NCBI RefSeq assembly: GCF_900110645.1
Contig: NZ_FOFB01000031.1
Location: forward strand, 1-64,000
DNA: 64,000 nt
Source: Neolewinella agarilytica
GTDB taxonomy: Bacteria > Bacteroidota > Bacteroidia > Chitinophagales > Saprospiraceae
Direction of reading: 5' to 3'
This document shows, one piece after another, positions 1-64,000 of the stretch. A program made the position numbers and the translations under genes. The notes below the pieces were generated by a model that was given only the letters and a program-made list of their open reading frames with translations, was not told the origin of the DNA and made no database searches. The stretch's first letter is position 1. Each line of letters starts with the position of its first letter.

Positions 1-600
1 GTCGAGGCCGGCGGCCCGGACAACCTTTGTCAGACAGACAGCCCGCAAGCACTCACGCTGAGTGGCGCCAGCATTGGCGGCGGTGCGAGCACGGCAGCCT
101 GGAGCATTGTCTCCGGCGGCGGCACCCTGAGCAGCACGGCACAGACGGCTACTCCTCAGGCGGTGACTTACACTCCGGCAGCAAACTTCAGCGGTACGGT
201 GGAACTGCTGCTGACGACGAATGATCCCATGGGGGCCTGCCCTGCCGTAACGGCTACCCGCACGATTACGGTCGACGAGGCGGCGACGGTGGAAGCCGGT
301 GGCCCGGAAACTGTCTGTCAGAACAGTAGTCCGTTCGTTGTGCCGCTTACAGGAGCATCGGTTGGCGGGAGCGTAAGCCTTGCCTCCTGGAGTATTATTT
401 CCGGCGGTGGTACTCTGAGTAATACCGGGTTGACAAGCGATCCGGCATCCGTTTCTTATTCACCTGAAGCAAACTTTACGGGGACGGTTACTTTACAACT
501 CACTTCAGCCACTCCGCCGGGCGTTTGTCCTGCCGTAATAGATGTCCGCATTCTTGAAGTACTAAACGTAGGTTGCGGAACCTTTCCCTGGAACAGATAA
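1..600 (+). CDS. Repeat-rich extracellular protein, C-terminal part (5' end outside window)
   Basis: The frame is open from base 1 and ends with TAA at 598-600, so this is the last 199 residues of a larger protein. Two copies of a 96-residue module are visible: each starts VEAGGP, then has a CQ pair, an SLASWSI/TAAWSI strand, SGGGTLS, an NFSGTV/NFTGTV strand and a closing CPAV. The second copy begins at base 289, giving a 288-bp period. The module resembles the Ig/PKD-like beta-sandwich repeats of Bacteroidota surface proteins, with two Cys per module that could form a disulfide. The protein ends NVGCGTFPWNR and shows no T9SS sorting domain, unlike the similar class of protein at 59255-61627. 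Either the C-terminus was lost or it is exported differently. Product class is inferred; the reading frame is certain. Confidence 0.75.
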   Translation, partial: VEAGGPDNLCQTDSPQALTLSGASIGGGASTAAWSIVSGGGTLSSTAQTATPQAVTYTPAANFSGTVELLLTTNDPMGACPAVTATRTITVDEAATVEAGGPETVCQNSSPFVVPLTGASVGGSVSLASWSIISGGGTLSNTGLTSDPASVSYSPEANFTGTVTLQLTSATPPGVCPAVIDVRILEVLNVGCGTFPWNR

Positions 601-634
601 TGATGGGTGGGTTCACTGCTTTACTAAGAAACAC

Positions 635-653
635 TGCACCCGCGGCCGCGCCC
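635..653 (+). repeat. Family-1 GC-rich dispersed element, copy 1
   Basis: Reads TGCACCCGCGGCCGCGCCC followed by a run of seven A. It lies between the truncated surface protein and uvrC. It is one of about 16 copies in the window. Confidence 0.8.
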
Positions 654-708
654 AAAAAAAGCCCGGATTTCCACCCAACGATTTGTTGGTAAATGTGTTT
701 CCTTGTCA

Positions 709-2532
709 ATGACCACCGACGACTTTAAGAAAATTGCCGATACCATCCCGAAACAACCCGGGGTGTACCGCTTCATTACCGCTGACGACACGATCATCTA
801 CGTTGGAAAGGCAAAGGTTTTGCGAAACCGCGTGGCCAGTTACTTTGGCGAACGGAAAGGCCGGCTGAACCGTACCCGCGTAATGGTTAAAAACGCTGCG
901 CGAATTGAGTTTACCATTGTCGAAACGGAAGCCGATGCGCTACTACTGGAAAACGCCCTGATTAAAACCAATCAGCCGCGCTATAACATTAACCTGAAGG
1001 ACGATAAGAACTACAGTTACATCTGCATCAAAAAAGAGCGTTTCCCCCGGGTATTCATCACCCGGCAGGTCCGCCGGGACGGAAGCTATTACTTCGGTCC
1101 CTTTACCAGTAAAGGCCGACTGAAGATCATCCTCGACCTCATCAAACAACTCTTCCCGTTACGGACTTGTAACCTGAACCTGAATCAGGCAGATATTGAG
1201 GCCGGGAAATACAAGGTCTGCCTTGAATACCACATCAAAAACTGCGAAGGCCCCTGCGTCGGAGAGGAGGCCGTAGAGCACTACGATGAGAAGATCGCTC
1301 AGGTGAAAAACATCCTGAAGGGAAATTTTGCAGAGGTGAAGCGTCACTTCCAGGGAGAGATGGAGCGACTGGCCGCCAACATGGAATTCGAGCGTGCCCA
1401 ACAGATTAAAGAGAAGCTAACGGCTTTTCAGAATTACCAGAGTAAGTCGCAGATCGTATCGACTACCATTCGGGATGTTGACGTTTTTGGTCTCGCCATT
1501 GCGGAAAAGGAGGCGTTCCTGAATTACATGAAGATCGTCAACGGAGCCATCATCCATACCCATACGCAGGAGATCACGATGAACCTCGACGATGATGCCG
1601 AGAGCCTGCTGACTTACGCTATCCCGGAATTGCGTGACCGCTTCAACAGTATTGCCGGCGAAATTATTCTCGACGAGGAAATTGCCCTGGCAGGCGTGGA
1701 TGCGGAAATCGTTGTGCCTAAAATCGGTGACAAGCGAAAGCTGCTCGACCTCAGCGTCAAGAACGCCAAATACATGCTGCTCCAACGCAAAAAACAGCGG
1801 ATCAACAACGCCAACCGGCAGACGCCCGCCGAGCGCATTTTGCGGACGCTGCAGTCTGACCTGCAGATGGACGAGCTGCCCATGCACATCGAATGTTTCG
1901 ATAATTCCAATATTCAGGGAACCAACCCCGCCAGCGCCTGTGTCGTTTTTAAGAACGCCAAGCCCAGCAAGAAGGACTACCGCCATTACAACATCAAAAC
2001 GGTCGTTGGGCCGGATGACTTTGCCAGCATGACGGAGGTTGTCTTCCGGCGCTACCGCCGGCTGCGGGACGAGAATGAGCCCCTGCCACAGCTCGTCATT
2101 ATTGACGGAGGTAAGGGTCAGCTCAGCCATGCCATGGAGAGCATCGATCAGCTGGGGTTGCGTGGTAAGATGGTGGTGGTGGGCATCGCCAAGCGTCTGG
2201 AAGAAATTTACTTCCCTGACGATGCCGTTCCTCTCCACATCAACAAGAAATCGGAGTCGCTGAAACTCATTCAGCAGTGCCGGGATGAAGCTCACCGTTT
2301 TAGTTTGCGTCATCACCGCAACAAGCGGAGCCTGGGTATGGTCGGTACCGAGCTGCACACCATTCCCGGTATTGGAGATAAGACGGTGCAAAAGTTAATG
2401 GCACACTTCGGCAGCCCCAAAAAGGTGAAGAATGCCCTGGCCTCTGAAATTGCTGAGGTAACCAACCTGAGTGTAGCGAAGAAAATTCAGGACTTTTACC
2501 GGCAGAAGGATAACCTGAAAGGGGAGGACTGA
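709..2532 (+). CDS. uvrC: Excinuclease ABC subunit C
   Basis: UvrC makes the two incisions flanking DNA damage in nucleotide excision repair, acting with UvrA and UvrB. The 607 residues match the usual family length. Visible parts: N-terminal GIY-YIG nuclease (QPGVYRF near residue 17, then IIYVGKAK), a Cys-rich segment (CLEYHIKNCEGPC), the UVR motif that contacts UvrB (about 200-235), the RNase H-like 3'-to-5' nuclease domain (IECFDNSNIQGT and VIDGGKGQL), and a C-terminal helix-hairpin-helix (TIPGIGDKTVQKL). I place the start at ATG 709 rather than the in-frame TTG at 703, because ATG gives the normal N-terminus. Neither uvrA nor uvrB is nearby; the gene looks monocistronic. Confidence 0.96.
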   Translation: MTTDDFKKIADTIPKQPGVYRFITADDTIIYVGKAKVLRNRVASYFGERKGRLNRTRVMVKNAARIEFTIVETEADALLLENALIKTNQPRYNINLKDDKNYSYICIKKERFPRVFITRQVRRDGSYYFGPFTSKGRLKIILDLIKQLFPLRTCNLNLNQADIEAGKYKVCLEYHIKNCEGPCVGEEAVEHYDEKIAQVKNILKGNFAEVKRHFQGEMERLAANMEFERAQQIKEKLTAFQNYQSKSQIVSTTIRDVDVFGLAIAEKEAFLNYMKIVNGAIIHTHTQEITMNLDDDAESLLTYAIPELRDRFNSIAGEIILDEEIALAGVDAEIVVPKIGDKRKLLDLSVKNAKYMLLQRKKQRINNANRQTPAERILRTLQSDLQMDELPMHIECFDNSNIQGTNPASACVVFKNAKPSKKDYRHYNIKTVVGPDDFASMTEVVFRRYRRLRDENEPLPQLVIIDGGKGQLSHAMESIDQLGLRGKMVVVGIAKRLEEIYFPDDAVPLHINKKSESLKLIQQCRDEAHRFSLRHHRNKRSLGMVGTELHTIPGIGDKTVQKLMAHFGSPKKVKNALASEIAEVTNLSVAKKIQDFYRQKDNLKGED

Positions 2533-2905
2533 ATCCACAATAGCCTTGTGGCTATGCAATAGTCGATGGCTTACTTTTCCGGAGGAGCAGGAGGAGAGAC
2601 TCCCCAATCGCCAAAAACCTTGTCTTCCTACCCGAGATGCAAATGCTGAGTGAGCGTAACAAGCTGAATTGAACGTGCAGTAAGCTCAGTGCCCCCCGCG
2701 CCGACGGTGTTTGCAGCTCCTGATTCGGGCTAAAAGCCTACTGGATTAACGGAACGGTCAGGAAAGGTGCACCTTGTTGCCAACCTGCAACCTGCAACCC
2801 GCAACCTGCAACCCGTAACCTGCAACCCGCAACCTGCAACCTGCCCCATTTCGTCCTCCAACCACCAATTCTGTAATTAGACCAGCTTTCCTACGGATAG
2901 CCATT
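2533..2905. other. Intergenic region after uvrC
   Basis: About 370 bases without a credible gene. It holds a nine-unit heptamer array at 2781-2843 and, at its end, the promoter of the DUF4249 gene. I see no strong terminator hairpin directly after uvrC. Confidence 0.6.
2781..2843 (+). repeat. Heptamer tandem array (9 x 7 bp)
   Basis: Nine uninterrupted units of CAACCTG or its variants CAACCCG and TAACCTG, exactly 63 bp, then a C run. It lies about 60 bp upstream of the -7 element of the DUF4249 gene. Arrays of the same unit length but different sequence occur elsewhere in the window. Confidence 0.9.
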
Positions 2906-2913
2906 TATCTTTG
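2906..2913 (+). promoter_or_regulatory. Bacteroidota -7 promoter element
   Basis: TATCTTTG is a perfect match to the Bacteroidota primary-sigma -7 consensus TAnnTTTG. Transcription would begin near 2920, downstream of a possible GTG start at 2913. This supports ATG 2937 as the real start of the following gene. Confidence 0.6.
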
Positions 2914-2936
2914 TGCCTTCAAAATATACCACCAGT

Positions 2937-3944
2937 ATGCTGCTTCGAATTTCTGCTTTTATTTTACTGACGATTGCTCTCCTTTCCTGTCGTGATGACT
3001 TCAGCCTGGAAGGGGATTATCAGGACATTCCGGTAGCCTACGGCTTTCTGAACGCTGATGATGACCGTCACTTCATACGGGTGGAGAAAGCCTTTCTGGA
3101 GTCTGGTGGAAATGCAAACGCTAATGCGGGTATTGCGGACTCCATATACTACGGAGATAATGAAGCCACCGTTATTCTGCAGAACAAGACAACGCTGGAA
3201 GACATCGAGCTGGAGCGCGTAAATGCAGAACAATTTGGTCTTGATCGGGAGGACGGCGTTTTTGCTGAAAGCCCCAACATCCTGTACACCTTCCGGGATA
3301 GTGAACTGCGGCTTAGCGCAGGTAACGAGGTGATGCTTTCCATCCAGCGCCCCGGCCAGGAAGATGCCGTTGCGGAAACGGTGCTGCTTCGCGAAATTGA
3401 GATTAACCGACCCGCCGAAACGGTTCGGGTAGACGATTACCGCCGGCCATTAGTGATGAGCTGGACGAAAGGTGATAACGCAAGGGTTTATGATGTGCGG
3501 ATCATCTTTAATATCCGGGAACTGTTCCCGTCAGACGCTTCGCGCAACCGGGATATTTCCCTGGAGTGGGTTTTATCCAATGCTTACGTGCCTTCTGGCG
3601 ATCAGGAGAGTGGAAACCTGGTGCGCTTTGAGGTTGATCCCGAAGGGTTCTACTCCTTTTTGGGGGCAAATCTGGAACGTGATGACGATATCGTTCGCCG
3701 CTTCGTCGACTTCGATGTACGCATTTCCGCTGCCGGGCAGGAAGTTCTCGATCGCCGAAATCTTGAAAATGCCAATTCCGGTATCACCAGCTCGCAAAGT
3801 CTGCCGCGGTACACCAACCTGAGCGGCGGAATCGGGATGGTTACCAGTAACACGACAACGCTAAAGACCGGTGTTGACTTTGACAACAACAGCCGGGACA
3901 GCCTTGTTAACGGTAGTTATACCAGAGATCTAGGCTTTCTGTAG
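2937..3944 (+). CDS. DUF4249-family lipoprotein
   Basis: A 335-residue predicted lipoprotein. The N-terminus MLLRISAFILLTIALLSCRDD is a signal peptide with lipobox LLSC, so the mature protein begins at Cys and is probably carried to the outer membrane. The rest (a DFSLEGDYQDIPVAYGFLN start, beta-rich body, mid-protein WTKGDNARVYDVRI strand) has the layout of DUF4249 proteins, which in Bacteroidota are often found next to TonB-dependent receptors. No receptor gene is adjacent here, so a role cannot be read from context. The ATG at 2937 is chosen because the upstream in-frame GTG overlaps the promoter. Confidence 0.8.
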   Translation: MLLRISAFILLTIALLSCRDDFSLEGDYQDIPVAYGFLNADDDRHFIRVEKAFLESGGNANANAGIADSIYYGDNEATVILQNKTTLEDIELERVNAEQFGLDREDGVFAESPNILYTFRDSELRLSAGNEVMLSIQRPGQEDAVAETVLLREIEINRPAETVRVDDYRRPLVMSWTKGDNARVYDVRIIFNIRELFPSDASRNRDISLEWVLSNAYVPSGDQESGNLVRFEVDPEGFYSFLGANLERDDDIVRRFVDFDVRISAAGQEVLDRRNLENANSGITSSQSLPRYTNLSGGIGMVTSNTTTLKTGVDFDNNSRDSLVNGSYTRDLGFL

Positions 3945-3986
3945 CTGGTAATTTTAAGATCAGTTTTCCAGTTGCCAGCTTTTTTT

Positions 3987-4004
3987 GGCGCGGCCGCAGG
4001 TGCA
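3987..4004 (-). repeat. Family-1 GC-rich dispersed element, copy 2
   Basis: Reads GGCGCGGCCGCAGGTGCA on the plus strand, preceded by six T and followed by AGGGAAGG. That flank is shared with the copy at 24021, so the conserved unit is longer than the core. Confidence 0.8.
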
Positions 4005-4088
4005 AGGGAAGGCTTTCAAAGAGCAAAGGAAGTAAAGGGTAGGGTGTTCTGTATTGCTGTAACCCTTTGCAACAGTTTCTGTTCTCCT

Positions 4089-4135
4089 AGCTCGCAGAGC
4101 TTCGTAGCGCAGGCTGCGGCTTCAGCCGTAGTAAG
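4089..4135 (+). repeat. Family-2 hairpin element
   Basis: Contains AGAGCTTCGTAG followed by the small hairpin CGGCT-TC-AGCCG (4117-4128). The first 22 bases match 30882-30903 at 20 positions, and related hairpins occur at 18036-18053. Confidence 0.65.
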
Positions 4136-4412
4136 GCCAGCCCCAAAACGCCGTGCCCTTAGGCCTGTAAACCGAACATTCTAAGGTGAAGGGTTACGCT
4201 TGGCATAAATGCCTGGCTGGCGACACCGGTATGAACGCCAATACTCCAAACTGACATTTTGTCTTTTTTTACCGATCCGACTGACACCAATTGTGCCACT
4301 TTCACGTAACGACTGACCAAAAGACATCCGGCCGGCCTTCAGTTGTTCTGGCATACCAATTGCTTATGTGAGTTGACAATTACAACTTACAACCATTAAA
4401 ATATACTGACAC

Positions 4413-6326
4413 ATGAGTAAGATTATAGGTATCGACCTCGGTACAACCAACTCTTGCGTGGCGGTGATGGAGGGCAACGAGCCCACCGTGATCTATAACG
4501 AAGAAGGCCGCAATACCACGCCTTCTATCGTAGCGTTTCTGGACGGCGGCGAGCGTAAAATCGGTGAGCCAGCCAAACGCCAGGCCATCACTAACCCAAC
4601 GCGTACTGTAGCCTCCATTAAGCGATTTATGGGGATGCGCTATGACGAAGCTAAAAACGATGTTGGCCGCGCTGCATATCAGGTAGTGAAGGGAGACAAC
4701 GGACTGGCTAAAGTCGACATTGACGGCCGTCAATACACCCCACAGGAAATTTCTGCCATGATTCTTCAGAAGATGAAGAAGACGGCCGAAGACTTCCTGG
4801 GCACGGAAGTAACGGAAGCCGTAGTAACGGTTCCTGCTTATTTCAATGACTCTCAGCGTCAGGCTACCAAGGAAGCCGGCGAAGTCGCCGGGCTTAAAGT
4901 GCGCCGGATTATTAACGAGCCTACCGCGGCTGCTTTGGCCTACGGCCTGGATAAGCGCAGTAAGGACATGACGATCGCCGTGTATGACCTCGGTGGTGGT
5001 ACTTTCGATATTTCTATTCTTGACCTCGGTGACGGTGTCTTTGAAGTTAAATCAACCAACGGTGATACCCACCTCGGTGGTGATGATTTCGACCGGGTAT
5101 TGATTGATTTTCTTGCCAACGAATTCAAGAGCCAGGAAAATATTGATCTCACCAAGGATCCCATGGCTCTGCAGCGCCTGAAAGAAGCCGCTGAGAAAGC
5201 TAAAATTGAACTCTCCTCCAGCCAGGAAACGGAAGTTAACCTTCCTTACATCACGGCCGTTGATGGTGTGCCTAAGCACCTTGTAGTAAAAATCAGCCGT
5301 GCCAAGTTCGAGCAACTCGCCGATGAATTGGTGCAGCGTACGCTCGCTCCCTGTAGAGAGGCCCTGAAAGATGCCGGATTGGACAAAGACGAAATCGACG
5401 AGGTAATTCTCGTAGGTGGTTCCACCCGTATCCCACGTATCCAGCAGGCGGTCGAAGAGTTCTTCGGCAAGAAGCCTAACAAGGGCGTAAACCCCGATGA
5501 AGTAGTGGCCGTTGGTGCCGCCATTCAGGGTGGTGTTCTTTCCGGCGACGTACAGGACGTACTGCTGCTGGACGTTACTCCCCTCAGCCTCGGTATCGAA
5601 GTTATGGGTGGTATGATGGACAAGGTGATCGAAGCCAACACGACGATCCCCGCCAAGAAGTCTAAAGTATACTCTACCGCTACGGACAACCAACCCAGCG
5701 TTGAAATCCACGTACTGCAGGGTGAGCGCTCCATGAGTAAGGACAACCGTCCCATCGGGCGTTTCGTACTCGGAGACATTCCACCCGCGCCACGCGGTGT
5801 GCCTCAAATCGAGGTTACCTTCAACCTGAACGCTGACGGTCTGCTGGAAGTCTCCGCAAAAGACAAAGGCACCGGTAAGGAGCAGACGATCAAGATTGAG
5901 GCCGGTACCGGTCTTAGTTCCGACGATATCGCCCGCATGAAGGCTGAAGCGGAAGCTAACGCTGACGAGGACGCTAAGTCCCGCGAGCGCGTTGAAAAGA
6001 TCAACGGTGCTGATCAGCTGGTCTTCCAGACGGAGAAGCAACTCAAGGAATTCGGCGAGAAACTGCCCGAAGACAAGAAGTCCGCCATCGAAGCCGGCCT
6101 CAATGACCTTCGCGAAGCGCACAAAGCCGAAGACATCGAGAAGATTGATGCCGCGACCGAAGTATTGACGGCAGCGTGGAACGCTGCCAGCCAGGACATC
6201 TACCAGGCCCAGCAGGGTGAGGGTGGCCCCGAAGCCACTGCCGACGCCGGAGGCGCCGACGCTTCTTCAGGAGACTCCGCCGCTGATGTGGAGGACGTTG
6301 AGTTCGAAGAGGTGGATGGGAAGTAA
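4413..6326 (+). CDS. dnaK: Chaperone DnaK (Hsp70)
   Basis: Cytoplasmic ATP-dependent Hsp70 chaperone of 637 residues, the normal length. The N-terminal ATPase is unmistakable: [14 protein letters not shown] at residue 4, [29 protein letters not shown] and [11 protein letters not shown]. The substrate-binding domain follows ([17 protein letters not shown], then a helical lid from about 505) and an acidic tail ends EFEEVDGK. Neither dnaJ nor grpE is adjacent, so it is transcribed alone, and a strong terminator follows. A long antisense reading frame inside this gene is a known artefact of dnaK codon use and is not annotated. Confidence 0.98.
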
Positions 6327-6361
6327 TTCCCGGTCTGCTTAGACTAACTGATTAAAACGGG

Positions 6362-6402
6362 AAAGCCCGCTGATCCTCGTATGAGGGTTGGCGGGTTTTC
6401 TG
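6362..6402 (+). terminator. Rho-independent terminator of dnaK
   Basis: Stem AAAGCCCGC / GCGGGTTTT with a second inner stem (ATCCTC / GAGGGT) around a GTAT loop, then a T-rich tail. It begins 35 bases after the dnaK stop codon. Confidence 0.8.
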
Positions 6403-6780
6403 GTTTTAAGAATACGCTTGATGGCGTAATAACTATGGCTTTACCCATTAATTCGCTCAAAATCAGTAATGATAGTTTTTGTGACGAGATTCTTAAGTAT
6501 ATATTAGCAATACACTTTGCACTTGAACTCAACTCGTTTGTAAGCACTTAAACCTTACTGATACTATGCCACTATTCCCTTGTGACAGTTCCTACAATAG
6601 TGATCTCAAGGGCTCCATGTCAACGACATATGGAGGAAAGGATGAAAAAAAAACATTCTACTCACCTAGCCTGAGCAAGTTCGTAGGAGGAGATTTCTTT
6701 TACATGCCTTCCCCTCAGTTTCTGTTAAAACATAGCGCCTTACTCCCCTCGTGAATGAAACTGGACACATAAACTGAGGT
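6403..6780. other. AT-rich intergenic region before the sensor kinase gene
   Basis: About 380 bases, clearly more AT-rich than the neighbouring genes, presumably carrying the kinase promoter. No perfect TAnnTTTG was found. A 62-codon frame at 6566-6754 has no recognisable features and I do not count it as a gene. Confidence 0.5.
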
Positions 6781-9700
6781 ATGAAAAAAGCAACGACAAA
6801 GCATCGAAAACCTGTAATTCAACAATTGGTAATAACGTTTTTGTTGTTGACTTTGTCATCTCAATTTATAGTGGCTCAAGTTTCTTCGCCCGTTTATTCT
6901 TTTCATCATCTGGGCAGTTCTGATGGGTTAAGTTCATCGCAGTACAACTATCATGTCTTTCAGGACTCCGTAGGGTTTGCCTGGATCTCTTCGCTTGTCG
7001 GGTTAAATCGCTTTGACGGATATCGTGTGAAACAATACCGACCCGATACGACCCAGTCAGGCTCACTACTTAATTTGCAGGCCTCACAAAGTGCTTTTGG
7101 TGAGGTCAGCGGCGGTGGCATGTGGTTTACCAATGATGTAGCCCTGACGCGCTACTGGCAAAAACAAGATATATTTGAACACTTCCAGTTTGACTTGCCC
7201 GACGGTGAGAAGGCAACCAATACCTACTGGTGGTGCTACGTGGACAGTCAAAATGACCGTGTATTTACCAGTGGTAACCGGCATTTATTTTTTCTTGATG
7301 TAACGCCGCCTGGCCGTCAGAGCCTGCTCGACACAATTCATGTAGGTGTGCGGGACCGAATGCAGATTACCGGGAAGGGCGAGTATATATTATTAAGGAA
7401 CTTCTTCGGTTCGCCCCGATTAGAAATCCGATACTACTCAGTGGATGGACTTTTGCGGGAGCCCCTGGAGTTTAACGGGCCAAAGGAGCGAGGTATCAGG
7501 GATGCTTATTACTTCAGCGACTCTTTGATATGGGTAGCCACTCGTAACGGGCTATATAAACTGAACACAATTACCGGACAATGGTCCGATGAGATAACCA
7601 ATAACGGCCGTTCGTTTGGGTACCTGGAAAGCATCTGTGTTGACCGGGAGGGAAATCTTATTCTCGGCACGGCTACTGAAGGGATTTACCGTTATAACCC
7701 CGTAGCGAACCGCTCAGAAGGCCCTTTTATGACTAATCTGGGAGGAAACCTGCAGCCGTTTACACCGAGCATTGTTCGAATGTACCTAAATGAGGACGAG
7801 ACCCTCTGGGTGTCCGTCAAGGATGACGGCGTGTACTATGCAAACATCGGTATGGATAAGACCAGCACGCTGCGTATACGGGCGCACGGGGACAACCAGA
7901 ATATCGTCCGCTTTGCCCTGGGGGAGGGTGGGGATATGTGGCTGGCTGGCCCGAAAATGGTCACGCACATTACTGACCGGGACACTACGCAGTATGCATT
8001 AGATATCTCGGGGCAGGAACTGGAGCAGGTTAAGTCATTCCTGGTGGATAGATCAGGCACTGTCTGGCTCGGCACCCTCAAGATGTTGCTTCATTTACCC
8101 CCCGGAGAAAAAACTTTCAGACAGTATGCTTTGCCCTACGACGGGATGGTCTACCCGGGGTATAACGACCTGAAGGAACTACCGAATGGAGAGCTACTGG
8201 TTGCCACCAATCGGGAGTCACTGCTTAGAATCAGCGCTGATCGTACACATTGCTTCAAGGATCCGACGTCGTGTATTCGCCCAAGGATATTGGGAGGGAC
8301 CGGGAATGACCTGCTGGTCACCACGCTCCGGGACAGTTTTTTCGTAGGTAAGCTCATCGGGGCAGATGCTGTCTTCCGGGTCGATACGGTATTCTTGGGT
8401 TTACCCTACGTAACTGCAATCGTTGCTGATGAGGCAGGAGATAAATACTGGATCGGTACCCACGCGGGCCTGTTTCAAATCACGCGCAGTGGTGCCCGAA
8501 GATATACCCTGAGCTCCGTATTTGACGGGACGGACCAACCCGTAGTTCATGCCATGGATATACTCGATGACAGGCTGGTGATGTCCCTGACGACTGGATT
8601 GGAAAGCTACCAGTCATCAACGGGAATCCGGCAAAAACTTCAACTGTCCGATGGCTTGCAAGGAAACGAATTCACCCTGCGCTCCGTGTTAACGGACACT
8701 TTGCAACAAACCATTTTCTTTGGCGGTAAAAATGGAGTAGACGTATTGACTCAACGATCATTTATTTCCACAGCACCGCCCCCTCGACCAACCATCACCG
8801 ATATTCTAATTAACTATGAATCCGAGGTCGCCACTGACTACAGTCCCAACAAGGTGAGTAATGTGGCGTTTATCGAACACCTTCGGTTACCCTATAATAA
8901 GAATTCAATAGAGCTGCACGTTTCGGCATTCGACTTCTCTGACCCCGCAAACTGTCAGTACCGGTTTGAGGTATTGGGAAGTGAAAACAATACGGAGCGT
9001 CCGGTAACTGACCAACCGTTTGCTATTCTGACTGACCTGCGGGAAGGCGAATACAAGATTAACATTTACGCTACTAACTCCGATAATCAATGGTCAGGGC
9101 CAAGAAGTCTAACCATAATCATCCTTCCTCCATGGTATCGAACCTGGTGGGCTTATACCCTGTACGCATTATTGGTCGCTGCTGCCGGCTGGGGCGTTAA
9201 TTGGTATCGCTTGCGGAATATACGAGAAATTGAAAAAGAACAACTTCGCACGGCGCAAGCAGAAGCACTTGCCGCCGAAACAGAAACCTCCGTCCTCCGC
9301 CTGCAGATGAACCCGCATTTCATTTTCAACAGTCTCAATTCGATCAATTCGTTCATTATGACGGGGCGGAAGCTGGAGGCGCACGAATACCTGATGAAGT
9401 TTGCCGATGTGATCCGGGACATCCTGAACCGGTCGACGCAGCCGCTGACGCGGCTGGATCAAGCCATTGACCTGCTGCGTGACTACATGGAGGCGGAGCA
9501 GATGCGGATGGGGGATAAACTGCGCTTTCACATCGAAGAAGACCCCGAACTGGATACCTTCTCTTACTATCTGCCGACGATGATCGTGCAGCCCTTTATT
9601 GAGAATTCCATAAAGCATGGGATTGGTGGCTTGCCGCAGGGAGGATTGATCACCCTGCGATTTAAGATGGACGAAGAACAAGAATTGTTGCTGGTGGAGG

Positions 9701-9972
9701 TAGAAGACGACGGGCGCGGACGCAGGATGCAGGGTGGGAGAACCGGGAAGCATGCCTCGAAGGCACTGGGAATTACCAATAAGCGCATGGACCAGCTGAA
9801 TGCGGTTTATGCCACTGCTTCTTCAACCTCCTCTGCACCCGCGTCCGCGCCCAAAAAGTACCGCTACGAAATCAAAGACCTGAAGCATCCCGACGGAAGT
9901 CCACGAGGAACCTTAGTCTTATTATATTTGCCGTTGACCTATCCCCGGCAACATGAGAGCAGTCGCAGTTGA
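6781..9972 (+). CDS. Propeller-type sensor histidine kinase (LytS/YehU class)
   Basis: A 1063-residue membrane sensor kinase. Signal peptide (residues 1-32), then a large periplasmic sensor made of two-component-propeller repeats (for example LSSSQYNYHVFQDSVGFAWIS near 51, DREGNLILGT, DRSGTVWLGT), a Y_Y_Y-type beta domain before the membrane (about 690-780), one membrane helix (about 788-810), a short coiled coil, and a His_kinase domain. The phosphoacceptor motif is LQMNPHFIFNSLN (841 onwards, His in PHF). The ATPase has IVQPFIENSIKHG (934) and VEDDGRGRR (974). A family-1 element encodes an Ala/Pro/Ser stretch at about 1018-1024, near the end of the ATPase domain. The last 20 bases overlap the LytTR regulator gene, so the two form a translationally coupled pair. 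The signal sensed is unknown. Confidence 0.93.
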   Translation: MKKATTKHRKPVIQQLVITFLLLTLSSQFIVAQVSSPVYSFHHLGSSDGLSSSQYNYHVFQDSVGFAWISSLVGLNRFDGYRVKQYRPDTTQSGSLLNLQASQSAFGEVSGGGMWFTNDVALTRYWQKQDIFEHFQFDLPDGEKATNTYWWCYVDSQNDRVFTSGNRHLFFLDVTPPGRQSLLDTIHVGVRDRMQITGKGEYILLRNFFGSPRLEIRYYSVDGLLREPLEFNGPKERGIRDAYYFSDSLIWVATRNGLYKLNTITGQWSDEITNNGRSFGYLESICVDREGNLILGTATEGIYRYNPVANRSEGPFMTNLGGNLQPFTPSIVRMYLNEDETLWVSVKDDGVYYANIGMDKTSTLRIRAHGDNQNIVRFALGEGGDMWLAGPKMVTHITDRDTTQYALDISGQELEQVKSFLVDRSGTVWLGTLKMLLHLPPGEKTFRQYALPYDGMVYPGYNDLKELPNGELLVATNRESLLRISADRTHCFKDPTSCIRPRILGGTGNDLLVTTLRDSFFVGKLIGADAVFRVDTVFLGLPYVTAIVADEAGDKYWIGTHAGLFQITRSGARRYTLSSVFDGTDQPVVHAMDILDDRLVMSLTTGLESYQSSTGIRQKLQLSDGLQGNEFTLRSVLTDTLQQTIFFGGKNGVDVLTQRSFISTAPPPRPTITDILINYESEVATDYSPNKVSNVAFIEHLRLPYNKNSIELHVSAFDFSDPANCQYRFEVLGSENNTERPVTDQPFAILTDLREGEYKINIYATNSDNQWSGPRSLTIIILPPWYRTWWAYTLYALLVAAAGWGVNWYRLRNIREIEKEQLRTAQAEALAAETETSVLRLQMNPHFIFNSLNSINSFIMTGRKLEAHEYLMKFADVIRDILNRSTQPLTRLDQAIDLLRDYMEAEQMRMGDKLRFHIEEDPELDTFSYYLPTMIVQPFIENSIKHGIGGLPQGGLITLRFKMDEEQELLLVEVEDDGRGRRMQGGRTGKHASKALGITNKRMDQLNAVYATASSTSSAPASAPKKYRYEIKDLKHPDGSPRGTLVLLYLPLTYPRQHESSRS
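9834..9852 (+). repeat. Family-1 element inside the sensor kinase gene
   Basis: TGCACCCGCGTCCGCGCCC followed by AAAAAG, read in frame as APASAPKK. It separates the LNAVYATASSTSS segment from the final ATPase strand KYRYEIKDL. Confidence 0.8.
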
Positions 9973-10702
9973 TGATGATGAGAACATGCATAGCCTTTTG
10001 GCCAGCCTGTTGGAACACTTGAACGCAGAAGTAGACCTGGTGGGAACCGCGACGACCGTAAAGGATGGTGTACGGGTAATTCAGGAACAAAAACCAGACC
10101 TGCTGTTTCTGGACATTGAGCTGCCGGATGGAACGGGCTTCGACCTGCTGGATTTGCTCCATGCGTCGGATTACATGATCGTATTTATCTCGGGCCACGG
10201 TCAATACGGCAGGGCTGCACTGGACTTTCAGGCCCTGATATATATCGACAAGCCGTTGCGTGCTTCTTACCTTAAAGAAGCACTGGATCGGGCAAGGCAG
10301 CAGTTTCGCCTGCGTAATCCCCAGGAACGAACGGATGATATTGAGGAAGCCGGTAAGAACTTCCGCTCGGGTGACCTGCCCACCATGTATTCTGTGTCGA
10401 ATAGTGATGGGTTTTACTTCGTCCCCGTCAAGGACATTCTTTATTTCTGCAGTGCCAACGATGTCGTTTCTCTTTATTGGAAAGGCGGAAAGCCAATCCA
10501 TAAATCCGGCAGACTTAAACGGTTTGTCGAGCAATTTGAATCCTACCCAGAGTTTATGCAGGTGAATCGGTCTTTTTTGGTCAACCTGAAGGAGGTCCGG
10601 CAGATTAGCTCCGGCCCCAATCTAGTGATGTCCGATGGGGAAATCATTCCCGTCAGTAGCCAGACGGCGCAGGAAGTACGGCATCGGCTAGAACAGCTAT
10701 AG
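9953..10702 (+). CDS. LytTR-family response regulator
   Basis: Cytoplasmic two-component response regulator of 249 residues. The receiver domain has the acidic pocket D7-D8, the phosphoacceptor D54 (LLFLDIELPDG) and the conserved Lys in YIDKPLR (about 103). The C-terminal LytTR DNA-binding domain (about 145-245) shows YFCSANDVVSLYW, FMQVNRSFLVNLKEV and the closing ISSQTAQEVRHRL-type helix. The ATG at 9953 lies inside the kinase gene, so it is almost certainly its cognate partner. Target genes cannot be read from the window. Confidence 0.95.
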   Translation: MRAVAVDDDENMHSLLASLLEHLNAEVDLVGTATTVKDGVRVIQEQKPDLLFLDIELPDGTGFDLLDLLHASDYMIVFISGHGQYGRAALDFQALIYIDKPLRASYLKEALDRARQQFRLRNPQERTDDIEEAGKNFRSGDLPTMYSVSNSDGFYFVPVKDILYFCSANDVVSLYWKGGKPIHKSGRLKRFVEQFESYPEFMQVNRSFLVNLKEVRQISSGPNLVMSDGEIIPVSSQTAQEVRHRLEQL

Positions 10703-10731
10703 AAAGGTCCACGGGATAATATGACCTTTTC
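10703..10731 (+). terminator. Possible weak terminator after the LytTR gene
   Basis: AAAGGTC and GACCTTT flank a 13-base loop, followed by TCTC. The stem is only about 7 bp, so this is tentative. Confidence 0.35.
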
Positions 10732-10914
10732 TCGGGAGGAGAGGGGGCGTTTGCGGGATGCCGCCCCACAGCATGGCGCCCGGCGATACTTTTATATCGT
10801 ATTCAGTTAAACATTACTTGTGAACAGCGCCAGATTATTTGGTGCTTCCCGCTGAACCCGTCGTATGGTGCAGTGGCGGAGCTTTGTCACTGGCGATCTA
10901 CTCCAGAAATTGCT

Positions 10915-11220
10915 ATGAACAACCCAACAGACATTTCCCTTGCGGCGGATCACCTCCAACTTTCCCCTCGTACCCTCGAGCGGCTGGAACGCTTGCAGCA
11001 ATTCGCCCGGCAGAACCAGGGCCGGTTTAGCCAACTCTCCAGGCGAGAAAAAGAAATCCTCTCCCTCATCTGCCGCGACTTCAAAAACGAAGACATAGCG
11101 CGTTTGCTCTTTATCTCCGTTCACACCGTCCGGACCCACCGTAATAATATCTGGCGGACGCTGGGGATTAGCTCGGTGGTGGAGGCGATGCGGTGGGCGC
11201 AGGCCTTTGATTTGGTTTAA
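10915..11220 (+). CDS. Small LuxR-type HTH transcription factor
   Basis: A 101-residue protein that is essentially a stand-alone GerE/LuxR DNA-binding domain. The helix-turn-helix runs LSRREKEILSLICRDFKNEDIARLLFIS followed by VHTVRTHRNNIWRTLGI. There is no receiver or ligand domain; an N-terminal helical stretch (LSPRTLERLERLQQFARQ) may dimerise. The start at ATG 10915 is preferred over the in-frame GTG at 10873. It sits downstream of the two-component pair but 212 bases away, so it is probably a separate unit. Its input signal and targets are unknown. Confidence 0.85.
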   Translation: MNNPTDISLAADHLQLSPRTLERLERLQQFARQNQGRFSQLSRREKEILSLICRDFKNEDIARLLFISVHTVRTHRNNIWRTLGISSVVEAMRWAQAFDLV

Positions 11221-11251
11221 AGAGAATTGCCATATTCAGGCAGTCGTATAG

Positions 11252-11271
11252 AATACGCTCTTTAGCGTATT
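11252..11271 (+). repeat. Perfect 8-bp hairpin
   Basis: AATACGCT-CTTT-AGCGTATT lies 31 bases after the LuxR-type gene. There is no T-tract, so it could be an RNA 3' end structure or a repeat remnant. Confidence 0.5.
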
Positions 11272-11378
11272 GCTCACCAAAAGAATGTATCTGATTTTTG
11301 AGCAGCCGTTAGTCTGTTTTCCCTTGAAACACTCTATTCCCATTAATTCACAACATCTGAAACCTTGTTACTTAGCCC

Positions 11379-11404
11379 GGGGACTGTCTGTAAAGGCAGT
11401 CTCC
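11379..11404. terminator. Hairpin between convergent genes
   Basis: GGGGACTG / CAGTCTCC stem (one G-U pair) just past the 3' end of the minus-strand gene. There is no clear T-tract in either direction, so the terminator call is tentative. Confidence 0.4.
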
Positions 11405-11412
11405 GTGGTTAT

Positions 11413-13305
11413 TTACACTACCACCTTCGAGATTGGCACCACCGCCCGCACAATCTGCCAACCCAGCCAGACCCAGCCCCCTGGCTGAGATAATTTACCA
11501 ATGGCCTTGATGATCCAGATGACGGAGTCGATGAAGTAGGCCATGTTCTGCTGCATCCGCTTTATGTGGCTACTGTGCTGCAGGGCTTCTCCCTCAAGAA
11601 AGGTGTCCGGAGCGAAGTTGACGGAGTCGAAGTCCAGCTCAAATTTGGTGGCAAAGAGCCTGGCTGGAGCCTCGGCCGTAGCCGGGGCAACTTCTGTAAT
11701 CAGCGGCTTGCCAAAAACGAAATTCGCCAGATATTTAAAACCGGAAAAAAAGCGCTGGACAGCACTCCGAATCGGGCGTAGGAGGGTTTTGACAAAGTCA
11801 AAGACGGGGCCGAGTAGTTCGGTGATCTTCTCCTTGACCTTGTTGAGCTTGCTCTTCAGCCAGCGGAAAATCTTTTTGAAGCCCAACCTGATGCGGGCGA
11901 GTAAAGGCACACGGGGATAGTAAACCCGTCGTTCCGGATGGGTGACATTGTCAGGGTAGAGAGTGCTAATACCGTCTTCGGAGAGAATTTTTTCGTCAAA
12001 CTTATCAACAGAAATGCCCGCTTGCCGGTGGATGTCCTTCAGGGCATCGTCGTTAGTATACAGGTTGCTCAGCGCTGCCGGATCATCCTGGCTTACGCCC
12101 CAATCAAAGTGTCGGATGATGCCCCGGAAATTGACGACATAAACTTTTTCTTCCCGGTTAGCGGGCATGAGGTAGGTGCGTACCCGGCGAGATTGTTTCA
12201 GGGCCTTATTGCGCTGCCCCGCCCGCCGTAGCTTCCCCGCGTCTTCTGCGAGCCGATCCGCCTCATCATTCAACAGGGTAATCAGGGCCTGGTGACTGAT
12301 TTTTCCCCAGCGGCCGTCGATCTTGCCACGGTAATAACTGGCCTGCCAGAGCTTGATCTGTAATAGGCGGACGTCCAAACCTTCGGGACGGGCGTTTTTC
12401 TGCCGGCGGGCTTGCCGCAGCATTTTATTCGCGGTCGGCTGATCGTAGAGAGTAGGTTCTAATTTTGGTTTGTCCCGGGTCGCGAAGATGAGTTCGTCAG
12501 GGGCAGCGGGGGCTTCATCTATATTCCGAAGTTGGTACAAGACGGCACTTTCTTCCCGATTCTTCGTGTGTTGGCGATAAGAAGCGATGAGGAGGTCAAC
12601 ATCCGTCAGCTGGGCCCAATGCTCCAGGCTAATGGCCCCTTCGGCGGAAAAGGTCGTTTCCAGCCCCAGTCCCTCCCGGAAGAGTTTCGCCAGGGTGGGG
12701 GAATCCGTTGCTGCGAAGACATCATCTTCACCCGAAAACCTGAACTCGTCTGATGAAAGCGTTCTGGCGCGGTAGGCGAGTGAGCGACCGTGGCAGCCTG
12801 CTCCTCCGGCACGGAAACCTGGTTTTAGCGGTAAACCCCCATCCCAGCTGGTGTATAGACCAATGCGGTCGGTAATTGCACCGAGGTGCTTACTCACCCA
12901 ATAATGATCCACCTGCGTACCCGCTGGCAACATGGCTGCCAGCTCCGGCCAGTCTTCTTCTTCCGCTACGTACCGGCTTACGGCATCAACGAGTGGCAGC
13001 AGCAGACTGGGTTTGTCCAGGATGTCGTGCTTATGCTGGTGGTAAGCGATGAAATCTGCCTCGGAGAGATAGCGCAAGTCCGTCAAATGCTGGGCCAGCT
13101 CATGCCAGAGACCACGCAGATGTCTGGCTTTTTGTTTTTCGTCTGGCGCCCTTACCAATTCCCGTTCCGGAAAGGGCATTCGGTAATGTTCCGGCATTTC
13201 CTGCTCAGTTACCTGGCGTAGGTGGGCAATATCTGTTGCAGAAGCATCACCATCGGAAAAGCTCCGGCAAGAGGCGACGAAGTTAGAAACAGTTGAAGAG
13301 GGCAT
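11413..13305 (-). CDS. Unrecognised 630-residue protein with a peptidoglycan-binding-like motif and basic amphipathic helices
   Basis: I do not recognise this protein as a whole. Near residues 315-345 it has LWQASYYRGKIDGRWGKIS followed by HQALITLL, the pattern of PG_binding_1 domains (a GYY.G.IDG...G..T..AL type motif). From about 475 to 540 there is a run of strongly basic amphipathic helices (RIRLGFKKIFRWLKSKLNKV, then LLRPIRSAVQRFFSGFKYLA), and the C-terminus (IIKAIGKLSQPGGWVWLGWQ) is hydrophobic. There is no N-terminal signal peptide. It starts 3 bases after the stop of the small gene 13309-13680, so the two are surely co-transcribed. The combination suggests a protein that acts on membranes or the cell wall, but that is inference. 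Confidence 0.7.
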   Translation of the reverse strand: MPSSTVSNFVASCRSFSDGDASATDIAHLRQVTEQEMPEHYRMPFPERELVRAPDEKQKARHLRGLWHELAQHLTDLRYLSEADFIAYHQHKHDILDKPSLLLPLVDAVSRYVAEEEDWPELAAMLPAGTQVDHYWVSKHLGAITDRIGLYTSWDGGLPLKPGFRAGGAGCHGRSLAYRARTLSSDEFRFSGEDDVFAATDSPTLAKLFREGLGLETTFSAEGAISLEHWAQLTDVDLLIASYRQHTKNREESAVLYQLRNIDEAPAAPDELIFATRDKPKLEPTLYDQPTANKMLRQARRQKNARPEGLDVRLLQIKLWQASYYRGKIDGRWGKISHQALITLLNDEADRLAEDAGKLRRAGQRNKALKQSRRVRTYLMPANREEKVYVVNFRGIIRHFDWGVSQDDPAALSNLYTNDDALKDIHRQAGISVDKFDEKILSEDGISTLYPDNVTHPERRVYYPRVPLLARIRLGFKKIFRWLKSKLNKVKEKITELLGPVFDFVKTLLRPIRSAVQRFFSGFKYLANFVFGKPLITEVAPATAEAPARLFATKFELDFDSVNFAPDTFLEGEALQHSSHIKRMQQNMAYFIDSVIWIIKAIGKLSQPGGWVWLGWQIVRAVVPISKVVV

Positions 13306-13308
13306 CCC

Positions 13309-13680
13309 TTATTCGTTCCCTCCTTCAACCCGTCTGAAGTTGGGCTTCAGCCGGGCAATGATCTCTGCACGGGCTGTGGAAGCAGCATTGACGGCGTCAA
13401 CATGCATGTGCAGTAGTTCCCGGTCGTTTTCAGAAAGGTTATCCGCCACAAAAGTGAAGGTGTCTTTATCTATTTCTATGTGTGTGGCGGCGACGACGCG
13501 CATGTCGCCGTCAATTTCCAGCTTTCCGTCACTGCGGCTGAATAGCGTATTGAAATCAATGATTTGCCGACCCTCCAGGCTGTCATCATTTGCGTTTCCG
13601 GAGGAGACGTCCTTTCTAACTTTAAGTTGGCCGGTGATGGTGATAACGTCGAGGGTGACGAGGTCAGAGATAAAAGACAT
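13309..13680 (-). CDS. Hypothetical 123-residue partner protein
   Basis: Unrecognised. The N-terminus MSFISDLVTLDVITITGQLK is beta-rich, the middle is acidic and Ser/Asn-rich, and the C-terminus is a helix (HVDAVNAASTARAEIIARL). No signal peptide or membrane segment. It is the first gene of a tight two-gene unit with the 630-residue protein, so it is likely its partner (chaperone, immunity or structural subunit). The sequence does not say which. Confidence 0.65.
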   Translation of the reverse strand: MSFISDLVTLDVITITGQLKVRKDVSSGNANDDSLEGRQIIDFNTLFSRSDGKLEIDGDMRVVAATHIEIDKDTFTFVADNLSENDRELLHMHVDAVNAASTARAEIIARLKPNFRRVEGGNE

Positions 13681-13749
13681 GGGTAAGGAAATGTTTTGCT
13701 AAAGATAAGTGTAATGTAATTAGATTGGGGTAGGATGCCTCAAACGTAA

Positions 13750-13802
13750 GGTGTTCAACCGGGTAGCCATTGTGATTCCTCCGGAATCACTGACTGAACA
13801 CC
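13750..13802. repeat. Family-4 nested inverted repeat
   Basis: Outer arms GGTGTTCA (13750-13757) and TGAACACC (13795-13802) enclose the perfect palindrome GTGATTCCTCCGGAATCAC (13772-13790). The same design occurs at 53651-53735. It lies downstream of the aminotransferase gene and may also help end its transcript. Confidence 0.8.
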
Positions 13803-13826
13803 CTATACTTTAGCCCTATTTCCTGC

Positions 13827-14663
13827 TCACCCTTCATGCCGTGCTGCATACTCCGGCCAGGCTTGCATTAACTTTCGGGTGATTGGGCCAGGTTTCCCAT
13901 CGCCGATGGCGATGTCGTCAGCATAGGTAATCGGCATCGCCCCTTTGACTGAGCTACAGATGATCGCCTCTTCGGCGTTCATGAATTCGGCAACACTAAC
14001 CGTGCGTTCCTCTACCGGAATATCCAGCTCGGCGGCCAGCTTTATCAAATGAAGACGAGTGATGCCGTGGAGGATATTGTCTGTTGGGGTGACGAGTTTC
14101 CCATCCCGTACGATCAGGAAGTTAGACCGGTCACTTTCCCGGATGTTTTCTTCCCGGTCTACGTACAGGGCATATTGAGCGCCTCGCTGGCGGATCATCG
14201 GTTGAATACGGATCCCTTCCAGGTAGTTGATTGTTTTGACTTCCGGGAGCTCCCGCTCATACCGATGCAGGATAACGCGAATACCGGTTTCATACTGCTC
14301 TGGTGGTGGCCCTTGAAAAGGGTCGGCCATACCCACTAAATTGGGCCGGGTGGGGGTGTAGCCATCCGGCGCGTAGCCGCCGGTGAGTACAAAACGAATG
14401 CCACCATCACCACCACCATTACGCTGAATCAACTGGTGAACGGCCTCGCGCAGCGCTTCGCGGTCGGCAGGCATATCCAACGATAGCAGTTTAGCGCTAC
14501 GCAGAAAACGATCAAGATGATCTTCAATAAAACGTGGCCGTCCTTGTGTATAGCGGAAGTAATCAAAGATGCCAAACCCTCGGAGAATAGCGAGGTCAGC
14601 GACGTTTAGTGCGGCTTCTTCTTTAGGTACATATTGGCCGTTGAGGTAGACGATGGGGAGCAT
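13827..14663 (-). CDS. Class IV pyridoxal-phosphate aminotransferase
   Basis: A 278-residue fold-type IV PLP enzyme of the branched-chain / D-amino-acid aminotransferase / aminodeoxychorismate lyase group. The PLP lysine is K143 in PEVKTINYL. The N-terminal strand YLNGQYVPKEEAALNVAD, the RGFGIFDYFR segment, the phosphate-binding LHGITRLHLIKLA and the final EAIICSSVKGAMPI are all typical. Which substrate it uses cannot be decided: IlvE, DAT and PabC share these motifs. It appears monocistronic, without biosynthetic neighbours. Confidence 0.88.
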   Translation of the reverse strand: MLPIVYLNGQYVPKEEAALNVADLAILRGFGIFDYFRYTQGRPRFIEDHLDRFLRSAKLLSLDMPADREALREAVHQLIQRNGGGDGGIRFVLTGGYAPDGYTPTRPNLVGMADPFQGPPPEQYETGIRVILHRYERELPEVKTINYLEGIRIQPMIRQRGAQYALYVDREENIRESDRSNFLIVRDGKLVTPTDNILHGITRLHLIKLAAELDIPVEERTVSVAEFMNAEEAIICSSVKGAMPITYADDIAIGDGKPGPITRKLMQAWPEYAARHEG

Positions 14664-14915
14664 GCTAAGTGTTGATCGGGGTGGATAATAATCTCGCTAA
14701 AGTAGTCAATTGATGCAGGTGATACTACCTGTTTCTGCCGGCATTTAGCGATTTGAGATCGGTTTTTTAGTCCTTACACGAAAGCAGCCCTATTTTAGGG
14801 TAACCTTTTTATGGAAAGGCAAATACACGCTTTGACACTTTTTATTCCATTTTTTGCCATTTGCCTAAGAGTTCAGGTTTGGATACTTAGGCGTTTTGCT
14901 GCCAACTTTTTTAGA

Positions 14916-16136
14916 ATGCTTTCCAATACACAACGCTACACGACAAACACTGTATTCCTTTTTTTAACGGTTCTTCTTTCCTTTGGCGGGCCTGATCTTC
15001 AGGCACAATGCCCGCCATTTCAAAAAGAGGGAATCCATGTTTTTCAGGCCGATGATCGCCTGGAAGACCTGGCAGAACGATATGGGATTAGCCAGGAAAA
15101 AATCTTACAATGGAACAAACTGCAAAAGGGACAAAAGATTCCTGACTGTAAGAGGCTGATCGTCTCCTCAGAATGGGTTGTTGATAATACTCAGGAGGAG
15201 GATAGCCCGGCTTCGAAGGAGGAAGTAGCTGATAAGGAAGGCTTTCAGCAAGGCGTTTTTCATAAAGTAATGCCAGGCGAATCATTGCTAAATATCGCAG
15301 ATATTTACGGGCTAAGCCTGGAAGAGCTTCGGACGATGAACGATATTCCTTCCGGGGCCATCATCCAGGCAGGCTCCGTCATCCGTAAATCATGGGAAAA
15401 CACCAGCCCCGAAAGAGTAGCCGTTCCGGAAATGGTCGTTCGGGAAGTTAAGCCCGCGCCAGCGGAAGGGCAGACCGCTAAGGGTGGAGGAATAATAATG
15501 AAGGAAAAGCCGGAGGTTTCCGCTACGCCTGCTTCGTCAGCCGCAGCTGCGAAGAAACCAGCAGAGGAATCTTTTCGCACGGAAATGAGCTTGCAGGAGT
15601 CGGCACTCTTGGCCGAAGTCAACCTGATGAGGTCTGACCCCCGGCGCTATTCAAAGTTTGTAAAAGACTATGTAAAGAGCCGCCGGAAGGACAAAATGAA
15701 TAAGTATAAGGTCAATCCCCGTGACGTCAAAAGCGTGATGGATCGCCTGAAAAATACGCCGGCATTACCCCTCCTGGTTAGTAATGAATGTTTGTATTGG
15801 TCAGCCCAAAAACATGGTGCTTATTTGCTTAAGAATAACCGCTTTTCGCACCAGGGAATTGGTCGATTAGAACCACATGAGCGGACGGCAGCAGACTGCC
15901 GGGAGGTAAAACTCAGCACAGAAAGAGATGAGGAGGGCAGAATCATTGGTAACGAAAACCTGGGCGTTGGCGCGGATGCCCGTCAGGCCATTATCCGTCT
16001 GCTGATCGATGAAGGGAGTGACGTTGCCGGCCACCGGAATACCTTGCTCGGCAAAGAATGGCGCTACATGGTCGCACATTATTTCGGTTCGGTAAAGGGC
16101 TATCAGGATTGCTTTGTGCAGGTGTTTGGGAAGTGA
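14916..16136 (+). CDS. Secreted protein with two LysM domains and a CAP/SCP domain
   Basis: About 406 residues. The N-terminal signal peptide is MLSNTQRYTTNTVFLFLTVL followed by a DLQAQ cleavage region. LysM domain 1 (about 40-82, HVFQADDRLEDLAERYGIS) and LysM domain 2 (about 115-158, HKVMPGESLLNIADIYGLS) should bind peptidoglycan. After a Pro/Ala-rich linker comes a CAP domain (about 226-404; VNLMRSDPRRYSKFVKDYV, LLKNNRFSHQ, GENLGVG-like GNENLGVG, AGHRNTLLG). Bacterial CAP proteins have been linked to cell-wall or adhesion functions, but no enzymatic role is established. An in-frame ATG at 14811 would add 35 residues before the signal peptide, so ATG 14916 is preferred. Confidence 0.85.
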   Translation: MLSNTQRYTTNTVFLFLTVLLSFGGPDLQAQCPPFQKEGIHVFQADDRLEDLAERYGISQEKILQWNKLQKGQKIPDCKRLIVSSEWVVDNTQEEDSPASKEEVADKEGFQQGVFHKVMPGESLLNIADIYGLSLEELRTMNDIPSGAIIQAGSVIRKSWENTSPERVAVPEMVVREVKPAPAEGQTAKGGGIIMKEKPEVSATPASSAAAAKKPAEESFRTEMSLQESALLAEVNLMRSDPRRYSKFVKDYVKSRRKDKMNKYKVNPRDVKSVMDRLKNTPALPLLVSNECLYWSAQKHGAYLLKNNRFSHQGIGRLEPHERTAADCREVKLSTERDEEGRIIGNENLGVGADARQAIIRLLIDEGSDVAGHRNTLLGKEWRYMVAHYFGSVKGYQDCFVQVFGK

Positions 16137-16141
16137 GGGTT

Positions 16142-16681
16142 TCAATGACAGCAACCCGCAGGTACTCCTTCATCTGCGGTACATAGTCTTCCTTTTGTCG
16201 TGTTTTTGTACCAACGGCAGCTACTTGTGTGCCGCTTGTTGCCATTCAGGTTAAGCCAGAACTCCCCTCTTCCCGTTACTGGCTGAGTGTTTGTTGCGGG
16301 ATGAACCCCGGGGAAGTCGTCTGGCCAAAGCCATACCGTGATGCTGTTGTTCAATCCGGAGTGTTCCAGCGCGGAACCCAACTGGATCGCATATTTACGT
16401 TGTGCCGGGGATTCGATCAGCAAGACGATTCCTGGCTTTTTGTTGAGCTGCATACCATACCAAAGTGCCTGGCCGATGCTGTTCTTCCATTTTTGCGCAC
16501 GCTCAACTTCGATGGCATGAGTGGTCGTTTCGAGATCCACTCGTCCTCCGGTTACAGATACTTCCTGATTGGCCTCAAGGTGGGCTGCCAGGGCTTTAAT
16601 GTATTGAGATTCGGTCTGGGCCGAAAGGCAGGCGAAGCTGCTGAGGAGCAGGCAGACCAGGGAGCATCTAAGCGTGTACAT
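16142..16681 (-). CDS. Secreted protein with nuclease-like core and Cys/His C-terminus
   Basis: About 179 residues. Signal peptide MYTLRCSLVCLLLSSFACLSAQ. The core has GGRVDLETTTHAIEVERAQKWKNSIGQALWYG, then KPGIVLLIE, which is the spacing of PD-(D/E)XK-type nuclease folds (D..., E-x-E, K near WK, then GQAL). The C-terminus WLNLNGNKRHTSSCRWYKNT followed by KGRLC has the RH-x-SSC-x-(W/Y) pattern that I recognise from short Cys-containing domains in secreted bacterial proteins. The start at 16681 puts the signal peptide at the N-terminus; an upstream ATG (16738) would bury it. The nuclease assignment is motif-based and tentative. It converges with the LysM-CAP gene, only 5 bases apart. Confidence 0.6.
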   Translation of the reverse strand: MYTLRCSLVCLLLSSFACLSAQTESQYIKALAAHLEANQEVSVTGGRVDLETTTHAIEVERAQKWKNSIGQALWYGMQLNKKPGIVLLIESPAQRKYAIQLGSALEHSGLNNSITVWLWPDDFPGVHPATNTQPVTGRGEFWLNLNGNKRHTSSCRWYKNTTKGRLCTADEGVPAGCCH

Positions 16682-16756
16682 AGCAAGTTGTAGGTAGAGA
16701 ATACAGTTGTTGACAAAAGGGGGCTGCAACTCAGGCAATTTAGAAGGCGTTTTGAC

Positions 16757-18004
16757 TCAGGCCGATACTTCTTGTTTTTCTTTCAACCATTCCCGCTCCT
16801 GATCCACCAGTCGCCGCCAGCGGCGGCTTTGCCGCTGCCGGGCCAGCGTCTCCCACTGCCGGATGGACCAGTTGACGGACAAAAGGGCGAGGACCAGCCA
16901 GATTTTTAGCGGCCAGGGCAGAAAAAATAACCCCAGAGGAACAAGTACGAAGGTGCCGATGGCCAGAGCGGCAAAGCGGACGGGGCTGTAGAATTCGACG
17001 TGATTGACTTTGTTATCGGCGATATATTCGCCGATGAGCCAGAGGGGGAGGTGGGGGAGCTGCAGGAGAAGTCCGAACGCAGCCCGGAACCAGGTCGCCC
17101 TTTGCTTTTTTGTCCCTTTCACTGCACCTGCGACCGCGCCCTCTGCTGAGCCTGCGGAAGGCCCCAGATCATTATGCTGCAAGCGGTTAAAGTAGCGGGT
17201 CAGCTCGGGGGCTTCCGCCGGGGTACTGGCGGCGAGGGCCAGCTCGCGGTCCAGCTGCTGCCCGTCGTGCGTAATGCCGTAGATGTTTTGGGTGTTGTGG
17301 CGGACCCGATCCAGTTCGAGCCGACTTTCCCCAATACCCGCCCGATCGTGTTCAGGGAACTGCACCACGAGGGAGCTCAGGCGCGCACGCAGGTGCTCAG
17401 TAAGGTTTTTAATAGCAGAGGCTTCGCTGCGTCGGTATTCGTCCATGTAAGCGGAAACAGAAATCGGCTCCCCGCAACGTACCATCACCTGGCTCCGTAC
17501 CCGGTGGGCGTGGGTATAGTTGCAACCGATGGGAACGATGTACACTTCCTTCAACGTTGAGTCGTTTTGCAGGGCTCCCAGGGCAATGCGCGCCGTTCCC
17601 TTACGGATGCGGCGCAGGGCTTTCTCGTGGATCGTTCGCCCTTCGGAGAGAATCATGATGGCCCGATGCCGGCTCAGGGCCCGATAGCACTCGGCGAAGG
17701 TGTTGAAGTTGTCTTTCAGCTTTTCATAGTCTCCGTCCTGACGGCGGTAAATGGGCAGGATGTTTACGGCGTTGAGCAGCGCCGTAGCGGCCCGGTTTTT
17801 GAAGAGGTTGCCCCGGGCCAGAAACCACAGGGTCCGGGGCTGAAAACAGGCCAGTATGCAGGGCTCGATGAAGGCCGTCGGGTGGTTGGCCGCCAGAATG
17901 ACGGCGGCGTTCTTCGGAATGTTCTCCAGTCCCGTAAGGTCGATGTTCCGGAAATAGTACCGGAGGATGTAGCGGGCGACGGGACGGACAAGATTGTAGA
18001 TCAT
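16757..18004 (-). CDS. PlsC-like 1-acylglycerol-phosphate acyltransferase
   Basis: A 415-residue membrane-associated acyltransferase of the PlsC family, expected to acylate lysophosphatidic acid or a related lipid. The N-terminal acyltransferase domain has AANHPTAFIEP (motif I; His is present but the usual Asp of HX4D appears as the later Glu), FLARGNLFKN (motif II), ILSEGRTIHEKALRRIRKGT (motif III) and VYIVPIGCNYTH (motif IV). The C-terminal third has two membrane helices (about 330-385). A family-1 element encodes a Gly/Ala-rich insert (GAVAGAV) just before the membrane part. The ATG at 18004 is directly opposite the HipA-like gene. Confidence 0.85.
   Translation of the reverse strand: MIYNLVRPVARYILRYYFRNIDLTGLENIPKNAAVILAANHPTAFIEPCILACFQPRTLWFLARGNLFKNRAATALLNAVNILPIYRRQDGDYEKLKDNFNTFAECYRALSRHRAIMILSEGRTIHEKALRRIRKGTARIALGALQNDSTLKEVYIVPIGCNYTHAHRVRSQVMVRCGEPISVSAYMDEYRRSEASAIKNLTEHLRARLSSLVVQFPEHDRAGIGESRLELDRVRHNTQNIYGITHDGQQLDRELALAASTPAEAPELTRYFNRLQHNDLGPSAGSAEGAVAGAVKGTKKQRATWFRAAFGLLLQLPHLPLWLIGEYIADNKVNHVEFYSPVRFAALAIGTFVLVPLGLFFLPWPLKIWLVLALLSVNWSIRQWETLARQRQSRRWRRLVDQEREWLKEKQEVSA
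17123..17141 (+). repeat. Family-1 element inside the acyltransferase gene
   Basis: TGCACCTGCGACCGCGCCC on the plus strand. The gene reads the other strand as EGAVAGAVKG, in the linker before its membrane helices. Confidence 0.8.
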
Positions 18005-18030
18005 TGGGGGCGAAGATAGGGGCTTGGTTT

Positions 18031-18056
18031 TGTAGCGCCGACTTCAGTCGGCGTAA
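18031..18056. repeat. Family-2 hairpin element (short form)
   Basis: TGTAG followed by the perfect hairpin CGCCGACTTCAGTCGGCG (18036-18053) and TAA. It fills the gap between the divergent acyltransferase and HipA-like genes. Confidence 0.7.
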
Positions 18057-18090
18057 AAATGAAACCTTTCCTCCGCCGTACCTTCACCCC

Positions 18091-18870
18091 ATGAAAACAC
18101 CCGACATCAGAACCGTCAACGTCACCCGCTACGTGACCCCGCTGCGGGAGGGCGGCTCGCTGCCCGCCATCGTAGAGGCCGACGACGACTTCCCCTACGT
18201 CCTCAAGTTCCGGGGAGCAGGCCAGGGCACCAAGGCCCTGGTAGCAGAGCTCATCTGCGGAGAGCTGGCCCGCGCCATCGGGCTGCGGGTGCCGGAGTTG
18301 GTGTTTATGGAACTGGATAATTCCTTCGCCCAAACAGAACCCGACGAGGAAATTCAGGATCTGTTACGGTTCAGCGTCGGTCTGAACCTCGGACTCCATT
18401 ATTTGTCCGGCGCCATCACTTATGATCCGCTGGTCTCCGTCGCGGAGCCCCTCGAAGCCTCGAAGGTGGTGTTGCTCGATAGCATTATTACCAACATCGA
18501 CCGGACTCACCGGAATACCAATCTGCTGAACTGGAAGAAAGAACTCTGGCTGATCGACCACGGTGCCGCCCTCTACTTCCACCACAGCTGGAATGGTTGG
18601 GAGGCCAGTGCCGCGCGGACCTTCCCGATGATCAAGGATCACGTCCTGCTGGCCAAAGCCAGCCAACTCACCGAAGCCGCTGCCGTCATCAAAGAGGCGC
18701 TGACGCCCGACTTCGTCTCCGCCGTGGTGGATCTTGTTCCGGATGATTTTCTCACGGAAGAAGGTAACCCCGTTTCTCCGGCAGAAAAACGGGCCGTTTA
18801 CAAGACTTACCTCAACACCCGAATCGCTAACCTGGAGGCCCTCCGCAAAGAAGCTGAAGATGCCCGATAA
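18091..18870 (+). CDS. HipA-like kinase
   Basis: A 259-residue protein of the short HipA-like kinase family. The kinase core is visible: YVLKFRGAGQGTKALVAELI (nucleotide/lysine region, about 34-53), the catalytic loop TNIDRTHRNTNLL (about 137, with Asp and Asn in place) and the metal-binding IDHGAALYF (about 157). It lacks the HipB antitoxin gene that accompanies classical HipA and instead overlaps a DUF3037 gene. The ATG at 18091 is chosen because the upstream in-frame ATG (18004) would translate a repeat hairpin. Its substrate is unknown; HipA of E. coli phosphorylates glutamyl-tRNA synthetase, but that should not be assumed here. Confidence 0.82.
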   Translation: MKTPDIRTVNVTRYVTPLREGGSLPAIVEADDDFPYVLKFRGAGQGTKALVAELICGELARAIGLRVPELVFMELDNSFAQTEPDEEIQDLLRFSVGLNLGLHYLSGAITYDPLVSVAEPLEASKVVLLDSIITNIDRTHRNTNLLNWKKELWLIDHGAALYFHHSWNGWEASAARTFPMIKDHVLLAKASQLTEAAAVIKEALTPDFVSAVVDLVPDDFLTEEGNPVSPAEKRAVYKTYLNTRIANLEALRKEAEDAR

Positions 18871-19243
18871 GCAGGTCTACGAATATGCCGTTCTCCGCTA
18901 CCTGCCGCAGGTCGAGCGGGAGGAATTCCTCAATCTGGGCGTCATTGTCTTTTCCAAAAGGCTACGCTACCTCGGGGTGAAGTATCGGGTCGATGAAGCG
19001 CGCATCCGCGCTTTTCATCCCGAGGCAGACCCCGACGAAATTGCCGCCTACCTGAAGGGCTGGGATGAAATATGTGCCGACGGCCCCTCCGGCGGGCGCA
19101 TTGGTGAGCTGGATCACGCCGGCCGCTTCCGCTGGCTGACGGCTTCGCGGAGTACCGTCATTCAGTGCTCCGCCGTTCACCCCGGCCTGACGGATGATCC
19201 GGCAGCAGAATTGGAGCGCTTGTTTGACTTTTATCTGGGGTGA
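18860..19243 (+). CDS. DUF3037 protein
   Basis: A 127-residue DUF3037 protein (YEYAVLRYLPQVEREEFLNLGVIVFSKRL near the N-terminus is diagnostic). Its ATG at 18860 overlaps the last 11 bases of the HipA-like gene, which indicates translational coupling and a shared function. Pairing of DUF3037 with short HipA-like kinases recurs in other bacteria. Whether DUF3037 is an antitoxin, a substrate or an adaptor is not established. Confidence 0.85.
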   Translation: MPDKQVYEYAVLRYLPQVEREEFLNLGVIVFSKRLRYLGVKYRVDEARIRAFHPEADPDEIAAYLKGWDEICADGPSGGRIGELDHAGRFRWLTASRSTVIQCSAVHPGLTDDPAAELERLFDFYLG

Positions 19244-19257
19244 GCGCCCCCGGGTGG

Positions 19258-19304
19258 CTGCACGCTCTGCGTGCAGAAGTTTTGTCGCGCCCGGGAGGTG
19301 CGAC
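19258..19304 (+). repeat. Twin-hairpin element
   Basis: Hairpin CTGCACGC-TCT-GCGTGCAG (19258-19276), the spacer AAGTTTT, then GTCGC/GCGAC (19284-19304). The same order (TCT-loop hairpin, AAGTT, GTC...GAC hairpin) occurs at 34141-34175. Confidence 0.7.
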
Positions 19305-19320
19305 GACCCAAAACCATGAA

Positions 19321-20472
19321 ATGATAGCCCAACAAGAAAAGATTAACTCCTGGCTGGCCTTAGGCCCCATCCTGTTCATCAACTTCCTCTTCGTCTGGAA
19401 GTATGGTAGCCGGGCGACGGATCGGGCAGTAGTGGCAGCCGCTTTACTGGTGGCCGTACAGGTGGGCTGGGTCTTGCTTTCTGACAGCATAAGCGTCAGT
19501 GATAAGTGGACAGGCCGGATAGTGATTGCTGCCGGACTACTGCTGCTGGTCTTTGCCGCGCTTGCCGCCTGGGTCATCCCATTGGAAAGCCTGAATGTAG
19601 ACCGTTGGAGTGTTATCTCCTCTTTTTGGGAGGCAGCCGCGGAAGGAAAATACCCTTACTTCGCTGAGTCGCATATGGGGAACCCGCCGGGGCCGATGCC
19701 TGTATACTTTGTCATCGCCTGGCCTTTCTACGCGCTGGGTGCGCTGGACACACTGGCGGCCGTGGGCTATTTGTTGCTCCTTTTTGGATTGTACCGGACT
19801 CCGGCAAAGGCAAAGAGGCTGGTTCCGCTACTATTGACCAGTGTTTTCATGTTTTGGGAGATTGCGGTGCGGAGTAATATTTTCACCTATTCGGTATTGG
19901 TGATGTTTGCGCTGGAGTATTTCCGCAGGCGGCAGGATAAGGCGTGGGGAACTAACCTTATGCTACAGGCGATCGTGATCGGCTTATTGCTGTCTACCCG
20001 CTCCGTATTCGCGTTGGCTTACGTAAGCTATTTTTTAGCCAGTCTGAAGTTGAAGGAAATGCCCTTTGGACGAATGGTCGCTTTTGGAAGTGTGGCTTTG
20101 GTCGCTTTTGGCTTGTCCTTCCTTCCCTTCGTACTTATCTGGCCGGAATCCTTCCGGGAAATGAATCCCTTCCTCGTGCAGTCGTCTTTCCTGCTACCTG
20201 CCTGGTTTATCCCGGGCTTTTTCGGATTAGCCGCAGCGTCGGCTCTGCTAATCAAACGATCAGAAGACGTACCGCTGGCCGCTGGCTGGGTGCTGTTTTT
20301 GTGTATCCTCCTGTACGCGATCTTCCACGTGTTGACTTCTGGCTTCGAGGAGGCATTTTTCGGAAGTAAGGTGGATCTGTCTTACTTCTTGCTGGCTGTG
20401 CCGTTTTTATACGGTACCGCCGGGTTAGGTATGCTGCTGCCTACGGCGATAAGCCGGCGATCGGGCATGTAG
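19321..20472 (+). CDS. Polytopic membrane protein (possible GT-C type glycosyltransferase)
   Basis: About 383 residues with roughly ten hydrophobic segments (for example ALGPILFINFLFVW, AAALLVAVQVGWVLL, IVIAAGLLLLVFAALAAWVI). A soluble loop after the third helix, SLNVDRWSVISSFWEAAAEGKYPY then MGNPPGPMPVYFVIAWP, resembles the first external loop of mannosyltransferase-like GT-C proteins, with an Asp in NVDRW. No family can be named firmly. The ATG at 19321 is chosen because a GTG at 19240 would translate the twin-hairpin repeat. It ends at the start of a family-3 hairpin. Confidence 0.7.
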   Translation: MIAQQEKINSWLALGPILFINFLFVWKYGSRATDRAVVAAALLVAVQVGWVLLSDSISVSDKWTGRIVIAAGLLLLVFAALAAWVIPLESLNVDRWSVISSFWEAAAEGKYPYFAESHMGNPPGPMPVYFVIAWPFYALGALDTLAAVGYLLLLFGLYRTPAKAKRLVPLLLTSVFMFWEIAVRSNIFTYSVLVMFALEYFRRRQDKAWGTNLMLQAIVIGLLLSTRSVFALAYVSYFLASLKLKEMPFGRMVAFGSVALVAFGLSFLPFVLIWPESFREMNPFLVQSSFLLPAWFIPGFFGLAAASALLIKRSEDVPLAAGWVLFLCILLYAIFHVLTSGFEEAFFGSKVDLSYFLLAVPFLYGTAGLGMLLPTAISRRSGM

Positions 20473-20510
20473 GGACCTCGAAGCGTCCTGTAAGGACCTT
20501 CGAGCGTCCC
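20472..20510. repeat. Family-3 hairpin element
   Basis: Arms GGGACCTCGAAGCGTCC and GGACCTTCGAGCGTCCC around TGTAA. It lies between two convergent genes, beginning at the last base of one stop codon. Related hairpins: 34323-34368 and 58202-58248. Confidence 0.7.
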
Positions 20511-20533
20511 GATTCCTGATCAACGGCCAAGAA

Positions 20534-22303
20534 CTACCGCAACATCTCCGCCTCATACCTCCGCACCACCATGCTATCCCGGCTCAAGTTCCAGAGGTAT
20601 TGCTTAACGATGTCGCCTTGCTGAAGCCCCGGAAGGCTGATGCTGAAGGTCAGACTATCCCGCTCAGGTGTATCCATCGTTGGGGGGATTTTGACTTGTA
20701 TCCACTTGAGCATCTCGTCGCCGCGACGGTGTTCGGTAACAATGGAGGGGAATTTCCACTTATCGTAAGTCTCCCCGAAGTAGGAGAAGCTAAGGTCCGC
20801 CCTCAGCCAGGTCTCCGCCTCCGCATCATGGGCGGCCCGGTATTCCAGCAGGTTGGTGAACTCGCGGCCAGACTTGGGGGGGATGGACAGGAGTGTGTCC
20901 AAAGAGAGTAGGGGAGTAGCCCTGAAGGAGCCTTTGGGGAGTTTCTCATCCGTGTCCCGGTAGACATAGTCCTTGCGGTCGAGTTTCGTTTTGCCGAAGA
21001 CTTGCCAGTAGTAGGTTTTGTTGACAAAGTCGAGCGGAAGAATCCGCTGGTTGTATTGCCAGTGCTGGAAGAGGTTGAGGGTGGTGAAGGCCAGCACCAG
21101 CCCCGTTACCAGGTACTTGGGCCACTTTGCTTTGCTTCTTCTACCTTGCCCTGCACCTGCGTCCGCGCCCAAAACCCACGCCACTAAAGCCGCCAGCGGA
21201 AAGGCCAAAAGCGCATAGCTCTGCACCACCGGCCGGCTGCCGAAAGTGTTGCCATACCACCAGATATGCCAACTGAAGAGGATATAACTGTTGCCGATCA
21301 GGAAGATGACGAATGGTAATCGCCAGGCTTTTGGCAGCCAGAAAACCCCGGCCAGGGCAAAGGCCATCAAAGGAGTGTATACCAACCAACCCCGCCGGTA
21401 TCCAATAAAACCTTCGTAGAGATGAGGCAAAAGCCAGTCAAAACTCAGCCCCGCGTAGCCGTCCTGAAACCAGCTGCCCGTACCTGTTTTGTAGTAGATT
21501 AGCTGAAGGCTGAAAACCGCCAGCGCAATGCCGAAAATGGGAAGGGTACGCCAGAAGTTGCGTTGCAGCGTCGTCCGGTTCTTTAACCCGTAGAAAGCAG
21601 GAATGGCAAAAAGAACAATCTCTGAACTCCGGATAAGACACATCAGGCCCGCCAGTAAACCACAGCGGATGATCCACTTGCCCCGTGCAGATTCGTCGGA
21701 ATCGACCAGGCGGCCGAAAGCATACAAGAATAGGGCGTAGCCCGTAAAGAGGTACATATGCGTGACGTCCGGCCCCTCCGTGGTATAGTAGAAAAGGTTG
21801 GTCGCCAGACCGATCCCGAAGAGCACAAGGGCAACCACCTGGTCGGTGTAAAAGCGCAGAAGAAATCGTCGCAGATAAAAGAAGCCCAGAAAGATCACCA
21901 ACAGAGAGGTGATGACCAACGAAAACTGGTAAGGGAAAGACATCCCATCCGCCGGCGCAATGCCCGTCGCCTTTACCAGACCATGCGCCAGCAGAAAGCC
22001 CGGCGTCCAGACCACCGCCATGCCGATATTGTAGATCGGGAAACGGCTGCCGTTGTCGACTTCCATCAGCTGGTAAATCTCGTTGCTGATCTCGTAATTG
22101 TCAAAGTGATCTTCGGCGAAAGCGTAAGTCTCCACGTCGCCATAAACGAAGATGGCCGGCAAATAGGCGTAGTAGCCATAGCCGTCCCATTTGACAATGT
22201 CGGCCTTGCCTTGAAAAACATCGTTTTGCACCAAAGATGTTATGGCCATGGACGCGAAGACCAGGTAAAGAACCACCCGACTTTCCTTTAATGGCGCAAA
22301 CAT
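20534..22303 (-). CDS. Polytopic membrane protein with C-terminal soluble domain
   Basis: About 589 residues. Ten or so membrane helices occupy the first 420 residues; the first large loop contains KWDGYGYYAYLPAIFVYGD followed by NGSRFPIYNIGM, a layout seen in Bacteroidota GT-C-like membrane proteins (Asp in KWDGYGYY). The last 170 residues form a soluble beta-rich domain (LRADLSFSYFGETYDKWKFP). The helical part and soluble part are joined by a short stretch that includes a family-1 element (LGADAGAGQG). ATG 22303 is preferred over the upstream ATG at 22351, which lies in the heptamer array. Function not known. Confidence 0.75.
   Translation of the reverse strand: MFAPLKESRVVLYLVFASMAITSLVQNDVFQGKADIVKWDGYGYYAYLPAIFVYGDVETYAFAEDHFDNYEISNEIYQLMEVDNGSRFPIYNIGMAVVWTPGFLLAHGLVKATGIAPADGMSFPYQFSLVITSLLVIFLGFFYLRRFLLRFYTDQVVALVLFGIGLATNLFYYTTEGPDVTHMYLFTGYALFLYAFGRLVDSDESARGKWIIRCGLLAGLMCLIRSSEIVLFAIPAFYGLKNRTTLQRNFWRTLPIFGIALAVFSLQLIYYKTGTGSWFQDGYAGLSFDWLLPHLYEGFIGYRRGWLVYTPLMAFALAGVFWLPKAWRLPFVIFLIGNSYILFSWHIWWYGNTFGSRPVVQSYALLAFPLAALVAWVLGADAGAGQGRRSKAKWPKYLVTGLVLAFTTLNLFQHWQYNQRILPLDFVNKTYYWQVFGKTKLDRKDYVYRDTDEKLPKGSFRATPLLSLDTLLSIPPKSGREFTNLLEYRAAHDAEAETWLRADLSFSYFGETYDKWKFPSIVTEHRRGDEMLKWIQVKIPPTMDTPERDSLTFSISLPGLQQGDIVKQYLWNLSRDSMVVRRYEAEMLR
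21152..21170 (+). repeat. Family-1 element inside the membrane-protein gene
   Basis: TGCACCTGCGTCCGCGCCC followed by AAAA. The gene reads the opposite strand as LGADAGAGQG, right after a membrane helix. Confidence 0.8.
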
Positions 22304-22342
22304 TTTTATGGTTTTAAGACGGATTCGGTGCGCGTTTAAATC

Positions 22343-22377
22343 GCATATCAAATATCAAATATCGCTTATCGCATATC
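22343..22377. repeat. Heptamer tandem array (5 x 7 bp)
   Basis: GCATATC, AAATATC, AAATATC, GCTTATC, GCATATC without interruption. It lies between the pyrB stop codon (1 base away) and the start of the downstream membrane-protein gene (39 bases). Confidence 0.85.
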
Positions 22378-22378
22378 C

Positions 22379-23323
22379 TCACCCTTCCTTCCGCCGAGCC
22401 GCCAACAAATACAGCACCGCCATTCGCACCGCCACGCCATTTTCCACCTGTTCAAGGATGATGCTATGCTCAGAATCCGCTACGGCGGTATCAATCTCCA
22501 CACCACGGTTAATGGGGCCGGGGTGCATGATGACAACGGGCTTGTCCAACCGGTCTACCCGCTCCCGGGTAATACCAAAATGACGGTTGTATTCCCGCAG
22601 GGAAGGGATGAATTTGGTATCCTGTCGTTCCAGTTGAATGCGAAGCACGTTAGCTACATCGCACCAGGCGAGGCTTTCATCTACGTTGTAACTTACTTCA
22701 ACGCCCAGGCTTCGCATGTGCTTGGGAATCAGGGTTGGAGGCCCGCACACCCGAACCTTTGCTCCAAGCTTTTGCAGGCAGAAGACATTGGAGAGCGCCA
22801 CCCGCGAATGTGTAATGTCTCCAAAGATGCAGATTTTCTTTCCCCGCAGGTCTCCGCCCAGGGCATCCCGCATACTGTAGGCATCCAATAGTGCCTGGGT
22901 GGGGTGCTCGTGGGTGCCGTCGCCGGCATTAACGATACTGGCGTCAATCTTACTGGCCAGGAAGTGATGAGCGCCCGGGGCGGGGTGACGCATGACGACC
23001 ATGTCGACCTTCATCGCCAGAATATTATTGACGGTATCGAGCAGGGTTTCTCCTTTTTTGACCGACGAACTGGCAGCACTGAAGTTTACCGTGTCAGCGC
23101 TCAAGCGCTTCTCCGCCAATTCAAAACTGATGCGCGTACGGGTAGAGTTTTCGAAGAAGAGGTTGGCCACCGTAGTGTCCCGTAAACTGGGGACTTTCTT
23201 AATGGGGCGGTTAATGACTTCCTTGAATTGCAGCGCCGTGTCCAGAATTAACTCCACGTCAGCGGCGGTGAGGTACTTGATGCCGAGAACGTGTTTGGTG
23301 GAGAGTTGCTGATCAGAGGCCAT
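22379..23323 (-). CDS. pyrB: Aspartate carbamoyltransferase catalytic subunit
   Basis: Forms carbamoyl-aspartate from carbamoyl phosphate and L-aspartate, the committed step of pyrimidine synthesis. It has 314 residues, the usual size. Signature motifs: carbamoyl-phosphate site FFENSTRTRISFELAEKRL, VVMRHPAPGA, the HEHPTQALLDAYSM loop, GDITHSRVALSN and VIMHPGPINRGVEID. No pyrI regulatory subunit gene follows. It lies 57 bases downstream of pyrR on the same strand, so both probably share one transcript. A degenerate heptamer array occupies most of that gap, ending 3 bases before the pyrB ATG. Confidence 0.97.
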   Translation of the reverse strand: MASDQQLSTKHVLGIKYLTAADVELILDTALQFKEVINRPIKKVPSLRDTTVANLFFENSTRTRISFELAEKRLSADTVNFSAASSSVKKGETLLDTVNNILAMKVDMVVMRHPAPGAHHFLASKIDASIVNAGDGTHEHPTQALLDAYSMRDALGGDLRGKKICIFGDITHSRVALSNVFCLQKLGAKVRVCGPPTLIPKHMRSLGVEVSYNVDESLAWCDVANVLRIQLERQDTKFIPSLREYNRHFGITRERVDRLDKPVVIMHPGPINRGVEIDTAVADSEHSIILEQVENGVAVRMAVLYLLAARRKEG

Positions 23324-23326
23324 GGG

Positions 23327-23369
23327 GTAGATAGTCGGTAGTCTGTGGTTGAGTAGACGGTAGGTCGAG
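23327..23369 (-). repeat. Degenerate heptamer array upstream of pyrB
   Basis: Plus-strand units GTAGATA, GTCGGTA, GTCTGTG, GTTGAGTA, GACGGTA, GGTCGAG. On the coding strand this is a C/T/A-rich leader with CTAC-type motifs, ending directly before the pyrB start codon. Confidence 0.6.
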
Positions 23370-23380
23370 TTGTTCCGTTA

Positions 23381-23923
23381 TTATTCTGAGCCGGTAAGGA
23401 TAATCTGGTCTTTGCCGTGTGTTTCTGCCCACTGTACTTCGACGTACTCGTCGTGCAGACTGTCTACGGTGATACCCCGGTAATTGGCCTTTATGGGCAG
23501 GCTGCGGCGGAAACGTCGATCCACCATTACCAGCAGCTCCACCTGAGCCGGTCGGCCAAAATGATTAAGTGCCGTGAGGGCACTCAGGGTAGTTCGGCCA
23601 CTGTACAGTACGTCATCTACCAGAATCACCCGCTTGTTCTCCACGAGGAAATCAATTTCTGTCTGCTGGGGGGTTAGCGGCCCTTTGGCGGTCCGGAAGT
23701 CGTCGCGGTAGAAGGTAATGTCCAGCTTGCCGTAGTCATAGTCGGTGACGCCCATCTGAGTGAGTTTGTCCCGCAGACGTTCGGCGAGCTGCACGCCGCC
23801 GGTCTGAACACCCACCAGGCAGGTATTGGCAAAGTCGCCATGTTCCTCAATGAGGTGGCGGCAAAGACGCTCAATGGTGAGCGCAAAGCGATCGCAATCG
23901 TGGATGACTCGTAGAACGGGCAT
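23381..23923 (-). CDS. pyrR: Bifunctional pyr regulator / uracil phosphoribosyltransferase
   Basis: A 180-residue PyrR: in Gram-positive bacteria it binds pyr mRNA in response to UMP and also has uracil phosphoribosyltransferase activity. The PRPP-binding loop RVILVDDVLYSGRTTLSAL (about residues 92-110) is exact, and the flanking LVGVQTGGVQLAERL and YDYGKLDITFYRDDF are typical. It precedes pyrB, consistent with pyrimidine regulation. The 5' region contains inverted repeat GGATTA/TAATCC (23938-23963), which could be part of an RNA leader structure, but I cannot identify a PyrR binding loop. Confidence 0.95.
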   Translation of the reverse strand: MPVLRVIHDCDRFALTIERLCRHLIEEHGDFANTCLVGVQTGGVQLAERLRDKLTQMGVTDYDYGKLDITFYRDDFRTAKGPLTPQQTEIDFLVENKRVILVDDVLYSGRTTLSALTALNHFGRPAQVELLVMVDRRFRRSLPIKANYRGITVDSLHDEYVEVQWAETHGKDQIILTGSE

Positions 23924-24020
23924 GGGGCGAAGGTAGTGGATTAGTGTTTTAGAATGTTAATCCATTAGGATTTTAGTTTGTGAAATCAAGTAGGTTCACC
24001 GGAACCTTCCGGTAAACTCA

Positions 24021-24038
24021 GGCGCGGTCGCAGGTGCA
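24021..24038 (-). repeat. Family-1 GC-rich dispersed element
   Basis: GGCGCGGTCGCAGGTGCA followed by AGGGAAGG, the same 3' flank as the copy at 3987. Confidence 0.8.
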
Positions 24039-24190
24039 AGGGAAGGTTTTGAGGAGCAGTGCCGTCGCCAGCTGAGGGGGGGCTGCTCCTGAAAGAGGAA
24101 TCCAAAGCAAAACAATAGACCAAATGCAGGAAGCTTTGCTTTTTTATTGTTTTTTATGTGAATAAATAAAACAATTAAGTTTAAATGCTG

Positions 24191-24198
24191 TATATTTG
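24191..24198 (+). promoter_or_regulatory. -7 promoter element of the GNAT fusion gene
   Basis: TATATTTG matches TAnnTTTG exactly. It lies 80 bases upstream of the ATG, so the heptamer array at 24217-24244 would be inside the 5' leader. Confidence 0.6.
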
Positions 24199-24216
24199 TA
24201 ACAATACAGGAAGGGA

Positions 24217-24244
24217 CAGTCGACAGTCCACAGTCTACAGTCTA
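24217..24244 (+). repeat. Heptamer tandem array (4 x 7 bp)
   Basis: CAGTCGA, CAGTCCA, CAGTCTA, CAGTCTA, then a C/T-rich tract, 34 bases before the start codon of the GNAT fusion gene. Confidence 0.8.
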
Positions 24245-24278
24245 CCTCCCCCCTTCCCCAACAGCAGCCAATTCACTC

Positions 24279-26411
24279 ATGATCCTCCGTCAAGCAAGAG
24301 AATCCGATTTTGCCCACCTCGAGACTTTCGTCTGGCAGGCCATCTTCCCGGCTTTTGATCAACCGGGGCTTACCGATGCCCAACGGGCGGAGAACGACGC
24401 CATGGTGGAGACTGCCCGTACGGTCGTCATCTCTTCCCTGGGGCAGGAAAGCCACGGTGTTTTTGTAGCACTCGACCCGAAAAGCAAAACGTTGGCGGGC
24501 TACATCATCGTGGATGCCAGTCCGCGTGCTTACGCCGAGATTGTCCAGCTTATCGTTAAGCGGGCCTTCTGGGGAAAAGGCGTTGCCGGAGAGCTTCTCG
24601 ACCTGGCCACCGATTTCATCGGCCGCGATCGTGCCGTCTCCCTTTCTGTCCGCCATTACAACGAGCGTGCCCTGGCTTTTTTTGCAAAACACGACTTTCT
24701 CAACACCGGCGAAACCGCCGGTAACCACGCCATCCCCCGCAGCCTCTTATTAAGAGAAGCCTACGAAGAAGTTGTTCCTCCGGTCACCAGCGAGCCCGCT
24801 GCCCGGGAGCTGGACAATGCCTGGCTCGATTTTCCTACGGCTTCGGACGAGCCGGTCTTCGAACCACTACCAGATTATAACCTCAGTATTGAAGATGAAC
24901 CCTTGTTCGAAACCGGAGTAAACTCCCTCAAGGTCGAGGACCCGGATAGCATCATCCCCGAAGAATCCAGCCTGACGGATGCCCAGCTCACCGAATTGGA
25001 AGCCTTCATTGCCCGTGCCCGCGCAAAGAAAGGCCGTCCTGCGGAAGTCAACGCCCGCGTAGAACCTTCTTCTCCCGAAAAAACGGTCTCGGCTCCGAAG
25101 CAGGCCCCGGAGATGTCTCCTTTCTCAGCCCGTAAGGAAAGTAAGCCCGCCAACAAACACCCCGAAGTCGTCTTTGAGATTGACTACGGAGAAACCAAAT
25201 CTTCCCAGCCAGAACCCACGACTGCAAAGACAGTTGACAGGGAGGCTTCTGCGCCGGCGGCGAAGAAGTCATTTCCCATCACAGAGCCTTCTTTTGAGTT
25301 TGCCTTTAGCGGAAGCGCTTCAAACAAAACAGAAGATCGGCCCACTTCCGGCACGAACACCGCCACAACGCAGCGGCCGACTACGGAATCGCGGGCCGAA
25401 GAGAAGCCGGCCACCGCACCCAACAAAAAGCCCGCTCATAAGCATTGCCCCGATTGCGACAGCCGGATACCAGCCGTAGCGCGCTTTTGTTTCAACTGCG
25501 GGTACCCGCAGCCTGATGAGCTCCCCCTTGAAACGCCTGCCGGAGGGCAGGCACCGGAGGAAGAAGTGCTGCTGCTGGAAGAACTTCCCAGTGTCAATGA
25601 CAACCCGGGAGCCGATACAAGTGCTTTCACGGCAAAGCATGAGCCCACTGAGCCGGATCCCGTTCCAGTGGAGACTACTACATCTGCTTCTGACAAAAAG
25701 CTCAAAAAGACCGTTACGCCGGCAGAACTGAAAAAGGCTTTCAGGAACCACTTGCAGGATCGAATCCTGGCTTATTTTGGCGAGCGGAAACTGAAGAAGT
25801 ACCTCTCTCTGCTCGAAGAAAACACGGCTTTTCAGCAGGTCCGGGATGGCAGTCTGACCAATCTGGCCACCTGGCTCAACGAGCGGCAGCCCTCCCGGGC
25901 TACCCGGAACCGACGCCGGGATGTGCTGGCTGATTTAGCCGAATACTTCATTGTGGAAACAGCCGCCGAGCTCAGTAACCATGTTTTGCCGCAGCGCCTG
26001 CTTCGGTATCAATCCATTGATTGGGACACCGTAGACTTGTTCCGTTTGGTCATGGATTATCTTGACTTTGACAGTGAATCAGAACAGGTATACACCGACT
26101 TTGTCGCCATGCCCACCCGGGCGCTGAAAAACGCCAGTCGGTCTTTCCTGCGAGCTGCTAAAGACGAACGCATCTTCTTCATCTGCGATCAAAGCCTGAT
26201 CAGCTCCGCCAAAAACGGTTTTGCCATAACGGATTCCGGCATCTATTGGAAAAACGTTCTGCAACCCGCCGGCGCTGCTACTTTCACTACCCTGAAAGAA
26301 ACGCGACTGGACCAGGGCCACGTGATCATCGATGGACAGTTCTTCGATGCCGGTAACCGGCTTAATTTAAAAGTAGCCGTGCTCTTGGATAAGCTGCGGC
26401 GGATGCACTAA
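24279..26411 (+). CDS. GNAT acetyltransferase fused to a zinc ribbon and an unknown C-terminal domain
   Basis: A 710-residue multidomain cytoplasmic protein. Residues 1-155 are a GNAT N-acetyltransferase: the acetyl-CoA loop is in VQLIVKRAFWGKGVAGELLD and the last motif is NERALAFFAKHDF. Residues 160-385 are a low-complexity Pro/Ser/Glu/Lys linker. A zinc ribbon follows (HCPDCDSRI...CFNCGYPQ, four Cys at about 389-408). The C-terminal part (about 480-710) has a helical domain (LQDRILAYFGERKLKKYLSL) and a beta domain (RIFFICDQSLISSAKNGFAI then TDSGIYWKN) that looks like the PH-like or YokE-type domain often found behind zinc ribbons. The substrate is unknown. It has its own predicted promoter and no operon partners. 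Confidence 0.8.
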   Translation: MILRQARESDFAHLETFVWQAIFPAFDQPGLTDAQRAENDAMVETARTVVISSLGQESHGVFVALDPKSKTLAGYIIVDASPRAYAEIVQLIVKRAFWGKGVAGELLDLATDFIGRDRAVSLSVRHYNERALAFFAKHDFLNTGETAGNHAIPRSLLLREAYEEVVPPVTSEPAARELDNAWLDFPTASDEPVFEPLPDYNLSIEDEPLFETGVNSLKVEDPDSIIPEESSLTDAQLTELEAFIARARAKKGRPAEVNARVEPSSPEKTVSAPKQAPEMSPFSARKESKPANKHPEVVFEIDYGETKSSQPEPTTAKTVDREASAPAAKKSFPITEPSFEFAFSGSASNKTEDRPTSGTNTATTQRPTTESRAEEKPATAPNKKPAHKHCPDCDSRIPAVARFCFNCGYPQPDELPLETPAGGQAPEEEVLLLEELPSVNDNPGADTSAFTAKHEPTEPDPVPVETTTSASDKKLKKTVTPAELKKAFRNHLQDRILAYFGERKLKKYLSLLEENTAFQQVRDGSLTNLATWLNERQPSRATRNRRRDVLADLAEYFIVETAAELSNHVLPQRLLRYQSIDWDTVDLFRLVMDYLDFDSESEQVYTDFVAMPTRALKNASRSFLRAAKDERIFFICDQSLISSAKNGFAITDSGIYWKNVLQPAGAATFTTLKETRLDQGHVIIDGQFFDAGNRLNLKVAVLLDKLRRMH

Positions 26412-26507
26412 ACCGATCTGGGACGGTCCATCGGATGCATCTTTTGCCTGACGAAGTCGGCAAAAGTCCATCCGATGTCTCGGACCACCCACGAAGGCCA
26501 ACGGCCT

Positions 26508-27305
26508 CTACTCATTCCAGATCGCCCAACCGGCTTCCGCCTGATGCAGCAGCATTCCGGTGCCATTGCCGGTGCCTGCGCCCGCTTCGCGGGCGAGGCG
26601 AAGGAAGAGGGTCTCCGCCGGATTATACACCAGGTCGTAACAATAGTGTGCAGGCCCCATGGCAGTGTAGGGGAGTTCCGGGCGGGCGTCTACCTTCGGG
26701 TACATACCCAGCGGCGTAGTGTTGATGATCAGGTGATAGTCCTGGATTAGCTCGGGCGTGATGTCGGCATAGGTGAGCCGGTCTTCACCGGCCCTGCGGC
26801 TGACGGCCATGGTGGTGATGCCCAGTTCCCGGAGGGCTTCGTGAACGGCCAGGGAAGCTCCTCCGGTTCCCAGCACCAGGGCATTGGTTTCTTCCAGGAA
26901 GGTCTCTAACAGATCATCATTAGTGGGCAGGCCAAAGGCCCTGGCCGTCCAGTCATGTTCTCGCAGCTGCTGCAGAAAGTCTTGCTGAAAGCCTTTATAG
27001 TCGGTGTTGAAGCCAATGGTTTGTCCATTTTCGTCGAAGCGGATGCAGTTCACCGCCCCGATGCGGGCGGCGGTGGGGTCAATCTCATCCAGGTAGGCCA
27101 TGATGGACTCCTTGTGCGGAATGGTGACGTTGCACCCCTTTAAGTCAGGGTATTTCTCCCGAAGAGAACAAAAGCCGACTGCATCCTCCATCTCAAAATT
27201 GAGGTACTGATGGCTGTCTGCCAGCCCCAGTTCAGCAAACTTTTCCGTGAAGTACCCCTTTGAGAAAGAATGGGTGAGGGGGTAGCCGATTAGTCCGTAG
27301 GTCAC
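26508..27305 (-). CDS. aroE: Shikimate dehydrogenase
   Basis: NADP-dependent reduction of 3-dehydroshikimate to shikimate in aromatic amino acid synthesis. About 265 residues if started at the GTG complementary to 27303-27305 (VTYGLIGYPLTHSFSKGYF), which matches the family N-terminus; no ATG is suitably placed. Motifs: substrate loop NVTIPHKESIM with the catalytic Lys, NTDYKGF, nucleotide-binding GTGGASLAVHEAL, NTTPLGMYP, and the C-terminal GTGMLLHQAEAGWAIW. Just before that last motif the sequence is enlarged (AREAGAGTGN) by a 12-bp imperfect tandem duplication (26553-26576) beside a perfect GC-rich hairpin (26580-26594). It lies 154 bases downstream of the DUF368 gene on the same strand. 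Confidence 0.93.
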   Translation of the reverse strand: MTYGLIGYPLTHSFSKGYFTEKFAELGLADSHQYLNFEMEDAVGFCSLREKYPDLKGCNVTIPHKESIMAYLDEIDPTAARIGAVNCIRFDENGQTIGFNTDYKGFQQDFLQQLREHDWTARAFGLPTNDDLLETFLEETNALVLGTGGASLAVHEALRELGITTMAVSRRAGEDRLTYADITPELIQDYHLIINTTPLGMYPKVDARPELPYTAMGPAHYCYDLVYNPAETLFLRLAREAGAGTGNGTGMLLHQAEAGWAIWNE

Positions 27306-27439
27306 GGTGAGAAATAATTTTGGTTTTAAAAATGTGTCAGGCGGCGTAGGCGGTCGGATCGAGAAACCTGAAGCGATAGCGATGGTTTTTTCGGGCCGGA
27401 GGCTCGGAGCCATCCAGCCTTGCTCTTCATCCTCCCCAC

Positions 27440-27460
27440 GGCACCTGCGGTATTGCGCCC
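27440..27460 (+). repeat. Family-1 element, diverged copy
   Basis: GGCACCTGCGGTATTGCGCCC, a looser match with one extra base in the core. It abuts the stop codon of the DUF368 gene. Confidence 0.5.
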
Positions 27461-28413
27461 TACAAGGTTTCTTCCAGCACGTCCATTTCGTCCTTCTTCG
27501 GCGCAAACCGATCCAGTACAAAGACGATTGCCAGTCCTGCCATAAAGGCGATAATAACGGCGGGAACAAAGGTATTCTCCCCCAGGTAGTCGGCTGGCAA
27601 AACGGCTTGTTCCAGCATGGGCACTTCCTCTCCCTTGCTGTTCAGCCGGGTGGTCAGGGCATTCCGCCAGGGCCATAGTTTATTAAGGGAGCCGAGCATG
27701 AAGCCCGTCAGTAAAGCCAGGGTCTGATTCGGGAAGGTCTTGAAGGTGTAAGAGAGTACCCGGCTGAAAACGGCCAGACCGATCAGGCAACCGAAAGCAA
27801 AAGTGGCGACCAGAACCAAAGCTCCGGTGTCACCGGATAGCAGGCTGCGAACGGACTCCATAACAACAGTATACATGCCCAGTAACAGCAAAATGAAGGA
27901 ACCGGAAATGCCCGGCAAAATCAAGGCCGAGATAGCGATCATACCCGCCAGGAAAACGAAGATGAGGCTGTTGCTGCCGGACATGGGGTTGATCGTCGTG
28001 AGGAAGTAAGCACTGGCGGTGCCAAAAATGAGGAGGAGGACGGAGAGAATACTCCACTTGTCGATCTGTCGGGCCACGTAGATGGCCGAGCTGATGATGA
28101 GCCCGAAAAAGAAGGCCCAGACGACCGGCGGATACATCTCCAGTAATTCAGTAATGCTGAATACGGCGATGCCCAGCCCAACCACCATGCCGATGCCCAG
28201 TTGGAGAATGAAGCCTCCATCAGCAGCTGTCCAGGCAGAAGCAATACCTTCTGTGCGCCAGGAAGCCACCACCTTTGGGCCTAAAATGCCGCCGATGGCA
28301 TCGAGCAGCCGCTCGTAGATGCCCGTAATGAAAGCAATGGTGCCTCCGCTGACACCAGGGATAGCCTCAGCAATGCCCATGGCCATACCCTTAAGAATGA
28401 TCGAGAGATTCAT
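27460..28413 (-). CDS. DUF368 membrane protein (polyprenyl-phosphate carrier recycling family)
   Basis: A 317-residue integral membrane protein with about eight to nine helices. The N-terminal KGMAMGIAEAIPGVSGGTIAFITGIYERLL is the DUF368 signature (PGVSGGT), and a second copy ALILPGISGSFILLLLG appears mid-protein, as expected for an inverted-repeat transporter. DUF368 proteins have been reported to return undecaprenyl phosphate across the inner membrane for reuse in cell-wall and glycan synthesis. ATG 28413 is the start that fits the family; it follows the lipoprotein gene stop by one base, indicating an operon. Confidence 0.88.
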   Translation of the reverse strand: MNLSIILKGMAMGIAEAIPGVSGGTIAFITGIYERLLDAIGGILGPKVVASWRTEGIASAWTAADGGFILQLGIGMVVGLGIAVFSITELLEMYPPVVWAFFFGLIISSAIYVARQIDKWSILSVLLLIFGTASAYFLTTINPMSGSNSLIFVFLAGMIAISALILPGISGSFILLLLGMYTVVMESVRSLLSGDTGALVLVATFAFGCLIGLAVFSRVLSYTFKTFPNQTLALLTGFMLGSLNKLWPWRNALTTRLNSKGEEVPMLEQAVLPADYLGENTFVPAVIIAFMAGLAIVFVLDRFAPKKDEMDVLEETL

Positions 28414-28414
28414 A

Positions 28415-28897
28415 TTATTTCTTTTGCTTAACGGCGGAGTACATGGCTTCAATGGCTTCCAGACCATAGGTGGCATCGAAGCCGTTCTGGAAGACGAATT
28501 CCTGGTCGCCCTGGTAAATGATGTAGCGGAAGCCAAAAATAGAGGTGGAGTCAATCTGATTCTCAAAAATGAATCCATTGTCTTCTTCCCGGACGACCTT
28601 GCTGAAGTATCGGTTGTCTCTTACCAGTTCCAGCTGCTCGGCTTTCAGGCGAGTCATATCATTAGTACTGGCCTGACTGGCCAGAATCTGAATGGAGTAG
28701 TCATCCTCCTCGCTCTTAATCGTAACATCACGCATGATGCTGGACAGATTCGAGGAGATGACTTTGGCACTGTCCGGAGCCATAATCTTCACGGGAAGGT
28801 TGTAAGCCGTAAGATCCAACTCAGACCAGTTGCCAGCAGGATCGGTGGCGCAGGACGCGAGGAGCAAAGAAAGAACTAAAAAGCAGAGGGCACGCAT
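28415..28897 (-). CDS. Hypothetical lipoprotein upstream of DUF368
   Basis: 160 residues with signal peptide MRALCFLVLSLLLASCATDP and lipobox LASC. The mature part is mixed alpha/beta (YSIQILASQASTNDMTRLKA, FGFRYIIYQGDQEFVFQNGF) and ends in a helix plus KQKK. I do not recognise the family. Its 1-base spacing to the DUF368 gene suggests it works with, or is at least co-expressed with, the lipid-carrier transporter. Confidence 0.75.
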   Translation of the reverse strand: MRALCFLVLSLLLASCATDPAGNWSELDLTAYNLPVKIMAPDSAKVISSNLSSIMRDVTIKSEEDDYSIQILASQASTNDMTRLKAEQLELVRDNRYFSKVVREEDNGFIFENQIDSTSIFGFRYIIYQGDQEFVFQNGFDATYGLEAIEAMYSAVKQKK

Positions 28898-29209
28898 AAG
28901 CGGATATCATTGTTTTGGTGGTGCAAACTTAGTTATAATAGACTCGGTCATTCTATTTGATTTCAAAAAGTGTGGATAACTAAATGCACTATCTTACTGT
29001 AAAATGATGCTGTGACCCTAAATCTGCAATATTTCTGCCGCTGGATTCAGGGAGCAGCGTCTGTTTCTCCGTTCGAAAACCAGCAATAAGAACTTTGATC
29101 TGACCGGACACACTGTGGAAGTAGCAGCAACCCACGCACTATTTTTCCCGCAGGAAGCATTTTTCCCGTAACCGTTTGTAAATTTGTGTTTTTCCAACAA
29201 AACAATGGC
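28898..29209. other. Divergent gap between the lipoprotein gene and recN
   Basis: About 310 bases. The only clear element is the recN -7 box at 29179-29186. The rest shows no repeats of the families seen elsewhere and no gene. Confidence 0.5.
29179..29186 (+). promoter_or_regulatory. recN -7 promoter element
   Basis: TAAATTTG matches TAnnTTTG exactly and lies 23 bases upstream of the recN ATG at 29210, giving a leader of roughly 15-20 bases. Confidence 0.6.
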
Positions 29210-30871
29210 ATGATACAGCGCCTCCACATCCGCAACTACGCGATCATCGAGGAATTGCAGCTCGACTTTGCGGAAGGGCTAAGCATCATCACCGGGGAAA
29301 CCGGTGCGGGTAAGTCCATCGTCCTGGGAGCGCTCAACCTTATTTTGGGCGGCAGGGCGGATTCTAAAACGCTGTTCAACCCGGACGCTAAGTGTATCAT
29401 TGAAGGTCGTTTCGCCATCAGTGCTTACGAGCTGAAGGCTTTTTTCGAAAAGCATGACCTTGATTATGATGCGGAATTAATCATCCGCCGGGAGATCACC
29501 CCTTCCGGAAAGAGCCGCGCCTTCGTCAATGATACGCCCACAAATCTGAAGGTGTTACAGCAGTTAGGCGCTACGCTAATTGATTTGCATCAGCAGTTTG
29601 ACACGCTCTACATCAATAATGCGGAGTTTCAGCTGGAGTTGCTGGATGCACTGGCTGGCCAGCGTGACGCGATAAAAGCTTACCGCGAAGAATTCAGCCG
29701 TTTGCAGGAGGTTCGCCGCCAGCTTCGGCAGCTGAACGAGGAGCAGGCGCAGGCTCGTCGGGAACAGGAATTCCTGGAGTTTCAGGTAAATGAATTCGAG
29801 GAAGCAGGCCTCGTTGCCGGAGAGCAATCCGAACTGGAAGGGGAACGTCATCGCCTGAGCAATGCGGATGAGATTAAGCAATTAGCCTCCGGAGCGTTTC
29901 ACCTGCTCTGTGAAGATGACAACGCCATCACTAATCAACTCATGGCCCTATCCCAGCGGCTGGCGCCGCTGTCTGACGGAGACAGCCACCTGAAGGCCAT
30001 CTACGATCGGTTCGAGGGTATTCGTCTCGAACTTGACGAGGTTGCCACCGACCTGGAAAGCTTCGGAGATGACGCGGAGTCTAACCCCGAACGCCTCGAA
30101 GAGGTGGAAGAGCGGTTGAGCATGATTTACCGTTTGCAGTCGAAGCACGCCGTTACATCCGTAGAAGAACTACTAACGATTCACGAAGAGCTATCGGGGC
30201 GCCTGGGGCACTTTGCCGACCTGGGCGGACAATTAGACAAACTAACATCGGAACAGGAAAAGCTAACCGCTGCTTTGTTGAAGCGGGGCAAAACCCTTCG
30301 GAAGGGACGACAGAAAGTAGCTCCCGAATTCACCGCCAATGTATGTTCGCAGCTGGCGGACCTGAGCATGGAGAATGCGCAGCTCGTCGTTGACTTTCAG
30401 CCACTGGAACAACCGGGGCCGCACGGCCTGGACGAAGTGCAATTCCTTTTCTCCGCCAACAAGGGTGGCCGCCTGCAAACCATCAAATCCGCCGCCTCCG
30501 GCGGCGAGATGAGCCGGCTGGCACTGGTCACCAAGTCCCTCGTCGCTTCCGCCATGGAGCTGCCCACGCTGATCTTTGACGAGATTGACTCCGGTGTCTC
30601 CGGAGACGTCGCGCAAAAGATGGGCCGTATCCTGACGGACCTGAGCCAACATCATCAGGTTGTCGTTATTACCCACAGCCCACAGGTGGCCAGTCGGGCG
30701 GATCGGCATTTCTTTGTCTACAAACAGGACAAAGAAGGCGTAGAGCGCACCATCACCCGCGTCCGTCAGCTCGATCAGGACGAGCGCATTCGCTCCATCG
30801 CCGTGATGCTGAGTCAGAACCCGCCGAGTGACTCGGCCTTGAAAAATGCGCGGGAATTGATTGAGGGGTAA
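29210..30871 (+). CDS. recN: DNA repair protein RecN
   Basis: SMC-like ATPase acting in double-strand break repair, 553 residues as usual. N-terminal MIQRLHIRNYAIIEELQLDF, Walker A GETGAGKSIVLGALNLILGG, a coiled-coil middle (about 150-370; RRQLRQLNEEQAQARREQEF), then the signature SGGEMSRLALVTKSL and Walker B LIFDEIDSGVSGDVAQ with the His loop VVVITHSPQVASRAD. The ATG at 29210 is used; an upstream in-frame GTG overlaps the promoter. It is a single-gene unit followed by a family-2 hairpin element. Confidence 0.97.
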   Translation: MIQRLHIRNYAIIEELQLDFAEGLSIITGETGAGKSIVLGALNLILGGRADSKTLFNPDAKCIIEGRFAISAYELKAFFEKHDLDYDAELIIRREITPSGKSRAFVNDTPTNLKVLQQLGATLIDLHQQFDTLYINNAEFQLELLDALAGQRDAIKAYREEFSRLQEVRRQLRQLNEEQAQARREQEFLEFQVNEFEEAGLVAGEQSELEGERHRLSNADEIKQLASGAFHLLCEDDNAITNQLMALSQRLAPLSDGDSHLKAIYDRFEGIRLELDEVATDLESFGDDAESNPERLEEVEERLSMIYRLQSKHAVTSVEELLTIHEELSGRLGHFADLGGQLDKLTSEQEKLTAALLKRGKTLRKGRQKVAPEFTANVCSQLADLSMENAQLVVDFQPLEQPGPHGLDEVQFLFSANKGGRLQTIKSAASGGEMSRLALVTKSLVASAMELPTLIFDEIDSGVSGDVAQKMGRILTDLSQHHQVVVITHSPQVASRADRHFFVYKQDKEGVERTITRVRQLDQDERIRSIAVMLSQNPPSDSALKNARELIEG

Positions 30872-30881
30872 AACGTTTACC

Positions 30882-30926
30882 AGCTCGGAGAGCTTCGTAG
30901 GGCAGCACCGACTTTAGTCGGCAAGG
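30882..30926 (+). repeat. Family-2 hairpin element
   Basis: AGAGCTTCGTAG followed by hairpin CCGACTTTAGTCGG (30908-30921). It starts 11 bases after the recN stop and shares 20 of 22 bases with 4089-4110. Confidence 0.7.
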
Positions 30927-30961
30927 AAGAATCCACAACCTTGCCCCTCCACCTTCCCCCC

Positions 30962-30982
30962 TGCACCCGCGCCCCGTCGCCC
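30962..30982 (+). repeat. Family-1 element, two bases longer
   Basis: TGCACCCGCG followed by CCCCGTCGCCC and AAAAA. The same longer variant (core ending GTCGCCC) occurs at 44481. Confidence 0.65.
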
Positions 30983-31019
30983 AAAAATCCTATATTGGGG
31001 CACCCAAACCACACATACC

Positions 31020-34000
31020 ATGAGACTATTAGCTTTTCTGCTTACCCTGGCTTGCTTTTCGTTTGATTTGCAGGCGCAGGACGAAGCCCTTTATTCCTCC
31101 CTTGAATTTAGAAATATCGGCCCTTTCCGGGGCGGACGCTCCAGTACCGTAACGGGTGTTCCGGGCAAGCCAATGCTTTATTATTTTGGCAGTTCTGGCG
31201 GTGGCGTCTGGAAAACGAAGGACGGCGGTCAGACCTGGACCAATATTTCTGATGGCTTCTTCGGCGGCTCCATCGGTGCCGTTGCCGTCAGCGAAAGTAA
31301 TAACAACGTAATCTACGTCGGCGGCGGAGAGAAAACCGTACGCGGCAACGTCAGCTATGGCTACGGCGTATGGAAAACCATCGACGGCGGGAAGAGCTGG
31401 GAACAAATCGGTCTCAAAAACAGCCGCCATATTTCCCGGATCCGCATCGATAAAACGAACCCGGACATCGTCTATGCCGCCGTGATGGGCGATCTCTTTA
31501 AGGACAGTCAGGAACGGGGCATCTATAAATCCACCGACGGCGGTAAGAGCTGGAAGCGCGTCCTCTTCGCCAACGCCGGAGCCGGAGCCGTAGACCTCAG
31601 CATCGACCCCGGAAATCCCCGGGTGATGTTCGCCTCCACCTGGAAGATTCGTCGGACACCCTACAGCCTCGAAAGTGGCGGAGAAGGCTCCGCCCTCTGG
31701 CGCTCCACCGATGCAGGGGAGACCTGGACCAACATTAGTGAAAACAAGGGCCTCCCTAAAGGCCTCTGGGGCATCAATGCCGTAAGCGTCAGCCCCGTAG
31801 ACGGCAACCGCGTCTACGCCCTGATCGAAAATGATAAGGGAGGCGTCTACGTCTCCAACGACGGTGGTGACACCTGGAGTGCCCGCTCCGACAGCCGCGC
31901 ACTGCGTCAGCGCGCCTGGTACTACACCCGGATCTACGCAGACCCGCAGGATATCGATGGCGTTTACGTCGTCAACGTAAGCTACCACCACAGCACCGAC
32001 GGCGGCCGCAAGTTCGAAAGTAACAATGCTCCGCACGGCGACCACCACGATCTGTGGATTGCCCCGGAGGACAATGAGCGAATGATCATTGGCGACGACG
32101 GTGGTGCCCAGGTAAGTTTTGACCAGGGAGAAAACTGGTCTACCTACCACAACCAACCCACCAGCCAGTTTTACCGCGTAACGACCGACAATGCTTTCCC
32201 TTACCGTATATATGGTGCTCAACAGGATAATTCAACCGTCCGCATTTACCACCGTACTGACGGTGGTACTATCGGTGAATCCGATTGGGAAAGTACGGCA
32301 GGCGGTGAATCCGCTCACATTGCACCGGACCCCAAGAACCCGGACATCGTTTATGGCGGTAGCTACGGCGGTTTCCTGACGCGCTACGATCATGAGACTA
32401 ATCAGGTGCGCGCCGTCAACGTCTGGCCCGATAACCCGATGGGTTATGGAGCGGAAGGCATGAAGTACCGCTTCCAGTGGAACTTCCCGATCTTCTTCAG
32501 CCCCAATGATCAGGATGTGCTGTACACGACGAGCCAGCACCTGCACCGGAGTACCGACGAAGGCGAGACCTGGGAAATCATCAGTCCCGACCTGACGCGC
32601 AACGAAGCCGATAAACTCGTCTCCTCCGGCGGCCCGATCACGAAGGATAACACGGGCGTTGAGTACTACGCGACCATCTTCGCCGCCTGCGAAAGCCATA
32701 AAGAAAAGGGCCTCCTCTGGGCAGCTTCAGATGACGGACTCGTGCATGTTTCTAAAGACAATGGCGCTAACTGGGATAACGTAACCCCCAAGGGCGCGCC
32801 TAAATACATTATGTGGAACTCCGTGGAAGTGGATAATGCTACTACGGGAGGTCTTTTCATCGCCGGGACGAGTTATAAGTCTGGCGATTACACCCCCTAC
32901 CTCTACCACACCAAAGATTACGGCAAGACCTGGAACCGGATTGATTCGGGCATTCCCCGCGATCACTTCACCCGCGTAGTCCGCCAGTACCCCGGCGCGC
33001 CAAATATTCTCTTTGCGGGTACGGAGTCTGGTCTTTACGTCAGCTTTGACAGTGGCTCAAGCTGGCGCCCCTTCCAGCAAAATGTACCGATGGTGCCAAT
33101 TACGGACATCACCATTAAGGACGATAACCTCATCCTCGCCACCCAGGGGCGGAGCTTCTGGATTCTGGATGATATGACGGTGCTCAAGCAGCTTAGCGAG
33201 GTAGACGCTTCTGCGGGCTTTCACCTTTACGACCCGGTTGACGCCTGGCGGATGGGCGGCAGCAGTCGGGAAAGTCGTACTGCGGGTAAGAACCACCCTG
33301 GTGGAGTGAACTTTCATATCTGGCTTAGCGAGGAGGCCGCAAAAGACACCGTACCGTTCACGCTAAGCGTAATGGAATACGGAGAAGGCGGAGATGAGAT
33401 TCGCAGCTGGTCTTCTGACGATAAAGAAAACATGCTGGAACTCAAAGCGGGCGGCCAAACCATCAACTGGAACCTTTCTTATCCGGATGGCGTGAAAGTT
33501 CCGGGCATGGTACTTTGGTGGGCCGGTTCCGGCGGGCCGATGGCTCTTCCCGGGGAGTATAGAGTGACGCTTAAACATGGGGATGAGGTGCAGTTTCAGG
33601 ATTTCGTCGTTAAGGCCGATCCTCGGGTGACGGCCAGTGATGAAGATCGGGAGGCACAGTTCAGCTTCATGAAAGAAGTACAGGACAAAACTTCCGAAGC
33701 CCACCAGACAATCCTCGACTTACGGGGCGTACGGGATCAGATCAAAACTTTCCAGGGGCGCTTACCGCAGGATGCAGACGAAGCTCTTAAGGAGCAAGGT
33801 AAGCTGATTATCGACGGACTCACTAAAGTCGAGGAGGCGCTCTACCAAACGAAGAACCGTAGCCGGCAGGACCCCCTCAACTATCCGATTCGACTGACGA
33901 ACAAGCTCGCCCACCTCAACAGCCTCACCGGCATTGGCACTTACAAACCAACGGCAGCCGCTTACGCCGTCAAGGCGGAGCTCACCGAGGCCATCGACAA

Positions 34001-34121
34001 AGAACTGGAAAGCTACCGCCGTATCCTCTCCGAGGAAGTACCTAAGTACAACAAGATGATCCTGGAGCAGGGCGTGAAGGTGATCGCCGTGCCGGAAGCT
34101 AAGAAGGATGCACGGAAGTAA
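31020..34121 (+). CDS. Secreted BNR/sortilin-like beta-propeller protein
   Basis: A 1033-residue exported protein (signal peptide MRLLAFLLTLACFSFDLQAQ). The first two thirds form propeller blades marked by about eleven Asp-box/BNR motifs: TKDGGQTW, TIDGGKSW, STDGGKSW, STDAGETW, SNDGGDTW, SFDQGENW, STDEGETW, SKDNGANW, TKDYGKTW and others. The C-terminal third has a beta domain (FHLYDPVDAWRMGGSSRES onwards) and a helical region (VQDKTSEAHQTILDLRGVRD). Proteins of this kind in Bacteroidota are annotated as VPS10/sortilin-like or glycosyl hydrolases, but no sialidase active site is visible. A binding role or an unknown enzymatic role is possible. It appears to be monocistronic. Confidence 0.85.
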   Translation: MRLLAFLLTLACFSFDLQAQDEALYSSLEFRNIGPFRGGRSSTVTGVPGKPMLYYFGSSGGGVWKTKDGGQTWTNISDGFFGGSIGAVAVSESNNNVIYVGGGEKTVRGNVSYGYGVWKTIDGGKSWEQIGLKNSRHISRIRIDKTNPDIVYAAVMGDLFKDSQERGIYKSTDGGKSWKRVLFANAGAGAVDLSIDPGNPRVMFASTWKIRRTPYSLESGGEGSALWRSTDAGETWTNISENKGLPKGLWGINAVSVSPVDGNRVYALIENDKGGVYVSNDGGDTWSARSDSRALRQRAWYYTRIYADPQDIDGVYVVNVSYHHSTDGGRKFESNNAPHGDHHDLWIAPEDNERMIIGDDGGAQVSFDQGENWSTYHNQPTSQFYRVTTDNAFPYRIYGAQQDNSTVRIYHRTDGGTIGESDWESTAGGESAHIAPDPKNPDIVYGGSYGGFLTRYDHETNQVRAVNVWPDNPMGYGAEGMKYRFQWNFPIFFSPNDQDVLYTTSQHLHRSTDEGETWEIISPDLTRNEADKLVSSGGPITKDNTGVEYYATIFAACESHKEKGLLWAASDDGLVHVSKDNGANWDNVTPKGAPKYIMWNSVEVDNATTGGLFIAGTSYKSGDYTPYLYHTKDYGKTWNRIDSGIPRDHFTRVVRQYPGAPNILFAGTESGLYVSFDSGSSWRPFQQNVPMVPITDITIKDDNLILATQGRSFWILDDMTVLKQLSEVDASAGFHLYDPVDAWRMGGSSRESRTAGKNHPGGVNFHIWLSEEAAKDTVPFTLSVMEYGEGGDEIRSWSSDDKENMLELKAGGQTINWNLSYPDGVKVPGMVLWWAGSGGPMALPGEYRVTLKHGDEVQFQDFVVKADPRVTASDEDREAQFSFMKEVQDKTSEAHQTILDLRGVRDQIKTFQGRLPQDADEALKEQGKLIIDGLTKVEEALYQTKNRSRQDPLNYPIRLTNKLAHLNSLTGIGTYKPTAAAYAVKAELTEAIDKELESYRRILSEEVPKYNKMILEQGVKVIAVPEAKKDARK

Positions 34122-34140
34122 GTCCACTGTCCCTGGATGA

Positions 34141-34175
34141 GGAGCTCTGCTCCGAAAGTTGTCTGCGAAGCAGAC
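34141..34175 (+). repeat. Twin-hairpin element
   Basis: GGAGC-TCT-GCTCC (34141-34153), spacer containing AAAGTT, then GTCTGC-GAA-GCAGAC (34161-34175). Same order as 19258-19304. Confidence 0.7.
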
Positions 34176-34300
34176 CGCTGTTGTATTGTTAGCACTGCGC
34201 ATGCCGGCAATCGGCTGTAGCTGATGCCACAGTAGTCGCGGCTTCAGCGGCTGACTGGTGCCACGGTCAAATACCAGGATAATCGCTATGCTTCCCAAGT

Positions 34301-34420
34301 GCAATCGCAAGCTTGGGTAACGCGGACGCTCGAAGGTCCCGCAATACTGCGGGACGCTTCGAGGTCCGCTTTGCCTTGCTTAAGGGACCTTTAGCGTCTT
34401 GGCGGAGAGCTTGCAATTGC
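34301..34420. repeat. Nested inverted repeat with family-3 hairpin
   Basis: Outer arms GCAATCGCAAGCT (34301-34313) and AGCTTGCAATTGC (34408-34420) differ at one position. Inside is the family-3 hairpin (34323-34368), arms CGGACGCTCGAAGGTCCCGCA-type around ATAC. A further GGGACCTTTAGCGTC fragment follows at 34384. Confidence 0.65.
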
Positions 34421-34720
34421 CCTGTATGCTTCCCCCGTTGCCCATGGGCATTGCGGTCCTGGTGGTTAACATGCTGCTGGTATACCGTGGAGTAGCGGGT
34501 AAGGGAAAGACGGAGTCCGTAAAATAGGTTCTAAGCATAGGGTGTACTCTGTGTCTGGTCTGAGGCACGCCAGGTTTTGACTACAAACGCGGAGTGTTTT
34601 CATAAGCCCCTGCCCGCGGGGAGTGGGATTTCTACCGGTAAATAGCGTCAAATAAGTGACATGAACTTCAGCCCACACACGGATCAGTCTGGTTTTTAAT
34701 ACATATAATTCTCACGTAAA

Positions 34721-35605
34721 ATGATGATTGCCGAAAAATGGAATAATATTGGTTTGCTTCAAGAAGGAAGCGGAGCCTTTGTTGCTTTAGTGGTTAATTA
34801 CGATCGTTATGTTAGTGCGGAGGAATTGCTTGAAGACATTATTGAATCGTTGACTATTCTTCTGGTGCCAGCGGCTGCTAGTTATTTCAGTAAAACCCTT
34901 GCTGTTTTTAAAGGTAATGAGTCTCAGTTACTGCTCGAAGACGTACACGTTGAGAAAATAAGGGGAGCTATCAAGGCTTCATCAGGTGATTATCCTGCCG
35001 AAATGGGCGTTTCTCAGATAGCAGTAAAATTGATTGACCCTACAGTGAAATTCATTAAAAATGATGAATCTTCGATCGAGTATATGTTTTATGATCATAA
35101 TCTTAAGCCTGATTATGGCATTTTTAAAAGACTTGAGTCGGAGCAGGTATTGAACGAAAATCAAGACTCTGGAGATAATAGTAAAGAGGACAATCAGATG
35201 AGTATTGACGAAATTTTAGGTAGGGAATACTTAGTTGTCCGTGAAGATGCAGAGCATTTTTGGGATGCCAAATGCTACCTGGATTTTTTGAAAAAGATAG
35301 CATCAGTATTCGAAAAAACATTAGACTTGATTGTCAAAGAACAATTTTTTGAGGACGGATATGAGTGTTTCGCCATAGAAAGTAAAGGGGTAAGGAAAGT
35401 CGTTAAACTGAAAATCACTTCTGACTGGATAGATACTACTATTTTACTCGAAACCAATAAGTTACTTGAAGAAGTGAATAGTGAAGTATTCCTTTACATG
35501 GTGGATATTTTTAAAGACCCAGACCAAACATTCTACCTTGTCGCCACGACTAAAGAAAAGTATGAGCTTTTAAGAAAGAGTGGATACGTACTACAAGGGA
35601 TGTGA
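34721..35605 (+). CDS. AT-rich orphan protein, possibly acquired
   Basis: 294 residues, no recognised domain, no signal peptide and no membrane segment. The protein is acidic in its middle (NENQDSGDNSKEDNQMSIDE), which probably links two alpha/beta halves. The N-terminal half begins MMIAEKWNNIGLLQEGSGAF; the C-terminal half has YECFAIESKGVRKVVKLKIT and FYLVATTKEKYELLRKSGY. Codon use is visibly A/T-rich compared with all neighbours, which suggests horizontal acquisition. It has no partner gene. Stand-alone immunity or defence-type genes can look like this, but nothing here proves such a role. The start may be either of the two adjacent ATG codons. Confidence 0.65.
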   Translation: MMIAEKWNNIGLLQEGSGAFVALVVNYDRYVSAEELLEDIIESLTILLVPAAASYFSKTLAVFKGNESQLLLEDVHVEKIRGAIKASSGDYPAEMGVSQIAVKLIDPTVKFIKNDESSIEYMFYDHNLKPDYGIFKRLESEQVLNENQDSGDNSKEDNQMSIDEILGREYLVVREDAEHFWDAKCYLDFLKKIASVFEKTLDLIVKEQFFEDGYECFAIESKGVRKVVKLKITSDWIDTTILLETNKLLEEVNSEVFLYMVDIFKDPDQTFYLVATTKEKYELLRKSGYVLQGM

Positions 35606-35759
35606 GACTGACGTGAAGGCAAGAGCATGGAGTAATCCATTATTGGGCTAAAAGCGATCCCAGCTCCTTCGAAATTGTCGGGCTGCTAGATTCGGAAATG
35701 AGATTGGGTGGAAGGGCTTTCAACATTGTACAAGAGCGTAGCTCAGAAAATTGGCTTTA

Positions 35760-36020
35760 ATGATAAAAACCATCCTCATCTACCTGGCTATCTTCTTATT
35801 CAGCATCGGACCGCTGCTTCTGGCTATCTCCGCCGGTGCCGTCGGCAAATGGCTTGGCTGCCGCGTAGATGAAGGGAACGCTCATCCCTGCAACTGCTTT
35901 GGGCGGGACATCGGCGGCCTGCTTTACGCCTGTTTTGTAATGGGCTGGTTAACATTACTTACGGGACCGGTGGGCGTGTTACTGGCTATTGGGTATTCGG
36001 TTTGGCTGGGGTGGGGGTGA
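35760..36020 (+). CDS. Small two-helix membrane protein
   Basis: 86 residues. N-terminal helix MIKTILIYLAIFLFSIGPLL, then a loop with CRVDEGNAHPCNCFGRDIG, and a second helix pair (LLYACFVMGWLTLLTGPVGV). The C-x-(V/L)-(D/N)EG-x-x-HPC and (D/N)IG(G)LLY pattern is one I recognise from a small conserved hypothetical family in several phyla. Function unknown. ATG 35760 is preferred to an upstream TTG at 35751. Confidence 0.75.
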   Translation: MIKTILIYLAIFLFSIGPLLLAISAGAVGKWLGCRVDEGNAHPCNCFGRDIGGLLYACFVMGWLTLLTGPVGVLLAIGYSVWLGWG

Positions 36021-36171
36021 TAGATAGCAAATTGAAGAGCTACGAGAGTTCCCGTCCCGGACTTAATGAGGGCTTCCGGAAACCACTACTGCTGAATGTT
36101 AAATCCACCGACCTGGCAATATCCGCTTAGGGTAGAAGTTACCTCTTCAGAGACCCACAACGCCACCCGCC

Positions 36172-36771
36172 ATGAAAAGATCAAGCTTTATTAAAGTACT
36201 CGGCCTCAGTGCCTTTGCGGTCTCTGCAGCCGGGTTTAAATTAGTAAAAGAAGACGGAAAATTCACTACGGACTGTGCTACGAGCAGTGATATGCTGGGC
36301 CCTTTTTTTCGGGAAGGAGCTCCCCGCAGGCATGACCTGACTTATTCGGGAAACGATAAGGAGATGCCGCTCAGGGTAGTTGGACAGGTTTTTGGTGCCG
36401 ACTGCAAATCTCCGCTGAAAAACGTGGACATCGATCTGTGGCACTGTGACCACAAGAAAAACTACGACATGGTGTCAGCCGATTTTCGCTGCCGGGGTAA
36501 AATCACAACGGACGAAAACGGTGCCTATTGGTTTAAAACCTTCGTGCCGCCGCCCTACGGCGGCCGCCCCAAACACATTCACTACCTCGTGGACAATGTA
36601 GCGGGCTATGAGCGACTCGCTACTCAGCTATACTTCAAGGGCGATAGCAAAATTAAACCCAATAACTGGATCAAATACCGCTGGGATGAACGTCGCATTC
36701 TGGATATTTACCGGAACGAAGAGGGGCTTTCGGAGGTCCGGCTGGATCTGTACTTAATGCCGGTCGGATAG
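36172..36771 (+). CDS. Intradiol ring-cleavage dioxygenase-like exported protein
   Basis: 199 residues of the protocatechuate 3,4-dioxygenase / catechol 1,2-dioxygenase beta-sandwich fold. N-terminal MKRSSFIKVLGLSAFAVSAA is a signal sequence. The core includes the opening DMLGPFFREGAPRR, a WHCDHKKNYD strand with a candidate Tyr ligand and the RPKHIHYLV motif with the two His ligands for non-haem iron. Exported intradiol dioxygenase-like proteins are common in Bacteroidota, and their aromatic substrates are mostly unknown. No aromatic degradation genes are nearby. It converges with the DUF2306 gene, 4 bases apart. Confidence 0.82.
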   Translation: MKRSSFIKVLGLSAFAVSAAGFKLVKEDGKFTTDCATSSDMLGPFFREGAPRRHDLTYSGNDKEMPLRVVGQVFGADCKSPLKNVDIDLWHCDHKKNYDMVSADFRCRGKITTDENGAYWFKTFVPPPYGGRPKHIHYLVDNVAGYERLATQLYFKGDSKIKPNNWIKYRWDERRILDIYRNEEGLSEVRLDLYLMPVG

Positions 36772-36775
36772 GTGC

Positions 36776-37603
36776 TTAGCTCAAGCCATTCATAATCGCC
36801 GGCCCCCAATAGTCCGATATAAAAATATAACTGGCGAAGAGCAAAAAACATCCCGCCAGGAAAATTGCTCCGGCTCCGATTACCCGCACCGCCGGCCGCT
36901 TAAAGAAGTCGTATTGGCCGATAACAATTTCGGCCACTACGAGATTAGGCAGATAGAACCAGAAATCCATGAAGTAATCGAACCAACCCCGGAAAAATTC
37001 GGTGTGCCCCTCCCGGCCGCCGAAGCCGATGTAAAAGCCGTAATCCATCCGGTAAAGCCAGGAGCCAATGGCCAGGGCAAACAGACGCAGGGCCCAGGCG
37101 CGGTGACGGTCGAACTGCTGCTGCCGGGCGTAGCGGATGGTTTGCACGGCGGCCAGAAGCATGAGCAGACCATAGCCGGCAAAGCCGACGTTCATCACGC
37201 TGCCGCCGATGGTACCTTTGAGGACAATGAACGTGAGCCCGCCCAGGGCGGCAAAAATGGAGGCCAGCACGTACACGCGGCCCGCCACCCGATGGATAAG
37301 CGGATACCGCTTTCGGACGCCCTCCATCAGCTGTAAGCAGCCTAACATCAGAATGATACCTCCGGAGATAAAATGGATGGCAATGCCGGCCGTAGAGCCG
37401 GGGTTTTCGGGGTCGTAAAGGCCCGGAAGGGTACTGTTCCACTGGGCCGTGTTCCCGTTAAAATACGCCAGGGCATAAAAAATCAAAATGTAAACTCCGA
37501 ACACGAGTGTACTGGCCCAGACGGTAGTAACCAGAAAAACGCTCGCATAGTGAAGCAGATTCTCTGGCAGGCTTCTTTTGATTTTCTCGGTAGAGCTTAG
37601 CAT
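36776..37603 (-). CDS. DUF2306 membrane protein
   Basis: 275 residues with about seven membrane helices. The conserved His-containing elements of DUF2306 are present: IAIHFISGGIILMLGCLQ (H79 region), YPLIHRVAGRVYVLASI and QFDRHRAWALRLFALAIGSW, which resemble haem- or quinone-binding helices of cytochrome b561-like proteins. The biochemical role of the family is not established. It is a single-gene unit. Confidence 0.83.
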   Translation of the reverse strand: MLSSTEKIKRSLPENLLHYASVFLVTTVWASTLVFGVYILIFYALAYFNGNTAQWNSTLPGLYDPENPGSTAGIAIHFISGGIILMLGCLQLMEGVRKRYPLIHRVAGRVYVLASIFAALGGLTFIVLKGTIGGSVMNVGFAGYGLLMLLAAVQTIRYARQQQFDRHRAWALRLFALAIGSWLYRMDYGFYIGFGGREGHTEFFRGWFDYFMDFWFYLPNLVVAEIVIGQYDFFKRPAVRVIGAGAIFLAGCFLLFASYIFISDYWGPAIMNGLS

Positions 37604-37969
37604 AAAAGGAGACTTGGGTTACCAAAAGTACATAATCCCGGCAGGCAAAGCGGTGCAGCCGATGGGATGGGGCGATGGAGAATACGCATTGCTGCACTTT
37701 GGGCCAATGACTAATCTTAGAGGGAAAGGCTTCCTCGATTAATGAATGCCTTGATCATGATTGGGTTTTTATTGCTGGTCTTTCTTCCGGGCGCTACCGC
37801 AGGATGCAGTGATGGGTAGTGGAGCAAAGTGGGTACACTGATTCCCTGGGCGCAAACCAAATTATCGCGGTCCTGGACATTGGATGAGCGGAGACTTACG
37901 ATGACCTGCCCTGACCGGTCAGTCCACACCGCGCTCATTAACCTTTCCCTTGCACCCACGCGCCGCGCC
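37604..37969. other. Intergenic region between DUF2306 and the caspase gene
   Basis: About 365 bases. Apart from a family-1 element at its right end (37951-37970), I see no hairpin and no promoter box. Two short frames on opposite strands have no gene-like features. Confidence 0.5.
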
Positions 37970-37970
37970 C
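37951..37970 (+). repeat. Family-1 GC-rich dispersed element
   Basis: TGCACCCACGCGCCGCGCCC, preceded by CCTTTCCCT. It directly abuts the stop codon of the WD40-caspase gene. Confidence 0.65.
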
Positions 37971-40900
37971 TAATATACCAATGCTTTTTCCACCGCCCGC
38001 TTCAGGTATCTCACCAGCTTTTTGGCTGAATCCATGGTTGGAACTTCCAGGTCTGTGATCAGCTCCTCGTCTTTAAAAAGCTTGGCGGAGAGGGTAATCA
38101 TGCCCGTATCGGACACTTCATAGATCCCACTAATGGAATACGCCCCGGGATAAACGCTGGTGTTGACGTACAACAGGTCGGCTTTATAGCCTTTCTCGGA
38201 CTCTTTGCGGAACTCGTCCTCCAGTAAGGTGGCCAGCTGCTGGTCGTCGCGGTAGCTACTGCCGTTGAGGAAGGTGCTGCGAATCATCACCGGTTTAATC
38301 TTACTGATCGGGATGTCCAGCGCCTGATCCGCAATGCCAATATCAAAACTGGCGGCGTTGGCCGGAATGCCCAGTCGCGGCGTCTGAATGCCGTTGATCG
38401 TGGCCGCCAGCCGGGGGACTTCGTCCGTCGCATACTGCAAGAGCGTCATCACATCGATGTATTTGCGGGTGCCTCCGCTGGCGATGATCCCTTGCAAGAG
38501 GGCGTAGGTGAGTAGCCCCTGACCGTATTCGCTGGCTTCGTAGCTCACCTTGTCGGAGGCACTGCCCGAAATGACGAACATCCCCGTCCGGTCTTTCATA
38601 CGCTCTAATGCCCGTAATTGATCGGAGTTAAGGTCCTTCGTGCCGCCTGTGGTCACTTCATCCACCAGCGTTCCTGAATTACAGGCATCGACGATCAGGA
38701 CTTGCTTCAGGGCGGGAATGGTATTGAGCCAGTCCGTAATCTCATTGGTGGAAATGGCAAATTGTTGACGAAGGGCATTGTCTGACAGGTTCCCATTCGC
38801 CACGTCCCGGGTCAGGTAATAAAATTGCGCCTGATCCGCCGTTCCGTAGGCCATCCCGTGCCCGGAAAAATAAACGAGGATAACGTCTTCGGCCTTGGCT
38901 CGACTGCCAATGTCCCGAAAGACTTTCTCAATATTCTTTTTGCTGGAGAGGTTCCAGGAAATACCACGCCCCTGGAGCTCTTCGGCGTCCAGGGGGCTGG
39001 TAGAAAGGCAGTGTACTTCAAGGCTGTCTCCGCTACCCATATCGTCCCGGTCGTTGAACAGCGCAGCTGCGGTTTCCCGGATCGCAATGGCCATGGCCAG
39101 AGCGTCTTTATCCGGGTAGGCCAGGTCGAGGTCTTCGCCTTTGTAATCCCGGGTCCCGATGGTGATGGCATACATTTTGGGGCGGTATTGACCGACGAAG
39201 CCGGTCGATCCGGTCCGGTTGCCAGACGTCCCCTTGCTGGAAGGCGGGCGGTAGGGTAATTGAAAAGGCTTGCTTTTGAGCCACCCCTCTTCGTTGTAGG
39301 CCCGGATGGATATTACGTTGGTGGAATCCGGATGACTAATAAAATAGCGGCGAAACTGCCCGAGAGGAATATCCATTTTTACCGGACGTACGCCGTCACC
39401 TGAACCTGGAAATGGGTTGGCCTCTTCAACCACCTCCTTACCGTTGATGAACACGCTTGTTTTGCCAATGCCACCGTTGCGTTCCTTTAGCTCAATGTGG
39501 AGACTCCCCTTGTCGATGTTGGCGATGATCTCCGGAAAAAGGTCGACCTCATCAAAGCCCTCTACCGGGCGAATGCTCTCGTTGGAATAGCCCAGCAGCT
39601 TCTGGAGTAAACCCGGTTCGTAGTAGCGTTCTTTCAACTGATTGAGCTGCAAGAGTTCCAGCCCAATGGAATAGTACATACTGTTCATGGCATTGGGCGA
39701 AGCATCAAAAAGACCGTTGGGGCTAGTGATGATCCAGTCATTGTCGTTGAGGAAGAACAAAGTCGCCAGAGGGCTTCTACTTCCGGCACTCCAGAGGATT
39801 ACCGTATGATCTTCTGACCAGCTGATGATGAAACGATCATCGAGTATATACTTTGCTCCGATTACCCCAAGTGAATGACCGAGGAGGGAGTCCAGCCCGG
39901 ACCCATCGAGATTACTCCGGTAAAGCCGGTTCCCTTGTGAGAAGAGGACCTCGCCATGAGTAGTGGAAGTTGCTTGGAAACGAGACTGAACCGGTACGTT
40001 AATGGTGCTGATCAGGCAGGACGCTGCCAGATTACGATGTTCTTCGATCTTTTCATTTGATCTATAGTCGTAGCTCCTTTCACGGGTACTGACTTTCTTA
40101 CCAGCTTCATCCGTCTGGCTGGATATCTCACCCCAAAAAAACTCCTGTGCTCCTTCGAGCTCAGCCGCCAGACAGGCCAATTCCCAAACTTCAGGTTGAC
40201 GGTAGGAATTGGAAACAATGAGAAGCTCCTGATCGTCGCTTAGACCAACATCAGAGACGGATAGGTCCGGTAAAAAAATAAATGGGCGAGCTCCGCCAAC
40301 GGTTACCTCACCAACGCCGTAAGTCCAATAAGAGCCAGGATTAATGTTTTTCTTTTGAATCTCAATGTTGGGGTCTTCGATGGCGTAGACAGAGAGTAGT
40401 CCGTTTTCATCCTGATTGCTGGCCTGGGCATTAATTTGGAAATCATTTTCATTGCTATTGAAAAGGGTAGAGTCTACGCCCGTTGGCTTAAGGCTGGCGT
40501 TGCGAATATCCAGTGTAGCGGTGGGGAGCGGGTAAAGGGTATCCTTCATGTCCTGCCAATCGAGCAGGTCCATGGATATGGAGTCCCACTGCCGGTGAAA
40601 GTAGGCTTCCGCGACACCATCGTTAATTAGTAGTTGGAGCAGATTGTCTTTTGTAGAGTCTTCAGCTATCCATTCCACTTTTTTGAAGGCTCCTTGCTCA
40701 AAAGATTTGAGTTGCTTTCCATCGAAGCCAACAATCCGCAGGCTGCCATCCTGCTTACCCACCACTACTTCTTCAGCTACGGGAGAAAAGTTAATGGAAG
40801 AGGAGGAGAAAGTAAGAAAGCTGGCAGGACCAGTATAGGTGAAGGGAACACCCAGGCCATGGAAACGGCTGAGTACACTTCCAGTTTCCAGGTCCATGAT

Positions 40901-41929
40901 GATGGCTTCCGTATTGGCTTGGGTTCTCACTAACAGATAGCGACCGTCAGGGGAAAAAGCGTAAGGGTGGGCGAAGTTCTGCGAGTTCAGGGCTTGCATT
41001 CCTTCAGGGGTGGGAGCGGAAGAACTGGCTTTGCCCGGAAAGGGTAGGGGCTTCAGCTTACCTTCAGCTGGGGCGTACAATAAATTTTCGTTGGAGGTGG
41101 AAAGCATCACCTTGCGACCGTTTGGTGTACTGAGCCATTTACTCCAGATGATTTGCTGGGTCATGGCCTGGTAGGTATACCAATATCCTATATCACCGAG
41201 GGCACCTAAACGCTCAGGCTTTTGCTTTCCTCTGCGGATATCTACGGCAGTGACACCGCCGTTGGGCAGGAGGAAATAGGCTGTGTTTTCTTCCGGAGAA
41301 AGAAAAAAGTCTATTCCCCCAAAATCCTTGGATTTACCCATCCGGGCAATTTTTTCTGCTTTCCCGGAGCGTAAATCGATCTTCTTCAAAATGCCCCCCT
41401 GAAAGCCAAAAAGGCTGTTTCCGTCTTTAGAGAATTGGTAATGCCCCGGGCGGCTGCCTTCGATTTTTAGAGGAGATGCTTTCTGCTCTAATAGGTTATA
41501 AAGCACTAAGCCTTCCGTACCGTAGACAATTAACCAATCGCCCCGTGGGGAGAAAGCCGGAGAGAAAGAATCGGGAGAGAAAAAATCTCCTTTCTGTGTT
41601 CTGAAGTCATCTTTCAATACCTGGCCGTCCATATCCCAGAGAATACCCTGCTTGAGCGTGCTGGTGAAAAAGTATTTCCCGTCGGGAGAAATGACCAGAT
41701 CTCTGATGGCCTCCTGGTGGTGATTTAGCGTTCGGACGAGCTCACCACTCCGTTTCCAGATTTTGACCTTTTTATCCGCGCTTACCGAGATAAGATGCTT
41801 GCCATCGGGGGTGAAGTCTACTCCTGTGACGGCTTCCGTGTGGCCAATGGGAATGACAAGCTGTGGCTTTTGTGCCTGTAGGGGAGCAAGCAGTGAAAAT
41901 AGCAGAAGAAAAAAGACAGATGATTTCAT
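37970..41929 (-). CDS. Secreted WD40-repeat protein with caspase (C14) domain
   Basis: 1319 residues. Signal peptide MKSSVFFLLLFSLLAPLQAQ, then WD40-type repeats (GHTEAVTGVDFTPDGKHLIS, NHHQEAIRDLVISPDGKYFF and further, more diverged blades to about residue 740), a beta-sandwich linker (about 790-880), and a caspase p20-like protease domain. The catalytic dyad is intact: H1024 in VYFSGHGMAYG and C1083 in VDACNSGTL. The substrate-side segment SGSASDKVSYEASEYGQGLLTYALLQG is typical of bacterial caspases. The C-terminal 100 residues form another small domain. Export means that, unlike many caspase-like defence effectors, it should act in the periplasm or outside. It is the last of four closely spaced minus-strand genes (GT4, pxpB, pxpC, this). 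Confidence 0.88.
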   Translation of the reverse strand: MKSSVFFLLLFSLLAPLQAQKPQLVIPIGHTEAVTGVDFTPDGKHLISVSADKKVKIWKRSGELVRTLNHHQEAIRDLVISPDGKYFFTSTLKQGILWDMDGQVLKDDFRTQKGDFFSPDSFSPAFSPRGDWLIVYGTEGLVLYNLLEQKASPLKIEGSRPGHYQFSKDGNSLFGFQGGILKKIDLRSGKAEKIARMGKSKDFGGIDFFLSPEENTAYFLLPNGGVTAVDIRRGKQKPERLGALGDIGYWYTYQAMTQQIIWSKWLSTPNGRKVMLSTSNENLLYAPAEGKLKPLPFPGKASSSAPTPEGMQALNSQNFAHPYAFSPDGRYLLVRTQANTEAIIMDLETGSVLSRFHGLGVPFTYTGPASFLTFSSSSINFSPVAEEVVVGKQDGSLRIVGFDGKQLKSFEQGAFKKVEWIAEDSTKDNLLQLLINDGVAEAYFHRQWDSISMDLLDWQDMKDTLYPLPTATLDIRNASLKPTGVDSTLFNSNENDFQINAQASNQDENGLLSVYAIEDPNIEIQKKNINPGSYWTYGVGEVTVGGARPFIFLPDLSVSDVGLSDDQELLIVSNSYRQPEVWELACLAAELEGAQEFFWGEISSQTDEAGKKVSTRERSYDYRSNEKIEEHRNLAASCLISTINVPVQSRFQATSTTHGEVLFSQGNRLYRSNLDGSGLDSLLGHSLGVIGAKYILDDRFIISWSEDHTVILWSAGSRSPLATLFFLNDNDWIITSPNGLFDASPNAMNSMYYSIGLELLQLNQLKERYYEPGLLQKLLGYSNESIRPVEGFDEVDLFPEIIANIDKGSLHIELKERNGGIGKTSVFINGKEVVEEANPFPGSGDGVRPVKMDIPLGQFRRYFISHPDSTNVISIRAYNEEGWLKSKPFQLPYRPPSSKGTSGNRTGSTGFVGQYRPKMYAITIGTRDYKGEDLDLAYPDKDALAMAIAIRETAAALFNDRDDMGSGDSLEVHCLSTSPLDAEELQGRGISWNLSSKKNIEKVFRDIGSRAKAEDVILVYFSGHGMAYGTADQAQFYYLTRDVANGNLSDNALRQQFAISTNEITDWLNTIPALKQVLIVDACNSGTLVDEVTTGGTKDLNSDQLRALERMKDRTGMFVISGSASDKVSYEASEYGQGLLTYALLQGIIASGGTRKYIDVMTLLQYATDEVPRLAATINGIQTPRLGIPANAASFDIGIADQALDIPISKIKPVMIRSTFLNGSSYRDDQQLATLLEDEFRKESEKGYKADLLYVNTSVYPGAYSISGIYEVSDTGMITLSAKLFKDEELITDLEVPTMDSAKKLVRYLKRAVEKALVY

Positions 41930-41982
41930 ATGGGAAATAGTCAGTTAGGCTAAAGGAGGGCCAACGGGGCGATTTCAGTAGA

Positions 41983-42873
41983 TCAATTTGATGAAGTAAA
42001 AGAAAGGTACCCTGCTGCAACCAAATTAAAACGTATTTCCTCATCAATCCCCTGCTGAAAAGCAGCCGAGAGCGCATCAGAATCCGCCACCAATAGCGCG
42101 CGCGGGTAACCGCCTACGGTCTGCGCATTGGGTCCCAAAAGGATCGGCCCCACGGGGGAGAGTTGAACCGTACCGGGCAACACGGGCGAACTGATCAGGC
42201 TGGGAATAGCTTCAGGGGGCAAGCTTCCCGCCTTCAGTCGAATGCCCTGCCGGTTACTGTCCCGATCCACCAGGAATGGCGTCTTCAGCAGCCATTTCCG
42301 TACTTCTGCGGAAAGTAACGCAAACTCCGGGCCGGGAATGGCGGGTAAGACAGTAACCTCCTCCGGCCAGAAGCGATTAGTTTCTAAATCGGACTGAAAA
42401 GGGGCTTCTCCCTGGGCGCTTATGCGGGCGGACCAACCCTGGCTGACGGCCGGAATACCGGGCAGCCCCGTTTCCCGGCTGCCCAGCCGGGTGGGTAAAT
42501 CCCAGTCTCCACGGATGGCCAGATAGCTGCGCATCCCCCGGCGGGTGGTGGTGCCGGTCAGCAGCGCATCCCCGTCGATGTACAACACACTGTGGGGGTA
42601 GATCAGCTGGCCGTTCAGTCGCCAGTTCATGTCGGCACCGGTCATGGCGATTTGCCCTTTGCCCGACAGGAGCCATTCCCCGGCGGCGAGCGTCATTTCC
42701 AGGCAGGTAGCGGTAGCGGAGCGGTTGAGGAGGTGGTTAGCTGCCCGCATGGCCCGGCCATCGGCCGGGCCGCCGGAGGTGACGCCGAGATGCCGGCTCT
42801 CCGGCCGGCCGCCATCCACTACGTAGGCACCGCCTCCCGGCCGGATGCACTGAATCGTTAGCGTACTGGCCAT
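41983..42873 (-). CDS. pxpC: 5-oxoprolinase subunit C
   Basis: Subunit of the bacterial ATP-dependent 5-oxoprolinase PxpABC, related to KipA and allophanate hydrolase subunit 2. 296 residues from ATG 42873, typical for the family. Motifs: DGGRPESRHLGVTSGGPADG, CLEMTLAAGEWLL, the RRGMRSYLAIRGDWD segment and QGIRLKAGSLPPEAIPSLISS. The ATG lies 16 bases inside the end of pxpB, so the two are translationally coupled. No pxpA (LamB/YcsF) gene is found in the window. Confidence 0.92.
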   Translation of the reverse strand: MASTLTIQCIRPGGGAYVVDGGRPESRHLGVTSGGPADGRAMRAANHLLNRSATATCLEMTLAAGEWLLSGKGQIAMTGADMNWRLNGQLIYPHSVLYIDGDALLTGTTTRRGMRSYLAIRGDWDLPTRLGSRETGLPGIPAVSQGWSARISAQGEAPFQSDLETNRFWPEEVTVLPAIPGPEFALLSAEVRKWLLKTPFLVDRDSNRQGIRLKAGSLPPEAIPSLISSPVLPGTVQLSPVGPILLGPNAQTVGGYPRALLVADSDALSAAFQQGIDEEIRFNLVAAGYLSFTSSN

Positions 42874-43547
42874 GGGGCTGCTGTTTTTTGAAGTTGATGA
42901 AATTCGTCCGGCCCGATGGCGTAGAAACAAACCTGATCACCGGCCTGCAGGCGCGACCAATCGTCTCCGTCCCCTAACATGGGCCAGGGGCAGCGACCGA
43001 TGATTTGCCATCCACCGGGTCCGGCAGTGGGGTAGATGCCCGTTTGGCGACCCGCCAGCCCAACAGATCCCTCAGGAATGGAACGGCGGGGGCTTGCCCT
43101 GCGATCAATGGCTAAGCGCTCGTCCGTTTCTCCCAGAAAAGCAAAGCCCGGCTGGTAGCCAAGTTGATAAACCAGGTAGTCCTTATTCGTATGCAGGCCA
43201 ATAAGCTCATCCGTCGACAGCTCCAGCGTCTCTGCCGCCGTGAGCAGGTCAGGCGCTAAGGAAGGTTCGTAGCAAACGGGGATTTCATGTCGGATGCCTG
43301 TGGCCTCCACTTCTTCCGGCTGTAAGGTGAAAATGATCTCTTTCAGCTGGTAGGGAGTGATCTGTTGGGCATCAAAACAAACGAGCAACGAAGCATAGGC
43401 CGGGATGCATTCCTGAACACCCCGAACCTGCTCTATAGCTGCGGTATAGCGGTGTACAGCCGAGCTTATGGCGGGAGAAATGAGCTGTTCCCAATTAAGG
43501 AGCAGTGCCGTCGGACCGTAGGAAATTATTTCACGTGGGAGTCGCAA
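42858..43547 (-). CDS. pxpB: 5-oxoprolinase subunit B
   Basis: 229 residues, related to KipI and allophanate hydrolase subunit 1; with PxpA and PxpC it converts 5-oxoproline to glutamate using ATP. Motifs: YGPTALLLNWEQLI at the N-terminus, IPVCYEPSLAPDL, the YQLGYQPGFAFLGETDERLA signature and the glycine-rich GSVGLAGRQTGIYPTAGPGGW followed by QIIGRCPWPM. It starts 14 bases after the GT4 gene ends, suggesting one transcript. Confidence 0.93.
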   Translation of the reverse strand: MRLPREIISYGPTALLLNWEQLISPAISSAVHRYTAAIEQVRGVQECIPAYASLLVCFDAQQITPYQLKEIIFTLQPEEVEATGIRHEIPVCYEPSLAPDLLTAAETLELSTDELIGLHTNKDYLVYQLGYQPGFAFLGETDERLAIDRRASPRRSIPEGSVGLAGRQTGIYPTAGPGGWQIIGRCPWPMLGDGDDWSRLQAGDQVCFYAIGPDEFHQLQKTAAPWPVR

Positions 43548-43561
43548 AGGATAAGTTTTGG

Positions 43562-44707
43562 TTATTGATCAGCAGTACTGAAAAGGCTCTGATAAATTTC
43601 CTGAAGACTGGCTTGCGTATGCTTCAGGCCATACCGTTCCAGCGCCATTTGCTGGCGGTTTTGCCGGTCAGCAAGGTCCGGCCGGCCAGTGTCGAATAAT
43701 TGTTTCATGGCCCAATATAGCTGCTGCACATCCCTTTTTGGAATAAGTATCCCCAGTTTGTCTGTCGTCAGTATGTCTTCGGGGCCACCACAGCGGGTGC
43801 TTATGCAGGGGAGTCCGCTGATGATGGCTTCGAGTAGCACGACACTTTGGGTTTCAACGTCAGAGTTGAGCACGAAGGCATCTGCCCGTCGCATCAAGGC
43901 GGCAATTTCTTCGATGGGCTGGTAGCCAGGGAAGCTTATCTGGCGCGGACGCAGGTGCAGAGAATGGACCAGCGCCAGCAGCGTCTCATCCGGGGGATGC
44001 CCCGCTAAAACCAGGTGAACATTCTCTTCCTCATTGGCCAGTTTTTTGAAAGCATGGAGAATGCCCTCCACGTTTTTGTTAGCTGAAAAGCAGGAAACGT
44101 GGAGGAAAGTATGGGGCCTCTCACTGTCCACGGGGCCAGGCCGGAACACCGTCTCGTCCACAATGTTAGCCAGGGTGCGATATCTACCGCTAATTCCGTT
44201 TTGTTCCATGCCGCGTTGCAGGCTTGGACTTACGGGTAGCAGCCAGTCGGCCCGCCGGGCCGCCCGCCGGGCGATGACCAGCTCTGGTAATCGTAGTTTC
44301 GGCCAGGGTTGGAGAAAGCGGGAGGCGTGTTCCGTCAGTACCCACGGAATATTCCATTTTCGGGCCAGACGATCAGCCACGATGCCACCGTCAATCAATA
44401 CATGAGCATGGATCAGGTCCGGCACACTCTTAAGCTCACCGATTGCCTGCCGCCAGGCTCTGCTCCTCATCCAGATTCTTTGCACCCGCGCGCCGTCGCC
44501 CCCGTAATACACGATTACCAGACGACCATAGGCCTCCTCATGAATCACCAATTCCGTACGACCGTTTTCAATGTCAGGATCTGCTACTACACAAACAACC
44601 TCGACATCATACTCCTGGGACGTTATGGCCGCAAACTGTTGCACAAAATTCCCGTCCTGCGGATGAACGCGGTTCGGGAACCAGGGACTGATGATGAGTA
44701 TTTTCAT
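43562..44707 (-). CDS. GT4-family glycosyltransferase carrying two repeat insertions
   Basis: 381 residues from ATG 44707 (MKILIISPWFPN). A GT-B fold retaining glycosyltransferase. The N-domain opens with NFVQQFAAITS; the sugar-nucleotide domain has HTFLHVSCFSANKNVEGILH, VHLVLAGHPPDE, and the EX7E-type VLLEAIISGLPCISTRCGGPEDIL. Donor and acceptor cannot be deduced. Two family-1 elements lie inside: one encodes YGGDGARVQ near residue 70, in the linker after the second strand of the N-domain; the other encodes SLHLRPRQ between the AGHPPDE strand and the FPGYQPIEEI motif. Both keep the frame open. Confidence 0.9.
   Translation of the reverse strand: MKILIISPWFPNRVHPQDGNFVQQFAAITSQEYDVEVVCVVADPDIENGRTELVIHEEAYGRLVIVYYGGDGARVQRIWMRSRAWRQAIGELKSVPDLIHAHVLIDGGIVADRLARKWNIPWVLTEHASRFLQPWPKLRLPELVIARRAARRADWLLPVSPSLQRGMEQNGISGRYRTLANIVDETVFRPGPVDSERPHTFLHVSCFSANKNVEGILHAFKKLANEEENVHLVLAGHPPDETLLALVHSLHLRPRQISFPGYQPIEEIAALMRRADAFVLNSDVETQSVVLLEAIISGLPCISTRCGGPEDILTTDKLGILIPKRDVQQLYWAMKQLFDTGRPDLADRQNRQQMALERYGLKHTQASLQEIYQSLFSTADQ
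43942..43959 (-). repeat. Family-1 element inside the GT4 gene (C-domain copy)
   Basis: GGCGCGGACGCAGGTGCA on the plus strand; the gene reads it as LHLRPRQ. Confidence 0.75.
44481..44501 (+). repeat. Family-1 element inside the GT4 gene (N-domain copy)
   Basis: TGCACCCGCG followed by CGCCGTCGCCC, the longer variant also seen at 30962. The gene reads the other strand as GGDGARVQ. Confidence 0.65.
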
Positions 44708-44742
44708 GTTGACGATCAATGATAGGCAAAAAATGTAAATGC

Positions 44743-44750
44743 TACCTTTG
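44743..44750 (+). promoter_or_regulatory. -7 promoter element of the GH16 gene
   Basis: TACCTTTG matches TAnnTTTG exactly and lies 21 bases before the ATG at 44772. Confidence 0.6.
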
Positions 44751-44771
44751 TCCTCCCAAAATATTCAATCC

Positions 44772-45668
44772 ATGAAGCTTAGCACCATTCTCTTTTTGTC
44801 TTCTATTTGTTGTCTGCTACTCGTTGGTTGTAAAGCGGATGGCAGCGATGTGGATGCCTCGCCAGCCACTCCATCTACCTCTTCTTCGGCTACCGCTGCT
44901 TCTACAAGCGTTACGCCAGCGGATACTAAAGGCTACGCTCCGGCCGGCTATTCATTAGTCTGGAGTGATGAATTCAACGAAGGCACCATGCCCAGCGAGA
45001 AAAACTGGGGCTACCAGAGCGGCGGTCATGGCTGGACGGCCAAAGAGCTGCAGCTCTATCAGGACGCTGACCCGGATAACGTTGGTGTGGCGGATGGCCT
45101 GCTGAGAATTACTGCTTTGGTGGAAAAGACCAAAAGAAATGCTTTTACCAGTACCCGTTTGGTGAGTAAGGGAAAAGCTATGTTTGAAGAAGGTTACTTT
45201 GAGGTAAGAGCTAAGTTTCCTTCGGGGGAAGGAATGCGCTCAGCTTTCTGGATGGTAGGTGATACGGTTTCTAAAATCGGCTGGCCTAAAGCAGGTGAAA
45301 TTGATCTGGTCGAGCACTACGGTAAGTTTCCAACCGTTGTCGGTTGTGCGGTACAGACACCCTTGAATTACTGGTCAAAGAAATCTCAATTGGGCGGTTC
45401 AAAAATTGTAAAGACAGCCGAGTCTGATTTCCATGTATACGGCTGTCTCTGGACGCCTGAAAGGCTGGAGTTTAGTGTCGACGGAGAGGTATACTGGACC
45501 TACGATGCTGTCTCGTTGACCGGCGGGTTAAGCTATCCCTTCAAATGGCCATTTTATATGGTAGCCAACGTTTCTGTAGGAGGTGTGCGTGGTCCGGGAG
45601 GGGAACTGAAGCCTGAGAATTTTCCCGCAAGTATGTACATCGATTACGTAAGGGTGTTTCAGAAGTAA
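44772..45668 (+). CDS. GH16 family beta-glucanase lipoprotein
   Basis: 298 residues. Signal peptide MKLSTILFLSSICCLLLVGC with lipobox LVGC, a Ser/Thr/Ala-rich tether, then a GH16 beta-jelly-roll. The catalytic motif is GEIDLVEHYG (E-x-D-x-x-E, nucleophile and acid/base glutamates). The flanking DEFNEGTMPSEKNWGYQSGG, EGYFEVRAKFPSGEGMRSAF, the Trp-rich FHVYGCLWTPERLEFSVDG and the C-terminal YIDYVRVFQ are typical. GH16 enzymes of this type cut laminarin-like beta-1,3-glucans or related polysaccharides; exact specificity is not readable. It would be anchored on the cell surface or periplasmic face. No SusC/SusD genes are nearby. Confidence 0.92.
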   Translation: MKLSTILFLSSICCLLLVGCKADGSDVDASPATPSTSSSATAASTSVTPADTKGYAPAGYSLVWSDEFNEGTMPSEKNWGYQSGGHGWTAKELQLYQDADPDNVGVADGLLRITALVEKTKRNAFTSTRLVSKGKAMFEEGYFEVRAKFPSGEGMRSAFWMVGDTVSKIGWPKAGEIDLVEHYGKFPTVVGCAVQTPLNYWSKKSQLGGSKIVKTAESDFHVYGCLWTPERLEFSVDGEVYWTYDAVSLTGGLSYPFKWPFYMVANVSVGGVRGPGGELKPENFPASMYIDYVRVFQK

Positions 45669-45677
45669 AAACTGAAG

Positions 45678-46208
45678 TTAGCCCAGCAGGGGCCACTCCA
45701 GATCTCTTTCCGCTACCAGGAAATCGACTTCCAGTTCAGGCCACTCAATGCCAAGGGCAGGGTCGTCATAACGAAGGCCCCCCTCGGCTGCAGGGTTGTA
45801 GTAATTATCACATTTGTAGGCAAATAAAGCCGTGTCTGACAAGACCAGGTAGCCGTGTGCGAATCCCGCAGGAATAAACAGCTGGTGCTGGTTCTCTCCG
45901 CTCAATCGTGTGCCGTACCACTGATGAAGGGTAGGGGAGCCGGGGCGCATGTCCACCGCTACATCAAAAACTTCACCGGAAATTACCCGCACGAGCTTTG
46001 CCTGCGCACTGTCACCAGTCTGGAAGTGTAATCCCCGCAATATGCCTTTGGGAGAGCGCGCCTGGTTGTCCTGAACGAAAGTGTTGTCGATGCCTGCTTC
46101 CGTAAATGTCTTTTGGTTGTAAGACTCGAAAAAGTAACCACGCTTGTCTCCGAAAACTCGGGGTTCAAATAACTGTAAGCCGGAAATAGGGGTAGAATGA
46201 AAGGGCAC
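45678..46208 (-). CDS. rfbC: dTDP-4-dehydrorhamnose 3,5-epimerase
   Basis: Epimerase of dTDP-L-rhamnose synthesis, 176 residues as usual for the cupin fold. Motifs: FGDKRGYFFESYNQKTF, the QDNQARSPKGILRGLHFQ stretch with catalytic His, GEVFDVAVDMRPGSPT, IPAGFAHGYLVLSDTALFAY with catalytic Tyr region, and YNPAAEGGLRYDDPALGI. The other rfb genes (A, B, D) are not in the window. It converges with the GH16 gene, 9 bases apart. Confidence 0.95.
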   Translation of the reverse strand: MPFHSTPISGLQLFEPRVFGDKRGYFFESYNQKTFTEAGIDNTFVQDNQARSPKGILRGLHFQTGDSAQAKLVRVISGEVFDVAVDMRPGSPTLHQWYGTRLSGENQHQLFIPAGFAHGYLVLSDTALFAYKCDNYYNPAAEGGLRYDDPALGIEWPELEVDFLVAERDLEWPLLG

Positions 46209-46266
46209 GTTGGATAGTTTGGGATGCAGTTTGAAGGTGGATCTGGGTGAGCCGAAAGCCGTCGGG

Positions 46267-46836
46267 CTACCAGCCCCGGTAGCGGGGCGGTTTAATGTTC
46301 ATCATCCGCAGGTACATCAGCAACTGAGCCCGGTGGTGGGTGGCATGGTCCTGCAGCAGGTAAACGATTACTCTTTTACTTCTTGGCCCCGCAAAAAAGT
46401 TGGGCACCATCTCTTCCCAGCCTGCCGCTGGCAGGCTCTCAACGGCAGCGGTGCCGAAGGCGTAGGCGTCCGTAATCATAGAGATGAGCTCTTTACGGCT
46501 TAGGTCCTCCTCGGCTAAGAGTTCCCGCAGAGCATCTTCGTCAAACCCCTCCGGCTCGTAGCCCAGAAACCGACGGCTAAGCCCGTACACGTTACCCGAT
46601 ATGTGCTGAATCTGCTCCTGCACCGACATCTGATTGGCAGTAGGCCGGTAGTGCAACGAAGAATCAGGAATGGCCGCCAGCGCTTCCAGCGTGTAGGCCA
46701 AAGAATTACTCCATTTTTCCTTCCATTCTTTCTGGGCAGGAAAGTCCACTTCCGCCTGAGCCTGTAACGGTGAGGCTGCAATCAATAAGAGAAAGCCCCC
46801 CAAAAGGAGGGCAAGGGAGAAAGTAATCGTTTTCAT
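46267..46836 (-). CDS. Exported DinB-family protein
   Basis: 189 residues. An N-terminal signal peptide (MKTITFSLALLLGGFLLLIA then SPLQAQ) precedes a four-helix DinB-type bundle. The metal-binding His pattern is present: first His in MSVQEQIQHISGNVYG, then the pair in LLQDHATHHRAQLLMYLRMM. DinB proteins are often metal-dependent thiol transferases or hydrolases; an exported one has no known substrate. ATG 46836 is chosen because it begins the signal peptide. Its start is only 22 bases from that of the divergent LysM gene. Confidence 0.85.
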   Translation of the reverse strand: MKTITFSLALLLGGFLLLIAASPLQAQAEVDFPAQKEWKEKWSNSLAYTLEALAAIPDSSLHYRPTANQMSVQEQIQHISGNVYGLSRRFLGYEPEGFDEDALRELLAEEDLSRKELISMITDAYAFGTAAVESLPAAGWEEMVPNFFAGPRSKRVIVYLLQDHATHHRAQLLMYLRMMNIKPPRYRGW

Positions 46837-46858
46837 GGAGGCAAATATAACTTGATCG

Positions 46859-47779
46859 ATGCTTAATGCGCTTTCCGATGTATCTTGCCATCGTTTATTT
46901 ACTGATCCAAATATCCCTGCTCTTTTGAAACGCGTAGTTTTTACCCTGCTTCTGCTGGGACTCGGTTTTTGCGCTCGTGCGCAGCAAACCGGAGACAGCC
47001 TGTACTTCCTGCTCCCGAATGACACGATGTTGCTTTACAACGACGTCGCCTCCGGGCAAGTCCTGTTTGACCATTACCTGGCAAACGGGCAAACGCTTTT
47101 CGGAGCGGCCAAATTTTATGGCCTGAGTTTGGAAGATGTCTATCACCTTAATCCCAAGCTGCGCGCTAAGTACGAATCGGGTGATAAAGTCAGGGTCCCG
47201 ATTCCGACGAAGCTGGTGCGGCCACTACCCGCACCAGACAGCCTGGCCTGGTTTGTGCCGGTTAAGTACCGGATGAGTAAAGGAGAGACGCTGTTCGGGC
47301 TCACCCGGCGTACGCTGAAACGAGACAACGAAAGCTCGCTGATGGCGCTGAATCCTGGCTTAAATCCACAGGCAATGACCGCCCGGCAGGTAATCATTAT
47401 CGGTTACCTGAAGCTCGACGGAATTCCCGAACAGGCACAGGGAGAAATTGAAGACCCTTACGTCCGGCGTAACCGGGGACTGCGTAACCTCTGGGAAGCC
47501 CGTACGAAAGGAAAGAAAATGATCTCCGAAAATGGGAAAGCCGCCTGGACCCGAAAAGGAGACGCCAATAAATGGATGGCGCTTCACCGAACGGCACCGG
47601 TGAATAGTATCATCGAAATTGAAGATCCCCGCAGTCGTAAGATTATCTATGCCCGCGTGGTCGCTCCCATCCCGGATCAGATTTACCCGCGGGACGTGAT
47701 TGTAGTTGTTAGCCCGCTTCTCGTTAAGGCATTTGGTGTCAGGGATAAACAGTTTTACGTCCGCACCCGTCACTTTTAA
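46859..47779 (+). CDS. Exported LysM protein with RlpA-like C-terminal domain
   Basis: Up to 306 residues. The hydrophobic signal sequence (LLKRVVFTLLLLGLGFCARAQ) starts at residue 22, so the true start may be the in-frame TTG near 46925 instead of ATG 46859. LysM-like repeats: FDHYLANGQTLFGAAKFYGL (about 70-118) and YRMSKGETLFGLTRRTLKRD (about 140-185). The C-terminal part, GKAAWTRKGDANKWMALHRT then APVNSIIEIEDPRSRKIIYA, resembles the double-psi barrel of RlpA-type proteins, but no catalytic Asp/His pair is clear. Probably a peptidoglycan-bound periplasmic protein. Confidence 0.78.
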   Translation: MLNALSDVSCHRLFTDPNIPALLKRVVFTLLLLGLGFCARAQQTGDSLYFLLPNDTMLLYNDVASGQVLFDHYLANGQTLFGAAKFYGLSLEDVYHLNPKLRAKYESGDKVRVPIPTKLVRPLPAPDSLAWFVPVKYRMSKGETLFGLTRRTLKRDNESSLMALNPGLNPQAMTARQVIIIGYLKLDGIPEQAQGEIEDPYVRRNRGLRNLWEARTKGKKMISENGKAAWTRKGDANKWMALHRTAPVNSIIEIEDPRSRKIIYARVVAPIPDQIYPRDVIVVVSPLLVKAFGVRDKQFYVRTRHF

Positions 47780-47782
47780 GTT

Positions 47783-47813
47783 CTCTTAACGGCTAAGCCG
47801 CAATTTTTAAGAG
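47783..47813 (+). terminator. Possible terminator with two-step stem
   Basis: CTCTTAA (47783-47789) pairs with TTAAGAG (47807-47813), with inner hairpin CGGCT-A-AGCCG and an ATTTT stretch between. It begins 4 bases after the LysM gene. Confidence 0.45.
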
Positions 47814-47872
47814 TGATGCATCGGTTTTAGGGTCATACTTTATTCCTGTCTACGCCCCTAAACCGAAACCTG

Positions 47873-48571
47873 ATGAGAGCTTTGATTTTTCACCACCTGA
47901 TCAAGGTGGCCTCCGTACTATTTCTTTTAACAGTTGCGGACCATCCGCCGTCGATAAAGCAGCTCGCTGGCTACGGTGAGCTGCATACCGAAGAATCCTA
48001 CGGCGGCTGTGCCCTCGACCCGGAGTATGAACTCGTTCACCATACAGCCCGTCGCCATTTACTGTACCTCTTTGAAGATATTGCAGAAGCTGCCGGACAG
48101 GCTCCGGACACCTATTCTGTCGAGTTAATTCGTAACCGGGGAGGAGAATCCTACATTAATGCCATGACCTGTAGCTCGAGCCGCCTGATTTGGGTAAGCG
48201 TTAAGGCCTGGGAGGAACTACATGATTACGAACCAGCCCTGGCATTACTGATCGCTCATGAACTTGCCCACGGTGATCTCCGAAGCCCGTTTTTACTGCG
48301 GACTGACCCCATGCAGGAAACCGAGCGTCATCTGTTTCAGTCCCTTACTTACCGCCAGCAGTGGGAAGTTTCGGCTGATCAGCGAGCAGCTGAATTTATG
48401 CTCAAAGCGGGGTATCAACCAGCTCAGATTCGGGCTGCGGCTCGCTATATACTGCAGCAGGAAGGGGCTACACACCTGATTCCCGCCAGTTTTTCTCATC
48501 CGTCCGGCTGGGACCGGGTAGCCCTACTGGGGTACTATTTGCAACGTGGCGAAAGCGTATTTGCTAAGTAA
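47873..48571 (+). CDS. Exported M48-type zinc metalloprotease
   Basis: 232 residues with a hydrophobic N-terminus (HLIKVASVLFLLTVADHP) suggesting export or membrane anchoring. The zinc site is LLIAHELAHGD (HExxH-type HELAH) with the third ligand probably Glu in WEVSADQRAAEFML, as in M48 peptidases (E...D). A family-typical strand VELIRNRGGESYINAMTCSS precedes it. M48 proteins such as BepA and LoiP act on outer-membrane proteins in the periplasm; whether this short form does so is unknown. Confidence 0.85.
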   Translation: MRALIFHHLIKVASVLFLLTVADHPPSIKQLAGYGELHTEESYGGCALDPEYELVHHTARRHLLYLFEDIAEAAGQAPDTYSVELIRNRGGESYINAMTCSSSRLIWVSVKAWEELHDYEPALALLIAHELAHGDLRSPFLLRTDPMQETERHLFQSLTYRQQWEVSADQRAAEFMLKAGYQPAQIRAAARYILQQEGATHLIPASFSHPSGWDRVALLGYYLQRGESVFAK

Positions 48572-48658
48572 TGTTTTGGGCCCTTAATCAAACTCAGCAG
48601 GGCCGCTGCCGCAGGGTGCAAAGAACAGTTTTTAAAGCAATGTAGCCATTCAGTTCTT

Positions 48659-49621
48659 TCATCGCCATGCCACTCCTACGTAGCGCTCGTTCTTCCGGAA
48701 ATCTTCCGGGACAACCTTCAGGATTGCTCTTCGGAGCTCCACCAAAAGCTTCTCGCGGGTGAATGATTTGCTGACAACCAGGCTCACCTCCCGGGCCGGC
48801 TGGGGTGGGGCAAAGCGTTTGATGTGGTTTTTATCGGTAACGGGGTGGACGCTCATTTCAGGAATGATGGTGTAGCCGGCATTATTACGAACCATATTCT
48901 TCAACGTTTCAATGGAGCCGGCCTGAAAGGTGAAACTGCCAACATCCGGTCCGGAGCCATTCTCCCCCACGGTTCCGGAGGAGGAAGGTGCCGCGTTGCA
49001 AATATTAAGCATCTGATTGCGAAAGCAATGCCCCTGTTGCAAAATCCACAAGCTTTTGGGGTCTACGTGCTTGGGCAGTAGCGGGCTTCGTTGCAAAATC
49101 TGCTCTTCGGGTGAGGCATAAATAAGAAAGGGCTCGTAGTAAAGTGGTATCTCTCTTAGTTGTTTATCCTCAAGTGGTGTGACGAGCAGGCCCACGTCCA
49201 ATTGCTTTCGTTTTAGCCCTTCCATAATTTGTTCAGACTGCATCTCCCGGACAATGAGATGAACATCAGGGAAATCAGCCGTGAAGGACCGAATGAATAA
49301 GGGGAGAAGGTAGGGGGCAAGGGTGGGAATAATCCCCATCACATAGGTGCCGGTAATGCTGCTGCTTTCATCTTCCAACATAGAATACAAGCCCGCAACA
49401 TCATCCATCACCAGGCGGGCCTGGGCAATTACCTTTTCTCCGATACGGGTAGGCCGGATGGGGTTGGCCTGCCGATCCATCAACTGGATGCCAAGCTCTT
49501 CTTCCAGTTTTTTGAACTGGGTGGTCAGGGTAGGTTGAGCCACATAACAACTCTTGGCCGCCAGCCCGAAATGGCGGTGATCATCGAGGGCAATGAGGTA
49601 CTTTAATTGTTGGATAGACAT
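48659..49621 (-). CDS. oxyR: Hydrogen-peroxide-sensing LysR regulator OxyR
   Basis: 320 residues. N-terminal LysR winged helix (QQLKYLIALDDHRHFGLAAK, then SCYVAQPTLTTQFKKLEEEL). The redox pair sits in GHCFRNQMLNIC, with Cys at residues 199 and 208, the same numbers as in E. coli OxyR. Disulfide formation between them would switch the protein to its activating form. It is divergent from katG. A perfect TACTTTTG box on this strand (49653-49646) is its promoter, and an OxyR site lies just upstream, so autoregulation is likely. Confidence 0.95.
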   Translation of the reverse strand: MSIQQLKYLIALDDHRHFGLAAKSCYVAQPTLTTQFKKLEEELGIQLMDRQANPIRPTRIGEKVIAQARLVMDDVAGLYSMLEDESSSITGTYVMGIIPTLAPYLLPLFIRSFTADFPDVHLIVREMQSEQIMEGLKRKQLDVGLLVTPLEDKQLREIPLYYEPFLIYASPEEQILQRSPLLPKHVDPKSLWILQQGHCFRNQMLNICNAAPSSSGTVGENGSGPDVGSFTFQAGSIETLKNMVRNNAGYTIIPEMSVHPVTDKNHIKRFAPPQPAREVSLVVSKSFTREKLLVELRRAILKVVPEDFRKNERYVGVAWR

Positions 49622-49645
49622 AAGGATAGCAGCACTTGATCAGCG

Positions 49646-49653
49646 CAAAAGTA
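49646..49653 (-). promoter_or_regulatory. oxyR -7 promoter element
   Basis: Plus-strand CAAAAGTA is TACTTTTG on the minus strand, an exact TAnnTTTG match, 24 bases upstream of the oxyR ATG. Confidence 0.6.
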
Positions 49654-49666
49654 GTAGAATTGACTG

Positions 49667-49681
49667 ATAGTTAATATCTAT
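49667..49681. promoter_or_regulatory. OxyR binding site
   Basis: ATAGTTAATATCTAT fits the OxyR half-operator ATAGnTnnnAnCTAT at every fixed base and extends to GATAG...CTATC. Seven bases later GAATTTAATCAATTT could be a poor second half-site. The site is centred about 65 bases upstream of the predicted katG transcript start and directly upstream of the oxyR promoter. Confidence 0.7.
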
Positions 49682-49724
49682 CAATAAAGAATTTAATCAA
49701 TTTCTACAATCGGCATAAGTGCCT

Positions 49725-52022
<2,298 letters not shown>

Positions 52023-52058
52023 GTAGAGATTTATTTTATTTGAGACACTATGATTCGA

Positions 52059-52091
52059 GCCTCGTTACAATCCTGTAACGGGGCTTTTTTT
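52059..52091 (+). terminator. Rho-independent terminator of katG
   Basis: Stem GCCTCGTTACA / TGTAACGGGGC (one G-U pair) with ATCC loop, then seven T. Confidence 0.9.
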
Positions 52092-52131
52092 ACGCAATTA
52101 CCAGGGCAGACGTGCAGAGAGAATGTTTTCG

Positions 52132-52150
52132 GGGCGCACCCGCAGGTGCA
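52132..52150 (-). repeat. Family-1 element, variant
   Basis: GGGCGCACCCGCAGGTGCA, two changes from consensus, which create a GCACC-CGCA-GGTGC hairpin. It lies between convergent katG and the GT1 gene. Confidence 0.6.
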
Positions 52151-52186
52151 GGCAAAGGCTTCTTTAACAGCAGTGAACCACCCGAA

Positions 52187-53455
52187 TCAGCGACTCAGTT
52201 CTTCAAGGAGCAATTCCGTCTTTCCTTCAGCAATCATCTTTTCCTGAAAGGATACTGCCCTGATGCGGTAATCTTCATTGCTTCTCAGTTCAAGCAGTAA
52301 CCGTTCGAATCGCTCTTCGCTCAGGTGTTTGATTTTGACCCCTTTGGGCCCAAGGCCCAAATCTGCCACCCGCTCATTCCAGAAAAACTGATCGACAATA
52401 TGAGGGATGACCAGACTGGGACAACCGTGTTTGGTAGCAGTATGCGTTGTTCCGGAACCGCCGTGGTGAACGGCACTGTGGACTTTGGGAAAAATCCATT
52501 CGTAAGGGATGTTGCTGACGAAGTGGATATGGTCAGCTACCCCTTCTCGTTTCAGTAGTCCGCCAGAGGAGGTGTTTATGATTGCCGGAATCCCCAGCCG
52601 GCTAAGCACCTTAATGATGTTGTCGGTGGTGACTTCAGGGCGGGCGTTTATCATGCTGCCAAAGGTGATGAAGGTGATGTTTTCCGCCCGGAAGCGGTCC
52701 ACAAACTGAATAAGCTCCGAAGCCGGCTGCCAGCTATTCGTTTTAGGGCGTTCGAAATAACCTAATACTTTGGCTTGTTCCGGCCAATAATCCGGCCGGG
52801 GGAAGAGGCTGGGGGAAATGAGGTAGAGCATACGCTCCTGTTGCTGCATATAGTGGGTAATGGCCCGTCGGTTTAAAGACGTTCCCGGGAAGTCCTGCCG
52901 GAAGGGTTTCACGTACCGGGCAGACATAAAGGCAGTCATCCAATTGATGAATCGATAGCTAAGCAAGTTGCCACGGGTGCCCAGGTTTCGGGAGACGGCG
53001 ATATGGGGGTATTCCCGAACGGGATGCAACCAGTTGGGAATGGGGCTGATGCCAATGCTCTGTCCTTCATTAGCAATGCCCCAGGCACGAGCCACTAAGC
53101 ATTTGGGGTGATAAACGACCCGGTCGGGCGTATGCCTGAGCAGCAGATTCCGTTGCTCAAGAATCATATTGTCCTGCACGGACATGGACTGCCGGGACAA
53201 TCTGAGGAGCTGTATGGCTCTGCTGAAGGCGCTACCTTTTTGGCCCATAAAATTTCTGGCGGTTTCTCCTTCGAGGAGTTCCAGAAATCGCCGGTCGAGG
53301 GCTTCGAAACGCAGGCCGGTATCTTCCGCCAGCGGACAAAGCTGCTCTGGCAGTGCAATAATTACCTCATGACCTGCTTTTTGCAGCAGGTCCCCAATGG
53401 CGAGGAAGGGTTCCGCATCACCCCGGGTGCCAATCGTTAGCAATAGGTATTTCAT
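52187..53455 (-). CDS. GT1-family (UDP-glucosyltransferase-like) glycosyltransferase
   Basis: 422 residues, GT-B fold. N-terminus MKYLLLTIGTRGDAEPFLAI matches sterol/antibiotic-type glucosyltransferases (GTRGD). The C-domain has VHHGGSGTTHTATKHGCPSL followed by VIPHIVDQFFWNERVADLG, the donor-binding signature of this group. Substrates may be lipids, sterol-like molecules or secondary metabolites; no neighbouring genes help decide. It appears monocistronic. Confidence 0.9.
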   Translation of the reverse strand: MKYLLLTIGTRGDAEPFLAIGDLLQKAGHEVIIALPEQLCPLAEDTGLRFEALDRRFLELLEGETARNFMGQKGSAFSRAIQLLRLSRQSMSVQDNMILEQRNLLLRHTPDRVVYHPKCLVARAWGIANEGQSIGISPIPNWLHPVREYPHIAVSRNLGTRGNLLSYRFINWMTAFMSARYVKPFRQDFPGTSLNRRAITHYMQQQERMLYLISPSLFPRPDYWPEQAKVLGYFERPKTNSWQPASELIQFVDRFRAENITFITFGSMINARPEVTTDNIIKVLSRLGIPAIINTSSGGLLKREGVADHIHFVSNIPYEWIFPKVHSAVHHGGSGTTHTATKHGCPSLVIPHIVDQFFWNERVADLGLGPKGVKIKHLSEERFERLLLELRSNEDYRIRAVSFQEKMIAEGKTELLLEELSR

Positions 53456-53535
53456 TGGGTCTAAGGTAAGGGCATGTTATTGAGTTGCAAAAGAGAGCTG
53501 ATCAGGTGTTTACCCTGCTCGTTGAAACATTCCCT

Positions 53536-53553
53536 TGCACCTGCGGCCGCGCC
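53536..53553 (+). repeat. Family-1 GC-rich dispersed element
   Basis: TGCACCTGCGGCCGCGCC, preceded by TTCCCT, which is the reverse of the AGGGAAGG flank of other copies. Confidence 0.8.
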
Positions 53554-53650
53554 TTATCTTTCCGAAGGCCACCAGCCCGGGCTTGTCAGAGTATCGGATC
53601 TCCGTCAAAAAGGATGTGGGAATCAGACCATTAGCTATTCGTCTTACTTG

Positions 53651-53735
53651 GGGTGTTCTGCCATTGATTCCGGAGGAATCACCGATTTACGGTCTCGATT
53701 CCTCCGGAATCATAATAAACACTGGCGGAACACCC
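53651..53735. repeat. Family-4 nested inverted repeat (long form)
   Basis: Outer arms GGGTGTTCTGCCA (53651-53663) and TGGCGGAACACCC (53723-53735), one mismatch. Inside are GATTCCGGAGGAATC (53666-53680) and its exact reverse complement GATTCCTCCGGAATC (53697-53711), each itself a near-palindrome. Confidence 0.8.
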
Positions 53736-53854
53736 TAAGCCTGACGTATGTCGGGAAATAAACACAGGAGAATAATAGCGCCTTCATAATCGCTGCCCGT
53801 ACAACAAAAGGCCTGTTTTTACTGTCTAAATCCTAATTATCCTATATTGTTCCT

Positions 53855-54667
53855 ATGTTAAGATCTCTTCTTGTCCTTTGCGTTGCTGTTATTCTGTCTC
53901 AATCCGTTGAGGCCCAACAGCGCTTGCCGGGGAATCAAAATATTTACGGAGCTACCGGAAAGGGTATCATTTACGATAATGAGATGAACTTCAGCTTCGC
54001 TATCTCGACTCCCCGAAATATCTTTCTGGGGGTCCGGTCTGGTAAGTTGGTCAGCTTCGATAAGATGAAATATTGGTCGGCGACCTTCGGCAGTATCCGC
54101 CACTCCCGGGAGCGGAAAGAGAACCCCGATCGCATTAACCTACTGACGAATCGCGTCAGCCGCGCCTATACTTTCGCCAAGGAAAATCAGCTCTATGCCT
54201 TACGGCTTGGCTTCGGTCAACGCACCTATTTAAGCGAAAAAGCCCGGCAGCGTGGGGTGGCCATTGGCTACTCCTACGAATTTGGCCCAACGCTGGGCCT
54301 GCTTAAACCTTATTACCTGGAAATCGATGCCGGAGAGCCCGGTAGCCCCGGCGTCATCATCGACATCCGGCATACGGGAGAAAACACCGCAGAGTTTCTT
54401 AACCAGGACCGAATCTTTGGCGCCTCCGCCTGGTCCGTTGGTCTGGACGAAATAAGACTACGCCCCGGTATTCATGCCAAAGCTGCGGCACACTTTGGCT
54501 TTGGTGCTTACGATGAGCTGGCCAAATCATTGGAAGTAGGCCTTATGGCAGACTTCTTCCTCGGTAATACTGATCTTCTTATTGAGAGCGATCTGACACC
54601 CGGTGTCTCCAACAGCCCGCTATTTCTCAGCCTTTTCATCAATGTGCAAATGGGCAAACGCTGGTAG
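53855..54667 (+). CDS. Predicted outer-membrane beta-barrel protein
   Basis: 270 residues with signal peptide MLRSLLVLCVAVILSQSVEA. The mature protein has alternating amphipathic strands (MNFSFAISTPRNIFLGVRSG, MKYWSATFGSIRHSRERKE, LYALRLGFGQRTYLSEKA, GVAIGYSYEFGPTLGLLK) and ends in an aromatic-terminated strand LFINVQMGKRW, all typical of outer-membrane barrels. No named family. It precedes the CRTAC1 gene by 59 bases on the same strand. Confidence 0.75.
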   Translation: MLRSLLVLCVAVILSQSVEAQQRLPGNQNIYGATGKGIIYDNEMNFSFAISTPRNIFLGVRSGKLVSFDKMKYWSATFGSIRHSRERKENPDRINLLTNRVSRAYTFAKENQLYALRLGFGQRTYLSEKARQRGVAIGYSYEFGPTLGLLKPYYLEIDAGEPGSPGVIIDIRHTGENTAEFLNQDRIFGASAWSVGLDEIRLRPGIHAKAAAHFGFGAYDELAKSLEVGLMADFFLGNTDLLIESDLTPGVSNSPLFLSLFINVQMGKRW

Positions 54668-54726
54668 GGAAGAATTGCCGCCTGATCTTTACGATATTTG
54701 CGGCCACCACCAATGTTTGAACCTTC

Positions 54727-57700
54727 ATGAGCCATTTTCGCGTTTTAGCCTGTTTCTTATTTTTATTACTCACTTCATGTGGACAGGATGACCCAATGAC
54801 CGGCAAGGGCAAAACGGCCGGTGATGCAAGGGCTGCGGATAAGCTATTTGAATTGACCGACCCCTCAGCAACGGGAATCGAGTTTGTCAATGAAATCACA
54901 AACGATTTCTCCTTCAATTACACCACCTACGCTTATATCTTCAACGGAGCCGGCGTAGGAGTGATCGACTTTGATCAGGACGGACTGCCAGATTTGTTTT
55001 TTGTCAGTAATCAGGGAGCCAATAAGTTATACCGAAACCAGGGAGACTGGACCTTCGAAGACGTCAGTAGTAGTGCAGGCATTGAAGCCCCCGGAGGTTT
55101 TACGAATGGCGTAAGCATCGTGGATATTAATGCGGACGGATATCCCGACGTCTATCTTTCCCGAACGGGAATTGATAATAGCCCCGAAGGGCGTGCGGGC
55201 CGCCGTAACCTGCTGTTCATCAACCAAAAAAATGGCACTTTCACCGAAAAGGCGGAAGCCTACGGGCTGAACAGCGACCGGCCAGCGATCCAGGCCACCT
55301 TCTTTGACTACGATGGCGACGGAGACCTGGATTGCTACCAACTCAACGCCCCTTTAGACTTTGCCTCCGTGAACACCATTCGGGCAACGCAGAATCCCGA
55401 CGGTAGCCTTTCCAGAGTCATGGGCCCTAAGGAAGACTTCGAATCAGATCAGTTGTTCCGCAATGATGGTGGAAAGTTTACGGACGTTAGCCTGGCCGCT
55501 GGCATCAATAACCGCAGCTTCGGTCTCAGCGCAGCCATCCATGATTTTAATGCGGATGGCCGACCGGATATCTACGTTGCCAACGACTACATTGAGCCCG
55601 ATAACCTGTACATCAATCAGGGGGATGGTACCTTTCGGGATGAAGCTTCCAGCTACTTCCGCCATACCAGCCACAGCTCAATGGGAACGGATATTGCTGA
55701 CGTGAATAACGATGGTCTGGCGGATGTGCTTACGCTGGATATGCTGGCCGAGGACCCCGTACGCCAAAAAAGTTTGGAGAACGGCATGCGGGCTGATCGC
55801 TACAATACCTTAACCCGTATCGGCTATGGCCATCAGTTTATGAGAAACCAATTGCAGCTCAACAACGGTAAAGGCTATGGATTCTCTGATGTGGGAGAGC
55901 TGACGGGCATTGCGGCAACAGATTGGAGCTGGGCCCCGCTGTTAGCTGATTATGATAACGATCAGAACGTGGACCTTTTCGTTTCCAACGGATTTCGATA
56001 CGATGTAGGAGACCTGGATTTCATTTCTTTTACTACGGACTCACTGGAAGCCACCGGGGGAATCAATCCAAAGAGATTCAAAACTTATAAGGAATACCTG
56101 GAGCTGATCCCCAGCAAGCCATTACCCAATTACATGTACCGTAATAACGGAGACCTGGATTTCAGCGAAGTAACGACCAAATGGCAGCTCGATGAAGCTT
56201 CTTTTTCCAGCAGTGCCGTATACGCTGACCTTGATCAGGATGGTGATCTTGACCTGATCGTCGGGAACCACGAGCGGCCGCCGTTCGTATACCGTAACCA
56301 AGGGGTAGAGACGGCACAATCTGGAAATTGGCTGGAAGTGTTGGCGGAAGGCCCGGCTGACAATCCTGCTGGAATTGGGCTTAGTGTTCGGGTCGTAGCG
56401 GCAGGGCATCAACTCGTACGGGAGCTTTATCCCGTCCGGGGATTCCTGGGGGCGGTAGAGCCAATCTTACATTTTGGCCTGGGGAATGCGGACGTAGTGG
56501 ATCGCTTAGAGGTACGCTGGCCGGACGGTAAGACACAGGTGTTAAATAAGGTGCCTGGCAATCAACGACTAACAATTAAGTACAGTGATGCGGGTAGGCA
56601 GGCATTGGCGGGCGCGGACGCAGGTGCAAAGTATTTCTCTTACCCGGCTGATCAGCGGGGCCTTAAATTTCTGCACGAAGAAAATGCTTTTGACGATTTC
56701 AACCGGCAGTTTTTGCAGCCAAGAATGCTCTCCCGGGAAGGGCCCGCTCTGGCGGCTGGCGATATCAACGGTGACGGCCTTGAGGATCTCTTCTTCGGCG
56801 GTGCACTGGGTAAACCTGCCGCTTTCTTTACCCAGCGAAGCAACGGTGCCTTTCAGGAGATGACCAATCCTTTTCCCGCCAAGCATGCGAACCTGGAGGA
56901 TGTAGCTGCCCTCTTCTTTGACGCTGACGGCGATGGAGACGAGGACCTGTATGTCGCCAGCGGCGGCAACGCCCCGCCGGATCAGTCCGCCTACTACCTG
57001 GACCGCCTCTACCTCAACGTCAATGGTCAGCTCGAATACAGCCAGAAGAGCCTCCCCGCCTTACTCTCCAGTACCGGTAGTGTGGCAGCAATTGATTATG
57101 ATGCCGACGGAGACCTGGATCTGGTGGTTGGCGGGCGTACCGTCCCCGGGCGATACCCGGAGTCTCCACAATCCTACCTGCTGGAGAATAATGGAGGTAC
57201 TTTTACTGACGTTACGGCGACGGCTTTCCCTGACCTGACGAATGCCGGGATGGTGACCGCCATCGCCACCGGAGACCTGGATGGAGATGATCGAGCTGAA
57301 ATCGTCATCGCCGGAGAGTGGATGCCCGTAACTGTTTACAGCAGTCAGGACGGCGTTTTTCGCCCTGCTGCCAACACGCCACGGCAAAGCAGCGGAAGCT
57401 GGCATAGCCTGCTCATCAAAGACCTGGACGGTGATGGCCAGGCCGAGATCGTTGCGGGCAACGAAGGTCTTAACAGCCGTTTTAAGCCAACGGCAGACCG
57501 CCCCGTGATTCTTTACGCCGGAGACTTTGACGATAACGGAGCCATTGACCCCATCGTTACGATGATGGATAAATCCGGACGAATGGTCCCGCTGGCCACG
57601 AAGGCTCAAATGATCAAGCAGTTGCCCGGCCTGCGGAAAAAATTCCTCCGGGCCCGGGCCTACGCCCGCGCGGATGTCAATGAACTCTTCGGAGCCGACG

Positions 57701-58101
57701 TAATTGCCAAGACCCCACAGTACCGGCTGGAGACTATGGCCACCTCCGTATTCCAGCTCGTGGACGGAAAGTGGCTACGGGAAGGGCTGCCCGTTGCGGC
57801 ACAATTCTCTCCAGCACAGGCTATCCAATCAGCCGATTTCAACAAAGATGGGTTAATGGATCTGTTGCTGGTCGGTAATGACTACGGCACCCAGGTGGAA
57901 ACCGGTCGTATGGATGCCGGCAACGGTACACTATTGCTGAACGACGGCCAGGGTGGCTGGCTCAGCCCCGCCAACATTGACCACGGCTTCTGGGCGAGCC
58001 TGGACGCCAGAAATCTGTTGCCCGTACAATTAGCTGATGGCAAAACAGCCTGGGTCATTGCTAATAATAACGGACCGGCGGCGCTCTATTTACAGGAGTA
58101 G
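54727..58101 (+). CDS. CRTAC1-type FG-GAP/VCBS lipoprotein with UnbV domain
   Basis: 1124 residues. Signal peptide and lipobox (FLFLLLTSCGQDD). Two propeller regions of FG-GAP/VCBS repeats carry Ca-binding loops of the DxDxDGxxD type: DFDQDGLPDLFF, DINADGYPDVYL, DYDGDGDLDCYQ, DLDQDGDLDLIV, DINGDGLEDLFF, DYDADGDLDLVV and others. Between them (about 535-620) is an ASPIC/UnbV domain (RELYPVRGFLGAVEPILHFG, RLEVRWPDGKTQVL). Such proteins are abundant on Bacteroidota surfaces and probably bind ligands or partners; an enzymatic role is not shown. A family-1 element encodes AGADAGAK just after the UnbV domain. Confidence 0.88.
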   Translation: MSHFRVLACFLFLLLTSCGQDDPMTGKGKTAGDARAADKLFELTDPSATGIEFVNEITNDFSFNYTTYAYIFNGAGVGVIDFDQDGLPDLFFVSNQGANKLYRNQGDWTFEDVSSSAGIEAPGGFTNGVSIVDINADGYPDVYLSRTGIDNSPEGRAGRRNLLFINQKNGTFTEKAEAYGLNSDRPAIQATFFDYDGDGDLDCYQLNAPLDFASVNTIRATQNPDGSLSRVMGPKEDFESDQLFRNDGGKFTDVSLAAGINNRSFGLSAAIHDFNADGRPDIYVANDYIEPDNLYINQGDGTFRDEASSYFRHTSHSSMGTDIADVNNDGLADVLTLDMLAEDPVRQKSLENGMRADRYNTLTRIGYGHQFMRNQLQLNNGKGYGFSDVGELTGIAATDWSWAPLLADYDNDQNVDLFVSNGFRYDVGDLDFISFTTDSLEATGGINPKRFKTYKEYLELIPSKPLPNYMYRNNGDLDFSEVTTKWQLDEASFSSSAVYADLDQDGDLDLIVGNHERPPFVYRNQGVETAQSGNWLEVLAEGPADNPAGIGLSVRVVAAGHQLVRELYPVRGFLGAVEPILHFGLGNADVVDRLEVRWPDGKTQVLNKVPGNQRLTIKYSDAGRQALAGADAGAKYFSYPADQRGLKFLHEENAFDDFNRQFLQPRMLSREGPALAAGDINGDGLEDLFFGGALGKPAAFFTQRSNGAFQEMTNPFPAKHANLEDVAALFFDADGDGDEDLYVASGGNAPPDQSAYYLDRLYLNVNGQLEYSQKSLPALLSSTGSVAAIDYDADGDLDLVVGGRTVPGRYPESPQSYLLENNGGTFTDVTATAFPDLTNAGMVTAIATGDLDGDDRAEIVIAGEWMPVTVYSSQDGVFRPAANTPRQSSGSWHSLLIKDLDGDGQAEIVAGNEGLNSRFKPTADRPVILYAGDFDDNGAIDPIVTMMDKSGRMVPLATKAQMIKQLPGLRKKFLRARAYARADVNELFGADVIAKTPQYRLETMATSVFQLVDGKWLREGLPVAAQFSPAQAIQSADFNKDGLMDLLLVGNDYGTQVETGRMDAGNGTLLLNDGQGGWLSPANIDHGFWASLDARNLLPVQLADGKTAWVIANNNGPAALYLQE
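56610..56628 (-). repeat. Family-1 element inside the CRTAC1 gene
   Basis: GGGCGCGGACGCAGGTGCA, read in frame as AGADAGAK between the UnbV domain and the second propeller. Confidence 0.8.
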
Positions 58102-58110
58102 GTTGGTTGG

Positions 58111-58316
58111 CAGGGCTAACGCATACTCGAAGCCGGACCCTCACCGCGAAGCAGCCCCGAAGGGAAAGGAACATTTTATCCTTCGCTCCGCTACGGAAAA
58201 TGCACACTTCGAGGTCCTAAATTGGCAGTCTAGGACCTCGAAGTGTGCTCAGCCATGGAGCCAGAGGCGAAATTGCTGAGTTCCTTTGAGCGTACGGTGA
58301 GTATGCGTTAGCCCTG
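58111..58316. mobile_element. MITE-like nested palindromic element
   Basis: Terminal inverted repeats CAGGGCTAACGCATACTC (58111-58128) and GAGTATGCGTTAGCCCTG (58299-58316) are perfect over 18 bp. A central perfect 18-bp hairpin lies at 58202-58219 / 58231-58248 (GCACACTTCGAGGTCCTA and its complement), related to family 3. The flanks GGTTGGTTGG (58101-58110) and GGTTAGTTGG (58318-58327) may be an imperfect target duplication. No reading frame is inside. The 206-bp size and structure suit a non-autonomous transposable element, but no transposase partner is in the window. Confidence 0.6.
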
Positions 58317-58372
58317 AGGTTAGTTGGTATGGCGAATCAGGAACCACTTAGCTCTTGATTCGCCTTACTAAA

Positions 58373-58978
58373 CTACTTCGGAAACTCAATTTCTCCCTCC
58401 CCGTTTAATCGGGCGGTAACGCAGAGCTGGGTGCCAATGTCTTCCCGCTGCCTTCTGGCCACGGTGTAGCTGCTGGCCCGTAAGACGTCGGAACGGATTT
58501 TGCCAAAACGTACGGGCAGCTCCAAGGCGCCGGGGCCCATGGCACAGCAACTGACCAATGGGGCTTCGAGGTCTTCACACAGCCGGTAGCAGAAGCTGTC
58601 GTGGGCAAGTCGTACGGCTACTTCTCCGTTGTGGTCAATCATCCGCAGGGGAACTTTTTTGCCCGCCGGAACGAGCAGCGTGACCGGCCTTTTGTGGTAC
58701 TCCAGTAGAATGTCCAGACGAGGGGGAATTTCCGGGCACCACTGTTTCAGGGTGTCAGCGTCAGAGAAGATCAACTCCGGGCGGTTGTGGGGGCTTGCGG
58801 GGCAAGCACTCAGTAATCGGTCCACCGCAGCTGGCTGGTGGATGTGCGCTACCAGGCGCCACAAGTTAGCAGTAGGTAATAGCACCAGCCCACCTTGGTG
58901 TAAAGTGGATAGTGCACGGGAGCCGAGCGGCGGCAACGGATGGTGCATCTCGGGTAACGGGTTAGTCCTTAATATCAT
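58373..58978 (-). CDS. YrdC/Sua5-like protein with degenerate active site
   Basis: About 201 residues resembling the YrdC domain that makes threonylcarbamoyl-AMP for tRNA t6A. Similar elements: LHQGGLVLLPTANLWRLVA (normally GG...PTDT.YGL), HKRPVTLLVPA (PGP.T), VAVRLAHDSFCYRLCEDLEA (VGVR.P) and APLVSCCAMGPG in place of the usual P(L/I)V.TSAN.SG. The key Asn and the Thr-Asp-Thr motif are not present, so it may be an inactive paralog or have another substrate. ATG 58978 is preferred; a second Met follows ten residues later. Confidence 0.65.
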   Translation of the reverse strand: MILRTNPLPEMHHPLPPLGSRALSTLHQGGLVLLPTANLWRLVAHIHQPAAVDRLLSACPASPHNRPELIFSDADTLKQWCPEIPPRLDILLEYHKRPVTLLVPAGKKVPLRMIDHNGEVAVRLAHDSFCYRLCEDLEAPLVSCCAMGPGALELPVRFGKIRSDVLRASSYTVARRQREDIGTQLCVTARLNGEGEIEFPK

Positions 58979-59254
58979 GCTTGTTTGGAAAAAGGGCTCC
59001 GTACCAATTCGGGGACGGGCGGGTTTCTTATACATCGTGAGAATTCGGCCTGGATACCCGTCTGCGGGAGGGTTATTCCCACCGCCGGATAAACAGACAT
59101 AAGGTTTCAGTTTTCAGGACTAAGCAATCCTCGATTCCTAAGCTGTGGAAGACAGATGAACGACATTTTGAATTTCCACAGAATCAGAACACAGGATTCA
59201 GACTAGGAAACTGTATTTTCCCGTTCAGATTGTACCTTCCATAAAATTTTAATA

Positions 59255-61627
59255 GTGCGCATCCCTAAAAAAAATACCAAAGCCCTTTTTTACGGTCTGA
59301 TTCTGTTAATTTTCTCATTTGGAGAACTTTACGCCGGTCATATCGTTGGCGGTGAATTCACCTATTCCTGCCGGGGTTTTCTAAATGACGACCCTTCCAC
59401 GAACGTCAAAGTGTATGATGTTCGCATTAATATGTACCGGGATTGCCTCGGGGACGGTGCCTGGTTTGATGGTGTCCCTGGTGGTTTTGGGCCACCTCCC
59501 GATAACTTTTCCAGTTCGGAGGGGAACATTAGTATTTACGTGGGCGATCAATATTTCGATCCTACATTTGACATTTTCTTAGATCGATTTGAAGCGGTAC
59601 CGGAGAACCTGGGCAACCCCTGTCTGGTAATTACGGAGCCCACCTGTCAGCAAATTGGTATTTATGAATTTACACTCGAGTTGCCGGTATCCGATGAAGC
59701 GTATACTTTAACCTATCAACGTTGTTGTAGGAACGGGGACACCACGCCCGGCGGCGGAGGAATTACTAATCTTGTCAGTCCGGATGCTATCGGAACCACT
59801 TACTTCATTCGAATCACTCCCGAGGCCCAGCGGCAGTGTAATGATAGTCCTAAATTCAATATCGATCCTCCAATCGCTTTGTGTGTTAACTCAGAGTTTC
59901 AAATTGATATGGGGGCTACCGAGGCAGACGGAGATAGCCTGGTATACAAGATTTGCAGTCCGGTAGTTGGCGGTGGTCTGGATGGGCTCGGAGGCATTAA
60001 CAATACGGAGACTACTTTTGATGATATTGTTCCGGAACGAGAGTCTCCTTTCCCCTACACCCCCGTAACCTTTCGTGGACCTCAGTTCAACGCTGTTGAC
60101 CAGCTTGGTGTAGGCAGTGAGCTGTCCATTGACCCCAATACCGGACTGCTGGAAGGCGTACCTATTTTAAGAGGCGTGATGGCCCTTGCGGTATGCGTAG
60201 AAGAATGGTCAAGAGATTCTATTCCGGTCCTGCTCAGTGAAACCAAGCGGGAGTACCAACTCTCCGTTAACCTTTGTGGTAACCAGGTGGACGCTGATTT
60301 GCTGGAAACGGAACTAGACGATCAGGGGCGCTTTTTTATCCGTCAGTGCGGACCGGGGCAGAATACCATCATTAACGAAAGTACGAATGAGGTTTTCATC
60401 GATAAATACTCCTGGATACTGGACGGACCTGATGGGGAAATTTCTGGTGGAAGCCGGGACTTTACCACTAACATCTCCACCGTTGGGGTGTATCCCGGGC
60501 TGATGATCTTAAACGAAGGCTCCTCGGCTGAAAACTGTATTGATACGGCAGAGTTTTTCCTCGGCGTCTTCCCGGAGGCGACAGCTGATTTCGAATTTAC
60601 CCAACCCGGTTGTGATGATGAACCCATTGACTTTGTCGACCTGTCTACCACGGCCGGAGCCAATACCATCGTAAATTGGGAATGGGACTTCGTGGATGGC
60701 AGCGCTCTGGATGCCCGACAAAACCCGAGGCACCGGTATCAGGTGCCGGGAGAGTTCCCGGTGTCTTTAACCATTACGGATAACAACGAATGTTCGGCTG
60801 ATACGATGATTCCCGTTACCTATTTTCCCAGCCCCCGAACGATTCTGATTGAGCCCGACGAAGGCTTTGGCTGCATTCCCTTCACGAAGGAATTCATTAA
60901 CCTGAGCCGACCGATCAACGATGACTATATTTTTGAATGGGACTTCGGCGACGGAGGAATGGCTGACGTAGCGAGCCCCACTCATGTTTATGAAAACGAG
61001 GGGGTGTACGATGTTTATCTGGGCATCACCAGCCCAACGGGGTGTTTTGTGGATACGATCTTCCAGAATCTGGTGGATGTTCGTAGCGCGCCAATGGCAG
61101 ACTTTGACTGGACGCCCGCTGAGCCTACTAATCTCATGCCCGATTTTCGGGTGTTTGATCTCAGTGTCGACGCTAACCGCCAGCGCTACGTCATTAATAG
61201 TCGTACGGGAGATCAGCTTTTTACTACTCCGGCGCCTGATTTTGATTATACTCTGCGGGATTCCTCTTCAATCTTTATTACTCAGTTCGTAACCCACCCC
61301 AGTGGCTGTGTGGATACCATTACTAAAGAATTACGCCTGAAGCTGGTCAATACTTTCTTTATGCCCAATGCCTTCACGCCAAACGGAGACGGGCTCAATG
61401 ACTTCTTCCTGCCGGAAGGCATCTTGATTGGTGCCACGGAATATCGCTTGCGGGTCTGGACCCGCTGGGGGGAATTGGTCTTTACCACGGATGAGCCTAA
61501 AACCGGGTGGGATGGTAGTTTTAAGGGAAGAGCCAGCCCCGGTGGTGGCTACCTCTGGGATGTCCAGTACGTTGACGTTGGTGGTGAATTCCAGGAATTC
61601 AAAGGAGGGGTGGTCTTATTGCGTTGA
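59255..61627 (+). CDS. T9SS-sorted surface protein with PKD domains (gliding-motility-associated C-terminus)
   Basis: 790 residues from a GTG start; signal peptide within KALFYGLILLIFSFGELYAG. The N-terminal region (GHIVGGEFTYSCRGF and YDVRINMYRDCLG) is shared with many gliding-motility-associated proteins. PKD domains follow at about 440-530 (WEWDFVDGSALDARQNPRHR) and 540-630 (FEWDFGDGGMADVASPTHVY). The last 90 residues are a type-B T9SS sorting domain: FFMPNAFTPNGDGLNDFF, LRVWTRWGELVF, TGWDGSFKG, GGGYLWDVQY and a final FKGGVVLLR. It should be exported through the type IX system and attached to or released from the surface. No T9SS machinery genes are in the window. Confidence 0.9.
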   Translation: MRIPKKNTKALFYGLILLIFSFGELYAGHIVGGEFTYSCRGFLNDDPSTNVKVYDVRINMYRDCLGDGAWFDGVPGGFGPPPDNFSSSEGNISIYVGDQYFDPTFDIFLDRFEAVPENLGNPCLVITEPTCQQIGIYEFTLELPVSDEAYTLTYQRCCRNGDTTPGGGGITNLVSPDAIGTTYFIRITPEAQRQCNDSPKFNIDPPIALCVNSEFQIDMGATEADGDSLVYKICSPVVGGGLDGLGGINNTETTFDDIVPERESPFPYTPVTFRGPQFNAVDQLGVGSELSIDPNTGLLEGVPILRGVMALAVCVEEWSRDSIPVLLSETKREYQLSVNLCGNQVDADLLETELDDQGRFFIRQCGPGQNTIINESTNEVFIDKYSWILDGPDGEISGGSRDFTTNISTVGVYPGLMILNEGSSAENCIDTAEFFLGVFPEATADFEFTQPGCDDEPIDFVDLSTTAGANTIVNWEWDFVDGSALDARQNPRHRYQVPGEFPVSLTITDNNECSADTMIPVTYFPSPRTILIEPDEGFGCIPFTKEFINLSRPINDDYIFEWDFGDGGMADVASPTHVYENEGVYDVYLGITSPTGCFVDTIFQNLVDVRSAPMADFDWTPAEPTNLMPDFRVFDLSVDANRQRYVINSRTGDQLFTTPAPDFDYTLRDSSSIFITQFVTHPSGCVDTITKELRLKLVNTFFMPNAFTPNGDGLNDFFLPEGILIGATEYRLRVWTRWGELVFTTDEPKTGWDGSFKGRASPGGGYLWDVQYVDVGGEFQEFKGGVVLLR

Positions 61628-61719
61628 TGAGGTGGTGTCCGATACTACCGCTGGCGGGCTTTGGACAGAGGGGCCCCGGATGCCTTAGTGATACCGGCGG
61701 GTGTGCTGTGGAAGTAAGG

Positions 61720-61738
61720 GGGCGCGGTCGCGGGTGCA
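61720..61738 (-). repeat. Family-1 GC-rich dispersed element
   Basis: GGGCGCGGTCGCGGGTGCA followed by AGGCTAAGGG and AGGAGCAAAG, echoing the flank of the copy at 3987. Confidence 0.75.
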
Positions 61739-61800
61739 AGGCTAAGGGTAAAGGAGCAAAGAAAAGGCACTCTCTTCCTTGCCTTATATAGTCTTCCCAC

Positions 61801-61817
61801 TGCACCTGCGGCCGCGC
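61801..61817 (+). repeat. Family-1 GC-rich dispersed element
   Basis: TGCACCTGCGGCCGCGC followed by six A, facing the copy 62 bases to its left. Confidence 0.75.
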
Positions 61818-61844
61818 AAAAAACAGACTTGCCGCTTTATGCCA

Positions 61845-61908
61845 TAAAAAAAGCGATCAGCGACCAGTATTCAGCGCCCTTTTGCCTGAATACTGTTCGC
61901 CGATCGCT
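61845..61908 (-). terminator. Rho-independent terminator, minus strand
   Basis: Arms 61852-61874 and 61886-61908 pair over about 21 of 23 positions (AGCGATC...TATTCAG with CTGAATA...GATCGCT). On the minus strand the hairpin is followed by a T run (plus-strand A at 61846-61852). Confidence 0.85.
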
Positions 61909-61934
61909 GTGATCTAAGCGGTTTGCCCGCTCCT

Positions 61935-62318
61935 TTACTGGACCTCCCGCACGAATAAGTACTGCGTGCTGCCGCCGGTAGTGCTGGCGTTGCCTTCGCT
62001 GGGAAGTACCATGGCTTCAACGTATTCCCATCCGTTAGAGATAAGGAAGTTGACCGCATGCATGACGGAGTTGAACTTCATTCGCTTACCATCCTGTGGG
62101 TTGATCACTTCCATGCGCTGGCGGCTACCGCCCTGGACACTCTGTCCGTAATCAATGAAAATAGTAACCCGGCTGGATAAGAAACGCTCCTGAGCAATCA
62201 TCCGGACCATGCTTACCTGCTCCAGATTGTTGATGTTGACACCATCAACGACAACCTGGCTAAAGGCAGCCGTTGTGCCGGCAAAAAAGAGAGCAAGAAC
62301 AAAAAATAGCTTTTTCAT
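61935..62318 (-). CDS. Small secreted hypothetical protein
   Basis: 127 residues with signal peptide MKKLFFVLALFFAGTTAAFS. The mature part (VVVDGVNINNLEQVSMVRMI, VTIFIDYGQSVQGGSRQRME, FNSVMHAVNFLISNGWEYVE, TQYLFVREVQ) looks like a compact alpha/beta domain. Family not recognised. It is a monocistronic unit with an unusually strong terminator. Confidence 0.75.
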   Translation of the reverse strand: MKKLFFVLALFFAGTTAAFSQVVVDGVNINNLEQVSMVRMIAQERFLSSRVTIFIDYGQSVQGGSRQRMEVINPQDGKRMKFNSVMHAVNFLISNGWEYVEAMVLPSEGNASTTGGSTQYLFVREVQ

Positions 62319-62444
62319 ATTAATCGAGTTGTTTTGTAAGTAGAATGATATAAGTCTGCTTTTCAGATATGTGGAATATCAAGTATAGGTTTTTCTTAAC
62401 AAAATAGAGCCGGATGGCCGACGTTTAGTAGCTGGCCGGCCGTT

Positions 62445-62579
62445 CTACCGTCTACAATTCTACCGTCTACAATTCTACCGTCTACAATTCTACCATCTAC
62501 AACTCTACCATCTACAACTCTACCGTCTACAACTCTACCATCTACAACTCTACCATCTACAATTCTACCGTCTACAATC
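62445..62579 (+). repeat. 15-bp tandem array, nine copies
   Basis: Nine head-to-tail units of CTACC(G/A)TCTACAA(T/C)T, exactly 135 bp (the last unit ends in C), then a run of C and, 13 bases on, the ATG of the DUF1573 gene. Each unit can be seen as 7 + 8 bp halves starting CTAC. A peptide-like frame on the minus strand is only the repeat translated. Confidence 0.9.
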
Positions 62580-62591
62580 CCCCCCCCTCGC

Positions 62592-62957
62592 ATGAACTAC
62601 GTACTAACTGCCCTGCTTAGTTTTGTCTTCCTGGCCCTCCCGCCTGAATCTCCCGTAGAGTGGATTGGAGAGACCACCCTTGATGTAGGTGACATCGTGC
62701 GCAACGAAGATTATTCAGTTGAATTTCGGTTTCGTAACCTTACGGATACTCCATTGGTGGTCGATAACGTCAGAGCTGGCTGCGGTTGCACGGCTACCGA
62801 TTGGGCCGGGGCACCCGTGATGCCCGGAGACACAGGATCGATCAACGTCACCTATGACGCGATGAACGTCGGTTATTTCCGGAAGAACGTCAAAGTTTTC
62901 TTCCACGGCCATCGTGGAGGGCACAAGCTTTACCTGGAAGGATTCGTCGAGGACTAA
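62592..62957 (+). CDS. Exported DUF1573 protein
   Basis: 121 residues. A signal-like N-terminus (MNYVLTALLSFVFLALPPES) then a DUF1573 immunoglobulin-like domain: WIGETTLDVGDIVRNEDYSV, EFRFRNLTDTPLVVDNVRAG, the CGCTATDWAG motif, then PGDTGSINVTYDAMNVGYFR and KVFFHGHRGGHKLYLEGFV. DUF1573 proteins resemble ASH/MSP-type beta domains and are frequent in exported Bacteroidota proteins; their role is unknown. Confidence 0.88.
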   Translation: MNYVLTALLSFVFLALPPESPVEWIGETTLDVGDIVRNEDYSVEFRFRNLTDTPLVVDNVRAGCGCTATDWAGAPVMPGDTGSINVTYDAMNVGYFRKNVKVFFHGHRGGHKLYLEGFVED

Positions 62958-63042
62958 GCACATTTGATCTTTGACGGACTTTCCCGCTACCGCAGAAGTA
63001 TTACCTTCGCGGTCAGACAGGAAGAGCAGCCATATAACAGCA

Positions 63043-63098
63043 CTGTCTGACTGCTTGACTCCCTGACTGTTTGACTACTTGACTACTTTACTCCAAAA
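63043..63098 (+). repeat. Octamer tandem array (7 x 8 bp)
   Basis: CTGTCTGA, CTGCTTGA, CTCCCTGA, CTGTTTGA, CTACTTGA, CTACTTTA, CTCCAAAA, ending two bases before the lepB start codon. The last two units are degenerate. Confidence 0.8.
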
Positions 63099-63100
63099 CT

Positions 63101-64000
63101 ATGACTTGGTTAACCTGGGTACTTCTTCTCGGCTACATCGCCTTAAGCTTTGCTCTTTACCGTCTTTTTCCTAAAGCGGGAAAGCCGGCCAGCGCCGGGC
63201 TGATTCCCGGATACAATATGGCCGTAGTAGCAGAACTGGTGGGGCGTAAGCCCTGGCATGCACTCTTACTGCTTATTCCCTACTTCAACGTTTTCATCTT
63301 CGCGGCCCTGATGGTTGATCTGGCGCGCTCTTTTGGTCGCTTCGGCTTTGGCGAACACGTTCTGTCTGTCATTGCCTCCTGGGGATACTTTGGCTGGCTT
63401 AGCGGCAAAGAAGAGGTTAAGTATGAAGGCCCCATCCTTGACGTGGAGCGTAAATACCGGCAGGAGCTCGTTGCTGCAGAAAAAACCGGTCAGAAGCGGG
63501 AAGTCAATAAGGTCCACGCCGCCTATCCTCAGTTCGAGAAACCATTCTACCGTGACTGGGCCGAGGCAGCCATCTTTGCTGTTTTCGCCGCAGCGATGAT
63601 TCGCCTGCTGCTCATTGAGTCTTACATTATTCCTACGCCGTCAATGGAGGGTAATTTGAATGTAGGAGACTTCCTCTTCGTGTCTAAGGTCCACTATGGG
63701 CTTAGATTGCCCGAGACACTGCTGATGATTCCGTTAGCGCACAACCGCGCACCGCTGGTGGGAGGTGAGAGCTACATCGACGGTGCACAACTGCCTTACC
63801 GGCGTTTGCCGGCTATTGAGCCCATTGACCGTTTTGATCCGGTCGTTTTCAATGTGCCAGCTGGAGACTCAGTTTATATCACCCCCGGGCATAATTACTA
63901 CCCGCACGATGTGCGCTACGGCGGTTTTAACCCTAAGGGTATCGACGTTGTCACCCGCCCACGCGATAAGCGTGATCACTACGTGAAGCGGGCTATCGGA
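63101..64000 (+). CDS. lepB: Signal peptidase I (3' end outside window)
   Basis: The frame is open from ATG 63101 to the window end (300 codons seen). Signal peptidase I removes signal peptides at the inner membrane. The first 100 residues form the extra N-terminal membrane module usual in Bacteroidota LepB (MTWLTWVLLLGYIALSFALY, then AGLIPGYNMAVVAELVGRKP and a further helix), followed by the peptidase. The catalytic Ser is in YIIPTPSMEGNL (about residue 183) and the general-base Lys is in RDHYVKRAIG at the window edge. The remaining beta-barrel domain is beyond the end. Confidence 0.93.
   Translation, partial: MTWLTWVLLLGYIALSFALYRLFPKAGKPASAGLIPGYNMAVVAELVGRKPWHALLLLIPYFNVFIFAALMVDLARSFGRFGFGEHVLSVIASWGYFGWLSGKEEVKYEGPILDVERKYRQELVAAEKTGQKREVNKVHAAYPQFEKPFYRDWAEAAIFAVFAAAMIRLLLIESYIIPTPSMEGNLNVGDFLFVSKVHYGLRLPETLLMIPLAHNRAPLVGGESYIDGAQLPYRRLPAIEPIDRFDPVVFNVPAGDSVYITPGHNYYPHDVRYGGFNPKGIDVVTRPRDKRDHYVKRAIG

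Follow-up and report, generated by a model that had tools for sequence, protein, structure and literature searches.

Is the 206-bp segment at positions 58111-58316 of the window, the whole 64,000-nt stretch of Neolewinella agarilytica DNA analysed here, a mobile element, and if so, which system moved it and what is its palindromic interior? Working from the letters alone, the initial annotation had described a MITE-like element with perfect 18-bp terminal inverted repeats (TIRs), a central 18-bp hairpin and an interior devoid of a reading frame. The anatomy bore this out (Table 1). The two arms of the TIR (CAGGGCTAACGCATACTC) were complementary throughout, the central palindrome disclosed 23-nt arms at 91% in which the 18 outer pairs were perfect, and no open reading frame of at least 100 aa overlapped the element. 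Near-identical flanking repeats, one base apart, were present as described; their length of 10 bp had to be corrected to 11 bp with one mismatch. Comparison of the flanks at 10, 11, and 12 bp gave 6, 1, and 7 mismatches, respectively, and because the 11-bp repeat abuts the element on both sides, the extra right-hand base is part of the duplication.

Table 1. Positions in the window of the focal element, its parts and related hairpin loci.
Feature	Coordinates	Strand	Evidence
Left copy of the 11-bp target-site duplication, AGGTTGGTTGG	58100..58110	+	sequence; 1 mismatch at 11 bp
Left terminal inverted repeat, ISAs1-type	58111..58128	+	perfect complementarity with the right arm
Palindromic core, P1 to P1'	58133..58297	+	model R1 match, 137.8 bits, E 2e-31 (this core is one of the 21 training rows of R1); alignment A1
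P1 left arm	58133..58172	+	alignment A1; interrupted at 58143-58164 by a 22-bp insertion
P2 hairpin of the core	58172..58202	+	alignment, pair counts
P3 central hairpin	58202..58248	+	18 perfect pairs, 58202-58219 / 58231-58248
P4 hairpin of the core	58248..58280	+	alignment, pair counts
P1 right arm	58280..58297	+	alignment, pair counts
Right terminal inverted repeat	58299..58316	-	18-bp arm, 100% complementary to the left
Right copy of the target-site duplication, AGGTTAGTTGG	58317..58327	+	sequence; duplication comparison
Second ISAs1-type MITE, 128 bp	34297..34424	.	TIRs AAGTGCAATCGCAAGCTT / CAGGGCAATTGCAAGCTC, 11/14; holds the 34323 hairpin
Bare hairpin pair of the same 16-mer family	20473..20509	+	no TIR with duplication in the scan

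Genomic copies and an empty site

To the left of the element, a gene encoding FG-GAP and ASPIC/UnbV domains comes to its end at 58101; the final two letters of its stop codon (TAG, 58099-58101) also form part of the left duplication. The right neighbour is a convergent gene of the Sua5/YrdC family with its frame end at 58373. A 19-nt imperfect hairpin (84%) at 58324-58371 adjoins the right duplication and is possibly a native terminator between the two convergent genes.

To look for further copies of the 18-bp ends, as had been proposed, we searched the genome of the window (G000; 6.22 Mb in 74 contigs), which gave 57 TIR matches at up to 3 mismatches versus 3 in the reversed control. A DNA search returned 65 matches, many of them partial or the same place on the second strand, and 12 copies were exactly 206 bp long, with pairwise differences of 3.8 on average and 11 at most. 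An 11-bp duplication at 0-1 mismatch flanked 9 of these 12; as for the remaining three, the fit was to 10 bp in L008 and to 12 bp in L011, and no duplication was seen in L007. Neighbouring genes were called on both sides for 11 of the 12 copies, and each such copy lies between its neighbours. When the flanks were joined, stop-to-stop frames of at least 90 codons crossed the site in 6 of the 12, and in the context test of this genome none of the longest frames kept contained the element.

The sister genome G009 supplied the empty site that had been asked for. It holds the same gene pair with a single copy of the target, reading GGAGTAGAGCGATTGGTAGTATG, and no element. The ortholog of the neighbour gene is 93% identical, and 72 unaligned bases separate the pair in G009 versus 264 in the window. 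Since the intergenic sequence of G009 has diverged beyond the target, this comparison, which covered the window locus only, provides one clear empty site that is not base-perfect. With genomic copies, an empty site and an IS family with such ends (see below) all found, neither of the observations that the initial annotation had named as counting against its reading (no other genomic copy of the ends, no empty site in relatives) was made. Other copies, target duplications, the empty site and the IS family agree in this respect: the 206-bp element is a genuine MITE of an ordinary kind that moved in the past.

ISAs1-type ends without a partner in the assembly

The suggestion to look for an IS sharing the 18-bp ends led to ISAs1 elements in a cyanobacterium (G101) that match 17 of the 18 end bases. 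The exact TIR was looked for in 84,980 species, each represented by a single genome and the window's own genome possibly excluded, and three stretches came out, two from Acidobacteriaceae and one from Oscillatoriales. The two Acidobacteriaceae matches were rejected as chance, with no second end at up to 4 mismatches in either contig; the match in L126 lies inside a coding frame, and L127 has nearly the same sequence. The Oscillatoriales stretch, L128, carries a 153-bp MITE whose TIRs are almost identical and which is flanked by 10-bp repeats. In the genome of L128 (G060), the TIR pattern had 63 matches at up to 3 mismatches versus 2 in the control, and a TIR pattern with one A/T position and no mismatch was matched in 6 of 100 genomes drawn from the same order. 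One of these six, G101, has three full-length 1213-bp elements bearing the TIR CAGGGCAAACGCATACTC/A. All three are flanked by 10-bp duplications, and their protein contains the ISAs1 domains PF13808 and PF01609.

The MITE at 6103-6255 of L128 and those at further G060 loci combine nearly the same TIR with a different interior, several of them with GC-rich hairpins. In the four Oscillatoriales/G060 MITEs tested, model R2 (described below) detected no core.

ISAs1 elements with related ends were also identified in the same genus (G011, TAGGGCAAACGCATCAAA) and in the same family (G183, CAGGGCAAACTCATACTTTT; G028, CAGGGAAAACGCATCAA). The E. coli H-rpt around yhhI starts with CAGGG and ends with CCCTG, in agreement, by eye, with the focal ends. 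Duplications made by ISAs1 elements are 8-10 bp long; those observed here measured 9 bp in G011, 11 bp in G028, and 10 bp in G101, compared with 11 bp at the focal element, and the difference from G011 and G101 counts against the assignment. Also against it stands a 1149-bp element with ISAs1-type ends in G073 (L164, 1501-2649), which encloses the IS630-type pieces PF01710 and PF13358 and showed no matching duplication. Over 30 bp, the ends of L164 are identical to those of the ISAs1 in G101, so that a nested IS630 insertion, which is our guess, seems likelier than another mover.

The ISAs1 transposase profile NF033564 gave no match in the 74-contig assembly of the window's genome, and an autonomous partner with exactly the focal TIR was not found. 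Given the 74 contigs, such a partner could be missing from the assembly. Three PF01609 transposases of this genome were considered as partners and rejected, as their flanks do not share the focal TIR by eye. One of them, L070, which we take to be IS4-like, contains PF01609 only and has an 11-bp direct repeat (AACAAAGCACC) with other ends. The match of the focal ends to the ISAs1 of G101 and the lack of ISAs1 matches in the assembly together mark the element as one with ISAs1-type ends that is an orphan in this assembly.

Several focal-element copies at contig ends adjoin IS110-like sequence at the same place in the element, namely those on the contigs of L055 (C62:70691-70810), L031 (C15), L045 (C40), L013 (C72), and L014 (C33). 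On three contigs, the first 28 bp of the element's right end are followed by sequence 79% like that before the IS110 gene L058 (domains PF01548 and PF02371); on two, the first ~180 bases are kept before the sequences depart, with CT at the junction. These stretches lack IS bodies. We rejected the idea that the contig-end copies represent the missing autonomous IS, as the sequence beyond 28 bp is the 79% IS110-upstream-like one. IS110 seems to use the focal MITE as a landing site.

As for the mechanism, an ISAs1 DDE transposase would have bound both 18-bp ends in trans and either cut the element out or copied it. Joining of the element to staggered target cuts, followed by fill-in, would then have left the 11-bp duplications. 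No ISAs1 transposase was found in the assembly, and the MITE family is therefore probably immobile in this genome now.

Folds of the palindromic core and its hairpin relatives

Cores were extracted from the window's genome and from related genomes, with 6 of the 35 segments tried giving none. Of the 29 obtained, 21 cores from G000, G009, G007, G004, and G019 make up alignment A1, which omits the near-identical L002, L008, L011, L016, and L017, L083 (near-identical to L233), and L020 and L027 for their uncertain start. Alignment A2 (14 rows) is A1 minus L218, L220, L075, L076, L080, L090, and L093. The core spans 142 model positions, and its ends are paired in the cloverleaf described next.

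A cloverleaf of P1 to P4 paired 92.2% of the cells in A1, with two-sided change in 24 of 52 pairs, compared with 32-46% paired in slid structures. None of 500 shuffles was as high on paired cells and two-sided changes, a result to be read with the caveat that related sequences can beat all shuffles without structure, and the number of further pair types was equalled by 22 of the 500. RNAalifold proposed an alternative of two side-by-side hairpins, in which 94.0% was paired and 19 of 42 pairs showed two-sided change. The two folds are mutually exclusive. The four 16-mer arms of the core are related to one another, and the halves P1-P2-P3 and P3'-P4-P1' resemble, by eye, inverted copies of each other, so that we read the core as two ~70-nt hairpin units joined as an inverted dimer.

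These relations bear on how the pairing came to be kept. Within hairpins, template switching uses one arm to correct the other, and such a process could mimic compensatory change; for this reason we do not claim selection on the fold. We give nearly an even chance to the view that mutation of this kind, rather than selection, kept the arms complementary. The kinship of all four 16-mer arms and the equal pairing of both folds are consistent with it, as is the occurrence of an insertion on either arm when L024 is compared with the window copy, while P2 and P4, which still pair though their sequences differ, argue weakly against it. The insertion in question is the 22-bp one of P1, which is absent from the shorter copies L015 and L016. 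It sits on the left arm in the 206-bp copies and, inverted, on the right arm in L024, as if the two arms exchanged sequence.

Could the core instead be a functional structured RNA or an RNA-level regulator (a terminator, an RNase III site or an mRNA stabiliser) whose fold is under selection as RNA? The two-sided changes in many pairs, unmatched in 500 shuffles, and the position of the window copy directly behind a stop codon would fit such a role. Folding of the minus strand of the element as RNA was also strong (z -9.05). The plus strand as DNA gave z -9.14, and 0 of 200 dinucleotide shuffles were as good in either case. We nevertheless regard this explanation as unlikely. Rfam 15 families gave no match at gathering score in the window, and 12 loci gave a single chance-level match (mir-486, with an E of 0.25 and a score under its gathering threshold). 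The cores are accommodated equally well by two folds that exclude each other, and a terminator scan found 1 match compared with a shuffle mean of 0.7, which is not above chance. Nor is there a clear preference for gene ends: the 12 copies in the window's genome show no clear bias (tandem 5, convergent 4, divergent 2, uncalled 1), and 10 loci of G019 at 9 distinct sites were divergent at 5, convergent at 1, and tandem at 2; at the ninth site, one locus was called tandem and the other fell within a frame.

The central hairpin belongs to a larger family. With up to 3 mismatches allowed, its 16-mer was matched at 4 places in the window (0.61 expected; 0 of 100 shuffles reached 4), and across the genome GGACCTYSRAGCGTCC occurred 84 times exactly and 160 times at up to 1 mismatch, with none in the reversed control. 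Thirty of the 84 exact matches were listed and fell at 24 distinct sites. Among these listed sites, an ISAs1-type TIR stood on both sides of the hairpin at 9, on one side at 5, and on neither at 10; the 14 sites with a TIR compare with 1 of 144 control positions. Many of the hairpins thus lie in sister MITEs and are not pieces of the 206-bp element. The likeness to the hairpins at 20472 and 34323 that had been noted earlier is real, as all belong to the same 16-mer family. The further proposal that such solo hairpins are decayed or partial copies survives only in part, the family being larger, with many members in sister MITEs that have TIRs of their own and 10 of the 24 sites without a TIR. 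The 34323 hairpin, for example, sits in a second MITE whose 10-bp duplication, TATGCTTCCC, is perfect (34287-34296 and 34425-34434), and for the 20472 hairpin the scan found no TIR with a duplication. A strict solo-hairpin score was dropped, as it picked 3 of 24 sites and 3 of 72 control chimeras. On contig C34, at about 121.4 kb (L123), units of the 16-mer hairpin form a cluster of several in tandem.

Abundant, bulged and often paired hairpins also recall REP/REPIN units, which depend on a RAYT (Y1 transposase) for movement, and Y1 transposase matches occurred in 20 of 21 genus genomes, with 5 in the window's own. We consider a RAYT very improbable as the mover and rejected it, given that hairpins of the G000 type are not adjacent to Y1 transposase genes and that target duplications are seen. 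None of the 30 RAYT loci listed had the G000 16-mer (0-1 mismatch) within about 1.5 kb, by a pattern tuned to G000 that variants of other species could escape, and four of the five G000 RAYT regions lacked it at 0-1 mismatch, one having a hairpin cluster about 2 kb off.

A repeat with ends GTGTGTATCACGAAATGCAC was observed in the flanks of several focal-MITE copies (L003, L005, L010, and L017). The target GGGGCCGGGGG is common to 5 of the 12 copies (in L005 on the other strand), and the targets of L011 and L012 are near variants of it. Spread by duplication of larger segments, such as the nested GTGTGTATCACGAAATGCAC repeat, rather than by the element's own transposition is a very improbable account: L003, L005, and L010 do share flanking repeat sequence and five copies the same target 11-mer, but the window copy, L004, L008, and L009 stand in different targets with duplications of their own, and the site in G009 is empty.

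The same core between unrelated ends in sister species

Beyond the window's genome, the core was followed with two recognition models. Model R1 had matches in 13 of 21 genus genomes, the window's own included, and in 0 of 39 others (60 genomes in all), in a genome search with stricter filters by which weak matches may be lost. Counted on both strands, there were at least 52 matches each in G000 and G019, at least 51 in G013, and at least 49 in G002. The training rows of R1 included four from G019 and one from G004, with none from G002, G013, G014, or G005. Model R2 was built solely from 14 cores of G000, G009, and G007 and tested on 26 of 51 fetched core loci and 8 controls. It recovered all 23 test cores of G019, G002, G013, G004, G014, and G005 (weakest E 2.6e-10), which had been chosen because R1 found them, as well as 3 of 3 further G000 cores and none of the 8 control loci.

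The ends around this core, classified together with the duplications at 50 of the 51 fetched loci, differ between species. In G019, ends of the type CAYACTACTGGACATTTTC were present on both sides in 19 of 20 copies and on one side in the other, and duplications measured 9 bp in 16 copies, 7 bp in one, and 11 bp in one, with none in two. In G002, ends of the type AACGTGAGGTTTG lay on both sides in 6 of 10 copies and on one side in 3, and duplications of 7-8 bp were found in 4 and none in 6. Four of five G004 copies had the G019 end type, two on both sides and two on one side; the fifth (L336) was enclosed in a repeat whose ends read GTGTGTATAACGAGATGCAC, and only here among the five was a duplication found (9 bp). 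ISAs1-type ends accompanied 3 of 4 fetched cores of G009 and 1 of 2 of G007, and two of the four G009 copies had duplications of 10 and 12 bp, the other two none. The scan found no duplication in both G013 copies, the single G014 and G005 copies, the five G000 copies and both G007 copies, and the five further G000 cores (L340-L344) showed no recognised TIR pair. The L336 core of G004 was also observed to be enclosed by a GTGTGTATCACGAAATGCAC-ended repeat with the 9-bp duplication.

Controls support this classification. On 1000 loci with shuffled flanks, the ISAs1 pattern matched 6, the G019 type 1, and the G002 type 27; cross-matches among real loci were limited to the ISAs1 pattern at 1 of 20 G019 and 1 of 5 G000 loci and the G002 pattern at 1 of 5 G004 loci. 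An earlier chimera control (0 of 54) had used at least 8 bp, stricter than the observed scan, and was repeated at at least 7 bp. Same-genome chimeras then had a duplication in 7 of 380 cases for G019 versus 18 of 20 observed, in 0 of 90 for G002 versus 4 of 10, and in 0 of 20 for G004 and 0 of 12 for G009.

Hence, the same core stands between unrelated ends in sister species. The length of the duplication is set by the transposase, and the differing lengths therefore suggest that at least three transposition systems moved the same core, with putative movers behind the G019 and G002 ends. It is highly probable that the focal element is a non-autonomous, orphan ISAs1-type MITE with the genus-wide palindromic core as its interior. 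Uptake of the core, as a passenger, by several MITE systems would be the most likely account of its different ends, and folding of the core could possibly bring the flanking ends close together and so aid uptake. A stronger version remains tentative and rather doubtful in our view. It holds that the core is a transposase-independent, selected folding module, repeatedly taken up by unrelated DDE transposon ends (an ISAs1-type class with 10-11-bp duplications, a 9-bp class and a 7-8-bp class) and improving each as a MITE, for example by a cruciform that pulls the ends together.

The usual view of a MITE is that of a deletion derivative of a single IS, and on that view the interior ought to go with the ends. 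In this genus, a single folded interior is common to three end classes, a natural experiment on whether the folding of DNA within a MITE, in addition to its ends, decides which short elements spread. In titles and abstract openings, drawn mostly from outside the subscription literature, we met no description of a MITE core common to several TIR classes or of this family.

Among known systems, Tn3-type TIMEs have 5-bp duplications and TIRs of about 38 bp, and the focal element, with its 18-bp TIR and 11-bp duplication, was rejected as one of them. It resembles ISAs1-family MITEs of type II, the term that PMC3542288 uses for MITEs lacking a matching IS in the same genome: it is short and non-coding, has 18-bp TIRs starting with CAGGGC and target duplications, and is present in many copies. 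Unlike ISAs1-family MITEs, it has an 11-bp duplication and a genus-wide structured core that also occurs between other ends. PMC3733652 reports CGTC-tagged REPs and dimers of them from five phyla, Bacteroidetes included; these share with our elements palindromic repeats, inverted dimers and the lack of an adjacent dedicated transposase. As characterised there, they have 8-9 bp stems and an unpaired CGTC tag, unlike the ~70-nt units with long bulged stems described here, of which many copies carry TIRs and target duplications; likewise, the core has neither the unpaired GTAG or CGTC tag nor the 20-40 bp unit by which REPs/REPINs are recognised there (PMC3733652). Correia/NEMIS and ERIC elements, as outlined in PMC10969869, resemble it as strongly folding intergenic MITEs, whereas our copies show no clear bias to transcript ends and their core is common to different TIR classes. 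Finally, the IS110 family in REP targets, as presented in PMC11208160, is similar in that IS110-upstream-like sequence adjoins several focal copies with a CT junction; unlike a mover, IS110 would insert into the focal element.
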